Both the position numbers and the translations under genes were made by a program. 64,000 nt of DNA from the NCBI GenBank assembly GCA_009667805.1, contig CM019063.1, forward strand, positions 410,230,626 to 410,294,625. The letters are read 5' to 3'. This stretch comes from Leptobrachium leishanense. Taxonomy: Eukaryota > Chordata > Amphibia > Anura > Megophryidae. The stretch's first letter is position 1; each line of letters opens with the position of its first letter. Below the pieces are notes generated by a model that was given only the letters and a program-made list of their open reading frames with translations, did not search any database and was not told where the DNA came from. This document shows, in pieces, positions 1 to 64,000 of this stretch.

Positions 1-400
1 TGTGTTCTTAATTGGTTTGCTGCTGACTAGCGAGTCCTTGTGGGACTAAGTTCTGGTAATTCTTCTTTTTTCTTTGTTGCTTTTTATGACACCAATTTCA
101 AGGATCTCGATGCTTACTATCTACTATTGTCTTCCATGCTGGCTGTTATGTTGATTTCCTCCCCAATATGGGATTTTGGGTTTCCAATCTGTTCAACATA
201 CAACTGTTTTGTGCCACTTTACCTAGTAAGCAATTGTCAGAACAGCAAACCTTCCACTTATCCAGTCTGTAAGGTAGCTCCATTAGGAGCATAGTTCTAT
301 CTTCTGAAATTCGTGGAAATTTACGTGTATGTATGACTGTCCTATGGTTTTATAAGTGTCTAAATAAACTCTAAGTTTTATCTTTATCCTTGACCATTTA
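1..400. other. No recognisable feature
   Basis: AT-rich intergenic sequence. The short open frames show no domain or motif that I recognise and no terminal repeats are visible. Confidence 0.5.
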
Positions 401-480
401 CCTATCTATTTAACTGGGTTACCCCCGCGGAATAAAAGGATGGACTTGTCTGTCCATCCTTTGGATAGCATTTCTTCAGT

Positions 481-795
481 AAATCATTTATACACAGCTC
501 TTATAATCATTTGGGAAAATAATTTTACACTCCATAAATAATTGAAATCTGAATGGAAATGTAAATTTTTTAAATTTTTTTATTATAGGATCTCTGATGG
601 AACATGACATATACACACAATAATAATATACTTTATTTGGAATCTCCTGAGGCCACTGAAAAAAAAAGGATATATTATTTGTCTGGGTCTTGTAAAAAAA
701 CATGTCTTCAAAACACCTTTAAACAAGATGAGCACAAAATGGTCAAAATGATCTCCTCACACAGCAGTAAAATTGTGAAGCAGCGATGAGGTTAA
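481..795. repeat. Degenerate copy of the Kolobok-like element body
   Basis: The order of blocks matches the right half of the element at 57052-58252 and the block at 8800-9290: a TTACAC tract followed by an AATTATTGAAAT-type stretch, a TATACACA(A)TAATAATATA tract, a GTCTGGGTC block, AAACATGTCTTCAAAACNCCTTTAAACA, and a GATGAGC block. It is the most diverged of the copies. I see no clear TTAA-flanked termini, so it is called a fragment. A small perfect inverted repeat (AAAGGATGGAC/GTCCATCCTTT) lies just upstream, near 435-465. Confidence 0.5.
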
Positions 796-800
796 GGACA

Positions 801-1789
801 AAACAAGGAGGGTTAGATTTAGGTAAAGTGTTCATTTAATATTGTAAACAATAAATATTGGCTGTGTGGTGAGATGTAACAAAAATTGCAGATAAGTAAA
901 GGATTGCAACCAAAGTGAAGTAACACAGAAAGTGTCAGTCATTCATCAGACCAGCATTGGCGGTAACCTGAATTTAATACAAACACAAAAAAGGAGTGAA
1001 ATGAGTACTTCATTTTTGTGGGGTTTTACCACTTGTACCTCCTTTTCTCTTTTTGTTTTTTGTGTATTCACTTTAATGTATTCAAGTAAAGTTAGGTTTT
1101 AGATTTCTAGACCTTAGGTTCAAGTCAGCGATTCACCTCTTTCTTTTCTCCTAATATTTTATTAATACATTTTTTCTTCTTTGAATGTCTACATTTTCCA
1201 GAGTGAATTGAATTGATTATCTCGTGTTCTGTCAGAAAGTAAAAAGAACACAAAATGTATGTGAAATAATACTGGTGGTAACAGCACATACTCCCTCGTA
1301 ACCTCACACATTGGTCAAAAAGGCCAAGAATGTGTGAGTTCCTGGCAGAAATCAAATGGGATCCTAGGTAATAGGACTGACGCTGCATGTCATAAAGTGT
1401 CTACATGGCTCATGTCCTCTATAACATGCATATACATAGTATTTGTTTATTTTAAAGCTATAATGCTGTAACCTGGAAATATCGCTAAATAGTTTTAATA
1501 TTTTCTTAAATCCTTGTTTTTTGCTATGTCAAATGGATCATAAAATGTAAGAACAAGAAGCATAGCAGCAAAAGTCTGTGTCTGATCTGTGGATATCTGA
1601 GGGATTTTATGTTCATATTCCCTTGCGTGTGGCCTTGATGCTGCTCACTGCAGCTTGATCAGCTACAAAAGGAATAACTTACCTCTGTCAGTAAATCTCA
1701 GCACTGACAGCAGCAGAAAAAGAGCATCTTGTAAATGCTGAAAAAATGAATTTGGTCTTGAAAACTAAGTAAGCAGAACAACATGATAT
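801..1789. other. No recognisable feature
   Basis: AT-rich sequence without terminal repeats, credible coding potential or known repeat motifs. The longest open frame in it (1125-1388, minus) has no recognisable domain. Confidence 0.45.
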
Positions 1790-1948
1790 ACGTTTAAAGA
1801 ATCGATTCGTTATATGGTATTTTATTTTTGTTTCGTTTATATCACGATTCATTCTAAATCAGTTCGTTATTCTAAACTACTTCCGAATAATGAATTAAAG
1901 GAATTTTGGACGAATTGCGATTCGTTACGAAATGAATTGCCCATGTCT
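1790..1948. repeat. Possible hAT-type MITE fragment rich in CGAATCG-like words
   Basis: The block contains repeated, partly inverted words such as AATCGATTCGTTA and GCGATTCGTTACGAAATGAATTGC and ends with GCCCATGTCTA. That ending resembles the reverse complement of a TAGACATGGGC-type hAT end. No target-site duplication is visible, so this is tentative. Confidence 0.3.
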
Positions 1949-2125
1949 ACAAAAAAATTAAATCGTAGAATTTTATAAAATGCAAAACATGGCTCCTACA
2001 GATTCAGCTATTTTGGCTGTAAAAGTATAAGACACCCACGAATGCAAAATATGTGGAGAGTACTCTGAGTGAAGGCTAAAAGGTTGACATTTAAGTGAGC
2101 TTCCATTTCTCTATAGGAAAACTAG

Positions 2126-2300
2126 TAGGTCTATTCAAAGACAGGTGAAACTCAGGAGAATGACTGGAGAAGTGAAAATTCTCAGTCAAAATGGCCAAAC
2201 CAGAAAAATTCTCCCATTTATCTCACTTTCCAAATCGGCTATTTGTTCTAGAATAGATAGTTCTCTTCTCCTGACTTTCACCTTTCTTTGAATAGACCTG
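2126..2300. mobile_element. Short palindromic MITE, 'B' family (3-bp TSD)
   Basis: A 175-bp element whose ends are inverted: TAGGTCTATTCAAAG on the left and CTTTGAATAGACCTG on the right. It is flanked by TAG at 2123-2125 and 2301-2303. The inverted repeat continues inwards through AGGTGAAACTCAGGAGAAT-like sequence, so the whole element can fold back on itself. Related copies lie at 52603-53624, 55788-55946, 63668-63850 and 63887 to the window end. It is non-coding. The termini and 3-bp target duplications resemble those of the longer 'A' family, which suggests a shared transposase that is not present here. Confidence 0.8.
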
Positions 2301-2839
2301 TAGGTATCTCCTTGAGAAAAAAATAGACGAAAGGCTCACACCAACATACAAAATAAAACCATGTAACTTAACCTCCCACGTGAAAGGTGAAAGTAATCTC
2401 ATCGCATCTGTTTTATTAGATACAGTATTTGTTGACCTAATTTTTTACAAGACTTTGCTTTCGTCCTTATCACTCTTGATAAAAGAGTCTACTCATAAAC
2501 AGTGACACACAACATCTATGGTGTCTTTTTCGACCTGTAAAGACCAAACAAATAATAAAAGAGCCTTCCTCGTCAAAAAGTAAAAGTTTACATAGTATTA
2601 TTGCTCTTGATCAACAATGAATGGAATTGGTTCACATACTGAACTGATATGCAGAGATTTGCCTTCAACAATGTTAGATCCTTCTAGTTGTATATAGGGA
2701 TGGGCTGCCTGTTCGAATCGCTTCGAAGTTCGTTTCGAACATCGGTTGTTCGAAAATTCACGAATTTCGAACTTTTTGGGATGTTCGCGGAAAGTTTGGA
2801 AAAAAACAATTCCAAAAAATGCTTAAAAGATCCTAAAAG

Positions 2840-5428
2840 GGGGGCGTGGCTGGCTCTGAAAGGGACAGGACGTGTCTGGAGGGAGCTCTGCCGGATTCAC
2901 CTGATATCGGGGGTTTTTTAGCTGGAACCCCTCATCAAATTACCCATTTTTGGGGTCCCTGAGCGGCTGGCCATAACGGGGATTGCTCCAGGGCCTGTTT
3001 TTGCCCCCCACCTGGAGCACAGCTGAGTTTTTGCCTGGCGGGTCTGCCTGGCGGCCATCTTGAGGCCTACCCATCTGCCTCCGGTCACTCGTTGCCCCTC
3101 TTGCTTCCCTTGTGGAGAGCCTGACCCGGAGCTTGGCGGCTGCGTACTGAGAGGATGGAGGGCCCCCATCTTCTGGCTGCATCTGCGGTGTCCGGGGACC
3201 TGTTGTTAAAAGAGCGGGTGGGATGGTGAGACCTGGAGCGGGCCCCCCCACCGGTGACATGGAGGCTGCGTGCGCGGCCCTCGAGACCTGCTTGGCGCGG
3301 CTGGGGGGGAAGAGAGCCCGATTTCTCAAGGCTCATGGAGGCGATTGATGGCCGCGTGGAGGACTGGACGGGCAACTGCAGACCGGAGAATGGAAGCAGA
3401 GAATCAGGAGGTGGATGTTCTCAGAGAAGATCCGGCCTCGTGCCCCGTTGAACCCTGCTGGAAAGTGACTGATTTTCTGGAGAGGTGCGTCTGAACCGGC
3501 AATCTGACTGGGTCACTGACCACGGAGCTGTCTGGAGGAGGCAAGCTGGAGTCTTGCGACGTCCGGGTGGCACTGGACTCAGCAGGCCCGGGGATGATGT
3601 ACCCTAGCCGTAAGCCTGCGGAGACTGACCCCCTGCCGATGGCCGTTAAGATGGCGTCGCGGTATCCAAACAAAGATGCGTGTGGCTATACCCGAGCATC
3701 TGACAGAGGAGGACATGGAGAGGCTCGGGTCCAGATGAGACTTGGGGGTCGGCTTTGTGGCTGCAGGCTTGCTGAGGTTGGAAGCCCCGATCTCGCATGC
3801 AGTGTACTGCCTGTTTTACATATAATACCTTTTCGGGACACGGGATGATGAATCTTTTATTTTTAGACGCCCTGTCCTCTCTCCTGCAGACATTTCCTTT
3901 CACCTCGATGACTCTTATTTTGACTCTCCCCTTGCTGTTTTTTTTTTATTTACGCTGCTGGCCCTTTCTGCTGACCTTTTTCCCCCTTTTTCGATGAGAC
4001 CCCCCATCCAGGGAAGTTTTTGATGCTCTGGCCTCATAGGCGACTCGATGCCTGTGTCATGTCCCTTGCAGTTTGTGGATGAAGGCTGAAGAGAGATCTA
4101 TAGCTGTCTTCCCGGTTTTTCACTGTCAAGCTTTCTGTTTTTTTGCAAAATTTTTCCCACTTGACAGGAAATTCAAACATCGACACTGGAAATAATAACT
4201 GGAATCCACTCTTCATTCACTTGCATTTAAGTTTAATTTCAGTAAATTGGGTAGTAAATATAGTAGCTGTAGATTGATTAGGTGAATAGTTGAATAGTGA
4301 ATAGGTGATGAATAGTGATTTAGATGAATTAAAGTGATGCATATATGAATTGGGTAAATAGTTGAGTCGGTGAGATAAAAGTGATGAATTAAAGGTGAAA
4401 AACCTTAAACAGAAAGAAATACAGAAATTCTATAAATACATTGCACATAAAGCTTGTTAATCATTAACTTCTGTGCCAGTTTCATATACATTCACTAGCA
4501 CACACTTCTAGAATATCATTACTGCCAAAATATATTTTAACTTAAAGAAAACAGACATGAAATGAGCTATTATAAAGAACTGCATGTGGAATCTCCTCAC
4601 ACTGAGCATGAAATAGATCTAAAAGTTAACTGACTGCATTTATCACTAAATTGGCTGAATTCCTTTCCTGTATTTCCTGACCAATCCTTTTGCTCACCGG
4701 CTGCCACTCCAGTATCTGAAGATGTTTGTAAATCTCTGTGCACTTTCTTATGTCCAGGTTGCCTGCCTCATGGCATGGCATGGAGCTCTCAGATGGCCCC
4801 TCCCTTCCTCCACAGATTTCCTCTCTGAGGCTGCTGGGAAGCCTGACCTCTGCTCTGACTGGTTGACCCTAAATGGAGCTGAATTGCATGCAGGGAAAAG
4901 TAGTTCTCACAGACTCTTGCAGATTTCTATTACATAAACTGAATTACAGTCATTTTATTATCCCACTTGCTTGTACATTAGCTGACTATTCTGTACCTCT
5001 GCACTTTGACTTGACAATAGCTTATATTTTTGTGTCTCCCTGTTTTCAAGTGCTTCTCTCCAGCTATCCCCCGTACTTACTTGATGGCAAATTGATGTGC
5101 TCCCACTGTTGATCTCCCCACCCCCCTTTCTTCAGAGACGCTCCGGCCACTATTTTATTTCTTTTTCTCACTGACATTCCCCGGCCGGGGATAAATTTTA
5201 AACTTTTTGGTTCTATTCTCCCAAAGTATTTTTGCCGACTTTTGCTTTAAACCCCCCCCTGTTTTTCGACCTTTTGCTGATTTTTCATATGACCCCCCCT
5301 TTCTTTTTTATGTTATAAGTGTTTATTATGAGAGTACAATATTTGGCCCTGCGAGGCCAACTATGATGTTCGGTCTGTGACCTTTTCTTTCACTGCAAAA
5401 TAAAAATCTTAAATTAAAAAGAAAAAAA
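2840..5428 (+). mobile_element. Non-coding L1-like retroposon, nested in hAT copy
   Basis: This 2.6-kb insertion is bounded by the 10-bp duplication ATCCTAAAAG at 2830-2839 and 5429-5438. Its start (GGGGCGTGGC) is like that of the L1 at 11450 (GGGCGTGTCC). It ends with AATAAAAATCTTAAATTAAAAAG and an A-rich tail. The 5' 1 kb is GC-rich like an L1 5'UTR and the 3' kilobase is pyrimidine-rich. I see no ORF1 coiled coil, endonuclease or reverse transcriptase motif, so it is either an internally deleted L1 or a non-autonomous derivative moved by L1 machinery. Confidence 0.55.
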
Positions 5429-5439
5429 TCCTAAAAGAT

Positions 5440-5530
5440 CTAAAAATAAAGAGACTCTTTACTGCAGAATATAATAATAAATGATTTATTAGATATTGAA
5501 TTACTTAAAACGAGAATATTTCCCACTGAT
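5440..5530 (+). repeat. Shared AT-rich module (same as A-family MITE interior)
   Basis: This segment reads AATAAAGAGACTCTTTACTGCAG, then TTTATTAGATATTGAATTA, then ACGAGAATATT. The same order of words occurs inside the A-family MITEs (for example 27183-27260 and 58945-59020) and, reversed, in the other hAT copy at 9478-9600. It is therefore a sequence module present in two element families with different termini. Confidence 0.65.
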
Positions 5531-5936
5531 TGTTGGTCAAACATGTCCCATTGATTGTTGGTCAAACATTTCCCACTGATTGTTGGTCAAACATTTCCCA
5601 CTCGTTGGTGATCAGACATTTCCCATGGCTTCAAATCGCATTTAAACATGAGCAAAAGCGGTAAAAATGAGCTCAGCGCACAGAGGTGAAATGGCTCAGC
5701 ACTCAGCAGTGAAAGGGTTAAAAACGGGGGGGGTACTTTTTTTCATTGTTTCCTGTCCCTCAAGGGCAGTACCCAGACCCCCATACACATTTTATGGCCA
5801 ATATCTTGCATATATACAGAATGCCCTATTGGAGGGGACCTTAATTTTCGAACGAGTTCGCTGTCGAACTTTTTCGGGTGTTCGAGTTCGAATGCGAACC
5901 GAACACTGGGGTGTTCGGCCCATCACTAATTGTATA

Positions 5937-6791
5937 TGTTTTGCTTTATCAGTCTTAAGGAGCAATGTTATGGAGTTATATTACCCTTAACGTGTTGTGC
6001 CAACGATGCCTTGAACATCTGCTCCAAGGCTCTATAGCTAAATCAGAAGTATAGTGTTCAACCATCTCCTTGCACTTTAACTACTCATGTCTTCCTGAAT
6101 TAAAACGTGGACTGCTACTGATTAAAATCTCATACCTAAAACATCTTATTTGACTTAGATTATTTTTATTTTTGAGCAACATTCATATTAAAGCAGGCAC
6201 AGTCTAGAAATATATATACAGTACTTCGAAAGATTAATGGGAAATTCAGATTTTCTTTGTATTAAAGTGTTTACTTAGAAATGTGAGTGCCATCAGCCTT
6301 CCATTAAGTTGACAGAAAATAAACAATGCTGCCTAATTACTGGAGTAAAATTCGATTAAAACACATAAAGGTTCATTTACTAAACAAGAAATACGCAAGG
6401 TACAAATTAGCATAGATATGGGTATATTGCAATTAGTTGTTCAAATAATAAAATTCTGAGGGCCCTATTCCAAATGGACTGGTGATTTGCAGGTGAGCAC
6501 TAGCTGGTTCCTTCATGCCTAGCTAGCCTTATGTCTCTCAGAGCATCATGGGAAGTGTAGTTTTAAAACATCTGAGTTGCTGAGGTTCGTCATCACTGCC
6601 ATAGATTGTTGAGGTAGACTTTCCTGAGTTTGCAGTGAACTATTCCTTCATAAACTATTTGTTTATGGTGTCCTTCCAACATTGTAGACAATGGATTGTC
6701 CTTTTTTTTTTTTAAGTAGGTTTAGAACTTTTTATTAAAAAGAAAAAAAAAACACCAATGCACTATTCCTGCTTTAAATGAAAAATGGAGT
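5937..6791. other. No recognisable feature
   Basis: AT-rich unique-looking sequence. No coding potential and no paired terminal repeats were found, apart from homopolymer runs near 6700-6750. Confidence 0.45.
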
Positions 6792-6920
6792 GGCTCTATT
6801 CCAAAGCTGGTGCTAACTTAACCAGAGCTGTTGTAAACTTAACAAACCCATTATAGTCTAAAGAGTTGTTAAGTTTAAAACAGCTCTGGATAAGTTAGCA
6901 TCACGTTTGTAATAATGCCC
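6792..6920. mobile_element. Fold-back MITE
   Basis: A 129-bp inverted repeat. The left arm contains GTGCTAACTTAACCAGAGCTG and TAAACTTAACAA; the right arm contains TTGTTAAGTTTAAAACAGCTC and GGATAAGTTAGC, which are its near reverse complement around a spacer of about 19 bp. The outer ends GGCTCTATTCCAAA and TTTGTAATAATGCCC also pair imperfectly. No target duplication is clear, so the exact borders are uncertain. Confidence 0.6.
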
Positions 6921-7658
6921 GAGGTGTTTGGTTCCATTTTTTGGCTTAAATATGTTAAGCTCCCCTGCCATAGCATCAAGACAACCCTCATTAGAGGAAT
7001 CCTAATTAAGTACATTTTGTCATATGTTGCATTTAAAACCATTTACAGTTTACTAATGCAATCCCATTGATGCACTCACCCTCTAATGAGAATAGGGATG
7101 AGCCGAACACCCCCGAGTTCGGTTCGGAGCCGAACCCGAACTTTCCAAATGTTCGAATCCGAACCCGAACTCGAACTCACTACAAGTCAATAGGGCTGAA
7201 AATTCGGTTTTTAGAGTGCCCTCCAAGAGGGCATATGTGCTAGATATTTGCCATAAAAGGTATATGGGGGTCCGGGTAGTGCCCTGGGGGACAGGAAACA
7301 AGGACAAAAAGTTAAAAAAAAAAACGTTTTCAAAGGGACAGTGAGTTTTCCATGAAATAAGGGTTAAAAATGAAAACGAAAAATTCCTTCAAATATCGTG
7401 CCTACGAGGTCCCCATTACCTGCCCGTGAAGTGGTGGATTTCTAGGATGTATATAAACATTTAAAAACAAAAAAATGATGTTTCAAATGACGGTAAATGC
7501 TTTTCCTTTAATCTATCCATAAACAACTGCTTGGGGCGGCAGTTTGTATGAAAAGAGGAGACATTTTCGGACACGCAGAAAAAGTTTAGTGATTTTTTTG
7601 GCTAAATTATTGTGAAACTTATGCAGGCTTTGGATGAAAGTAACAATAGGTGCTTTAA

Positions 7659-8086
7659 GGCTGGGGTCAGACTAGCGCACTTTTAACGTGCGTTTAGGCG
7701 CACTTAATCACGGCCGCACTAGCAGCAAATGACATGCAATGACGGCCAATATACGAAGTACTGTCGCACGAAAGTCCGGCCGCGCAACGCAAGTGGAAAA
7801 TGAACGCATTTTTTCGAGAACGCTGAACCGCTAGTACTGACGTACAGAGTGCGCTGCGTCCGCATAGCGGCGTGTGTGCGTGATTAGGAGACGTCAGACG
7901 CTGCTCATGTCCGGCCAACATAACATCCAGACACCCAAAGTTTCCTGGTTTGGATCTGTAAAAAAATCACGCATAAAAATGCGCATCGTATGACCGTTTA
8001 AGCGCTTTCCGGGAAAAAACACCCCAATGCGTTCAGATGCACTTTTTGACGTTCTCTGCGAAAAATGCGTTCGTTTAACCCTAGCC
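7659..8086. mobile_element. Harbinger-like MITE, TAA TSD
   Basis: A 428-bp element beginning GGCTGGGGTCAGACTAGCG and ending TTTAACCCTAGCC, flanked by TAA at 7656-7658 and 8087-8089. The three-base TAA duplication fits the TWA preference of PIF/Harbinger transposons. Removing it rejoins hAT sequence that matches 43570-43640 (AGGTGCTTTAAAATTGGGCC in reverse), so it inserted into the hAT copy. A relative of almost the same length is at 30424-30855. It is non-coding. Confidence 0.75.
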
Positions 8087-8649
8087 TAAAATTGGGCCTT
8101 TAGCGTCGGCAACAGTGCCGTCACACAGTCTCACCCCTCTGAGGATATGAATCTGATCCAGGCGTCAGTGGCAGTGCAGCCAACTATCGTGCCTTTGGTG
8201 CCGGGCCAGCAAGTGCCATCATACAGTAACCCCTCTGTGGTATTGTGGAAGAGTGCAGGGGTGGACCATGCGGTCAGGGCCGGTGCTAGACTATTTTGCG
8301 CCCTAGGCAAGACCAGCTACTTGCACCCCCCCAAAAAAAAACAACACAACATGAAACTGCTAAAAAAAATTTTACTTAAGAATAAAGTTTGAAAAGCACC
8401 AATAGTAAAGGTAAAATAAATATAAATAAACTGTATTAAACCATTTTAAATTAACTCTATTAAACAAATTAAAATTAACTGTATTGAACAAATATAAATT
8501 AACGAAAAAAAAATAAGAGTTGTCACGTAAGTTTCAATTTCAGACACATCAAAATTTCACTTTGCGTGCCTTATCCTTTGCAAATTTTCAGCATGCGTAT
8601 ATATATATATTGCCCAGGCCAGCTCACATCATGCGTATATATATTGCCC

Positions 8650-9290
8650 AGGCCAACCCCCTGGTGGAGATAGGGGGTTCATTTGAACCCCGATATCTCC
8701 AGGCATCTAGTGGGTCATGGAGGGTGTCAATCGAAAGGCCTGAGCATGGCCTTTCGAATGATACCCAACATGACCAGGTATAAAGTAAAAAAAATGAAAA
8801 ATAAAATAAAAACATGTATTTTTCTTTGTGTGTTATTTTTATTAATGCAGCAATATTGTTCACATTGCAATTATAATGTGAACGATGATGCACTAATGAT
8901 TTTTTTCTATGGGGTGCATTTGCTATAAATCACGTAATTCCCCCCACAAAATGTAACAAGTCCCCGTTTCTAATTTTTGTACAAGCGCACCCCATAGAAA
9001 ACATAACCGCAAACGCTCATGTGCTAAAATGTGAAAAAAACAACACTTTACACACTGCAGATGATTAAAAATTCAATTTTTATTGCATTTTTTTCATAAT
9101 ATACAGCCAGGACAGGACATATACATATAAAAATGATATATTATGAATCTGTGGAGTCTGCTGGAAAGAACGATATCTAACATGTCGGTCATTTAACAAA
9201 ATGTGGCTTCAAAATCGCGTTTAAACATGATGAGCGAAAGCGGTAAAAATGAGCTGAGCACACAGCGGTGAAATACAGCATATTAGAAGT
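8650..9290 (+). repeat. Kolobok-related block inside hAT copy
   Basis: The block matches 57600-58230 in order: a GGTGGAGATAGGGGGTTCATT hairpin, a GCATGGCCTTTCGAATGAT segment, AATGCAGCAATATTGTTC, CAATTATAATGTGAAC, TAACCGCAA, TAATATACAG, TTTAAACATGATGAGC and a GCACACAGCGGTGAAA end. It is therefore a copy of the Kolobok-like family embedded in the hAT element, with no clean TTAA-flanked left end visible. Confidence 0.6.
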
Positions 9291-9477
9291 TTTAGGAGGG
9301 AAATTAACACTTCTCAAATCTCAATCAGAAGCAGACACCACCCCACCCCCTCACCCTCTGTATAGTCTACAATGTATCAAATTGATTAGACCAGACTAAA
9401 ACATCTGTTGTTGTTATGACATTTGAAAAACATAAGTCATTTAGAGTTGAGAATCTTTGCACGTACACATTAGTTTT

Positions 9478-9600
9478 TAATTCAATATCTAATAAACCGT
9501 TGCTTTATAATATTCTGCAGTAAAGAATCTCTTTATTTCTAGATTTTTTAGTATTTTTTAAGCATTTTCTATACTTTTTTCAAAATTTCTTTTTTTTTCG
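9478..9600 (-). repeat. Shared AT-rich module, reverse orientation
   Basis: Reads TTAATTCAATATCTAATAAACCG, ATAATATTCTGCAGTAAAG and CTCTTTATTTCTAGATTTTTTAG, which is the reverse-oriented form of the module at 5440-5530 and of the interior of the A-family MITEs. Confidence 0.65.
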
Positions 9601-9711
9601 AACTCGAACCGAACACACCCAAAAAGTTCGAAGTTCGCGAACTTTCGAACACCCAAAGTTCGGGTCGAACTCCGAACTGTCAGAACCGAACGGCTCATCC
9701 CTAAATGAGAA

Positions 9712-10921
9712 CTGGGTGCAGGCTTCATCCATGCCCTATCCTGGGTTAAGGTCATTTTATACCTAAACCAATGAACCCTTTTGGACACAAATACACAAGG
9801 ATACGGAAACCCATTATAAATGGATCTCTATCTTTAAATACAGCAACAGTAGGGAATGATTGTGCACAATCCTTTATAATTGTGGACAAATGCAAACATA
9901 AAAATGACAGATAAAAATACCAGAGCACTATTCCTACCTTATAGGAACAAAAAATGAAGTTGTGTTGCCATCTTGTATGTTTGTGCTCAAGAAGGGTTAA
10001 TGGTTAGGTATAAAATTACCAAAACCTAGAGTGTGGCATGGATAAAGCCTGCAGCCAGTTCACATAGGAGGGTAAGTGCATTGCTGTAGATACAGCACCA
10101 GTGGGTTGGCATTAATAATCTATAAATGATCTTAAATGCACCATACGATAAAAACGCAATATGGTAAAATACCTTTACAGTTGTGCCATCTCAACTTCAA
10201 ATCTCATCAACTCCTTCAAAGTTATCATTGACCTTTATGAGGGCTGATCAATGACCTTCTCTAGGTAGGATCTCATTAATGCCGAAATATTCTAAGTATA
10301 ACCCCTAGAAATGTATATCAGACGGTACACTGGGCTGATGCTCTTTCTTGAAACATATTCTCTATTGATCTTTACGCCACCTGAAATAATATCTGCTTAG
10401 ATTTTATTTAACTACATACTAATTGACACACATTTAAAATAATCATGTGATCTGTGTTAGACTAGATTATTGCTGTGAAGTATCTGCAGGCTGCCATAAG
10501 CATCCGATTGCGTTGGCAGTTTATATCATGCATCTAGCATCTTAAAACATTGTGCCCCTCACCATTGGTGGACTGAATGTGCGGCACTGTATTCCTTCCC
10601 ATAGCTATCAGTGCACTGGGGTAGTGGCTTGGATCCATCACTCAATAGAGTATGAGTTATAAAGTTACTAGGGTTAGGTTAGGTTCATTTTTAGGTTTTC
10701 CGTTAGTTTTTTTAGGTTTAGGGTATTTTTCATTTTAGAACTATAGTAGGGGTTCGGCATAGAATTAGCAGGTTATTGAAAAAGCGACGGTGTTTGGTGA
10801 TGTTGCAAACACTGGCTTACTGAATAACCGACATATTGTCAGTTACGCATGTGAGCTATTTCTATGCTTGGGTGATTTAAAAGAATTCAATTGTGGGATT
10901 GTTACAATGTCAAAATACATA
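9712..10921. other. No recognisable feature
   Basis: AT-rich intergenic sequence. No domain-bearing frame and no paired terminal repeats were recognised. Confidence 0.45.
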
Positions 10922-11596
10922 AGGGGTTATTCAGAGAGCACCGAAATGTCATTGTTTCGTTCCCTACACTTCGGGGAATAAAATTTCCCAACCCTGCAGT
11001 GAATTCAAGATTCACGGCAGGGTCCCCGAAGTGCAGGGAAAAGCTGCCGCAAAACTGCCGAAATTATCGGATCTGATACTTTCGGTGAGTCTGCTCTTTT
11101 TTTTTTTATTTAAATCACAAATTATCGGATCTGATCCTATAAACCGCCGCAAACACACCGCTCACCGTAGTCAACCCGCTGGTCACCCTCCGCAAACCCG
11201 CGAAACGCAGCCGACGAGCCGCTGGACACAGAGCAGATCAACCGCAGAAAAAACCCAACAAGCTGCTGGACGGGTAAAAACAAAACAAAAACAATACGAT
11301 TGAAAGTGTCAAATTTGAAATGTTGTTTGCAAAAACACTATTGGATTAAAATGTCTGGAATTTACATATAAGGTCCTATGAATAACAATAAAAAGGTCAG
11401 CTACAGAAAAAGAAACACGAAATTTTTTTTGATAAAAAACGCCTAAAAGGGCGTGTCCGGCGGCTAACCAAGATGGCCGCGTGATCCCGGAGCTCCGCAC
11501 TCATCCCAGCTTACATTAGCGACTCAGCAACTCAGCCCGATCGACCCTGGCTCTGGGTGATCCCCTCGGGTCCCGGACTGCATCAGGTATCTGGAG

Positions 11597-12555
11597 ATGC
11601 CCCCAAAACCAAAAAAATCCCTACCTCCGGGCCGTCTTCATCCCTTATTTGCAGATCGCACGCCAGGCCCAGAACTTGCCGCCTCACCCAAGATGGCGGC
11701 CGCCTCCTCGGGCTCTCCCGACAGCGGCCCGGCCACGAGAGGGGACATAGAGCGATTACTCTCAGCGTTTCGCGCTGACATAAAGGGGGATATACAGGAG
11801 GGTCTGGCGGCGGTGAGGGCCGAGATCGATGCGGTGGGGGCTCGGACGGACGCTCTAGAGCGGGCAAACGATGCCTCAGTAAAAGTCTATAATGACATGG
11901 CTCAACATCTGGAGACCCTTACGGAGGAAGTTCACCAACTACAGAGGGCACAAGAAGATCAGGATAACAGGTCTCGGCGGAACAATGTGCGCCTCAGGGG
12001 TGTCCCAGAAGAAATTACTGACCTACAGGACTTTATGCATAGGTACCTGCTTAGTCTGTTACCCGATACTCCCCCGGAACACTGTTTATTCGACAGGGTA
12101 CACAGAGCTTTAAGACCCAAACCGCGACCTGGTGACCGTCCTAGAGATATTATCGCTAGATTCCATTATTACGGGATAAAAGATGCGGTGGTCGCAGCCG
12201 CTAGAACGCAAACGCCGTCTATTGATAACGTTATGCCGAAACTGTTTATTGATCTCTCTCCTACGACTCTACAAAATCGCCGCTCCTTTAAACCTATCAC
12301 GGACCAACTGATCGCGCATAACATCAGATACCGCTGGGGTTCCCGTTCAAACTTGTGGTATCCCATCACGGAGCTACGCATGTTCTGGAAGATCTGCAGA
12401 GAGCTGACCGCTTTCTTCACGCTCTGGGCCTAGCAGAAGTGAGACCCTCCCCGTCACGAGAGAGGCCCTTCACACCGCAGAGGATGGAGACGGAATGGTC
12501 TCAGACCTCACTAAACAACCGTCGGCCGCGACCCTCGCCGACTCCTCCACCATGA
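11597..12555 (+). pseudogene. L1 ORF1 protein (RNA-binding chaperone), frameshifted
   Basis: ORF1p of L1 elements is a trimeric RNA-binding protein that packages the element's RNA. The frame opens at ATG 11597 with a basic, proline-rich N-terminus, followed by a heptad-like coiled-coil stretch (about residues 55-120) and the start of the RRM, marked by DNRSRRNNVRLRGVPEE. The CTD follows (NRRSFKPITDQL region). Near 12345 the frame breaks: the +2 frame runs on to a stop at 12431-12433, whereas the rest of the conserved C-terminal domain (VSHHGATHVLEDLQ, ADRFLHALGL) reads in the +1 frame from about 12350 to 12555. One indel therefore separates this copy from an intact ORF1. The upstream ATG at 11557 belongs to another frame without these motifs. 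Confidence 0.85.
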
Positions 12556-13275
12556 CTGATGTCTCCTCATTCCGCCACACGAGGCCTACACGAGGTAGCA
12601 GAGCCTCTGCCGTTATTGTAACACATCTTGAATATGGAACTTGTCTGAAGTTCTTAAACTACAACCTCATTGGGATGATGAGCTCCTGTTTGGATCCACA
12701 TGAGATCAGGATATTGACACAGGTGACACCACCTGGTGGATGTCGCCGACCACCCCTCCGCCCAGGGCTCTGGGCGCCCTTCTCGGATTTCTCCCTGAAG
12801 TGGATAATTACGGGGTATGGATGATACCCGAGACTGTCTCCCTACTGGATGGGATTTTTGTTGGATTGTTCTTTTTTATGATCCGAGTTCGACTGTGTGT
12901 AGGTTCCTTTTTTCTACGACTTATTTTGCTCTTTTTTTTTCTCTCTTTTTGCAAACATTTTTACCGTTTGGACTCTTTTTTTCCCATTTTTTTTCTTTTT
13001 CTCTCTCTTCTTTTTCGATCAAGGTCTCGAAAGGTCAGGTAAACTGTGGTCATTTGTTAATGTATGTGTATTGGTATACCGCACAGGGGATCTAGGTTTT
13101 CAACTGCCCCTTTCCCCAAGCAAACTGTGGTCATCTGTTAATGTATGTGCAAGGGTATACCGTCTAGATGTTCTAGGTTTTCAACTACCATCTTCTCCTG
13201 CCTTCACTCTATTGCCCTGGTTAACCGTGACAAAGTTTATTAGCTCCCAGCTGCTCCCCTATATTTTGTTCTTCA

Positions 13276-16200
13276 ATGCCATTACATGTAATTTCACATA
13301 ATGTAAAAGGGTTTAATAATCCAATGAAAAGACGTAAGGCAATGCGATCATACGTTTCGTTGGGGGCGGATATTCTCCTTCTCCAGGAAACGCATTTCGC
13401 TCAGGGTAAATCCCCTAGATTTTTTGATAAACGATTCCCGCTGCATTACCACGCCTGTGCACCTACGAAACACCGGGGAACCTCCATTTTTTTCCGCTCC
13501 CGCGTTAATTTTGTCCTTCGTAGAAAAGTATTAGATAAGGAGGGACGGTTTCTGTTTCTTCAGGGCACTATTGACAATAGACCGTTAACACTCCTCAACG
13601 TCTATGCTCCCAACACAAGGGATCCTGCTTTCTATGACCGGCTCCTAACTTTGCTAGAGCCTTTCCCTGGGGGGAGGTGATCATCGGGGGTGACTTTAAC
13701 TCCATCCTGGACCGGGTTTTAGATAGATCTACCACCCCTACTCAGTCTGATTCTCACCCTAACCGCCCACTTCTTAAAAATTTTCTGCAACAAACCCAAA
13801 TAGTAGATGCTTGGCGCCTTCTGCACCCCACGACAAGGGATTACACGTTTTACTCCCACCCGAATACAACATACACGAGAATTGATTATGTCTTTGTCCC
13901 CCAGCGAGCCGTGAGGGATGTGCTATCTGCCAAGATCCATGAGATAACTTGGTCGGATCACGCCCCTCTCAGCGTGGTCTTGGCGGATGGCTCCAGAAGA
14001 TCCCCCCGCCCTCCCTGGTGCCTACCAGACGCCCTGTTGTTGAGGCCGGAAGTCATAACGGAACTGGACCTAGCGTTAGCAAACTTTGTTCTGGATAATA
14101 ACCCCGACCACTATCAACCAGACCTGTTGTGGACCACCCATAAGGTGGTCCTACGGGGCCGACTTATAGGTCTACAAGCGGCCCACTATAAGAAACTACG
14201 CACCCAAATGACGGACCTGACCGCTACCCTCGCTACTTTAGAGAGATCGCATAAAACTCAACCGGACCCTTTGATTTGGAACAGAATAGTGACTACTAGG
14301 GGGGAACTGAATTCATTACAGACGGAGAGGGCACTAGGTGACCTCCGTAGGGTCGGACAGCTATTTTTTGAGAAGGGAAACAAACCAGATGCCATGCTAG
14401 CCCGCAAACTGCGCGCCCTGCGTAAGCGTAACTCTATAGCGAAAATCCAGAGATGAGAGAAGTCCCCGGCAGTAACCCCATCAGAAATAGCGGAGGAATT
14501 TGCGCGCTACTACGCTAAGTTGTATGACGGCACGACAGCCCCATCTGATGACCAGAAACTACAAAAGATTCTCTCCTTTTTAGAACAACTGCCCCTACGT
14601 ATGTTGTCCCGGCCACAGGCGAACGAGCTGGCGACTCCAATTACCACTGAAGAGATCCTCCCAATACTGAAAGAACTCCGTACATCTAAAGCCCCAGGCC
14701 CGGACGGGTTTAGCCCCCTGTATTATAAGAAATTCCGAACCCAATTAGCCCCACTTTTAACTAATATGTATAACGGCTTCTTGGAAGGCAAATCCCCTCC
14801 CAAGGAACTGCTGGCCGCCTCCATAGTGGTGATTCCCAAGGAAGGGAAAGATCCTTCTACTTGCGCCAGCTACCGTCCGATATCTTTACTGAATGTAGAC
14901 ATGAAAATCTATGCAAAGGTCTTAGCTACGCGTTTGAGCCGTCACCTACCCTCACTAGTGCACCCTGACCAGGTCGGTTTTATCCCGTCTCGCGGTGCCC
15001 CTGACAATATTCGCCGCACGGTGAACCTACTCTCTATAGCGCACGCTTCCAAACAACCGTCCTTACTACTTTCCCTTGACGCCGAGAAGGCCTTCGATAG
15101 AGTGGACTGGACATATTATGGGGAGGTCTTGAGGAGATTGGTGTGGGGGAGGGGATGATAGGGGGTATTCGGGCACTTTACACTTCGCCAACGGCCTCAG
15201 TAATAACTATGGGAGGGAGATCAAGACCATTTGACATCTTAAATGGTACGCGTCAGGGTTGCCCCCTGTCTCCACTTCTGTTTGCCCTATGCCTAGAACC
15301 TCTGGCGGCACAGATAAGGGGTCACCCAGATATCTCGGGAATAGCAGTGGGCGACAAAAACTACAAACTGAGTCTATTTGCAGACGATATCTTACTCACG
15401 ATAACCCGACCCCTTGTTTCCTTACCGAACCTATACGGTTGCCTCTCCTCCTTTGGTGCTCTCTCTGGCTACAAAATTAATATTGCTAAATCTGAAGCAT
15501 TAAATATTTCTTTGCCTCAGGAGGTTGTTACACACCTACGGGAATCATTCACCTTTCGTTGGTGTCCCCATCGACTCCAATATCTGGGGATCTACCTCAC
15601 CGCTCACGTGCCACAGCTATACGCCGGTAATTACCCTGACATGATTAAGCACATCAAATCCCTACTGCGGCAATGGTCCTCCTACTCCATCTCCTGGATG
15701 GGCCGCATTTATGCCCTTAAAATGACAGCACTCCCGAAGCTTCTGTATCTTTTTCGCACCTTACCGGTCCCTCTACCTCTGACGATACTACCCGACCTCC
15801 AGTCAGCCTTTTACCGATACGTATGGCAAGGGAAGAAACCGAGAGTTTCCAGACTGATACTACGCCGCCCTAAGAAACATGGGGCCCTTGCTGTCCCTGA
15901 CCTAGCCCTGTACTATATATCGGCACAGTTGACGCAACTCCTCCAATGGTCCTCTAGAAGGGGTAGGGTCTGTTGGGTTGACATTGAGAATGACTATGTT
16001 ACCCCCTCATGCTTATCACAGGTTCCCTGGAGACAAATCTCCGCGGTAGAAAGGGGTCGTTTGTTGCCTACCACTGCTCATTCATTAGATATATGGTCTA
16101 AAGGCAAATACTGCATGTCCCTCACCACCACTACCTCTGGTCTGCTCCCCCTGCGCGATAACCCGCTCTTCCCCCCATGGAATGGGGAGGAGGGCCGAGC

Positions 16201-17055
16201 TTTTGAGTGGTGGCTTAGGAAAGGCTTTACGACCCTAGGAGCGGTGCTACTGCAGGGGAAATTTCCCCGGTGGGAATACTTTAGAGAGTCACATGATATC
16301 CCTTTACGAGAGTTTCATCGATATTCTCAAATCCGACATTTTGTACGTAGTCGCCTAAATATAGGCACCCCGGTTGAGACTCCATTCGAACGCCTAGTAA
16401 TGAGAAGCTCAAGCACAGCGGGAGCGATATCCCAAATATATAGTCTTCTTCTCCACCCGTCTCTTGACCGCCCGTGCTCGTACCAGCTCCTATGGGAAGC
16501 AGACCTGTGTCACCAATTCACCGGAGAGGAATGGGGGGCAATAACGGAGTCCTCGATGGGGATAACAACATGTACTCTGATAAAAGAAAATTGCTATAAG
16601 CTCCTCTCCAGGTGGTACCTGGATCCAGTCCGCTTACAGAAAATCTATCCCGCACTAACTGGCTTGTGCACAAGGGGTTGTGGCCAGCGTGGAACGTTTT
16701 ATCACATGTGGTGGGAGTGTGGGCTGGTAATAGTATTGTGGTCCTCAGTTTTCGCTATGATCTCCAGAGCTCTGGGTCTGCCAGTACACCCTGACCCCGC
16801 TTTGGCCCTGCTTAATAGCCCGTCCCGACGTCATGGTCTGCCTCGCTCCCCTTCGCCTAGCCCATCGTATATGTACATCTACTCGCATATGTATTGCCCG
16901 CTCCTGGAAACGAGACCTCCCCTCCATACCGGAGATAGAGGCGAAGGTGTGGTATATATATAAAATGGAACGTTTAACTGCTCAACTGCATGATACGCTT
17001 CAACAATGCACGAAGATCTGGGAACCTTGGCTCTCGACACAGACCATCCCGTAGT
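13276..17055 (+). pseudogene. L1 ORF2: endonuclease-reverse transcriptase, broken
   Basis: ORF2p nicks DNA and reverse-transcribes the element. The apurinic-type endonuclease is seen from 13276: HNVKG, the catalytic-glutamate motif QETH, NVYAP, GGDFN and the SDH motif (about 13960). The reverse transcriptase follows with PGPDGF, YRPISLLNVD, HPDQVGFIPSR, SLDAEKAFDRVDW, NGTRQGCPLSPLLF and the catalytic LFADD at about 15370. A C-terminal CX3CX7HX4C knuckle (CTRGCGQRG...HMWWEC) is at about 16670. The gene is broken by a frame change at about 13677, a TGA at 14454-14456, a frame change at 15130-15158 and another near 16750-16860, after which the C-terminus continues to 17055. Each piece retains its motifs. 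Confidence 0.92.
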
Positions 17056-17944
17056 CGGTTACAGAACAGTCGGACCTAGAGACCTTGATCTATAAACTTG
17101 GGAAATATATATTATTTTTTTTTTTTTTTTTTTCTCTTCTCTTTCTACTCTCCTTAGTTCTTCTCTCTGTATATTATTTATGTAGTTAATATTGTAAGTT
17201 TTATGCAATTGATTCGCATGTCCTTCTGCGGTATAATCATGTCTCAGGGAAAGACAGCAGGTTCAGTCTCTTTGTATTATTTGCTTACTTCTGTTGCTGC
17301 CTCCCTGAGATTATGTATCGCTCTATGGGCTTCCATGAGCGCCGTGTTGCTGTATTACTGAAAAACCAATAAAAATCGTGTTTTAAAAAAAAAAAACGCC
17401 TAAAAGATCCTAAAAATAAATAAATAAAGAGAGAGTTTTTACTGCAGATTAAAAGAATAAATGGTTTATTAGATATTGGTTAAAAAAACGGGAATTATTT
17501 TGGAATTGAAACCTATGGGATTCGCCTGATTAAACCTGCCAAATGAAACCACCGAACAACAGGGCATTTCACTGACATTTCTCTGCTGTTCGGTGTTCTC
17601 TGAATTAACCATTAACCATTGCTTCTCTATGGGGATTTCACTGCCGTCGAACAGGACCGTATTTGCAGGCAATACGACAAAAATTGACAAACTGCCTGCT
17701 CTCTGAATAGCCAAATGGCCAGTAAATGGCACTGTACGGGGAAATTCACTGTTTGGTGACATTTTGTGGCCAGATCGACTCTCTCTGAATATCCCTGATA
17801 ATAAAATTGGCATTTGAAAAAAATATATATCTTTTTCATAATTGTATGCCATGATGGCATACTTTGCATCTGAAATGGGGGGGGGGGCTGCCAATATCAC
17901 TGTGCTTGTAGCAAAAGAAGAGGAGTCTGCTGCCTATAAACTGT

Positions 17945-18845
17945 CAGGGTTATTCAAAGAGATCCGAATTGTGGCCGAAAAGGTAAACGAACAGTGAAAT
18001 TCAGCGTACGGTTACCTTTCCTGGCCATTCGGCTATTCAGAGAGCAGGCAGTTCGCCAAATGTTGGCGAATTGCCTGCACATATGGTGCCTGTCCGTTGC
18101 CTGTTCGAGGGCAGTGAAATCCCCATAGAGAAGCAATGCTTCGGCTATTCAGAGAACAAAAAACAGCAGTAAAAAGTTGCCGAATTTCCCTGCTGTTTGG
18201 TGGATTCGATCGACAGGTTTATTCATTTGAATCCCATAGGCTTCAATATTAAAAATATTCCTGTTTTAATCCAATGTCTAATAAACCGTTAATTATAATA
18301 TTCCGCAGTAAAAAGTCTCTTTATTTATAGATTTTTTAGGATCTTTTAGGCATTTTTCGGGCTTTTTTTGCGAAAATGCTTTTTCCCTTTTTTTTTTTTA
18401 AATATTTTTTTCTTTTTTCTGTAACAGCCCTTTTTATTATCATTCATTGGACCTCATGTGTAAATTTCAGACATTTTCGTTCAGTAGTTTCTTTGCAAAC
18501 AGCGTTTCACTTTTCAAACATTCAAGCATACTGGTTTTTGTGTTTTCACTCCATTTGTCTGCGGTGTTGGGTTTTTCCCGCAGCTGCTCTGCGCTGTAAT
18601 CGGCGACTGCTCGGGTTTCTCCGGTGTGTTTGGCAGGGTTAATCCAGATGTTTTTTGCGGGTTTCGGTGAGCGTTCGCTGGGTTTTGTGGTGAGTGTTAG
18701 ACGGGATTGCGGCGGCTTTTCCCTGCACTACGACGGCCCTGTGGTGCTTGCTGAATACACCGCAGGGTCGCCGAAATGGGATCGTCCAATCACACCGAAT
18801 TGAAGAGAACGAAAAGTCACCGAACGTTCTATTTGAATAACCCTG
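17945..18845. mobile_element. A-family MITE
   Basis: A 901-bp copy starting CAGGGTTATTCAAAGAGATCC and ending TATTTGAATAACCCTG. It has the family interior: GCAGGCAGTTCGCCAAATG, TATTCAGAGAACA, TAATAAACCG, TTCCGCAGTAAAAAGTCTC, TTACACATGAGGTCC (reversed) and ATTTTCGTTCAGTAGTTTC. The flanks (TGT and AAT) do not match, so either the duplication has decayed or the ends have recombined. It lies 150 bp from the right end of the previous copy. Confidence 0.75.
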
Positions 18846-21751
18846 AATGTGAAAATGGAGTAAAGTGTGTTGGTAGGGTTAATCCAACCCTAAAACAACC
18901 CTGACCCTGAAACAAGTACAAATCCTACCCTAAAGCTAACACGGACATTGATAAAATGATGCTAGTAGGGTACTAATTTTGACCAAAAAATTGTGTAATT
19001 TATGTAAGGATTAATCACAAAATGGCAAAAGTCAAACACTTGTAACATTACGAAACAGACAAACACTTAACTTTTCATTCTTATTCGAGGCATTAGTCTT
19101 TTTTACATTATGGGCCCTTTCCTGACCGACCCATTAATGTTAACGAGTGAGTTCGTTATACTCAACGGTTCACTTTCTAACAGTAATGGCTTTCCCTGCT
19201 ATTCCAGCTGAACTGGAAACTTTCCTTTCGCATCAATTGTATCAGCAGGTTACTTAAAACTAACCTAGCAGCTCACTTGTAATGGAGTTGGTAATAGGAA
19301 ACCACTAAGGCTTAACAGCTCATCTTAACTTCCCCCTGTAGGGACTCCCCATTACCGGCTGAGCTGGAATAGGGGTCCATGAAAACAAGAAAGGAAATAA
19401 AGATGAGAAATTATTTATTTGGTTGTTGTTTTGATTGTTGGTTTAGAAGTCAAATAATGCAAGCTTCAAGTCAAGCTAATTGTGCTCTATGTAGCTTACA
19501 GAGGAATAAGGCACATTTGTTTTGTTTATTTACTATACCTCGCATACCTAATTAAATTCTTGTTTGGATATGGAGAAAGCAGAGTATCTTAGTGAAATTG
19601 GATGATCTGACAAAGCGGACTCTGATGAGCAATTTTGGCATTAAGCTGATTTCTTGGCAGACAAGTCATGAAAAGTTACCTATGCAAACTTACAACAGCC
19701 CTATCTTCATTACAACAGTCCTGGATTTTGGGTCCCCCAAGTCCTGAGTTTTTCTCTGATTTGCTAATTCTGGTGCCACCAGAGAAGTATCCCTACAAGA
19801 CACACGTAAATATAACTCAAAATAGAAAGAAATAAACAATAGGCACTATGCATCAAGTACACCAGGTTTAGGGAAGTCATATCACCCAGTCAAATCTGTC
19901 CACCTAATGGAACGCCAATTGTAGCAATGCAGTAAAAGTGATTATAAACTCTTTAAAAAAACGCCATAAAAAAGTGGGGATCAAAACAAAAATATCATAA
20001 ATTTGATACAAAACATATATATGAAAGCGTATATAAATTACACTCACAGAGACATCCTAAATGTGCAACAGTAACATTGGCCAAAGTGGCCTAGTGCAAG
20101 CCCAGACCTCGGTCCTCCAGTTTATAGGGAAAATGGTAAGTTCCGATGGTCGAGGGCAGAGTATGGAAAGCTGGATATGCTTGGCTGTTGATGATTCAGG
20201 TTTCTTCAGAGGCTTATACTTGCACATCCAATCGATTGTTCCCGTTATATAAGTTTTGTAATTACACCCTTATCAGTATCCACGCTGATTTGATGTTCTG
20301 GCTGCAATACCATTTGTGTGTTTGGAACACTTCTGCCTTCAGTCACATAGTGTAGTGTGCGTAGTTACATCTTGTCGCCTAGGGCAATGAGGATTTCAGG
20401 TTTATCTCAACTTTAATAACAAATAAGAATACAACAAAACCTCATATTTCTAACACCTATCTATTTAGCAAGATCAACAACCTCTAAATTTGTGGAATAA
20501 GTGAATCAGATGTATTAAAAGAATGTCTAAATGACATCCCCGAAATGACAAAACCAACTATAATTTAATTTTAAAACAGATGTTCAAACTTTAAATTATT
20601 ATAGAAGCTAACAAAATCATTCCCCGTAAAATAGAGAAAAATTAAGCTTAATTAATGACAGGTGATTATTGCACAACAATATCAATGTCATTATTTAACC
20701 CATTATCCCCTACTGTGGGCTTACACAACGCCCATTCCTGTATTCCAACATCCATTACTATACTCTATACATAAAATACATACAAAATACATACAAAAAA
20801 GAGTTTTCTTTATCATAGCAATTAATACAGTGCCAAGGGACATTATGGGGGTTATTCAGTAACTGCCAGTATTGCAACAATGACAAATGATGACATTTCA
20901 CAAAAGGAAAATCTGAAGAATGACAGGAGAAGCCTCACTGTGAAGCTTGCGTTGTCGATCTTTGTATTTAATTTTTGTCAGTGTTACAACACCAACAATC
21001 TGGACAACTGTACTAACTCAATGCATGGCACATTGTGATTGGGCTGGTCCTCACTGCACTAGAGGTTAGGAACACTAAGCTAACACCTCTTTATGGGTAG
21101 GACAACTATCCTCCTCACTGATGATACTGCAGGGAATGTGACCACTATCTCATTACATCACTGAAGATCTAGCAGAGGGGTGCACAACTCTCCCACTTTT
21201 GTACGTTCAATGTTGGGGGCAATGAGGATAAAGAGAAGAAATGTGTTGAGAATCTATGATGACTATTCACTGTACAATGTGTTGTGGTAAGTTAAAGGAA
21301 CACAAGTAGCTGTAGTGTAGGTTACTATTACTATAGGCTATCTTGGAATATATATATACATATGGCCTAGATTAATCTAATGATAACAGATTGAAAGAAA
21401 AGTCTGCAATGCACAGGAATATGTGGATAGCCCAAGGCAATACATGAATTTCATTGGCAGAAATGAGGGCATGCCAATTTAATCAGAATTTTAAATATCA
21501 CGTTGGCTTAACAAACACATTCTATTTGTTAGCTATGCTGTGTTCGCGAACGCAAAACAAACTTATTATGTAGCGTCTTATAAAAAATAAGATAAATATG
21601 CACTGAAATGACATGAGGTGCAGTCATGGAAAATCTCTCTCTCTCTAGTATAGTCTCCTAATTGTCTCGTTAAGCACAATTTGAAGCGGGGGTCATCGCT
21701 GCATCTTAAAGCTTAACAGTTATTCCCTGATGTAGAATGTTCTAATCTACG
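18846..21751. other. No recognisable feature
   Basis: About 2.9 kb of AT-rich intergenic DNA. A GGGGGTTATTCAGTAACTGCC word at 20846 resembles an A/B-family terminus, but no partner end follows. A short run of alternating GCTGAACTGG/GAGCTGG words near 19200-19370 is also unexplained. No coding domain was found. Confidence 0.4.
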
Positions 21752-22299
21752 CAGTGGTGTATCTTGGCCTAGGTTGACTAGGCCTAGGGTGGCATTTTCC
21801 AGGGGCGGCCACCCGCCCTGCTGCTCAGTGGAACCCGCTGCCTGCAACTGCTGGTTTCTAAAACCCCTGCCACCGAGCGTTGCAGGGCCTCCACTGTCAC
21901 GTGCAACACCTCCACTGTCACTTGCAGCTATTGTCTTTGCGCTGGGAGGAAGTGATCATATAACGTCACTTCCTCCCAGCGCTCCACCATAATGCAGATG
22001 CCGCGGAGGAGAGAGGTGGCTTGAAAGACCCAGACCCAAGGTTCACCGCGCTTTCCGGCACTCGATGCGGCTGATGATCCCTCCGTGCTGCCCTGACAGA
22101 CGCAGGACACATCGCCTCACCTCGCTGAGCTTGCGGACTGACCTGCAGGAGGAGGAGCTGGGCCATGACCGTGGAGCAGATTGTCCTGCAGCAAACTTCC
22201 CAGAAGGTAAGCGGAGCTACCACCCTGCAGCACCCCTCCCCCCGGGAGCACAGCAGAATGTCACACACACACACGACCATGTAATGAAATGCTCTCCTC
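21752..22299 (+). mobile_element. Left end and interior of a hAT-type element
   Basis: Begins CAGTGGTGTATCTTGGCCTAGG and continues ACTAGGCCTAGGGTGGCA, TTTCCAGGGGCGGCC. These words are the terminus of the complete element at 50477-52403, which has an 8-bp duplication. The matching right end is absent. The GC-rich interior contains an inverted GCTGGGAGGAAGTGA / TCACTTCCTCCCAGC pair at about 21940-21980 and an ATG at 22164 followed by a good splice-donor-like AAGGTAAGC (22204-22212). The right border with the retroviral sequence is uncertain. Confidence 0.55.
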
Positions 22300-22521
22300 T
22301 TCAGGGAATCAAGTCAAATATGCTGCTGAGATCTCCGTGATGCTGTGTGGAAACCGAGTGCTGTCAGTATCATGCACTGCCGGGGTCACCAAAAGTGTGA
22401 TACCGAAATACCCAAAGGAAATAGGCGAGCAGACCAAGCTGCAAAATGTGCGGCTAAACCACCAGTACAACACTGTCAAGTCTCCGGGATTCTCCTCTGC
22501 AAGCAAGATGCTCAAGCTTTA
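22300..22521 (+). pseudogene. Retroviral pol: C-terminal RNase H remnant
   Basis: RNase H degrades the RNA strand of the RNA:DNA hybrid in reverse transcription. The sequence starts in frame 2 (GNQVKYAAEI, 22304-22333) and changes to frame 1 by 22345, where HCRGHQK and GNRRADQAAK are read. The histidine-containing GHQK motif and the D in RADQAA are the C-terminal end of the gammaretroviral-type RNase H fold. Everything upstream is missing. The frame then runs without a stop into the OGFR-like block. Confidence 0.8.
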
Positions 22522-23166
22522 ATGCCAAACTACGAATTCTATATGAATTGGAAAAAGTTTGAACCTCATGGAGAATTCATCGAAATTATTCTACAAAGAT
22601 GGGGTGATGACTTTGAATTGCTTGAAGATAACCATGATTATATTCAGTGGCTCTTCCCGACTGTGGAACAAGGCCGAAATTTCTACTCTACGCCTCTGAG
22701 TCCCCAAGAAAAGAATCTGATGTGTAACACCTCAGAAATTCAGCAATGATTCCTTCGAGCATACAAGATGATGCTGAAATTCTTCGGCGTAAAATTAGTG
22801 GGGGAGGATGGAGAAGACACAAAAATAACGGACGTTGGACGAGCAGAAAATTTTGCCGAGCGTTTTGACAATCTGACAATCAACACTCATAATAATTTGA
22901 GAATTACCCGTGTCTTGCTGAGCTTGGGAGAATTAGGAGCTGAAGAATATCAAGCCCCCCTGGTGAAGTTTCTCCTCAAGGAGATCCTTCTTGAACATAA
23001 CCTGCCAAGAATGAAGAAAAGGGCAATGAACTTCTTTGTGCCAGCAGTGAGGGATGAACAGAAGAGACAAGACCTACTATACTTCGCCTGGCGGCACTAC
23101 CAACCACAATAAGAATTTATGTGGAGAAGGCATGAAGAATTCAAAAGATACAAGACCCTACCGTCA
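22522..23166 (+). pseudogene. Captured OGFR-like domain inside retroviral pol
   Basis: About 215 codons match the conserved N-terminal domain of opioid growth factor receptor (OGFr family), a host nuclear-associated protein and not a viral one. Visible signature blocks in order are an N-terminal NYEFYMNW region, GEFIE, LLEDNHDYIQWLFP (about 22620-22662), AYKMMLKFFGVKL, HNNLRITRVLLSLGELG (about 22888-22938), YQAPLVKFLL and RDEQKRQDLLYFAWRHY, then the W..H-type tail and basic FKRYK. The vertebrate gene has introns; here the block is uninterrupted, so it is cDNA-like. It lies in frame 1 together with the RNase H tail upstream and the integrase region downstream. It has in-frame stops at 22747-22749 (TGA) and 23110-23112 (TAA). 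No poly(A) tail or flanking duplication is visible at either junction. Confidence 0.85.
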
Positions 23167-24370
23167 ATGGTAGCCCCGTTGTTGCCAGCTCCCTTGAGCG
23201 AATGGACACCTGTGTATTCAGAGAAGGAGAAGAAATGGCTGTCAGAAGAACCAGGAAAGTATGGAGAAGATGGATGGTTCCAGTTGGAGAACAACCAAAT
23301 AGTCCTACCTGCGACATTGGCACCTGAAATTGTAAGAGCAGTCCACGCCAACACACATGGAGGGAGAGAAATGATGGAACAACAGTTGGAGCCACATTTC
23401 TACGTACCTGGATTGTCAGTGATCTGTAAGGCAGTAGCCCAGCAGTGTGTGACATGTGCCAAGAATAACCCAAGAACAGGCCCATCGCAGCCTCCAGGAA
23501 AGCAGCCTATCGGACTGTCCCCAATGGCATCGCTGCAGATAGATTTGCCACCCTGCAAAGGATACAAATATCTGCTCGTGATGGTGTGCACTCTGACAGG
23601 ATGGGTAAGAGTCCTTCCCCACAAGGACTGAGAAGACAGCAGAAGTAGTGAGAAGCCTAATGAGAGAAATTATACCAACGCTATGGACTTCCACTTGAAA
23701 TTGGGTCAGATAATGGCCCAGCTTTTGTACAGAACTGTTTGCAGCAGCTTGCTCGCTTATTGGGTATAACCTGGAAGCTACACACAGCCTACAGGCCCCA
23801 AAGTTCAGGAAAAGTGGAGCGCATGAACAGAACACTAAAAACTTTGATGTCAAAACTGTGCCAAGAAACGTCACTGGGCTGGTTGGAGGTGCTGCCGATA
23901 GCCTTATTGCATATTAGATGCAGGCCAACCCCCCAATTGAAGCTAAGTCCGTATGAACTCATGTTCGGGTGGCCTACCCCTCTGATTAATGGGTTAAGGG
24001 GGGACCTTCGGGCATTGGGTGAAACCAAACTGAATGAGCAAGTGTTATTGCTGGGTCAATCAATGCAGAAATACTTGGGTGGGAGATAATCTACCTCATT
24101 TCTTGTATCCCCACTGCATAAGTATTGTCCAGGTGACTCGGTTTGGGTGAAGGAGTGGAAAATGACCCACTAGGCCCAAAATGGAGGGGTCCTTATCTTG
24201 TCCTGTTATCCACCCCCACAGCAGTGAAGGTTGCCGAGGTGGTTCCGTGGATACACCACTCGAGACTGAAAGCCAGTGCAGCTAACCCTGAATCAGAGTG
24301 GAGAGTCATCCCCAGTGAGACCAATCCACTGAGGCTGAAACTGACAAAAACTGCGGCTCCAAGCATCTAA
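23167..24370 (+). pseudogene. Retroviral integrase, frameshifted
   Basis: Integrase inserts viral DNA into the host genome. From 23167 frame 1 gives the linker before integrase, then the zinc-binding H-x3-H...C-x2-C region (VHANTH ... CVTC, about 23338-23455), and the first catalytic aspartate in QIDLPP (about 23537). A stop follows at 23629-23631. The core continues in another frame with the second aspartate in GSDNGPAF (about 23702) and the glutamate in GKVERMNRT (about 23811). The C-terminal part, with a KWRGPY (GPY/F-like) motif, is in a third frame (24143-24370). At least two frame changes disable it. Confidence 0.88.
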
Positions 24371-24381
24371 AGACTCAACAA

Positions 24382-26111
24382 GTGGGTGTTTTGAGGGCCA
24401 TAATAATGCCTGACCACCCGCCAGCGAGGGAGAATGGGGATACCCAGAGGGAAACCCCAAGGGCTATTTTTCGGGGACCTCCTTTTTCCCCAGCCCAACC
24501 CGAAATGACCTTCACTCTTGAGATACCAGGGGGGAGGGATAGGGTTTATGTGACTGTGAAAAGAATTGTCCAAGGGATTTTGACACTGGGAGCATTCCTG
24601 GTGCGGATACTTTACCTCGCCAACCTTATCTATGGCCTACCACGTGGAACCTGTCCATATTGTCCAAATATGACTGGTAGAGTGGATATCTCCCACATCT
24701 GGAATGGCACCCACCCAGTTATGGAGAATTGTACCATGTGGAGACAGAAGCGTGACTTGGGCTCCATGACCACACCAAGAGGTCACCTGTTGGTGAAATC
24801 CAAATACGCCTATGCCAAGAAATCAGGACAAAAAGCGTGTTGGGTGTGCAGCAGATTGCACCCAGAGATAATTTATATCCCGTTTGCTGCAATTCCTATG
24901 AACTTAAGCACATTTGCAACCGGAAATATTGCAATCCATACAATCTCTGACCCCCAGATAAAGCCAGATGAGACAATGCCAGATTATCCAATAACTTGTC
25001 CTGTGTACCCGCGTGAATGGTGTTTCCAGATAGGGACAAATAATCTGAGTATGAGTGGAAATCCGTGCCAGTCTAGTAGGTTTAATTTTACAGCACATAC
25101 AATTTTGTCAGGAGCAGGGACTGGATTGTTTGTGGTCAGGCCCCTGAGACTAACCCCGGAACAGCAACTGACCATAGCTAATGTGACAACAGACAAACAG
25201 AATGCGAGAGATCTTGTGACACATTTGATAAGAATGATGATTGAGGTTCGCAAGGGAACACTACATTTGTCCCCATTTATATTGACGGGAGGGTACCAGG
25301 TGTGCTGTGGGAGTGTGTGTTACACATGGGTACCACCTACAACTACAGGAATGTGCTATCTAGCTAAACTGATCCCAATTCAGAGGGTACGGGGGAAGAC
25401 ACAGCCTCAGACACTGCATTACACCCTAGGTACCCACTGGTGTTTGAGAAACAGAAAAGAGAGTTGTTTTCAAAGAAGGACCAGGCATGGGCATGGTTTC
25501 CAACATGGACTGGATGGGGAAGGGACTTGATGAGGAGAATGAACAATTACTCAATGCTGATAGATGAGATTTTGAATAGAACGAGCAAGGATATCCAGCT
25601 GTTGAACCTTGAGTTGTGTGAAATCCGAAAGTTGCAAATGATACATGACATGGCATTGGAACAGATCAGTGCAGCATTGAATGGACTGTGTGAAATGACT
25701 ATGCATTATGAATGTTGCACCTATATCAGAAACACATCATATGAGGTCCCTGACTATTACCAGGTAATCCAAGACCACCAGGAGAAAGTTGCCCAGTTGC
25801 AGAATACAGCCAGGCAGATTGCAGCAGAAGGCTGGAACCCTTTTCGAGGGTTCGGGTCATTCGGAGATTGGTTTGGATCAATCCTGGGATTTATCTCACA
25901 GATTGGATCCATGATAATGATGATGATAGTGATCCTGGTGGTAGGGATGGTGTTGTACCGGATAGGGATATGTCTATGGCCACTGTGCAAGAAAGCTCTG
26001 ACACCCACACAAACACAGAAGATACCGTTGATGATCCCACAGGAGATGTTCCCACTTAAGGCGATTCCCCCTAAGTACAAAGTGTTTGAGAATAGCAATA
26101 GTGGAGTGTAG
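24382..26111 (+). pseudogene. Retroviral envelope (SU + TM), frameshifted
   Basis: Env is the membrane glycoprotein precursor. The SU part is open in frame 1 from 24382 to 25530, with a hydrophobic stretch near residues 63-85, several N-x-S/T sites and a CWVC motif at about residues 153-156 (24838-24849). TM is in frame 3: a KQKREL basic segment near 25450, an ISAALNGLCEM region followed by a cysteine motif C-x7-C-C (about 25688-25717), an aromatic-rich GWNPFRGFGSFGDWFGSI membrane-proximal stretch, a membrane segment (about 25905-25985) and a cytoplasmic tail to 26111. The two frames are out of register, with the change at about 25385-25440. The spacing of the TM cysteines is one residue longer than the usual CX6CC. 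Confidence 0.88.
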
Positions 26112-26151
26112 TGGCTAAGGGTCTCAGGAGGAGAACCTGAAACCCTAGCCA

Positions 26152-26160
26152 AGGGGGGAA
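26152..26160 (+). promoter_or_regulatory. Polypurine tract
   Basis: AAGGGGGGAA directly precedes the TGTAGGGG start of the LTR. This is the expected position and composition for the primer of plus-strand DNA synthesis. Confidence 0.8.
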
Positions 26161-26654
26161 TGTAGGGGACTCAGGCCAGGATCAGGCCGCCATCTTGAGC
26201 CAGGCGGCCATCTTGTTCAGAACTTTGGTTCACGTGAATGTAAATAGCAAATATTAGTTCAATTAGGTTTAGCTTACATAGATTCTCTGGAATTCTCTAA
26301 ACTAACAGGCAGAGCAATTAAGTTAATGAGATCCAGGCAGATGCTGGCACGGAGTGACAGGATGGAAAAGTAGTTACATCAAGGTCAGAAAGCTAGGTCC
26401 TGAACAAAGAGAGATGTGAAACCAGACGGGGCCTTATCTAAAGACTACAATAAACAAGTCCCAGGGAGGGAGACACAAGCAGGATCTAGGAGAGCGTTAA
26501 ATTACCAACTTGTCAAAATACTTTGAAAGCTGCCAATTTATTGCCAATGTGGAATGTCTTTGTATTCAGTGAAGGGAGGTACAGACCCACGTGGGGTGGG
26601 ATAGTGTCACCATGGGGTGGGCTAATTGGTATGTGCCTAATTATCTATTCAAGG

Positions 26655-26661
26655 TATAAAA
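26655..26661 (+). promoter_or_regulatory. LTR TATA box
   Basis: TATAAAA in the LTR. The MITE insertion at 26668 lies immediately downstream and so separates it from the R region. Confidence 0.6.
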
Positions 26662-26667
26662 CACTAT

Positions 26668-27562
26668 CAGGGTAATTCAAAGAGATTCGAAAAGTCACCG
26701 CACGTTCGGTGACTTTTCGTTCTCTTCAATTCGGTTCCTTTTGCCGATCCCATTTCGGTGATCCTGCGGTGTATTCAGCAAGCACCACAGGGTCCCCGAA
26801 TTGCAGGGAAAAGCTACCGCAAACCAGACGAAGACGAACCGCAAAACCCAGCGAATGCACGCCGAAAACCCTCAAAAACATCTGGATTAACCTGCCAAAA
26901 AAACACAGAAAAACAGGAGCAGGAGCCGATCACACGCAGCGAAGCCGCCGGAAAAAGGCGAGAAAGCCGAGACTGCAGAGTGAAGTAAATAAATTAGGAA
27001 AACAGTTTGTATGAATGTTTGAAATGTGAAACGCTGTTTGCAAAGAAACTACTGAGCGAAAATGTCTGAAATTTACATATGAGGTCCAGGGAATGATAAT
27101 AAAGAGGGCTGTTACAAAATAAGTAAACTTAAAAAAAAAAAAATATTCAGAAAAATGCTTAAAATATCCTAAAAAATCTATAAATAAAGAGACTCTTTAT
27201 TGCAGAATTTTATAATGAACGGTTTATTAGATGTTGAATTAAAACCGGAATATTTTTAACATTGAAGCCTATGGGATTCTCCTGAATAAATTTGCCGAAT
27301 TAAACCACCGAATGGCAGGGCATTTCTTAAACCTTTCACTGCTGGTTTGTGTTCTCTGAATAGCTGAAGCAGTGCTTTTCATGGGGTTTTCACTGCCCTC
27401 GAACATGCACCGAACAGGCACCGTATGTTCAGGCAATTCGCCAGGATTTGGCGAATTGCCTGCTCTCTGGAAAGCCGAATGGCCAAGAAAAGGTAACCGA
27501 ACGCTGATTTTCAGCGTTCGGTTACCTTTCTCAAGCAACTCGGATCTCTTTGAATAACCCTG
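26668..27562. mobile_element. A-family MITE inserted in the ERV LTR
   Basis: An 895-bp element starting CAGGGTAATTCAAAGAG and ending CTCTTTGAATAACCCTG, flanked by TAT at 26665-26667 and 27563-27565. Just inside the left end is a perfect 13-bp hairpin, CGAAAAGTCACCG / CGGTGACTTTTCG (26688-26719). Just inside the right end is a second one, GGTAACCGAACGCTGA / TCAGCGTTCGGTTACC (about 27496-27531). The interior has ATAATAAAGAGGGCTGTTAC, AATAAAGAGACTCTTTATTG, TTTATTAGATGTTGAATTA and GCCTATGGGATTCTCCTGA. It is non-coding. Confidence 0.88.
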
Positions 27563-27968
27563 TATGTCTGTATGTAAGAGGCACTCAGTCTTTGCGATTC
27601 AATCCTGGCTGAGTGATGACGTCACAATAAAGTTCGCCTTTCCTGAAGAGACTCGTGTCCAGTCAGTCTTTGTACGCGCCAGTCCGGTCTTCTCCCGAAA
27701 GAGCCAGGTGGATTCCGGTAACAATGTTAAGACCATACTTGATAAAGGCTCTGTATTAGACCTGAAATTTTTCTATTTTTGATTCCAAATAAAACTGTCT
27801 TTTGAGGAAATCTACCCAGTGTGACTGGCATTCTTCTTTCCAGTTTAAGAATTTGGAGGACTTTTTGCTGAGTGGAACCTGGAGTGGCTTTTCAGTGAAG
27901 TATTGTGTGTGTCAGGTGTTCCTGTTTCCAATTTTCCTTACAGTCAGGTGACATGGTGCAGCTAACAA

Positions 27969-28576
27969 GAAACATAGAAACATAGAAAATGTCGGCAGAT
28001 AAGAACCTTTCGGCCCATCTAGTCTGCCCAATTACATGGATACTTTACCTGGATTTAACTTTTGTTTAGGATAGCCTTATGCCTATCCCATGCCTGCTTA
28101 AATTCAATTACTGTTTTGGCCTCTACCACTTCAACTGGAAGGCTGTTCCATGTATCCACCAACCTCTCAGTAAAATAATGCTCCCTGATGTTGCTTTTAA
28201 ATCTTTGCCCCTCTAATCTAAGACTATGTCCTCTTGTTTTGCTACTTTGTTTCCTTTTAAATATACTCCCTTCCTCTACCTTGTGGATTCCCTTTACGTA
28301 TTTAATTGTTTCTATCATATCTCCTCTGTCTCGTCTTTTTTCCAAGCTGTACATGTTAAGATCATTAAGCCTTTCCTGGTAACTTTTCTCCTTCAAGCCG
28401 TACACCATTTTAGTAGCCCTTCTCTGAACTCTCTCTAAAATGTCTATATCCTTCTGGAGATACGGTCTCCAGTACTGCACACAGTATTCCAAGTGAGGTC
28501 TCGCCAGTGCTCTGTACAGTGGCATGAACACTTCCCTTTTCCTACTGCTAATACCTCTCCCTACACCACCAAGCAT
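27969..28576 (-). pseudogene. CR1/L2-type LINE 3' end (reverse transcriptase C-terminus)
   Basis: The minus strand is open from 28576 to 28055 and reads the end of a jockey/CR1-superfamily polymerase: LYRALARPHLEYCVQYW, LERVQRRATKMVYGL, YQERLNDLNMYSLEKRR, RGDMIETIKYVKG and a WNSLPVEVVEA tail. This is the thumb and C-terminal region, so the copy is 5'-truncated. After the stop, about 85 bp of 3'UTR end in tandem TTTCTATG units (27969-27990) instead of poly(A), as is typical of CR1/L2 relatives. The reading frame is intact over 173 codons, so the copy is not very old. Confidence 0.85.
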
Positions 28577-29440
28577 TCTATATGATTACCTTGAAAAATA
28601 TGGAAATGTCAGCTGTTACAGTCTATAGTGATAGTTTAGTGTTACTGAGACTTTTTAAGTTTCATTGGTAGTAGTGTTGGATTTAGCTGTTAGAGCTGAC
28701 TACAGATCTCTTATGGGACTGTAGGGAACACTAACACCAGCGTACTCCAGGGATGTCAGAATGTACTTGGTGATGTCACTGATGATATCCCCAATTGGAA
28801 TTCCCCAGCCTACACAGTGGAATGTGCATCCTAAGCACTGTACACTGTTTGATTGTAATCTGAGAAGGACAAAACTTGTTGCTTAAACTCTAGTACCAAA
28901 TCAGTTCCCTAAAACTGGGTAGAAGTTACTTTCCTCTCTGAATTGGTCACGCACAGGGATCAGTGCATTATCTTGGTGCTGCACAGGCATCATTGGACAC
29001 TGTTGCGACAGGCAAGTTCTTTTTGCGGAGTTCTTAGTGAGGCCTGTGATGTGATAATGTCACTGTAAAATGGTATAAAACAAGTACTACATACAAACCT
29101 AATGATTAGATTATTTACTTTTGTTGTGGAACTATGTCTTGTTTCTTAATATTTGATAACGTGTTTTGTTACTCGTCAGCACTAAGACATGATGTATGAT
29201 TAAGGCCGTTGGGCCGAAATGTCACATTGTCTGATCTTTGGGGTTTGCTATCCCCTTGAATAAAGTTGTTTACCGACACTACCTTCCACCTGAGGACCTG
29301 CCTTTTTTTCGAATTGGATGCCATTCATTGGGGTTACGGCGCCACATTTGCAGCAGTGACCTCTGCTTCAGGTAGATGAGGATTCCCACCAGCTGGTGAT
29401 CGCGGCGCTTTCTGTTGTCGTCTTATACCTTGTAGACATA
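28577..29440. other. Mostly unrecognised; contains a hammerhead-like motif
   Basis: No coding region was recognised. From about 29160 it carries a hammerhead-like motif followed by CCCCTTGAATAAAGTTG and a CACCTGAGGACCTGCC block, which resembles the terminal region of Penelope-like elements. Confidence 0.4.
29195..29224 (+). ncRNA. Hammerhead-ribozyme-like motif (degenerate)
   Basis: The sequence reads aTGATtAA, GGCC-GTTG-GGCC, GAAA, TGTC. The order core 1, hairpin II (4 perfect bp) and GAAA is that of a minimal hammerhead as found in Penelope-like elements. Core 1 departs from CTGATGA, so activity is doubtful. Confidence 0.45.
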
Positions 29441-29442
29441 CA

Positions 29443-30175
29443 GGGCTATATTACATTCTTCACGCAAAGAGCCTTGAGCAAAGCGCCAATCTTTGTGCCA
29501 AGCGTTAAACATTTGCGCGTGCAAATCACCGCTGGAATTACTATCCTCGCGGCTTTTTTCATCCGCCAATCAATTACGCGCGCAAACAGGACGGGCCCTA
29601 ATGCACGCGCAGTACTGTCTTGCGCAAAAATCTTTGCACGAGCAGTCTTTTTTCGAGATTCAGCCAATCAGAATTAAGAACCACACCTGTCTCATGTTAA
29701 CAAAGTCTGCCACTGTCAATACGAGCATATATGCTGCAGCAATTGTACATGCTCACACAACTTCATCCATTGTATTGGTTTGGTATGATTTGAATGGGCC
29801 ACTGTGCTTTGGTGCATTCCTTTTTATGGGCTGGTGTATTTGGGTTCGGCCAGGTTGTTCAAATTTGCCATTAGCACCAGCTTTTAGGAGTTGCTAAAAT
29901 TATGCGCGCAAAGGCCATGCGGTAATTACCGCAAAATAGATTGTAATACCATACTCGTACTAGCGCACATTCGCATTTGCGCTCACAATGTTAAGTATAG
30001 GACGCGTGAAGTACAGTAAGCTCGTGCAGGGTTCGCGCAGGTTCACCCGCAGTAGACGATTGTGCGCGGTTGTTGCGCTATGTAATACGGGATTCGGCGC
30101 AAATTGTTTTACCCCACGTGTTAATGGTTTTTTTGCGCCGGCACAAACGTTTGCGTGAAGATTGTAATTTGGCCC
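29443..30175. mobile_element. MITE with 26-bp inverted ends, ACA TSD
   Basis: The left end GGGCTATATTACATTCTTCA-CGCAAA and the right end TTTGCGTGAAGATTGTAATT-TGGCCC are inverted copies with about 21 of 26 matches. ACA lies on both sides (29440-29442 and 30176-30178). The interior is rich in GCGCGCAAA-type words and has no coding domain. The 3-bp duplication fits a Harbinger-like origin, but the superfamily is not certain. Confidence 0.65.
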
Positions 30176-30423
30176 ACACTCTTTTAGTGCCCAATAGCAC
30201 AATGTCATAGTTTTTGGTCTCGGGAGTGCTGTCCAGTGGCAGCTCACATTCTTCATGGAGGAGGGGAGTCCTTCACTTTGAAGCATGACCCCACCGGCAA
30301 CTTGGCAGGGGACAGCTGTTGGGGCGGCCGACGTAGGGACAGCTGTTTATTTGATGGCTAGAGGGTCCCTTTGACTTCCATAATTAGTAAATTACACATA
30401 GGTAATATTTCTAGTCCCAATAA

Positions 30424-30855
30424 GGCTAGGGTCAGACAAGCGTGATTTCTACGGACTGTACGTCCGTGCACACGGACGTACGTCAGTACGGAAGACGCAG
30501 TAGTGGCCACAGAGTCCGTTTATTCACTGACGTATATTTTGATGGATGCAGCAGGGAAAATAAAATAAAAAGCAAAACCATTTTGTCCGTGAAAAATGCT
30601 GGACGTATAAATGCAGTCCGTCTGACCACGTTCCATCACTCACACACAAAGCAATGCAGACGTTGCGGACGCAGCGCACTTTGTGCGGCCGTTCTAGGGG
30701 TTGTATATTCTTGTGGGCCGCGGCCGTTGTGCATCCGCAGTTCAGTGCGGACGTACTTCATGTAACGGGCTACGATGGGCTTTCTGTCATGCTATCACGG
30801 ACGTACTTTTAGGCGCAATCACGGACGTGAACACTACGATCGTCTGACACCAGCC
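30424..30855. mobile_element. Harbinger-like MITE, TAA TSD
   Basis: A 432-bp element starting GGCTAGGGTCAGACAAGCG and ending GTCTGACACCAGCC, flanked by TAA (30421-30423 and 30856-30858). The termini match the element at 7659-8086. The interior is CpG-rich with repeated ACGGACGTAC words in both orientations, which can fold extensively. Confidence 0.75.
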
Positions 30856-30858
30856 TAA

Positions 30859-31800
30859 GACCCGAGGCCAACTTCCAGATATCCTTCTTTAAGACCACCT
30901 GACCAACACTACTATAATTTATGCTCTTGGTAGAACCAGACTTTGACGTAGAGTGGGGGGACTTGCTACTTACTTGTGCTCAGTCAGAATTAAGCTCTCT
31001 CTTTGAATTGCATCTAAATTACTCAGTGTAGTACTAGTTACTAGTATTACTATTATGTATCATCATTTATATAGCACTAACAGTTTCCAAACCACTATAC
31101 AATAAAACATTTGGAATTAAACTAACATAATTACATACAAAACAATCTAGGACACGGTTATATGCAGTCTCTCTATGCACAGGGTGCTTGGAAACCTTTT
31201 GTAAAATGATAAGTAAAAACCCCAAAGAGTAAGTAGGATACTTTGGCTTTACATTCTATATCATCCATACCCCTACAGCAATATGGGGGGGGGGGGACTA
31301 CTGGGAATCCATTTAGTGTTTCTTTTATTCTTTGACTCAACCTCAAAATTTCTTTCCTGTCTCTTTCCTGTCACTGGTTTATGAGCACATGATTCAGCTT
31401 CCCACATCGCATCTCCCCCACCCCCTTCGCTCAGTCTCACGAGCATATAGTGAGCTTGTGTTTTCAGACAATAGGCTTGCTGTATATATCCAAGGGCAAG
31501 CCGAGACATCTTCACTCCTCGTCCTGTAATAGCCAGGTATCAGAGCTGCACCCTTGCAATGAAGATGGAGAGCCTGCAAGGACACACTGTATTGCTATTA
31601 TGTACTAAACGCCATCCATCATAGCAGCACTGGAGCAGAATACTAAGTGCAAAATTCCAGATTCTTTTCAGCTAATACAATCACCCCTCATGGAAAAAAA
31701 TATATATATCTACCTCCTTTTCCCCCAATTTTTAACAGCTATTCAAGGTTTAAGCACAAATCTGGTAATGTGGCATTTTAAAAATTGGCAGGAATTACAA
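30859..31800. other. No recognisable feature
   Basis: No coding domain was found. It contains an ATTTATATAGCACTAACAG word near 31066 that resembles the start of the repeat at 31801, a G11 run at 31286, and AT-rich sequence. Confidence 0.4.
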
Positions 31801-31935
31801 TTATTTACATAGTGCCAACATATTCCACAGCGCTGTACAATGGGTAATAAAAAAACAAAAAGATAGAACAAAATACACTTAACACATAAAACAAGAAGGA
31901 GGTCGCTGCCCATAGGAGATTACAATCTAAAAAAA
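31801..31935 (+). repeat. Dispersed repeat with AGCGCTGTACAA motif
   Basis: Reads ATTTACATAGTGCCAACATA, TTCCACAGCGCTGTACAATG and later GGAGATTACAATCTAA. A second copy of the first part is at about 56250-56290 (TTTATAAAGCGCCAGCATAT, TCCGCAGCGCTG). It is a short interspersed repeat commonly seen in frog sequence; its source family is not clear to me. Confidence 0.5.
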
Positions 31936-32229
31936 ATAATAGTAACAAGTAATAAAATTATTGCTAAATGTTATTTTGTAAATAAACTATAGTATCAATC
32001 ATTTTTCAACATATTTACAACACCTAATATAGATTTTTAGTTAAAGGCAGGAAATCCCTCAACAGTTTAATCAACTTCTTCATAATATTATCAAACAAAT
32101 AGATTCAAATATATTTCATTTAAATGATCACCTAAAAAAATGTTTAAAATATTTGTTTTATTTCGACAAATTATCAAACTAAACTTTTTTTGGTTGATAG
32201 TAACACTTCCATCATAGGTCTATCTACAA

Positions 32230-33363
32230 TTCCTGACCACTTTATTAAATACACCTTGCTAGTACAGGGTTGGACCCCCTTATGTCTTCAGAACGGCCTT
32301 AATTCTTTGTGCATAGATTCAACAAAGTGTTGGAAACATTCCTCAGAGATTTTTTTATTTGAATGAGACGTTTATTGGAGTTTAAGATAATAGACCACAC
32401 GGCCTAAATGTACAAATAAACAATTGACATAATATGAAAACATGCAATAGCAAAAAGCTCGTGCAATCAGAACCCAAAAAAACAAACATAGAACATCGAG
32501 TATAGAACAGGAACACGCGCAAATCAGGCAAGCATAAGCGAGATGTCCTCAGAGATTTTGATCCATATTGATATGACAGCATCACGCAGTTGCTGAAGAT
32601 TTGTCGGCTGCACATCAATGACGCAAATCTCCCGTTCCACCACATTCCAAAGGTGCTATACTGGATTGAGATCTGGTGACTGTGGAGGCCATTGGAGTAC
32701 AGTGAACTCATTATCATGTTCAACAAACCAGTTTGACATGATTTGAGCTTTGTGACATGTGCATTATCCTGCTGGAAGTAGCCATCAGAAGATAGGTAAA
32801 CTGTGGTCATAAAAGGATGGACATGGTCAGCAACAATACTCAGGTAGGCTGTGGCATTTAAACACTGCTCAATTGGTACTAAGGGTCCCAAAGTGTGCCA
32901 AGAAAATATCCCCTACACCATTATACCAAGAGACCACCAGCCTGAAACTTTGAGACAAGGCAGGATGGATCCATGCTTTCATGGTGTTGATGCCAAATTC
33001 TGACCCTTCCATCTGAATGTTGCAGCTGAAATTGAGACTCATCAGACCAGGCAACATTTTTCCAATCTTCTAATGTCAAATTTTGGTGGGCCTGTGCGAA
33101 TTGTAGCCTCAGCTTCAGCCTCAGCTGACAGGAGTGGCACCTGGTGTGTTCTGCTGCTGCTGCAGCCCATTTGGTTCAAGGTTCGATGTGTTGTGTGTTC
33201 AGAGATGGTATTCTGCACACCTTGGTTGTACCGACTGGTTATTTGAGTTACTGTTGCATTTCTTTCATCTTGACCCAGTCTGCCCATTCTCCTCTGGCCT
33301 TTGACATCAACAAGGAGTTTTTGTCCACACCACTGCCGCTCACTGGATATTTTCTCTTTTTCA
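32230..33363 (-). pseudogene. Tc1/mariner-type transposase relic
   Basis: Read on the minus strand, this is the C-terminal two thirds of a Tc1-like DD34E transposase gene, broken by stops and frame changes. LVPIEQCLNATAYLSIVADH, VHPFMTTVYLSSDGYFQQDN (with the second catalytic aspartate) and WIHPALSQS are visible, and further upstream RNATVTQITSRYNQG. The 3' end finishes in a TGACCACTTTATTAAATACA inverted-repeat-like end near 32235. A small retroposon interrupts it at 32354-32545. It is joined abruptly at about 33363 to the next Tc1 copy. Confidence 0.8.
32354..32545 (-). mobile_element. Short poly(A) retroposon inserted in the Tc1 relic
   Basis: A 192-bp insertion flanked by exact 14-bp copies of TCCTCAGAGATTTT (32340-32353 and 32546-32559). 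On the minus strand it ends CCAATAAACGTCTCATTCAA-ATAAA plus oligo(A), so it is a 5'-truncated, target-primed insertion, probably the 3'UTR of an L1. Confidence 0.7.
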
Positions 33364-33771
33364 GATTATTTTCCTCTCCCTTTGGAGACTGTGCCACAGG
33401 GCAGTATTCCAACTTGATAATGACCCCAAGCACACCTCCAAGACAACCACTGCATTGCTAAAGAAGCTGAGGGTAGAGGTGATGGATAGGGATGAGCTGT
33501 TCGGTTCGATCTGTTCGGAGTTCGCATCGAACATCGGCCGTTCAGCTGTTCGCCGAACTCTGAACATTTCCGCGTGTTCGGTTCGAATTCGCCCACAATG
33601 GACCACAATGCACTTTTCCACTGGCCTGAAGCTTGTAATTGGCTACAGCCTTGCACCTGACCACAGGTCAGGTGCAAGACAGGTGCAAGACTATGCCAAT
33701 CACGGCTCAGAGTCCTGATTGGGCAAATTTTGCCCAATCATGGGCTCACAGAGCTAAGTCTCGCAGCACAC

Positions 33772-33780
33772 TATATAAGG
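33772..33780 (+). promoter_or_regulatory. hAT promoter TATA box
   Basis: TATATAAGG lies about 285 bp inside the 5' end and 570 bp before the transposase start. The same motif is conserved in the inverted second copy at about 44500. A GATTGGGCAAA / TTTGCCCAATC inverted repeat lies just upstream (33717-33740). Confidence 0.55.
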
Positions 33781-33824
33781 CGTCCCTCGCAGCCCCAGCA
33801 CGTGTTTTTTGAGAGAAGATTGTT

Positions 33825-34245
33825 CTGTTAGTGTGTGTTCTCACTGCCAGCAGCTATTGTGGGGGTCTCACTTCTACAAGATATCTGGGAATTGTTGTAA
33901 TCTGTGTGTTCTCACTGCAGCAGTTATTGGGGGTCTCACTTGTAGAAGATATCTGGGAATTGTAATCTGTGTCTTGTCACTGCCACCCATCAGGGTGTCT
34001 CACTGATTTATAGGAGGTTCCTGGGAATTGTAATCTGTGTCTTGTCACTGCCACCCATCAGGGGGTCTCACTGATTTATAGGAGGTTCCTGGGAATTGGA
34101 GTTTGTGTCTTGTCACTGCCACTCATCAGGGAGTCTCACAGATTTATAGGAGGTTTCTGAGAATTTTAATCTGTGTCTTGTCACTGGCTGCCAGCTATCA
34201 GGGTGTCTCACTGAGTTATACCAGAGTTCTGGAAATCTTTAATCT
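33825..34245 (+). repeat. 68-bp tandem repeats in the hAT 5' leader
   Basis: Five to six copies of a unit of about 68 bp: GTGTCTTGTCACTGCC, then CATCAGGGTGTCTCACTGAT, then TTATAGGAGGTTCCTGGGAA, then TTGTAATCT. GTCTTGTCAC recurs at 33971, 34039, 34107 and 34175, exactly 68 bp apart. The array lies between the TATA box and the transposase start. The related inner copy at 44182-44791 has only about one unit, so the array expands or contracts between copies. Confidence 0.8.
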
Positions 34246-37180
34246 AGATAACACAGTTGAATCAGAGTTCTGCATATCTCCAATTTTTATAACAGAGTTG
34301 ACTCAGACTTCTGTATATCTTTAATCTATATATCACTCACCATGTCAGAAAGACCAAAAAGGACAGGCAGACGCTCCCAGACACAGATAAGAGGGCAAGC
34401 AGCCTCTGTGTCGGAAGGCTGTGCCCCTGGTTGTCATGGACAGGGTGCATCCTCTGCAGGGGCACGCTTGTCCTTGTTTCTAACTGGTGCTGGCCATCTT
34501 AAGCAGCAGCAACATACAAAGGATTTGCAGGATTGGCAAACCAGGCCATCCTCCGAGTCCTCTGCCAGTCAGGCTTGTAATGGTTTACAGTCCACCTCAG
34601 ATGCCAAAACAACTAGTTCAGCCTCCATGTCCACAGCTACTCCTGCCGTAGCCTCACTATTATACACGGAGGAGTCAGCTGAATTGTTTGACTACAGTGA
34701 CAGTGTCAGTGACATGCTGCTTGAGGATGTGCAGCAACTCCAGAGCTCTGATTCAAACTCTGAGGTTGAGGAAGGGAGTAAAATCAGCCTAGAGGGAGGG
34801 GGTGCCAGTGACACACAAAAAACTGGCACTCATGTTCCCCCAGCAGCTGCAGCATATTGCGAGGTTGGCTCAAGTGATGAGGAGATAGGGGGTGATGACG
34901 ATGATGAGGTCACTGACTCCAACTGGGTGCCTGATCGAACAGAGGAGTCAAGGGAGGAGGAGGAGGCACAACAAAAACGAGGCAGAACGTCCTCTATGAC
35001 CAACCGTAGCCAGTCCAAGGCATCAGAAGTCACAGCTGCTCAGGTGCAGAGCGCTGTTGTCTCAAAGCACATGTACAGGAAGTCTGCTGTCTAGGAGTTC
35101 TTTAAGAAATGTGCAGCAGACCGCACCATTGCTATTTGTAATCTATCTCAGATGAGGATCAAGCGTGGGAAAGACATCCCACGCTTGGGTACCACGTGCT
35201 GGAGACATATGACCACCTGCCACGCATCCCGTTGGCACAACACTTTGCATAGGTCCTCCTCATCTGTCTCTACCCCCACTATGTCCTGCCATGTCATTGC
35301 CTACAACCTCCACTGACAGGGATGATGCTACAGTAATGGGTGTACCAGGTCCTTCCTCAGAATGTGACAGCATCCCATCAGTTGAAGATTTACGCACCAG
35401 ATTACGTTGCCCCAGCTGCTACAGCAGCGTAAGAAAAAATATAGTCCCAACCATCCCCAAGCACAGCGTCTAAATGCCAGCTTAGCAAAATTACTCGCAT
35501 TACAGCTGCTGCCTTTCCAGCTGGTGGACTCAGCTTCCTTCCGTGAATTTGCTGAATGTGCTGTACCACAGTGGCAGGTTCCAATACGCCATTTCTTTTC
35601 ACAGAAGGCCATTCCAGCACTATACCAGCACGTGGAAGACAATGTTATGGAGTCATTGGGAAAGGCAGTCAGCAGCAAGGTGCATGTGACTTTAGACACG
35701 TGGTCCAGCAAGCATGGACAGGGCCATTACATTACCTTAACGGCACACTGGGTAACTCTGATAGCAGCTGGGAGGGTTCCAGGATGGGACTCTGTGCTGC
35801 AGCTTGTTCATCCACCACACCTCCAGAAAGCTGCTTGTATGAGGTCTGTCTGCTCCACCACCTCTTCTTCCTCCTTTTCCTCCTTCTCTGGCGAAGTGGC
35901 AGTTAAACCGACGCGTGGCAGGGGTTACGCAATGGCTCAAGCAAAAAGATGCCATACTGTGCTTGAGCTGCTTTGTTTAGGGGACAGGAGCCACACCGGG
36001 CCAGAAATTCTGTCAGCTCTGCAGGGGCAGGTGCAGAGATGGTTAACACCACACCAGCTTCAGCTGGGAATGGTCGTCTGTGATAATGGCAGCAACCTTC
36101 TCTCCGCCCTACGCCAGGGTAAGTTGACGCATGTACCATGCCTAGCACACGTCCTAAATCTGGTGGTACAGTGTTTCCTAACCAGGTACCCAGGGCTGGC
36201 AGAGCTTCTCAGCCAGGCCAGAAAAGTCTGCAGCCACTTCAGATGGTCATTCCCAGCACGTGTTCGCCTGACAGAAATTCAAAGAGAATTCCACCTTCCC
36301 ACAAACCGTCTGATCTGCGACATGCCCACCAGGTGGAACTTGATATTAGCAATGCTGCAGCGTCTGCACAAGTAGCAGAGGGCCATCAATAAGTACCTGT
36401 GTGTGTATGGCACAAGGACAGGTTCAGGTCAACTTGGGTTTCCCCCCCCCCGCAGTGGCTGATGATCAAGGATGCATGCACTGTACTGTCACCATTTGAG
36501 GAGGCAACAAGGATGGTGAGCAGGGACAGTGCATGCATCAGTGACACAATTCCTTTAGTGTTCCTGCTAGAGCGCACTCTGCGGGGAATTATAGCTGTTG
36601 CACTAGACGCAGAGCAGCGGGAGGAAGAGGAGGCCTTCCCTAGCTCTCAAGACCCCAGTCTTTACGCAGACAGCATTCCTGCGGGTCCTCAAATCAGACA
36701 GGAGGAGGAGGAGGAATATTTAAGTAGTGGGGGCTGTGACAGACTAGATCTGTATTTCTATCTATATAAGGGTCTGCCTGTATATATGTGTCTATCTGCC
36801 TGGTTATACATATCTCCTCCATATAGAGTATACTCATATTTGTGTCTGGCCATTTGGTAAGTGTATCCCTGTGTTCACAGCTGAAATGTAATTAACATGG
36901 TTAGCTTTCTCCCTTGGGGGAGGATATAACACGTAGCTGTAAAAAGGGAATTTCTTTTGTACACTGACATAGTAAATCACACCTCGGAAGCCAGCCCGGC
37001 ACCAAGATGCAAACCAAGATTTGGACACAATCTTCAAAGACAGGAAGCACATCCTTGATCTCTAAGGGGGTCTGAAGGGAAGAGGGACGCCTTTGGGCAA
37101 TTAAAGATTAATTGACATGCGCTGTAGCAAAGGGCACTCTGGGAAATGTAGTCCAGGACACTGGGCAATTTGGGGGTGGG

Positions 37181-37727
37181 TGTAACGTTGGGAGCTTCCA
37201 GCCCTACCTGTGTGCTTGAGGGCAGCATGTCTGATGCTGCTCGCTGACCAATGCCCGGTTTAAATGGAGAGAGGCAGGGAGGTGGTTGCATGAGGCGCGG
37301 CTTGAGTGGGGGCGTGGTCTGGTGAAGGTCTTTAAAAACCCTCAGTGTATTCTCAGCAGTTGCCAGATCGTGGTTATCCATACCTGAGCTCCTTGTACCT
37401 GACTGCTATATTGAATTAACCCGTTATTGACCTCTGCTTGTTTCTGACTATTCTGCCTTCTGTTGCCCTAGACCATTTTCTTGTACTACGCCACTGCTCT
37501 GATATCGACCCGGCTATTCCATTTGACCATTCTGAACTCTGTATTCCTGATTCTGGCTCGGCTGACTACTCCCCGTGTTGTTAACCCTTTCTGTCTAGCT
37601 AGTTTACCTGGCCAATTCTAAGGACCAGACAGTTAGAGATCTTTCACGGCTACTCTGTTGGTAGCTTCTGGGCTCTGTGGAGTGTTGGGCGTTAAGTACT
37701 GCGTGGTGGGATCTGGGAACCGTGACA
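37181..37727 (+). repeat. Ty3/gypsy 5' LTR
   Basis: Starts TGTAACGTTGGGAGC and ends AACCGTGACA; the ends are short imperfect inverted repeats with TG...CA borders. It is followed by TTACGATCTGGCCGATATGG, where the primer-binding region is expected, and then the gag start at 37744. A TTTAAAAA box is near 37330. Confidence 0.75.
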
Positions 37728-37743
37728 TTACGATCTGGCCGAT

Positions 37744-40700
37744 ATGGATCCCGCAGACTTAACACAGCACTTGGCTAACTTTGTATCCAGACAGGATGAG
37801 CAGGATCATAGGATGGATCAGTTTGCTATTGCCTTACAAACTATCCTGACTCGTACTGCTCACCTGGAACCAGCTGGGGTTGCACCCCCGCTTGATATAC
37901 CTGTGTCCCCTGTCGTTCAGACATCCCAGGTACACATGACCACTCCTATGAGGTTTGACGGTACTCCCTCAGAGTGCCGGGGATTTTTGGTCCATGTGGA
38001 TATTCATTTTAAATTAAATCCACAGATGTTTTTCTCTGACATTGCCAACGTGGGATTCATTATTAATCATCTGTCTGGCAGAGCATTGACATGGGTGACT
38101 CCTTTATGGGAGGCAGAGAAGCCTATCATACGGGATTATAAAGAATTCATAGCCGAGTTACAACGTACATTTAATCCTACCAGAAAGGCCACGGTAGCTG
38201 GCAAATCCTTGTTCCGCATTCGTCAAGGGAACAGGACTGTGTCTGATTATGCCATAGAATTTAAAACCTTGATCTCTGATGTGAACTGGACAAATGAGAC
38301 ACTGGTTCTGGCTTTTATGGAGGGGTTATCAGAATCATTGATGCATGAATTGGCTCCACGTAAACTACCTGAGGTATTGTGTGAACTCATTGATTATTGT
38401 ATAGATCTGGATAATCAGATAAGGGACAGAAGGACTCCAAGAGAGAAACCCAAGAGACCGTTACCTAGGTTGGCCCCTGTCTTTCAGGCACCACCAAGAG
38501 AGTTTTCTCCTCCCTCTGAGCCTATGCAACTAGACCGTACTAGGCTTTCAGAAGAAGAGAGAACAAGGCGTTTTCGTGAGGGATTGTGCCTGTATTGTGG
38601 TTTGGGGGGACATGTACGATTTCAATGTCCTACTCGTCCTAAGATACATGATAAGCCGGAAAAACTACCGCACCTAAGGCAGCTGAGGAGACAGGCCTTG
38701 GGTGTGACGTGCATGTCTCCTGTCAAAGACACTAAACTTATGTTACCAGTATCCTTGGCTTGGGAGACCAAGACCACACATACTACCGCTTTTTTTGATT
38801 CTGGGGCTGCTGGCAACTTTATCGATGTTAACTACGCTTCTTCCATTTCCCTACCTCTGGTTGTAAGAGAGACACCCTTAGCCGTCGAAGCCATAGACGG
38901 CAGACCCTTATCCTGCCCTAGGATTACTCACGATACGGTTACAGTGGTTCTTACCACTGGTCTCTTGCATAAAGAAGAAATCATATTTCAAGTTATCCAT
39001 TCACCTTCCAATCCTGTTGTACTTGGTTTCCCTTGGTTGGTGGAACATAATCCTGTTATTGATTGGGCTAAGGGAGAGATACTGTCTTGGAGTCCTGCTT
39101 GTTTTGGGACTTGTTTAATACCCATTCAGCATGTCGGTGCCCTGAACACACCCACAGCTCCTCCATTGTCTACAGAGGTTCCTGACCAATATGCCGACCT
39201 CAGGGCTGTATTTGATAAAAGGGAGGCAGAGAAACTGCCTCCACATAGACCATATGATTGTGCCATAGATATTCATCCTGGTACCATGCCTCCTCGAGGC
39301 AAAGTATATCCTCTTTCCATAAAGGAGAACCAAATTATGGAGGAGTATATAAAGGAGAATTTGGAGAGAGGTTTTATCCGACGTTCCTCTTCTCCAGCAG
39401 GAGCTGGGTTCTTTTTTGTGTCTAAAAAAGAGGGAGATTTACGCCCATGTATCGATTATAGGGGGCTTAACAAGATCACCATTAAGAACGTGTACCCTAT
39501 CCCTCTCATATCAGAACTGTTCGACAGGTTAAGGGGGTCAGCAGTATACACAAAACTTGATTTGAGAGGAGCTTACAACCTGATACGTATAAAAGAGGGG
39601 CATGAGTGGAAAACAGCATTTAACACCAGGAGTGGGCATTATGAATACTTGGTCATGCCTTTCGGTCTTTGTAATGCTCCAGCGGTATTCCAGGATTTTA
39701 TTAATGATGTGCTCAGAGATTTCTTACAAACCTTTGTTATAGTATACCTAGACGATATATTGATTTACTCTCCCGATCTGAAAACCCACTAGGCACATGT
39801 CAGACAGGTATTAGCAAAATTACTGGACAATGGTCTTTATTGCAAACTAGAGAAGTGTTTATTCGACATTACCACTGTGAAATTTCTTGGGTATATTATC
39901 ACTCCAGAAGGTTTTGAGATGGATCCTTCTAAACTCACGGCCATCTCAGAATGGCCTCTCCCTCAAGGTCTCAAGGCCATACAGAGGTTTCTGGGGTTTT
40001 CCAACTATTATAGGAGATTTATCAAGAATTATTCCGCTGTAGCCTCCCCTATCATTAATATGACACGTAAAGGTCTGAAGAACCAGATCTGGTCTTCTCA
40101 ATCCAAACAAGCATTCGAAGCCCTCAAACAGGCTTTTACTTCCGCTCCCGTGTTACGGCATCCTGATCCCAGGATTCCGTTTGTTCTTGAGGTTGATGCT
40201 TCCGAGATAGGCATTGGGGCTGTCCTGTCTCAAAGAGAGTCTCCAGGAAAACCTCTACATCCTTGTGGGTTGTTTTCGAGAAAATTATCACCAGCAGAAC
40301 GCAATTACGATATCGGTAACAGAGAATTGCTTGCTATTGTGTCTGCCCTATCAGAGTGGAGACATTTGTTGGAAGGTACTCTTGACCCTTTATTGATAAT
40401 TACTGATCATAAGAACCTTACGTACATCGGGATGCTAAACGTTTGAACGCGAGACAGGCCAGGTGGTCATTGCTACTGTCTCGGTTTAATTTTGTATTGA
40501 CTTACAGACCAGGTGACCGCAATGTAAAGGCTGATGCCTTATCTCGTCAATATGACCCGTATGAATCTAATACACAAGACCACAATCCTATAGTTCCTCC
40601 TGAACGTATTGTGGCTTCCACAGTCTTGTCTGTCTCCTCACCTTTCCTGGAACGCCTCCAGGCAGCTCAAGTGGGGGCTCCACCTGACAAGCCTCCAGAT

Positions 40701-41012
40701 ATGTTGTTTGTACCTGAAAAGGAAAGACAAGAATTACTCATAATGTTTCATGATTCTAAACCAGCAGGTCATCCTGGTATTACTAAGACTCTTACCAGTA
40801 TCTCCAGACAGTTCTGGTGGCCCACCATGCGACAGGACGTACGTCTGTTTGTTTTGGCTTGTCAAGTCTGTGCCAGAAGCAAAACCAGTAAATCCTTGCC
40901 TGTCGGTCTATTGCAGCCTTTACCCATGCTTAAGAGGCCTTGGTCTCATCTATCTATGGATTTTATTGTGGACTTGCCGAGGTCCAAGGGTCATACTGTG
41001 GTTCTCAGATGA
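37744..41012 (+). pseudogene. Ty3/gypsy Gag-Pol polyprotein, truncated in integrase
   Basis: The frame opens at ATG 37744, 17 bp after the LTR. Gag covers about residues 1-270 and ends in a CCHC knuckle, CLYCGLGGHVRFQC (about 281-294). Next come the protease with the DSGAAGNFID active site (about 351), reverse transcriptase with KLDLRGAYNLIRI and catalytic YLDDILIYS (about 668), and RNase H with [13 protein letters not shown] and RELLAI. The integrase HHCC region (GHPGITKT ... CQVCARSK) and the first aspartate in SMDFIVDLP follow. Gag, protease and RT are in a single frame. There is a TAG at 39790-39792 and a one-base frame change near 40430. The sequence stops at 41012, so half of integrase and the 3' LTR are missing. 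Confidence 0.92.
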
Positions 41013-41164
41013 ATAGGTAGAGAAGCTGGAAATCCTTGTTGATTCTGGGTAGGATGGGCCCAAGTAGAAAGTGTGGAGATCGAAAATCTTCAAAAACTTT
41101 TCGTAAATGAATAATTGATTAAGGAAGGTATATCAATGAATAGTAAATTTATTAAGGTAAAAAT

Positions 41165-41200
41165 GCCAACGCGTTTCGTCCTGAGACTTTATCAAGGGCG
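41165..41200 (-). ncRNA. Hammerhead-ribozyme-like motif
   Basis: The minus strand reads TTGATAA-A, GTC-TCAG-GAC, GAAA, then the ACGCGT palindrome and TT. The order matches a minimal hammerhead: core 1 (TTGATAA against CTGATGA), short helix II, GAAA core and a short palindromic helix III, as described for Penelope-like elements. Core 1 is not canonical. Confidence 0.55.
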
Positions 41201-41943
41201 ATAAAATAACATAAAAGACAAAAGCATGAAATAATATAAACCTTCCCTTCCTTCGTTTCGTATTTAAATAGTCCACAAAGTCCTCTCATTGGTCGATTCG
41301 ATTACTCGGCGTTCACCATATATGGTCAAAAAGAAGTTCTTTTCGTATGTCACTTCCGTTTTCGGATTTCTCCGAAGTGTCGTTTCCGTTTCCGATCGGA
41401 AGTCACCTGACTCCATACGCTCGAAAATCCTATTCTTTCGTTTTTGGACATGGTGTTAAGTCCATTCATTGGTCACTCCGATCTCCCTATATTCACCGGG
41501 AAAAAGGAAATCTTTTGATGCATCATCTCCGTTTTTGGATTCCTTCGATGCGTCATTTCCGTTTCGGATCGGAAGTTACCGGTTCTCTATAAATCCGAAA
41601 AATCGCGCACTTTCATTTTCATCCGTGATGTCATTTCCGATCGTATTCTGTCTAAAGTTTTACACTTCCGATGTCAAAGCATAGTGTTCTTCTCCATTAC
41701 TCTATAAATCCGAAAAGTCGCACACTTTCTTTTTTCGTCCATAGTGTCGTTTCTAATCGCATTCTGTCTAAGAGTTTTACACTTTCGATGTCAAAACATG
41801 ATATTCTTCTCCAGATCTTCTATGTTTCTCCATATCTTTATTCTCAAAGTTCCGTAAACCATCTAGTATTTGGGTTATAAGTTCTCATAATTCATTTGAT
41901 TGTAGAATCTTATTTACCTAAAACAGAATCCATGTATTATAAC

Positions 41944-42062
41944 CTATAGAAAGCACTTAATATCAAATTCTTCATTTAAGCCCTTCGGGCTCATAGTTTT
42001 TAATTTAAAGACCCAAAACATTTCTTTTTTTAATAGATCTTTTTCTCTATTGCCTCCTCGCC
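41944..42062 (-). pseudogene. Penelope-like polymerase C-terminus
   Basis: The minus-strand reading contains EMFWVFKLKTMSPKGLNEEF and ends CFL before TAG (complement of 41944-41946). The WxFxLxTxxPxGLNxxxDxxCF pattern is the C-terminal signature of Penelope-like proteins, downstream of the GIY-YIG endonuclease. Only about 38 codons remain because the rest is cut off at 42062. Confidence 0.65.
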
Positions 42063-44181
42063 ATGGTTATCATAAATAAACAAAAAGTATTTAAGTTTTG
42101 ACTCTGGCTGATGAAATCCACGCTAACTAAGAGATTGGGAGTATTGCTATTTGATTTAAGCTCGGTTATATATAAGAAATTGTGAGTTGCGGTCGTCAGG
42201 AAACGGCAGGGAATTGTGGGATCTGTAGTCACTGTCCAAGTCTAGGATAGACTGCTAAGCCCTGCGTCTCCTGTTGCGACGCGCGTAGTGTCCATGAAGA
42301 CTGGTGGCAGCGTTACTAATAGAATAAGAAAGTGAGCTCTGGGATTGTGAGAGACGTAGTTAGTACGCGCTTCAGGAGAAGACTTGTACTGCGTTGCAAT
42401 CCTGGGATCAGTATATCGCGCTCTATGTGCCTGTTGTGAGAGAAAGTGTGGCCGGGACGGGTAGATAAGCGCGCGTGATTATCTGGGTCTAGGATAGATA
42501 GATAGTGCGCGGCTTAACCTGGCGTCTTTGCACAGCAGCGCGTGTAGTGGTCGTGACAGGGGCATTGAAGGTGGGGATTCCTCAAGGGAGGGTTTTGTGT
42601 GCCCAGAAATCCAAGGACTAGTATGTGACTGGGAGGAGGAAGTGCACGATGGGGTCATCCTCATTAACCAGGAAGACTCGGAAGCTAATGCCAACTCCAA
42701 CCTACGCTGCATGGGCTCCCTTATCCTGCAAAGCCTGCTATAGGACCCCAGGATTCGTGCTATCAAGGAGAGGGATCATTACTGGTTGGCATTCCTTCTT
42801 GATCCACGAAACAAGGGTAAAGTTGCAGAGCTCATCCTGCCCGCACAGAGGGAGGACCGGATGAAACAATTTGAATACGCTCTAAAGCGACACTTGTGTA
42901 ACACCTTTCCAGGCACTGGTAGGTTACCAAGTGATGACACAGGTGCTTCTGAGGCTTCGGATGATCAGAGGAAGAGCAGTGAAGGCCGGGGCCGCTTGAC
43001 TGATGCCTTTTTAAATTTTTTTAGTCCGCGACGCCCAGGGACGTCAAATGTAGGCACCCATTGCCAGCGTCTTCACCATATGGTGCAGGACTACCTAGGG
43101 GCAAGGGCAGACCTGGATACATTTACAGCAGATGGCTTACTGGGTGTTGAGATTGGATCACTAGCCAGAACTTAGTCAATATGCTATGCAGCTACTAGGT
43201 TGCCCTTCATCCAGCGTGCTTTCTGAAAGGATGTTCAGTGCCACTGGAGGTTTTGTCACAGACAAAAGAGTGCGTCTGTCCACCGACTCTGTAGACCGGC
43301 TGACATTTATAAAAATGAATCAGTCCTGGATCAGCAGCTATCAATCCCCTGATGCTGACGTAACGGAATAGATCGGGGATCTCTTCTGCATTCACAAAAC
43401 CTCCAGCACTGAACTCTTCCACAATACCACAAAAGGGTTATGGTGTGAAGGCACTTGCTGCCACCAAAGGCAAAATATTTGGGTGCACTGACGCCTGTAC
43501 CAGATTCATATATTTTTAATATTTGACCACAGGGTCCAACCCTGCACTCTTCCACAATACCACAGAGGGGTTACGGTGTGACGGCACTGTTGCTGACACA
43601 AAGGCCCAATTTTAAAGCACCTATTGTTACTTTCATCCAAAGCCTGCATAAGTTTCACCATAATTTAGCCAAAAAATCACTAAACTTGTTCTGCATGTCC
43701 TAAAATGTCTCTTCTTTTCATACAGGCTGCCGCCCCAAGCAGTTGTTTATGAATAGATTAAAAGAAAACCATTTACCGTCATTTGAAATGTCATTTTTTT
43801 TGTTTTTAAATGTTTCTATACATCCTACAAATCCGCCACTTCACAGGCAGGTTATGGGGACCTCCTAGGCACGATATTTGAAGGAATTTTTTGTTTTTAT
43901 TCTTAACCTTTATTTCATGGAAAACTCACTGTTCCTTTAAAAACTTTTTTTTTTTAACTTTTTGTCCTTGTTTCCTGTCCCCCAGGGCACTACCCGGACC
44001 CCCATACACCTTTATGGCAAATATCTTGCGTATATGCCCTCTTGGAGGGCACTCTAAAAATTGAACTTTCGAGTCCCATTGACTTGCATTGAGTTCGGTT
44101 CGTGTTCGAGTTCTAACTCGAACTTTTGAAATTGCTCGAGTTCGAATGCGAACCGAACACGGGAGGTGTTCGGCTCATCAC

Positions 44182-44791
44182 TATTCATAAGTTTAATCTT
44201 TTCATAAATTTAATCTATTCATAAGTGCCATCATACAGTAACCCCTCTGTGGTATTGTGGAAGAGTGCAGGGGTGGACCATGTGGTCCTATATTAAAAAG
44301 ATATGAATCTGGTAAAGGCGTCAGTGCACCCAGATATTGTGCCTTTGGTGGCAGAACACACAGATTACAACAATTCCCAGATATTTTGTAGAAGTGAGAC
44401 CCCCACCCCCAATAGCTGGTGGCAGACTGGCAGGGAGAACACACACTAACATAACAATCTCCTCTCAAAAAACACGTGCTGGGGCTGCAAGGGACGCCTT
44501 ATATAGTGTGCTGCGGGACTTAGCTCTGTGAGCCCATGATTGGGAAAAATTTGCCCAATCAGGACTCTGAGCCATGATTGACATAGTCTTGCACCTGTCT
44601 TGCACCTAAACTGTGGTCAGGTGCAGGCTGTAGCCAATTACAAGCATCAGGCCAGTGGAAAAAGTGCATTGTGGTCCATTGTGGTGCATTGTAGGCGAAC
44701 ATGCGGCGAACATGTGGAAATGTTCGTAGTTCGCGAACGGGCGATGTTCGAATCGAACTCCGAACAGATCGAACTGAACAGCTCATCCCTA
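44182..44791 (-). mobile_element. Second hAT copy nested in the 3' terminal repeat of the first
   Basis: The right end, CAGCTCATCCCTA at 44791, and the inward sequence are the reverse complement of the 5' region of the large hAT (33487-33900), including the TATATAAGG promoter and GATTGGG segments. CTCATCAC flanks it at 44174-44181 and 44792-44799, an exact 8-bp duplication that lies within the outer element's own terminal repeat. The left end (TATTCATAAGTTTAATC) is not a normal TAGGGATG end, so that terminus was lost or altered. It is non-coding. Confidence 0.75.
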
Positions 44792-45976
44792 CTCATCACT
44801 AGTGATGGACTGGCCAAGCATGACTCCAGACCTAAACCCTATTAAGCATCTGTGGGGCATTCTCATATGGACGGTGGAGGAGCGCAAGTTCTCTAACATC
44901 AACCAACTCCGTGATGTCGTCAAGGAGGAGTGGAAGAGGGTCAACCTGTGAAGATCTGGTGAACTACATGCCCAAGAGGGTTAAGACAGTGCTGGAAAAT
45001 AATGGTGGCCACACAAAATAGTGACACTTTGGGTCCAATTTGGACATTTTAACTTAGGGGTGTAGTCACTTTTGTTGCCATCGGTTTAGACATTAATGGC
45101 TGTGTTGAGTTATTTTGAGGGGGCAGCAAATTTACACTGTTAAACAAGCTGTACACTCACTACTTTACATTGTAGCAAAGTGTCATTTCTTCAGTGTTGT
45201 CACATGAAAAGATACAATAAAATATTTACAAAAATGGGAGGAGTGTACTCACTTCTGTGAGATACTGTATATAAATATTCTCAGTACTATGCAAACGTTT
45301 TAGGGAGGTGTGAAAAAATACTGTAAAGTAAGAATGTTTTCAAAAATAAATATTTTAATTATTTATTTTATCAATTTACAAAATGAAAAGTGATCAAAAA
45401 CAAAAGAAAAATTCAAAACCAAATCAATATTTGACTTCAAACCAGCTTTAATTCTTACACTTGCACACTTTGTACACTTGCAGAATTTTGTAGGATCAAA
45501 ATAAGGTATGATTATCCAATAATATCATGCAAGTGCTAATGATCATCAATTTCATATGTAGCCTGAAACACAGTCATTAACTGAAAAACACAAACAGCTG
45601 TGTAGGAAGCTTAGAGCTGGATGAGTAACAGCCAAACTCTACTACTAATGTGAGGTTGTGGAAAACGGTTTCATGTCACTGGTCATACGTCATGGCAAGG
45701 CTGAGCACAGCAACACTACAGAAGGTAGTTATACTACATCAACAAGGTCTCTCCTAGGCAAATATTTCAAAATCAGACTGGGGTTTCAAGATGCTGGTCA
45801 AGCTATTTTAAAGATTGCGCAAAGAAACAGGCAATGTTGATGACTGTAGACGCAGAGGTCAGCCAAGGAAACTTAATGCAGCAGATGTAAGACATCTTTC
45901 CTTCAACATCGGAGGATGTCCAGCAGTGCCATCAGCAAAGAACTGGCTGAAATCCGTGGGATCCAGCTACATCCAT

Positions 45977-46406
45977 TGTGACAGTGTGATTAGGGGCAGG
46001 GTGGCAGACCATAGGTTTATCAGCCGGCTGATGGAGGACTCCCTTTTCCCCTAACGGGTTAACTAATAGCTGAGGCCTAAAAGGATTGCCCTGCCCTACC
46101 CTTTAAAGGAGGTATGTGGTTCCCTCAGTGTACAGTCTTGTGTTCAGGGTGGAAAGTGAAAGAAAGCCTAATCCTGTGCCCAGGAGGAAGGTAAACAATA
46201 TTTTACTTGTATAAATTGGTAAACGGCTTAGGCATCCACCTTGCTAGAGAGATATGTTACAGTGTTAAGTTAGTCTCCGCTTCCAGGAGTAGGTGTTTTT
46301 TTTTATTTATTTTTTATTTTGTATTTATGATATCTTACCCTGCAATGGCTGCACAATAAACCAAGAAACCAAAGCACCGATATCTGTGTCCAGTGACTAT
46401 ATCACA
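45977..46406 (+). repeat. Solo LTR, 4-bp TSD
   Basis: A 430-bp LTR starting TGTGACAGTGTG and ending CTATATCACA, flanked by CCAT (45973-45976 and 46407-46410). It carries an AATAAA signal at about 46362. Excising it rejoins the Tc1 transposase gene. No internal retroviral sequence remains. The 4-bp duplication is compatible with an ERV or gypsy element. Confidence 0.8.
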
Positions 46407-47108
46407 CCATCTATTGTCCGGAGAAGTCTGGTCTGAAGTTGTATTCATGGAAGAATTGAGGCCAAAAAGCAACTCAACTATGCACAAAATCATAGGAACT
46501 GTGGTGCAGAACAATGGCAGCAGATGCTCTGGACTGATGAGACAATATATGAAAAAAATGGCTATAGTAAGAAGCAGTTTGTTCAGCAAAGATCTGAAGA
46601 GCGGGACTATAATAAGCATCTGCCTGCAACAGTGAAGCATGGTGGAGGTTCCTTGTAAGTTTGGGGCAAATGGAGTTGGAGATTTGAGCAGGATTAATGG
46701 TGTCCTTAATGTTACGAAATGCAGGCAGATACTAATCCATTGTGCAATACCATCAGTGAGGTACCTAATTGGCCTCAATTTTTTTCTGCAACAGGACAAT
46801 GACCCAAACATACAGGGTAGGGATGAACATGGAGTCCTGGAAGTGATGGTTTGGCGCACACAGAGCCCTGATCTCTACATTATCATGTCTGTCTGGGATT
46901 ACATGAAGAGACATAAGGATTTGAGGCAGCCTACATAAACATAAGATCTGTGCTTATTTCTCCAAGATGTTTGGTACAACCTCCCTGCTGAATTCCTTCA
47001 AAAACACTGTGCAAGTGTACCTAGAAGAATGGAGGCTGTTTTGAAGGTAAAGGGTGGTCACACCAAATCTTGATTTGGATTTCTCATCTGTTCATTTACT
47101 TTTGTTAA

Positions 47109-47556
47109 CCCCTTCACTATAAAGTGATTTTCCAAAAAAAAAAAACATTTTCATAAACCAGTGTTTTTTTTGTAAAATCATTTTAAATTAATTTTAAAGA
47201 AATATTTGAGCTTATACCCATTGCATTTCTTACTGTAAATAACCTATTTTTGGCCAATAGATGGCGCTATCTACTGCCAAATTGAGTTAGAGGTTTGAGC
47301 GGCTAGTCTATTTTCTTCTATTTCTCCATGCATCGATTGCCGAAAGCCTGATATTTCAGAGCTTTGAGCAGCTGATTTTACAGTTTTAGCTATTTGGGCA
47401 TTATGCTCAGAGGGCTAAATCTTTGGGGGCGCCTTCTGCAACAAACAAATTTCATATGCTTTTGGGCTGCAGATCAGCTTATTGAGATATCTTGATGTCA
47501 GGGCACCAGATGGTGCCTTTGAAGCCCAAGCTATCTTGTTATAGATAGTGAAGGGG
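47109..47556. mobile_element. Kolobok-like MITE, TTAA TSD
   Basis: A 448-bp element with CCCCTTCACTATAAAG at the left and ATAGATAGTGAAGGGG at the right, flanked by TTAA at 47105-47108 and 47557-47560. TTAA duplications occur with Kolobok and piggyBac; the CCCCTT termini favour Kolobok. It is non-coding. Confidence 0.72.
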
Positions 47557-47704
47557 TTAATTGATAAAAAATAAACTATTAACACTTCTATTTTTTAAAG
47601 CATTCTAATTTTAAAGCATTTTTTTCAAACCTATGTAAAACCTTTGCACAGTACTGTATATACACAAATTGACATAGTGTAGTGCAAACATATTAAAACA
47701 TATA

Positions 47705-47782
47705 TTAACCCCTTGCCACTGGGAGCTCCCGTTCAATTAACTGCTTGCTCTGAGACACCGGAGTGAGCTCGCAGGCTGAGGG
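47705..47782. repeat. Left end of another TTAACCCCTT element
   Basis: TTAACCCCTTGCCACTGGGA starts at 47705. The sequence is interrupted by the solo LTR at 47783. The continuation beyond 48986 (CACTCCCAGTCAGAGAGCTC) may be the same element, but its right end was not identified. Confidence 0.4.
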
Positions 47783-48981
47783 TGTCACGACCAACTACGC
47801 GCGCTGCTGCGCAAAGACGCCGGGTTAAGCCACGCACTATCTATCTATCCTAGACCCAGATAATCACGCGCACTTCTCTACCCGTCCCGGCCACACTTTC
47901 CTCTCACAACAGGCACGTAGAGCGCGATATACTGATCCCAGGATTGCAACGCAGTACAAGTCTTCTCCTGAAGCGCGTACTAACTACGTCTCTCACAATC
48001 CCGGAGCTCACTTTCTTATTCTATTAGTAACGCTGCCACCAGTCCTCATGGACACCACACGCGTCGCGACTGGAGACGCAGGGCTTAGCAGCCGCACTAT
48101 CCTAGACTCGGACAGTGACTACAGATCCCACAATTCCCTGCCGTTTCCTGACGACCGCAACTTCTTATATATAACCTAGCTTAAAGCAAATAGCAATTCT
48201 CCCAATCTCTTAGTTAGCGTGGATTTCATCAGCCAGAGTCAAAACTTAAATACTTTTTGTTTATTTATGATAGAAAAATCACAGTGCTTTGTCACATAAA
48301 AAATTATAACTAGAATAAATCAATTAATTACACACTACACAGCAAAATAGAAAGAAAAAGGGGTTAATCACAGAGCCTTACTTACGACGGAGTAATCAGT
48401 AGCTAGCATCGGTGCCTCCTGGGGCCTGGAGGTAGGAACATGGACAGATCAGTCCTCTTTAGAAGGTACCCCAAGTGATCAGCCAAAGCACATGGCCAGT
48501 GTTCCGAATTTATACACTTCCTGATCTTTCCAGCCCCCACCCACAAATGGCCCAGTGTCCTGGACTCCATTTCCCAGGGTGCCATTCTCGCTCATGCTCA
48601 GTAAGCTTGTCAATTAATCTTTAATTGCCTAAAGGCGTCCCTCTTCCCTCCAGACCCCCCTTAGAGATCAAGGATGTGCTTCCTGTCTTTGAAGATAGGG
48701 TCCAACTCTCTTGGTGCCGAGCTGGCTGCCAAGGTGTGATTTTCTATGTTAGTGTACAAAGAAATTCCCTTTTTACAGCTACGTGTTATATCCTCCCCCC
48801 AAGGGAGAAAGCTAAACATTTTGATTACTTTTCAGCTGTGGACACAGGGATACACTTACCAAATGGCCAGAAACGAATATGAATATACACTATATGGAGG
48901 AGATATGTATGAACCGGCAGATAGACACATATATACAGGCAGACCCTTATATAGATAGAAATACAGATCTAATCTGCCACA
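47783..48981 (+). repeat. Solo LTR, 1.2 kb, 5-bp TSD
   Basis: Starts TGTCACGACCAACTACGCG and ends AATCTGCCACA, flanked by GAGGG (47778-47782 and 48982-48986). It is the intact relative of the split LTR at 36735-42558 and matches it over both ends. TTATATATAACC near 48170 could be its TATA box. The 5-bp duplication and TG...CA ends fit a Ty3/gypsy or ERV element. No internal region is present. Confidence 0.85.
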
Positions 48982-49222
48982 GAGGGCACTCCCAGTCAGA
49001 GAGCTCTCGTGGCTATTAGCTGTGTTAATGGCAGGAGGGGGCTGCTGCAAGCTGCGCAGTAGCACTAAACAGACAGAACACAACTTCTTCCATAATCCTT
49101 GTGGTTTTAGTAGCTCACAGCGGCATCCCCATTGCGCCCTAGATAACGCTCTAGTTGGCCTAATGGATGCACCGGCTCTGGATATGATATTCCTCTCTCT
49201 GCTTCTTTGTTTTGAAGATCAT

Positions 49223-50052
49223 GGGGGTTATTCAGAGAGCACCGAAATGTCGCCTACATTTCGGTGCTCTCTCTGTCCCCACACTTCCCTGCACTTCGGG
49301 GAATCAAAGTTCCCCACCCTGCGGTGTATTCAGCATTCACCTCAAGGTCCCCGGAGTGCAGGGAAAACCTGCCGCACACCCACCAAACACCTGCCGAAAA
49401 CCCGCCAGAACCGCCGCAAAAAACACGTTGGAAAAAGATGAAGAGTCGCTGATCACAGTGCAAATCAGCAACTGGAAAAAACCAACGAGCTGGCGAATAG
49501 GGTAAAAAAAAAAAAAATACGATTGAAAGTGTCAAAATTTAAACTACTGAATCAAAATACCTTAAATTAACATATAAGATCCTATGAATGATAATAAAAA
49601 GGACTTACAGAAAAAATAAAAATAAAAGATTTTTAAAAAAAATCCCGAAAATGCCATAAAGATCATAAAAAAAATCAATAAATGAAGAGAATTTTTACTG
49701 CAGATTAAAATAATAAACAGTTTACTAGATATTGTATAAAAACGAGAATATTTTTAACATTGAAGCTTATGGGATTCGCCTGAATAAACCTGCCGTATGA
49801 AAGCTCAGAACAGCAGGGCACTTCGACAACTTTTCCCTGCTGTTCGGTGTTCTCCAAATAGATTAACCATTGCTTCTCTATGGGGGATTTCACTGCCTTT
49901 GACCAGGCACCGTACTTGCTGGCAGTTTACCAAAATTTGGCGAACTGCCTGCTCTCTGAATGGCAGAATGACCTTGAAATGTCACAGTACAGGGAAATTC
50001 CCTGTTCTGTGACATTTCAAGGCCAGATCGGCTCGCTCTCTGAATGATCCTG
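49223..50052. mobile_element. A-family MITE, CAT TSD
   Basis: An 830-bp copy starting GGGGGTTATTCAGAGAGC and ending GCTCTCTGAATGATCCTG, flanked by CAT (49220-49222 and 50053-50055). Directly inside the left end is a perfect 17-bp hairpin, AGAGAGCACCGAAATGT / ACATTTCGGTGCTCTCT (49234-49272). Inside the right end is a 51-bp near-perfect palindrome (49972-50022) centred on AGGGAAATTCCCT. The interior follows the family pattern. Confidence 0.85.
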
Positions 50053-50055
50053 CAT

Positions 50056-50476
50056 GACATGGATCACATACTTACTTGTCTGACTTTCTACATGTACAGT
50101 ATATTATCTGTCTCAATATGTTTTGATTGTCTTCTAATCTATTCTCATAATTAGCTTTTAAATACAAATAATCAACTTCATACTGGAGTTCACCACAAGT
50201 CATAAACTCTAAATCTATATTTCATAGAGCTTACCATGCAAATTGAAAGAACTTAATTTCCTGCTGATTGTTCATAAACCCCTTATGGATACAGCCAAGG
50301 TACTAATTACAGTAAAGTGCAGTATGGATGTGCACTCTATTTTTGGCATTTACCATGTCATATATGTTAAATGAACATTTTGGGTCATAGGCTTCCCATG
50401 CAATATACTTAGTGATGGCTCTCACCCTGGTTATAAAGATTAATGTGGTATCTCTTCAAATGATGACATCACAAAC
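50056..50476. other. No recognisable feature
   Basis: AT-rich intergenic sequence between two transposons with no motif recognised. Confidence 0.45.
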
Positions 50477-50785
50477 CAGTGGTGTATTTAGGTTTTGTGC
50501 TGCCCTAGGCCTGACTAAACTCGTGCACCCCCCAATTTAAATTTGAGGCACCCCTTCCTGTCAAGGGCACATCTCTTCCTGGTTAATCCCCAGCATTCAT
50601 CTTAAAGCTCCACCTTTTCCTCTCTGTATATATTAAAAGTGGATACCAAGTGCCTACTTGTATATTTTGTATACCATTTCAAATGTATCTATTGAAATAA
50701 AGAAAATTATGAAATGTTTAAATTCAAGCATTTTTACAAAGAACAACCACGCATGTCAAGTATACTGGATCACAGCCGCTCTAAT

Positions 50786-51480
50786 TGGTTGAACAATAAA
50801 ATTCACAGAAACTTGCACTGCATATGAGAGTATCACAGAGCTGCACAGCAATAAAACCCACAGAAATTGGCATTGTGTATGAGCATATCAGAGCTGCACA
50901 GCAATAAAACCCACAGAAATGCGCACTGTGTATGAGCATATCACAGAACTGCACAGCAATAAAACCCACAGTAATGTGCACTGTGTATGAGCATATCACA
51001 GAACTGCACAGCAATAAAACTCACAGTAATGTGCAGTGTGTATGAGCGTATCCCAGAGCTCCAGGGCAATAAAACTCACAGTAATATGCAGTGTGTATGA
51101 GCGTATCCCAGAGCTCCAGGGCAATAAAACTCACATCAATGGCTGGGTGGAGTAGAGGTAACGTCACTGCTCTGGATGGAGAGAGCCTGTGGAGCCATGG
51201 GTTCGATCCCAGCGAGAAACCTCTCCAGTAAGTGTCCTTGGCAAGACACCTAACGGTACATACTCGCCACCCAGGACATACTTGAAAACAAGAGAAATCT
51301 TAATGTATCCTTCCTGGTAAAATCCTTTCTAAAAAAAAAAAAATGTGTGGTGTGTGTCAGCGTATCAGAATCCACAGCAATAAAACTCCCAGCAATGCAA
51401 TGTGCGGTGTGTATGAGTGCATCAGAATCCACTGCAATAAAACTCCCAGCAAACCAGGTGTATATGAGCACACAGCAATT
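50786..51480 (+). repeat. 55-bp minisatellite interrupted by a SINE
   Basis: Units of 53-56 bp contain GCACAGCAATAAAACCCACA, GTGTATGAGCATATCACAGA. GCAATAAAAC recurs at about 55-bp spacing (50848, 50901, 50956, 51011, 51066, 51121) and again at 51378 and 51434. The array is split by the SINE at 51140-51344. Each unit contains AATAAA. Confidence 0.8.
51140..51344 (+). mobile_element. tRNA-derived SINE
   Basis: The head carries an RNA polymerase III box A-like TGGCTGGGTGG (51140-51150) and a perfect box B, GGTTCGATCCC (51200-51210). The unusually wide A-B spacing suggests a tRNA with a long variable arm, such as Ser or Leu. The body ends AATGTATCCTTCCTGGTAAA-ATCCTTTCT plus A13. A second, head-less copy is at 52209-52292. 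Confidence 0.75.
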
Positions 51481-51649
51481 ATGCTGTGGAGCCATCTTGT
51501 CAGCAGTGGGGTGCCACTGCCAGAGGGTGCACTGTAGCTTTGATTCCCTTCCCGGTGGGTGTTCAGTCCAGAATAGAGTCTGTGTTAACGAAAGGGCGGG
51601 CAGCTGCGCCCGTGCGTTTCACGTGGTTCAGCCAGTCATGTGGTACTGA

Positions 51650-52162
51650 GACTCAGAGAAATGGCAGTGAAATGCCCTGATGTTCGGTGGTTTCAATCAG
51701 CAGGTTTATTCAGGCGAACCCCATAGGTTTCAATGTTAAAAATATTCCCGTTTTTATGCAATATCTAATAAATGATTTATTATTTTAATCTGCAGTAAAA
51801 AGTCTTTATTTCTTGATTTATTTATTTTTAGTACCTTTTAGTCATTTTTCAGATTTTTTTGGGCAAAATTTCCCCCCCTTTTTTTAATAGCGTTTTTTCT
51901 TTTTTCTGTAACAGAACTTTTTATTATCAATCATAGGATCTTCTATGTAAATTCCAGACATTTTCGTTCAGTAGTTCTTTTGAAAACAGCAGGCCTCGGG
52001 TTTGCGGTGGCAGCATTCAGCGGCCGACTCCATGCACTTTGGGGACCCTGCGGTGAATGGTGAATTCACTGCAGGGTGGGGAAATTTTATTCTCCTAAAT
52101 GCAGGGAACTACAGAACACCAAAAAGTTGGCGTCATTTCGGTGCTCTGTGAGTAACCCATTT
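51650..52162. repeat. A-family MITE fragment
   Basis: Carries AGTGAAATGCCCTGATGTTC, TTCAGGCGAACCCCATAGG, TTCAATGTTAAAAATATTCC, GTAACAGAACTTTTTATTAT and the right end TTTCGGTGCTCTGTGAGTAA-CCC. The left end is truncated. It lies inside the hAT element at 50477-52403. Confidence 0.7.
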
Positions 52163-52208
52163 AGTGGTGAGGTTTTTTGCTGCCCCCTGGAAAGTGAAAG
52201 CCTAGGCC

Positions 52209-52292
52209 TTGCCTACCCAGGACATACTTGAAAATTTGTGAAATCTCAATGTATCCTTCCTGGTAAAATACTTTGCAAAAGTAAAAAAAAAA
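52209..52292 (+). repeat. SINE 3' fragment
   Basis: CTACCCAGGACATACTTGAA and AATGTATCCTTCCTGGTAAA followed by an A-rich tail match the 3' half of the SINE at 51140-51344. Confidence 0.65.
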
Positions 52293-52602
52293 AATATATT
52301 TTTTATTTTTTTAGGGGTGGGGCCACCCAGTGCGGGCCGCCGCCCCCTGGAAAGTGCCACCCTAGGCCTGGGCCTAGTCGGCCTAGGCCAAAATACACCA
52401 CTGTCACAAACCACAACTTCTCTCTATCCAGTGACAGACTCTGTCATTGTTCTGCCTCATAGACATTTCATAACTGAGGGTAATCACGTAAGAATGGGGT
52501 GAATGGGCTTCTGTGGTGATGTCATTAGAACATTGGATACTGGTGAATTCATAAAGAAATAATGCAAAATTGCGAGAATCTTCATGGGTTATGTTTAACT
52601 AT

Positions 52603-53624
52603 CAGGTCTATTCAAAGAAAGACGAAACACAGGAGAATTGGTAGGAGGAGTGAACAAGCTGCACCAACTAGCCGATTTGGAAAGTGAGATAATTGGGAGA
52701 ATTTTTCTGGTTTGGCTGTTTTGACCAGAGCCAATCTGGCCCCAAAAGGTAACCGAACACTGAAATTCAGCGTACAGTTACCTTTCCTGGCCATTCAATT
52801 ATTCTGAGAGCAGGCAGTTCGCCAAATGTTGGCGAATTGCCTGCACGCACAGTGCCTGTTCAAGGGCAGTGAAATCCCTATAGAGAAGCAATGCTTTGTC
52901 TATTCAGAGAACACAAAACAGCAGAAATGCCGAAATGCCCTGCTGTTCAGTGGTTTCATTCGACAGATTTATTCAGGCGAATCCCATAGGCTTCAATGTT
53001 AAAAATATTCCAGTTTTAATTCAATATCTAATAAACTGTTTATTTTATTCTGCTGTAAAGAGTCTCTTTATTTTTTAGATTTTTTTAGTATCTTTTAGGC
53101 ATTTTTTGGGATTTTTTTCTGGGTTTTTTTATGTTTTTTTCATTTTTCTGTAACAGCCCTTTTTATTATCATTCATTGGATCTTATGTGTAAATTCCAGA
53201 CATTTTCGTTCAGTAGTTTTTTTGCAAACAGTGTTTAATCTTCAAACTTTGAAGCAAACTGGGTTTTTTTTCACCTCGCTCGTCTGCCTGTCGGGTTTTT
53301 CCGGCGGCTGCTCTGCGCTGAGATCGGTGGCTAGTTGGGTTTCTCCGGCGTGTTCAGCGGGGTTGATCCAGCTGTTTTCTGCGGGTTTGGGGTGAGTGTT
53401 CGGCGGGTTTGCGGCGGGTTTTCCCTGCACTACGACAGCCCTGTGATGCTTGCTGAATGAATACACCGCAGGGTCGTGAAATAGGATCGCCCAATTGCCC
53501 CGAAGTGCAGGGAACGAAAAGTCACCAAGCGTACGGTGACTTTTTGATACTCTTTGAATAACCTTGCTAGAATTTTCACTTCTCCAGTCATTCTCCTGAG
53601 TTTCACCTTTAGTGAATAGACCTG
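52603..53624. mobile_element. B-family MITE with an A-family MITE inside
   Basis: The outer ends CAGGTCTATTCAAAG and AGTGAATAGACCTG are flanked by TAT (52600-52602 and 53625-53627). At about 52735 the B sequence (GGTTTGGCTGTTTTGACC) is interrupted by A-family sequence running to CTTTGAATAACCTTG at about 53569, after which B resumes with CTAGAATTTTCACTTCTCC. The inner A copy has lost its left terminus. Confidence 0.8.
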
Positions 53625-53627
53625 TAT

Positions 53628-54309
53628 GTTTTAATATGTTATGAGATATAAAAGACAATGATTGTAAACAGGCCTATTGTAATAAAGGTTTCCACAATCT
53701 TTGTACTTCATTTCCCCTTTTTAGGTACTTTTGTGATGTTTGTATTACAGAGCCTCTTAAAGCCATTTCAATGACTGTTTTAAAACACATGGGGTTTCTT
53801 TTCTAATGTTTATTCAATCCTCCAGTGGGTTTTAAAATGTCTTCTTTATTAATGGTGGCATTATGAGCTCTCATCTCTTTTCCTAGGGAGCTTGGACAGG
53901 TCAGGCTTATTTAGATATTCTAAGATTAAGTTACCTTTAGTGATATTTCCTTTTCTTCCGCAAATTATACTGTTGGGAATACTCTGCTATAACTGCGTTT
54001 CTTAGTTGTTCGTTTTGAATTGTCTTTCAATTCCCCAATTCTCATTTCAACGGCTTTCCTTCTATTTGTTAGTGTTTTATTTGGCCCATTGCCTTGTTAA
54101 TGGTGGGTTTGTTATGACCATATATAGGCTCTATTTTCTTTTTTTTCTATTTGTTTCTTTATTGTTTCTTTTTAATGTCCACTGGGTTAATTGTGTTTCT
54201 CCTCTTTTTTGGAGTTTCATTTTAATTTTCTGCCAAACCAGCGCTTTCTCTTATGTCATCATGTTTTGTGCTCCAATTTTTTGGACAGGCTCCTTTAAAT
54301 GAAAACTAT
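53628..54309. other. No recognisable feature
   Basis: T-rich intergenic sequence. A frame at 54006-54302 is open for 98 codons but encodes only low-complexity, Phe/Leu-rich sequence typical of T-rich DNA, so it is not called as a gene. Confidence 0.45.
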
Positions 54310-55193
54310 CAGGGTAATTCAAAGAGATCCGAATTGCTTGAGAAAGGTAACCGAACGCTGAAAATCAGCGTTCGGTTACCTTTCTTGGCCATTCGGCTAT
54401 CCAGAGAGCAGGCAATTCGCCAAATCCTGGCGAATTGCCTGCACATACGGTGCCTGTTCGAGGGCAGAGAAATCCCCATGAAAAAGCACTGCTTCGGCTA
54501 TTCAGAGAACACAAACCAGCAGTGAAAGGTTCCCGGAATGCCCTGCCATTCAGTGGTTTCATTCGGCAAGTTTAGTCACGAGAATCCCATAGGCTTCAAT
54601 GTTAAAAATATTCCCATTTTAATTAAATATCTAATAAACCGTTCATTATAATATTCTGCAGTAAAGGGTCTCTTTATTTATAGATTTAGGATATTTTAAG
54701 CATTTTTCTGGAATTATTTTTTTTTTGAAAGTCCGATTTGTTTTTTTTTTCTTTAAGTTTACTTATTTTTTCTGTAACAGCCCTTTTTATTATCATTCCT
54801 TGGACCTCATATGTAAATTTCAGACATTTTCGCTCAGTAGTTTCTTTGCAAACTGCGTTTCACTTTTCAATCATTCATGCAAACTGTTTTGCTAATTTAT
54901 TCACTGCCTCTTCTGCGGTGTCGGCTTTTTCCGGAGGCTGCGATCAGCTCCTGCTCGGGTTTTTCCGTGGTTTTCGGCAGGTTAAGCGAGATGTTTTTGC
55001 GGGTTTTCGGCGTGCATTCACAGGGTTTTGTGGTTAGTTTTCGGCAGCTTTTCCCTGCAATTCGGGGGCCCTGTGGTGTTTGCTGAATACACCGCAGGAT
55101 CACTGAAATGGGATCGGCAAAAGGAACCGAATTGAAGAGAACGAAAAGTCACCGAACGTGCGGTGACTTTTTGAATCTCTTTGAATTACCCTG
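54310..55193. mobile_element. A-family MITE, TAT TSD, perfect 20-bp hairpin
   Basis: An 884-bp copy with CAGGGTAATTCAAAGAG and CTCTTTGAATTACCCTG ends and TAT on both sides (54307-54309 and 55194-55196). A perfect hairpin with 20-bp arms at 54342-54361 and 54365-54384 (loop AAA) lies just inside the left end. A second hairpin, CGAAAAGTCACCG / CGGTGACTTTTTG, lies at the right (about 55141-55173). Its orientation is opposite to that of the copy at 26668. Confidence 0.88.
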
Positions 55194-55196
55194 TAT

Positions 55197-55787
55197 AAGT
55201 GTAAACCAACAAACCAATCATCTATTGGCTGTCCTGTAGTTATTATACATATTCTATTTTGTTCTTTCCATGGTTTGCATTTTATATTTAGCGCCAAAGA
55301 CATTTTACAGAATCATCTATCCTTTTTCAGGGTAAACGGTACCAGAGTATGGTCCCTCCAACACCAAATCCATGGAATAAAGGAAGCATCAACCCATGGA
55401 AACCTAAAAGTACTCTGTGACATAACAAGGAAATGTTGCAGCAGGTATAGCAAGCTATAATGTCTCCTTAAAGACAAAACGTCAGAGACAATCATGGGTA
55501 ACAAAGGCCTACAAAGAAGACAGCACTTTGTAGCATGGGTTGGTTGAGCAGTTCTTCAATCTCTGTTAGACATACTATAAATGAGCAGGTATTTACCAAC
55601 TGACTGCAGCAGTCCAACTATGGTGGAATTACAGCAAGTCAACAGAACTGGAAAGGCAGCAGAAACGGACAATATTCCTGGAAAGGCACAGAATCAGTAC
55701 ATACATCAGTAGAAATGTGTTGCGCTCTGGGCCGAATTAACATAGGGGATATTGGAGCAGCAGCTCCAGGCCCATGCCCCATAATAG
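55197..55787. other. No recognisable feature
   Basis: Unique-looking sequence with no domain-bearing frame and no terminal repeats found. Confidence 0.4.
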
Positions 55788-55946
55788 GCCCAGAGAAAGG
55801 TGAAAACCAGGAGAATGAACAATATAGACCAAATCGTGATTTGGAAAGTGAGATAAATGGGAGATTTTTTCTGGTTTGGCTATTATGACCTAGAATTTTC
55901 ACTTCTCCAGCAATTCTCCTGGTTTTCACCTCTCTGAATAACCCTG
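55788..55946. mobile_element. B-family MITE, left end truncated
   Basis: Starts within AGAAAGGTGAAAACCAGGAG and ends ACCTCTCTGAATAACCCTG. The middle reads GATTTGGAAAGTGAGATAAA and TTTTTCTGGTTTGGCTATTA, as in the other B copies. The left terminal bases are missing. Confidence 0.65.
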
Positions 55947-55969
55947 TGCATCTGCATTGGACATTTGGG

Positions 55970-56814
55970 CCTCTGTATTTCTGACTCCATAGCAGCTACT
56001 GGGCATGTGAGGTATCACTGGAAAGGTCAGAGCATGACCTTTCCAATGATACCAAACATGACCAGGTTTTATGAAACAATAAATATTTCTTTATTTTGTC
56101 TTTTTCTTTCTAACACATCAATATTGTTCAGTTTTCAATTATTAAGTGAACAATGATGCTGCACTAACTCACAATCCCATTTCTCACGTCACCAACAAGT
56201 GTGGAGGTGATGGTACAATCTGTTATTATTCTTATTATTATTCTTCTTTATTTATAAAGCGCCAGCATATTCCGCAGCGCTGAATTACACATTACACATT
56301 GTTCCATCAAAAACATAAAACCACTGCACTACAGCGAGGAGCATGGGGGGAAATTTGGAACCATGTGTCTCTAATATTTTAGAACGCACAAGGTCAAGTG
56401 AGGCGTCATTGGAGAGGTCAATGTCTGGCCTTTGCATTGATACCAAACATGACCATGTAAAACCTAACAGAAAAAAGAAGCATATATATTTTTGTTCCTA
56501 AGCGATGGAATTGTCCATTTGTCACGTATAAAATGAGCAATACCACTGCCATTATTACTCACCTTCTCATTTCCCATGCTGCGAGCAAGTTCAGTGTTTT
56601 ATACATAGTCATATTATTTATAAACCACCATCCTCCAAAACACAAGCAAAAATTTAATTTTTTTCGGTTTTGGTTGTGCATTTTCTCAGAAAAATGCAGT
56701 AACAGGTTCCTATTTAATTTTTTTTAACTAGAATGCCCTATAGAATATATAACAAAGATTGGATGATAAAATGTGAAAATAATATTTTACACACTGTAAA
56801 TTATTGAAATCTGA
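55970..56814 (+). repeat. Fragments of the Kolobok-related family and a dispersed repeat
   Basis: Two diverged blocks (about 56020-56165 and 56395-56814) share GGAAAGGTCAGAGCATGACC, TTTCCAATGATACCAAACAT-GACC, AACACATCAATATTGTTC and the TTTTACACACTGTAAATTAT-TGAAATC block with 57680-58030. Between them, 56220-56300 is a partial copy of the AGCGCTG dispersed repeat described at 31801. No borders are clear. Confidence 0.5.
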
Positions 56815-56934
56815 GTGGATTTACTAAATTTTTGGCAAATTGCCAGCTGTCGAATAGCCGAATGGCCACGAAATTGCACCATACGAGGAAATTCACAGTT
56901 CGATGCAATTTCGACTCTTTGAATAACCCTGATA
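56815..56934. repeat. A-family MITE end fragment
   Basis: TTTGGCAAATTGCCAGCTGT, GAATAGCCGAATGGCC, then a palindromic ACGAAATTGCACCATACGAG / TTCGATGCAATTTCG stem and the terminus CTTTGAATAACCCTG. Only the terminal 120 bp is present. Confidence 0.6.
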
Positions 56935-57051
56935 AATTAAAATATTTTAACTAAACATACAAGAGAAAAAACAAAGTACATGCAAGATATCAGCAACTCA
57001 AAATAAACAGAATAGGAACATTTCATTTTTTTGGTGTTAGCATCCTTTTAA

Positions 57052-58252
57052 CCACTTGGCTGCTATGGACGCGTTCAGCGCGTCCAGCCAAGTGGTTCTC
57101 CTGTGCTACGGACGCGCTCAGTGCGTCCGAGCACAGGAGGCAGCAATCCGCCGGATTCCGGCGGATTGCTGCTCCCCCCGGTGCGGGCTGACATCTTGGA
57201 TGTCAGCCCAGCACTCGGGAGCCCGGCGGGGACATTAGAGGTCATCGCGGCTACGCGATGACATCTAATTCAGGCGCCCCCCCGCATGTGCGGAGGAGGC
57301 GCCTGAAAGGGAGGGGGGGGGAGGTCCTTCGGACCTCTCTCCCTCCCGATCGCCGGGGAGCAGGGGGTTAAGACAGGCACCGCTTGGATGGGCACAGCCT
57401 GCCCTTCCAAATGGTGGCTCTCATTAACCCCTGGGGAGCCGGATCACGAATCGGCGCTGAAAAGCGGCGGTTCATGATCCTTTCGCGGAGCAGGCCGACA
57501 TCTTGGATGTCGGCCAAGCCTCCGGGAACTCCCCCTGAGGAGGCGTCATCGTGCTATGCACGATGACGCCAGTCCTGGAGTTAACCCCTAGCTGCCACCA
57601 ACGGTGGAGATAGGGGGTTCATTGGAACCCCCTATCTCCCGATCCGTGGCAGCTAGGGGTTAAAGTTTGGTATTGTTGGATCGGCCAGAGCATGGCCGTT
57701 CCAACGATATCAAACACCACTGTGAAAAAGTTTTTAAAAAAAAATAATAAAAAAAAAAAAAAATAAATAAGCAAGTTTTTTTTTTTTGGTTTGTTAATGC
57801 AGCAATATTGTTCCCATTTCAATTATAATGTGAACAATGATGCTGCACTAACGATTTTTGTATGCGGTGTGTTTGTTAAAAATCGCGTAATTTCCCCCAA
57901 AAAAAAAAATGTAACGAGACCCCATCTCTAATTTTTTTAACAAGCGCACCCCATACAAAATATAACCGCAATTGCTCGCATGTTAAAATGTGAAAAAAAT
58001 ACACTTTACACGTTGTAAATTATTGAAAATTCATATTTTATTGCATTTTTTGTTATAATATACAGACGGGTCATGACGTATACATATAATAATGACATAT
58101 TATTAATCTGCCGAGTCTGACGGAAAGAACGATATATAATATGTCTGGGTCATATACTAAAATAAGCCTTCAAAACGCGCTTAAACATGATGAGCAAAAC
58201 CGGTAAATATGACCTCAGCACAGAGGCGTGAAACGCCTCAGCAGCGAAAGGG
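57052..58252. mobile_element. Kolobok-like element, TTAA TSD
   Basis: Flanked by TTAA at 57048-57051 and 58253-58256. The left end is CCACTTGGCTGCTATGG and the right end CTCAGCAGCGAAAGGG, imperfect inverted repeats. The left half has several perfect hairpins, for example GGACGCGTTCAGCGCGTCC and CTGTGCTACGGACGCGC/GTGCGTCCGAGCACAG. The right half is AT-rich and recurs at 8650-9290, 5640-5720 and 481-795. No transposase is present. A smaller TTAA-flanked hairpin element sits in the middle. Confidence 0.7.
57585..57659. mobile_element. Nested TTAA-flanked hairpin element
   Basis: TTAA at 57581-57584 and 57660-57663 encloses CCCCTAGCTGCCAC ... GTGGCAGCTAGGGG, a perfect outer stem. Inside it is a second perfect stem, GGAGATAGGGGGTTC / GAACCCCCTATCTCC, around ATTG. 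At 75 bp it could be a minimal Kolobok-type MITE or an internal structure of the host element. The same stem is present at 8655 and 60380, which favours an internal module. Confidence 0.5.
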
Positions 58253-58435
58253 TTAACTGAACCAGAGAACAATTTTGTAAAATATGCAATGAAAAGAGAA
58301 CTAATTTACGCAATATGTAGATCTAGCCTTGACAATACCTGTACTGTTTACCACTAAAGTACAGTGTTTGTTTATTGCAAACGTACCCTGGAAATACCCT
58401 GTGCTTAAACATATTCTCACACTTCCACACATATA

Positions 58436-58852
58436 CAGGGTTATTTAAAGAGAATCGAAAAGTCACCACACGTTCGGTGACTTTTCGTTCTCTTCAATTC
58501 ATTGCGATTTGGCGATCCTATTTCGGCAACCCTGCGGTGTATTCAGCAAGCACCACAGGGTCCCCGAAGTGCAAGGAAAACCCGCCGCAAACCCAACGAA
58601 CACTCACTAAAACTGGCAAAACAGCTGGATTAACCCCGCCAAACACGCCGGAGAAACCCGAGCAGCTGCCGATCACAGCGCAGAGCAGCCGCTGGAAAAC
58701 CAGACGAATGGAGAAAAAAAAAAAAAAAAAAAACGTACGCTTGAAAAGTGAAACGCTGTTTGTAGAGAAACTACAGAACGAAAATGTCTGAAATTTACAT
58801 ATAAGATCCAATGAATGATAAATAAAAAGGGCCGTTACAGAAAAAAGAAAAC

Positions 58853-58883
<31 letters not shown>

Positions 58884-59215
58884 CCACACACGAAAAAAAT
58901 TCGCAAACATATCCCAAAAAATGCCTATAAGATCCTAGAAAAATCTATACATAGAGACTTTTTACTGCAGAATATTATAATCAACGGTTTGTTAGATATT
59001 GAATTAAAACGGGAATATTTTTAACACTGAAGCCTATGGGATTCGCCTGAATAAACCTGTCGAATGAAACCACCGAACAGCAGGGCAATTCGGCAACTTT
59101 TCACTGCTGGTTTTTGTTCTCTGAATAGCCAAAGCATTGCTTCTCTATGGGGATTTCACTGCCCTCGAACAGGCAACGTACAGGCACCATATGTGCAGGC
59201 AATTCGCCAAGATTT
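58436..59215. mobile_element. A-family MITE, right end truncated
   Basis: Begins CAGGGTTATTTAAAGAG followed by the ATCGAAAAGTCACCACACGT/TCGGTGACTTTTCG hairpin. The interior is typical but contains two long A runs (58713-58733 and 58856-58883). The sequence leaves the family pattern after GCAATTCGCCAAGATTT at about 59215, so the right terminus is missing. Confidence 0.75.
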
Positions 59216-59771
59216 GTGGTGAAAACAGGCCCGATCCGCCACTTCTGGCCGCGAGCAGAGTGAGACTGAGTACAAATAGTCCCCTTGAGACTGAGATCGC
59301 GCAGGGCTCATGGCCCTGCAGGCGCAGGTTTTTCCCATAACGTCCCCATTTGTCAGACCTCATGCAGACAGCCCCAGCACAACCCGGCGCTGCTCCTTTC
59401 CGGCTCCAGGACCGGTGAGCGCTCCCTGGCCGTCCTCTCTTCCTGTACATGCGTGCTGCGGGCCGCAATGTCTTTATGCTGCTGGCGGTCTGTCACATGG
59501 ATGATGTCACTATGTCTGCGACAGCTCTTCCTGGCATCATTTGATCCAACCGACCTATCACAGACAAGGGCGCTATATTTAAAGCTCCTTAACTCGAATC
59601 TCACTGCCCTCTTGTTGTTCCAGTTTTGCTAACCCCCAAGTGCCTTATTGTTGCTGATTATATTATTGACTACTCTACCTACCTTGTAGCGGTTTCCTGT
59701 TGCCGGCTTAGCCCGGTTCTGTTATCCTCATTCCCTTTTCCTTGTCTTTCCTGTCGTATTTGCCGGCCATA
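59216..59771 (+). other. Unidentified, LTR-like sequence
   Basis: GC-richer than its surroundings, with a TATATTTAAAG box near 59570 and a CTTGTTGTTCCAGTTTTGC, TTGCTGATTATATTATTGAC tail that resembles the U3-R-U5 part of a gypsy or ERV LTR. It may continue after the Kolobok-like element at about 60965-61145. No TG...CA borders or duplication were found. Confidence 0.3.
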
Positions 59772-59775
59772 TTAA

Positions 59776-60960
59776 CCCCTTCGTGACCGGGCGGTTTTAC
59801 ACAAATCCGTCTTTTAGTGACCGCTGCTGTTTTTACGTTTCTGCGCTGTTAGTGTTTAGGTCAAATTTTCCTCTTACTCGTTTATTCAACCCACACATAT
59901 TATTACACCCTTTTTCCCGCCATTAAATGGACTTTCTAGAAATACCATTATTTCCATCATATCCAATAATTTACTATAAAAAAAAATATGAAATATGAGG
60001 TAAAAAAAAAAAAAAAAAACTTTTTTGTAATTTAATCCCCAAAATCTACAACCACCCAAAAAGACCCCGGCTAAATAGGTTCAAAATTTTGTCCCGAGAC
60101 TAGAAATACCCAATTTTTACATGCGTTTGCTTTTTAACCCCTTCACTGCTGAGACAGTTCACCTATGTGCGCTGCGCTCATTCTGACCATTTTGTGCTAA
60201 TTATTTTTAGATGACAGCCTAGGTCCTATTTAATTAAACTCCCCCCAGACAAAAAATTTTTTTTTTTTTTTAAAAAATTTTATTTTTTTTAATTTTTTTT
60301 TAAAAACCAAACCTGGTCATGTTTGGTATCATCTGAAAGGCCATAATCAGGCCTTTCAAATGATGGCAAATATGTCCATCTAGCTGCCATGGATCGGGAG
60401 ATAAAGGGATCCTTAGGATCCCCTTATCTCTACATGGCAGCTAGAGGGTTAACTGGCCCACTGACATCCTCACACATATGGTGAGGTTGTCAGTGGGTGG
60501 GGGGGGACCTGGAGGCTTGGCTGACATCCAAGATGTCAGCCCCCTCCAGGTTTGAATCGCGTTTTGGCGCCGCAACGTGATCCGGCGGCGAAACGGTTAA
60601 TGCCATACACCGCTGGAAAGGGGAGGCTCTCCCCTCTCCAGCGGTGCAAACGGCATCTCCCTAGCTTCAATGGTTGGGGAGATAGAGGGCTCCGAAGGAG
60701 CCCCCACTCCCCTCCATTGAAATGCATGGGGACGCCTGCTGATGACGTCACCACGCAGCGTGGCAACGTCATCAGCCTCGCCTGCCCATGTAAATCACAT
60801 GGGCAGGCTTCCTCCTTGCCAGATCGCCGTGGGATCCGGTGAGGGAGGTGAGTATCGGGCGGGAGGGGGATTAGGCGCCGCTGACGTACCCTGTACGTCC
60901 GCGGGTCTAAGGGAGACCCGAGGACAAGACGTACAGGGTACGTCAGCAGCCCTTAAGGGG
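59776..60960. mobile_element. Kolobok-like element, TTAA TSD
   Basis: Flanked by TTAA at 59772-59775 and 60961-60964, with CCCCTTCGTGACC at the left and GCAGCCCTTAAGGGG at the right. The right subterminal 75 bp forms a long stem: GCTGACGTACCCTGTACGTC and its complement around 60880-60950. Hairpin modules GCTGCCATGGATCGGGAGAT and GCCAAGCC/GGCTTGG-like stems lie inside. No transposase is present. Confidence 0.68.
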
Positions 60961-60964
60961 TTAA

Positions 60965-61480
60965 AGGACTGGTGTTTCCCTTCCTTTTTGCGGTCCCTGC
61001 CTTATAGGTTCACCTCTTACTATTGCGAAACCCAGCCACCTCAAGGACTGGTACCGAACCTGGGTAAAGGGCTTCTTGGTCCTACGTGTCAGGCTTACCT
61101 GAAATGCGGCACAGAAAAATCCCAAACCAGGTTTACACCATTATAGCATTATGGAGGAAATAGGGCCCGAAGTGTCTGGAATTAAGGTTTTGTTGTAAGA
61201 GTGGAGTATATGATTTAGTTTACCACACAAAGCGTAGTGAACTAATAAACTGAGCTTTCTAGTTGGTAGAAGTTTAATTATATGATGTGGTTGTGCTGCC
61301 TTACAGTAAGAAGGCTATCGCCAGTTCTTTGGGGAGGCTCCTAAACCGGCACTACAATGGAAGTGGTCACAAACCAGCAGGTGGTGATCCATGGTCAAGC
61401 CTCTGGAAATCCACCACTGGAAGTTAATATTTAGCTTACACAACCCTTAAAAGGAATTCAGGATTGTAGTCGATCGAAGT
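60965..61480. other. No recognisable feature
   Basis: No coding domain or repeat recognised; the first 180 bp may continue the LTR-like sequence interrupted at 59771. Confidence 0.35.
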
Positions 61481-62165
61481 TGTCAGGGATCTGCGAGGGG
61501 ATGAGCCCAGGATGCGGTGATATATACAAGGAGGCCAAGATATGGTGCATAAACAGGGGGTTTATTATAGAGATACACAGACAGCAGGAATAACGAGCAA
61601 TGCAGGAAACCGGACTGGCTGATACTGTGGGCTGAATACGGAATACAGAGGACAGGGGAAATACTGGACACTGATAAAAGGAGACAACACTTACACAAGA
61701 CACGAGACACGAGACAGATGGGACAGGAAGGTAGGTCTTGGCACCGCAGGAGCTTTGGCACCGCAGGGGATCTTGGCACCGCAGGGGATCTTGGCACCGC
61801 AGGGGATCTTGGCACCGCAGGGGATCTTGGCACCGCAGGAGCTTTGGCAAAGTCTATGGTGAAGCAATGGTTTCCAGAGGAGGGTCCAGGAGCATGGTCT
61901 GTGGCAGCCGTGGGTCAATGAGCAGGAGAGATCAGCAGGTCTATGGCAAGCTGATGGTCTGGTACACAGGAGACAATAGTGGTAGGCTTCAGGGAGGTGA
62001 ATGGCAATGCAATGAACCAGCACTGGAGGAAGGGGTGTGCCCACCTTAAATGAGAAAAGGTCCTGGAGGTAACGAGGAGCACCTGATCACTGCAAACACA
62101 GCAGAGGCCTGAGCCATGCTGCTGATATGGCAGGCCCGGTGCAGTCATCGGCAGGGAGCCTGACA
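61481..62165 (-). repeat. Solo LTR, 5-bp TSD, with internal minisatellite
   Basis: The borders TGTCAGGGATC and GAGCCTGACA are TG...CA with inverted TGTCAGG/CCTGACA, flanked by GAAGT (61476-61480 and 62166-62170). On the minus strand an AATAAA signal is present (complement of TTTATT at about 61561), so the LTR probably reads leftwards. It is 685 bp, about 110 bp of which is a tandem array. The family is likely Ty3/gypsy, judging by the 5-bp duplication. Confidence 0.78.
61736..61850. repeat. 18-bp minisatellite inside the solo LTR
   Basis: About six units of TGGCACCGCAGGGGATCT (first and last variants end GGAGCTT). Because 18 is a multiple of 3, all frames stay open across it, which explains the repetitive 100-130-codon frames in this region; these are not genes. 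Confidence 0.85.
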
Positions 62166-62170
62166 GAAGT

Positions 62171-63667
62171 GCAAGGGTATCCAGGGAAAGACTTGCTAAC
62201 AAGCCTCTACTGTAAAATAAAAAATAAACAAGAACATGGATATGGGGGGGGGGGTGAGATTTTTTTTTTAGAAAAGATTAGTCAAATCAAAGTAAGATTC
62301 TAAGCATAATTTTTTTACAGGTGCTCAGATTGATGGCCCCCTCGCTATATTTATGGTGAATGGAGTAGGTCATTTTTTTAAGCAGGGGGTGGTTATGGAT
62401 AGGGGCCTCTAGTCACAGCGGGTTAGTATGGCAGACATCTTATGGCTCCAGTGGAGTGATATGAGAGTGTGTGCATTTTCCTGGATTTCAGCAGCACAGT
62501 CATTGTAATTCTGCCAGACGGACATGGATCTCCTCCTGGAGAGTATCCCAGTGGTGGTGTGTGGTGCCACTGCCAGTATCTATTAGCGCCTCCTTAATAT
62601 TATCTATAATATAGCGGCTTGCTTGTAGTAGGTGGCTGCCTAAGGTTCCTGTCATATTTTGCCATTAGTGGTTCCCTGTTACAGGAATAGGACGCTCATG
62701 TACAGTATGTAGCAGAATGCATAAAAATAAAGCATTATGATTCTTCTGTCAGATTCCCTGAAGAGTAGTCTCTAAATGAGCAAAGAGCAGGTAAATCTAT
62801 TCTGTGCAGGGTGCAGTAAATGGTTCATATATAAAAACAATGAGTAAATTCCCAGATGTATATTTTTATTTTGTTTAATGTAAAGGGAATTAATCTGCAT
62901 CGAGTACTGATTTACAAGAATAGCCAGACTCTGCAGGCGGAACATTAAATTCGGCGTATTGGGGGCTCACTGTGCAGATCTATAAAGTGTGGCCAAATCC
63001 CAGCAGTGCTGAGGAAGGTGCGCTACATCATTTGAAAACCTTGCATGGTAAGACTAATTTCCATGCATATAAAATGTTAATAGCTTCTCTGTTTGGTGGC
63101 TGCCGACTAGTTAATGTGCAACATACTTCTCCTTTCTGACTCACTGAAGGTGCTTGATAAAGACACAAGGGAGAATGCAATCCGTTCTCATATTACTGAG
63201 TAAATAATGAGCATTAGTTAGCATGTCACAAGGAATGTGTACACAAGGGCCATTTTCAACTAGGATTTTCATTTAGTATAAAATGTAAACAATGCACATA
63301 AACATCGGAATGTATTGCAAAGATATTCATGATATGCATATCCAGGAACGGAAATATATTTAATAATAGTTCAGTATTAGTGGGGATATGGGGTGCAACA
63401 ATAAACCAAGGTGAACACATATTTTTAGAAAAGATCCTTTGCTGACATCTTACAACTGATAATGGGAAAATGCACCAAGAGGTTGTTTTTTTTCGCCTTG
63501 TTTTGGATCAGCAGCAACCATAGGAATATGTGGAAGGTTGGACTTGAAGGGCATTGGTCTTTTTCAACCTTTATTATCATGTATGGTTATTTGGTGTTAT
63601 TTTGGAAATGTGTGCTCTCACCTCAGCTCCATTGCTGTATTATGTTGTCCCAAGTTCATGAGACCAT
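62171..63667. other. No recognisable feature
   Basis: AT-rich intergenic sequence with no coding domain and no terminal repeats found. Confidence 0.45.
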
Positions 63668-63850
63668 CGGGGTTGTTCAGAGAAAGGTGAAACTCTGGAG
63701 AACTTTTGGAGAAGTGAAAATTCTAGGTCAAAATAGCTGATTTGGAAAGTGAGATAAATGAGAGAATTTTTCTGGTTTGGCTATTTTGACCTAGAATTTT
63801 CACTACTCCAAATGTTCTCCAGAATTTTCACCTTTTTCTGAATAGCCCTG
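63668..63850. mobile_element. B-family MITE, CAT TSD
   Basis: A 183-bp element, CGGGGTTGTTCAGAGAAAGG ... TTTCTGAATAGCCCTG, flanked by CAT (63665-63667 and 63851-63853). It is a near-perfect palindrome: GTGAAAATTCTAGGTCAAAA on the left pairs with TTTTGACCTAGAATTTTCAC on the right. Confidence 0.8.
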
Positions 63851-63886
63851 CATGTGTCAATCCGGGTGCTGTCGCTGTCAGACTAT

Positions 63887-64000
63887 CAGGTCTATTCACT
63901 GAAGGTGAAACTCATGAGAATTGGCAGGAGAAAAGAACAATCTAGAACATATAGACAATTTCAAAAGTGAGAGAAATAGGAGGATTTTTCTGGTTTGGCT
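63887..64000. mobile_element. B-family MITE, cut by the window end
   Basis: Starts CAGGTCTATTCACTGAAGGT after TAT (63884-63886) and continues AAACTCATGAGAATTGGCAG and TTTTTCTGGTTTGGCT to the end of the window. The right end lies outside. Confidence 0.7.

What the first reader, a model, noticed from the sequence alone, without database searches (positions are those of the whole stretch)
22480..23180. Host OGFR domain captured in-frame within the pol of an endogenous retrovirus
Seen: an intronless block of about 215 codons with OGFr-family signatures (LEDNHDYIQWLFP, HNNLRITRVLLSLGELG, YQAPLVKFLL) sits between RNase H and integrase of the ERV. RNase H tail, OGFR block and integrase start share one reading frame, interrupted only by stops at 22747 and 23110. 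No poly(A) or target duplication marks the block. Known: acute retroviruses transduce spliced cellular sequences, and some lentiviruses carry dUTPase between RNase H and integrase, so this position in pol tolerates an extra domain. Inference: the virus captured a spliced OGFR-like mRNA and expressed it as part of Gag-Pol. I know of no described retrovirus carrying OGFR.
Basis: partly seen in the sequence, partly recalled or inferred. Interest (0 to 1): 0.93.

Follow-up and report, generated by a model that had tools for sequence, protein, structure and literature searches.

The report
Frog retrovirus carrying a host gene domain
In the genome of a moustache toad, a large and recently active family of endogenous retroviruses carries a piece of the toad's own OGFR gene built in-frame into its polymerase gene, between RNase H and integrase, and that piece looks to have been kept by selection; I found no published description of such a retrovirus.

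Summary
In detail: one frame runs RNase H tail – OGFr_N – integrase at window 22330-23631, broken only by stops at 22747 and 23110. It is not a one-off. In the window's own genome (Leptobrachium leishanense) PF04664 gave 5871 first-look candidates; the 150 scored all passed the cut-off. All 28 loci examined align to this pol; 18 span the RNase H–OGFR junction and 26 the OGFR–integrase junction in one alignment. Seven of 20 copies are open over 2.4 kb; LTR pairs of nine copies differ by 0-16 mismatches, with 4-base target duplications in at least three. Gag and pol domains are gammaretroviral. Three OGFR-less relatives lack about 230 residues exactly between RNase H and integrase. Viral OGFRs form one clade beside the two Leptobrachium OGFR genes, whose domain is split over five blocks: a spliced mRNA was captured, apparently once. 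dN/dS is about 0.08-0.14 (copies chosen by score). The function in the virus is unproven; I favour a virion-borne module acting around nuclear entry. My paper searches found no description.

The parts
22290..22440 (+). 5'-truncated pol of the provirus: tail of RNase H
   Evidence: similarity to other copies starts at 22290-22298 in the 14 earliest-starting alignments shown; PF00075 match, weak on its own; full RNase H domain directly upstream of OGFR in L008
22516..22746 (+). captured OGFr_N domain, first piece
   Evidence: PF04664 positions 4-79, E 7e-20
22747..22749 (+). stop codon TGA inside the OGFR domain of this copy
   Evidence: 133 of the 150 scored copies have no stop inside the domain (counted by hand)
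22750..23109 (+). captured OGFr_N domain, second piece
   Evidence: PF04664 positions 82-196, E 2e-42; placed within the viral OGFR clade
23110..23112 (+). stop codon TAA between OGFR and integrase of this copy
23113..23631 (+). start of integrase, with zinc-binding domain at about 23308-23475
   Evidence: PF17921 E 1e-10, PF09337; in the OGFR-bearing integrase clade
23664..24089 (+). integrase core remnant in another frame
   Evidence: PF00665 E 3e-5, below the curated cut-off
24319..26111 (+). env-like open frames (24319-25530 and 25368-26111); CWVC at 24838-24849 and a CX7CC at 25689-25718
   Evidence: open frames; motif letters checked; no Pfam env family matched; motif meaning from PMC9967133
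26161..27723 (+). 3' LTR-like end (TG at 26161, CA at 27722); the part about 26663-27570 looks like another repeat inserted in it
   Evidence: blastn identity of 26101-26662 (67-75%) and 27573-27723 (80-84%) to LTR-bearing pieces of other copies; ends checked; the insert is read by eye

Best explanation
A gammaretrovirus-type virus of the lineage leading to Leptobrachium captured, apparently once, a spliced piece of the host OGFR mRNA (the globular OGFr_N domain, about host residues 112-325 of 340) in-frame into pol, exactly between RNase H and integrase. The virus kept it as an extra Pol domain (Gag / PR-RT-RNaseH-OGFR-IN / Env), and descendants with this pol colonised the germ line over a long time and until recently; the window holds one truncated, broken copy. 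Shown: architecture, family-wide occurrence, single clade, continuous copy of an interrupted host domain, low dN/dS, recent insertions. Inferred: translation as part of Gag-Pol and packaging into virions. Proposed mechanism (about 0.35 on its own): as part of Pol, fused to or cut away beside integrase, the domain enters the target cell with the core and uses OGFR's nuclear-envelope/nuclear partner to help the integration complex reach or stay in the nucleus. Second choice (about 0.25): it competes with cellular OGFR and blunts growth arrest, because gammaretroviruses need dividing cells (recalled).
For: Domain order RNase_H - OGFr_N - integrase domains in L002, L004, L007, L008 (in L004 and L007 the integrase lies in a separate frame) and in UniRef proteins of L. 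leishanense (P0010, P0015, P0025). 150 of 150 scored genome matches pass the Pfam cut-off, with open frames up to 1569 aa and nine of exactly 1440 aa (counted by hand). Junctions shared at DNA level by 18 and 26 of 28 loci. Integrase tree: 34 OGFR-bearing rows form one clade (100/95*) against 39 OGFR-less rows. The OGFR-less pol P0123 has 2 residues where P0015 has 229; P0124 0 against 230; P0126 12 against 241. OGFR tree: 36 viral rows one clade (100/100*), joined to the two Leptobrachium OGFR genes against 24 other host rows (100/99*). Host domain in five separate blocks on C12. OGFR dN/dS 0.08-0.14 in the dS bins from 0.03 upward, RNase H tail 0.06-0.21, integrase start 0.09-0.27. 76 columns at least 95% conserved in hosts: the host residue is kept in 84% of viral rows on average. 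LTR pairs with zero mismatches in 4 of 9 copies and 4-base target duplications in at least three. Gag_MA, Gag_p30, PR and RT in pieces of other copies.
Against: No expression, virion or cleavage data. The copies were picked by HMM score, which favours intact ones and lowers dN/dS somewhat; many deep pairs have saturated dS (41 of 253 for OGFR). The AU test gave p 0.0496 for holding all pelobatoid host genes together without the virus and p 0.172 for virus + Pelobates, so the donor's place is not beyond doubt. Whether OGFR-less sister copies exist in this same genome did not complete (genome search busy). Viral OGFR domains are acidic (median pI 6.0) while host ones are basic (8.7), and 8 of the 76 most conserved host columns are changed in most viral rows, so the activity may have changed. 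No solved relative of the domain was found.
Confidence: 0.9

Rival explanations
1. One-off retrogene: a processed OGFR copy dropped by LINE machinery into this single provirus.
For: The block has no introns, and the genome is rich in LINEs (24.8% in PMC6895153, passage seen; a LINE lies at 11.5-17 kb of the window).
Against: The same in-frame junctions occur in 18 and 26 of 28 other loci, the family has young copies with near-identical LTRs, and OGFR-bearing integrases are one clade.
Confidence: 0.01
2. Capture was by a LINE-made OGFR retrocopy landing in a provirus that then stayed active, rather than by template switching during reverse transcription.
For: The end product would look the same; LINEs are abundant in this genome (PMC6895153).
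Against: The block starts and ends inside the coding sequence, in frame at both ends, with no 3' UTR or poly(A) seen in the window copy; a LINE copy usually runs to the poly(A) (recalled).
Confidence: 0.15
3. The domain works as a sink or dominant negative for the OGF-OGFR growth-arrest axis, keeping infected cells dividing so that a gammaretrovirus can reach the chromatin.
For: OGFR is at the nuclear envelope and in the nucleus and blocks G1/S through p16/p21 (PMC10968813, passages seen). Only the central domain was taken, without the host's N-terminal stretch or C-terminal tail. Columns conserved in hosts are mostly kept.
Against: Pol is made in small amounts (recalled); no separate expression of the domain is visible; net charge has changed.
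Confidence: 0.25
4. The domain is a neutral or merely structural spacer between RNase H and integrase.
For: This site in pol tolerates an extra domain in nonprimate lentiviruses (dUTPase upstream of integrase, PMC8278194, passage seen).
Against: dN/dS about 0.1 and retention of residues conserved in host OGFRs go beyond what a spacer needs. The 28 loci cannot speak to loss, as they were chosen for having the domain.
Confidence: 0.07
5. The open frames are host genes domesticated from the virus rather than viral genes.
For: Open frames and low dN/dS are also signs of domestication.
Against: Many dispersed copies, LTR pairs and target duplications, gag and pol domains; the signal spans several lineages of a large repeat family.
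Confidence: 0.02

Closest known systems
KIT-ligand capture in CrocERV29 (crocodilian ERV; PMC4299795, abstract and passages seen)
   Same: a host mRNA kept by an ERV lineage without loss of viral domains, under purifying selection, with the viral copies grouping beside the host gene
   Different: there a separate frame between pol and env, nine ORF-bearing copies, surrounding provirus broken; here an in-frame domain inside pol, many copies, open pol frames and recent insertions
Nectin3 capture in CrocERV31 (same paper)
   Same: host mRNA captured by an ERV lineage
   Different: there it replaces env; here the usual gag, pol and env parts are still seen, though in pieces from different copies
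dUTPase domain upstream of integrase in pol of nonprimate lentiviruses (PMC8278194, passages seen)
   Same: an extra domain at this place in pol
   Different: different domain and retrovirus group; dUTPase is an enzyme of known activity
v-src of Rous sarcoma virus and cyclin homologues of walleye retroviruses (named in PMC4299795; otherwise recalled)
   Same: growth-control gene taken from the host
   Different: separate genes; here the captured part is fused into Pol
Gammaretrovirus-like ERVs of lizards, caecilians and Pelobates (for example P0124-P0126, P0133, P0148; P0123 from an unnamed source) and reticuloendotheliosis virus (P0150)
   Same: among the nearest pol and integrase relatives
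   Different: no OGFr_N domain noted in any of the 112 listed rows beyond the eight OGFR-bearing L. leishanense ones (120 of 188 hits were listed; one of the 112, P0152, is also from L. leishanense)
OGFR protein of Marseillevirus LCMAC202 (A0A481YX38)
   Same: a virus with an OGFr_N-like fold, 18% identity in the structural match
   Different: giant DNA virus, stand-alone 186-aa protein, only distantly similar

Membership tests
OGFr_N domain family (PF04664) | match over the curated cut-off across most of the profile | tested here: met
   two pieces of the window copy 71.9 and 145.5 bits against a cut-off of 22; whole domain 258-268 bits in L002, L004, L007, L008
OGFr_N domain family (PF04664) | descends from vertebrate OGFR rather than resembling it by chance | tested here: met
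   tree of 62 rows, virus + Leptobrachium OGFR genes 100/99*; the AU test leaves virus + Pelobates open; OGFRL1 was not in the tree
Gammaretrovirus-type (class I) ERV | Gag_MA and Gag_p30 gag, PR-RT-RNaseH-IN pol, MLVIN_C | tested here: met
   on database proteins and pieces of copies other than the window's
Gammaretrovirus-type (class I) ERV | pol groups with gammaretrovirus-like pols | tested here: met
   nearest OGFR-less hits include lizard, caecilian and Pelobates ERVs and reticuloendotheliosis virus; integrase tree; no full genus-level tree was made
Gammaretrovirus-type (class I) ERV | LTRs with TG...CA ends and 4-base target duplication (recalled as typical) | tested here: met
   three copies directly and a fourth after shifting the edge by one base, of nine examined (read by eye); the others were partial or unclear
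Gammaretrovirus-type (class I) ERV | gag and pol in one frame separated by UAG | tested here: met
   one copy examined: UAG in frame; this copy has a further in-frame stop downstream
Gammaretrovirus-type (class I) ERV | gamma-type Env: CXXC in SU and CX6CC in TM | tested here: inconclusive
   CWVC present, but CX7CC in place of CX6CC in the window copy; PMC9967133 writes CXnCC, typically n = 6
Retroviral capture of a host mRNA | host gene has introns, viral copy has none | tested here: met
   host domain in five blocks (introns inferred from gaps in tblastn); continuous frame in viral copies
Retroviral capture of a host mRNA | same junctions in many dispersed copies | tested here: met
Retroviral capture of a host mRNA | OGFR-less relatives show the site before insertion | tested here: met
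   P0123, P0124, P0126; not tested within the same genome
Functional Pol domain in virions | domain translated and packaged | not testable with these tools
   needs proteomics or transcript data

The most novel reading that the evidence does not exclude
A still-circulating or very recently circulating gammaretrovirus of Leptobrachium delivers a host-derived OGFR domain with its Pol/integrase into cells, where the domain works as a virion-borne nuclear-entry or cell-cycle module: a host signalling domain turned into a permanent part of a retroviral replication protein.
Probability: 0.35. Interest if true: 0.93.

Novelty: new variant of a known kind. Interest (0 to 1): 0.86.

Why it matters
Retroviruses are known to pick up host genes, but mostly as separate passengers, often at the cost of viral genes (PMC4299795, passages seen). 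Here a host domain became an in-frame part of Pol, survived in a large radiating virus lineage, and shows dN/dS about as low as neighbouring pol parts. It gives a many-copy natural experiment on what OGFr_N does biochemically; I found no solved relative of that domain. It also shows, besides dUTPase in nonprimate lentiviruses, a second use of the RNase H–integrase boundary as a place for a new domain. The host is listed among threatened species with invading ERVs in PMC10435555 (figure legend seen); whether those are this family I do not know.

Tried and rejected
One-off retrogene and chance similarity: rejected.

P0029, which I first labelled viral, proved to be a tandem host paralogue on C12 and was relabelled.

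IMG/VR scan with the window's OGFR piece: 9 pattern hits, none confirmed. A protein search with the same 120-residue piece found one relative, from Leptobrachium.

LTR comparison: the pairs L031/L032 and L035/L036 gave no LTR match to each other, so those two copies gave no estimate. Of the nine pairs, C5:246.2, C13:10.45 and C3:2.27 gave partial LTR alignments only.

Absence from print rests on paper searches (open-access full texts only; listings and starts of abstracts seen) and on passages of PMC10435555, PMC6895153 and PMC8278194, in which the words OGFR and opioid do not occur. UniRef does hold unnamed L. leishanense proteins with this Pfam layout, so the fact is latent in databases.

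Rows dropped: one search used the 23 of 28 loci without a stop in the domain, and 19 and 14 for the flanks, which were cut at fixed offsets and align poorly in some deep pairs; pairs with undefined dS were 51 of 171, 41 of 253 and 23 of 91; the lowest dS bins (1 or 2 pairs each) gave 0.44, 0.00 and 0.30. One search used 39 of the 104 OGFR-less rows and left out L006 (counts checked); L016 had no integrase piece long enough. The quick tree of all 139 rows was built but its display failed. One search left out 19 of the 63 rows and added 18 loci.

Full report
Observation. The window lies at G000:C1:410230626-410294625. The assembly has 3.545 Gb and a 394,693,044-base contig C4, matching the 3.54 Gb, scaffold N50 of 394.69 Mb and 13 chromosomes reported for Leptobrachium leishanense (PMC6895153, passages seen); database proteins of that species are identical to translated loci in the compared domain (P0007 = L021, P0010 = L025). 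In the window one frame runs from 22330 to 23631 and holds, in order, the tail of RNase H, OGFr_N and the integrase zinc-binding domain, interrupted only by stops at 22747 and 23110.

Not a single locus. A search of the same genome with PF04664 gave 5871 first-look candidates; 150 were scored and all 150 passed the cut-off, 133 of them without a stop inside the domain and nine in open frames of exactly 1440 residues (counts by hand; the scored ones are the best, so these shares are biased upward, and 5871 is not a copy number). I read 28 loci around the domain. All 28 match the window's pol by blastn, 18 of 28 span the RNase H–OGFR junction and 26 of 28 the OGFR–integrase junction in one alignment. 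Similarity to the window begins at 22290, so the window copy lacks its 5' part. Of the 20 loci, seven are open over all 2.4 kb. Pfam shows RNase_H, OGFr_N and integrase domains in this order in L002, L004, L007 and L008 (in L004 and L007 the integrase stands in another frame), and in one protein in P0010, P0015 and P0025 of L. leishanense.

What virus it is. Pieces from other copies hold Gag_MA and Gag_p30, a protease and a reverse transcriptase; database proteins add the MLV-type integrase C-terminus. In the one copy looked at, gag and pol share a frame with UAG between them, followed by a further stop. LTRs are about 690 bases long and end in CA, with 4-base target duplications in at least three of nine copies. 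Among 188 protein hits to the RNase H–OGFR–integrase part, 120 were listed; 8 carry OGFr_N and all 8 are from L. leishanense; the other 112 do not, among them one short-domained L. leishanense protein (P0152). Near relatives are ERVs of lizards, caecilians and Pelobates, and reticuloendotheliosis virus. It is thus a gammaretrovirus-type ERV; the Env motif of the window copy is slightly off (CX7CC rather than the usual CX6CC; PMC9967133).

Direction and number of events. Against OGFR-less pols P0123, P0124 and P0126, the OGFR pol has 229-241 residues where these have 0-12, at the boundary of RNase H and integrase (the models P0133 and P0148 lack the start of integrase and say nothing here). In the integrase tree the 34 OGFR-bearing rows are one clade (100/95*) and 39 OGFR-less rows lie outside (bootstrap not fully settled). 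In the OGFR tree 36 viral rows are one clade (100/100*), and these plus the two Leptobrachium OGFR genes are separated from 24 other host rows, Pelobates and Spea included (100/99*). Against this, the AU test gives only p 0.0496 for holding the pelobatoid host genes together without the virus, and does not reject virus + Pelobates (p 0.172). The deepest-branching viral copies (L001, L006, L005) all carry stops, and L005 and L001 are the closest to the host protein (66 and 65%), as expected of old members of a lineage evolving away from its donor.

Donor gene. P0019, taken as the host OGFR, maps to C12, and a tandem paralogue (P0029) lies about 15 kb away. The domain falls in five blocks: residues 131-161, 162-185, 184-232 and 234-340 at 90-100% identity, and 113-137, which matches 96% beside the paralogue and 65% (95-137) in the gene's own place. 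Viral copies hold the same stretch without interruption. What was taken is the globular domain, in most rows host residues 112-325; the host's first 110 residues and the tail are absent. Hence a spliced mRNA was most likely the source.

Selection and age. NG86 estimates on copies without stops give dN/dS of 0.140, 0.084, 0.139, 0.114 and 0.138 for OGFR in rising dS bins above 0.03, against 0.06-0.21 for the RNase H tail and 0.09-0.27 for the start of integrase (the saturated pairs and lowest bins are told under Tried and rejected). The window's second piece against its eight nearest loci gives 0.13-0.25. The copies were chosen by HMM score, which biases toward intact ones; I judge that this alone would not give a seven- to twelvefold deficit at high dS, but an unbiased sample was not made. 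Of 76 columns at least 95% conserved among 26 host rows, viral rows keep the host residue in 84% on average, against 18% for the 69 least conserved columns; eight of the 76 are changed in most viral rows. The viral domain is more acidic (pI 6.0 against 8.7). LTR pairs show 0 mismatches in 4 of 9 copies (two over 675 or more aligned bases), and 1, 2, 7, 9 and 16 in the others, so some insertions are recent. PMC10435555 lists L. leishanense among threatened species with invading ERVs (figure legend seen); whether those are this family I do not know.

How it may work. Host OGFR sits at the outer nuclear membrane and in the nucleus and restrains G1/S through p16/p21 (PMC10968813, passages). A domain between RNase H and integrase would be made with every Gag-Pol and should enter the virion (inference). 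Selection at the level of neighbouring pol parts points to a role in replication itself. I therefore favour help at nuclear entry or retention of the integration complex (0.35), then competition with host OGFR to keep cells dividing (0.25). Neither is shown. The model of the domain is confident but has no informative match in the PDB.

Novelty. Gene capture by ERVs is known: KIT-ligand between pol and env of CrocERV29, nectin3 replacing env in CrocERV31, src and cyclin homologues in exogenous viruses (PMC4299795). An extra domain upstream of integrase is known for dUTPase (PMC8278194). A host signalling domain fused into Pol and kept through a large ERV radiation was not found in the searches. 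I rate it a new variant of a known kind.

Not settled: OGFR-less sisters within this genome, occurrence in other Megophryidae, expression, proteolytic processing, and function.

Noticed in passing
L049-L051 (C12:9476000-9506000): The host OGFR gene is tandemly duplicated in L. leishanense (P0019 and P0029, about 15 kb apart); one block of P0019 (113-137) matches best beside the other copy, so the gene model may mix the two.
   Followed up: partly
window 13638-16963: A LINE with endonuclease and reverse transcriptase frames (PF03372, PF00078).
   Followed up: no
window 37726-41012: A Ty3-type retrotransposon with capsid, RT, RNase H and integrase zinc-binding frames, one of them 688 residues long.
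   Followed up: no
window 26663-27570: A palindromic repeat seems inserted in the 3' LTR; a similar repeat stands at about 17940-18850 (read by eye).
   Followed up: no
window 25689-25718: The transmembrane Env motif reads CX7CC where gamma-type Envs usually have CX6CC.
   Followed up: partly
viral OGFR rows: Viral OGFR domains are acidic (median pI 6.0, 35 rows) while host domains are basic (8.7, 26 rows).
   Followed up: no
BFVD A0A481YX38: A marseillevirus also encodes a protein named opioid growth factor receptor.
   Followed up: no
P0002-P0006, P0008, P0009: Some fish and poison frogs have proteins with two or more OGFr_N-like stretches.
   Followed up: no
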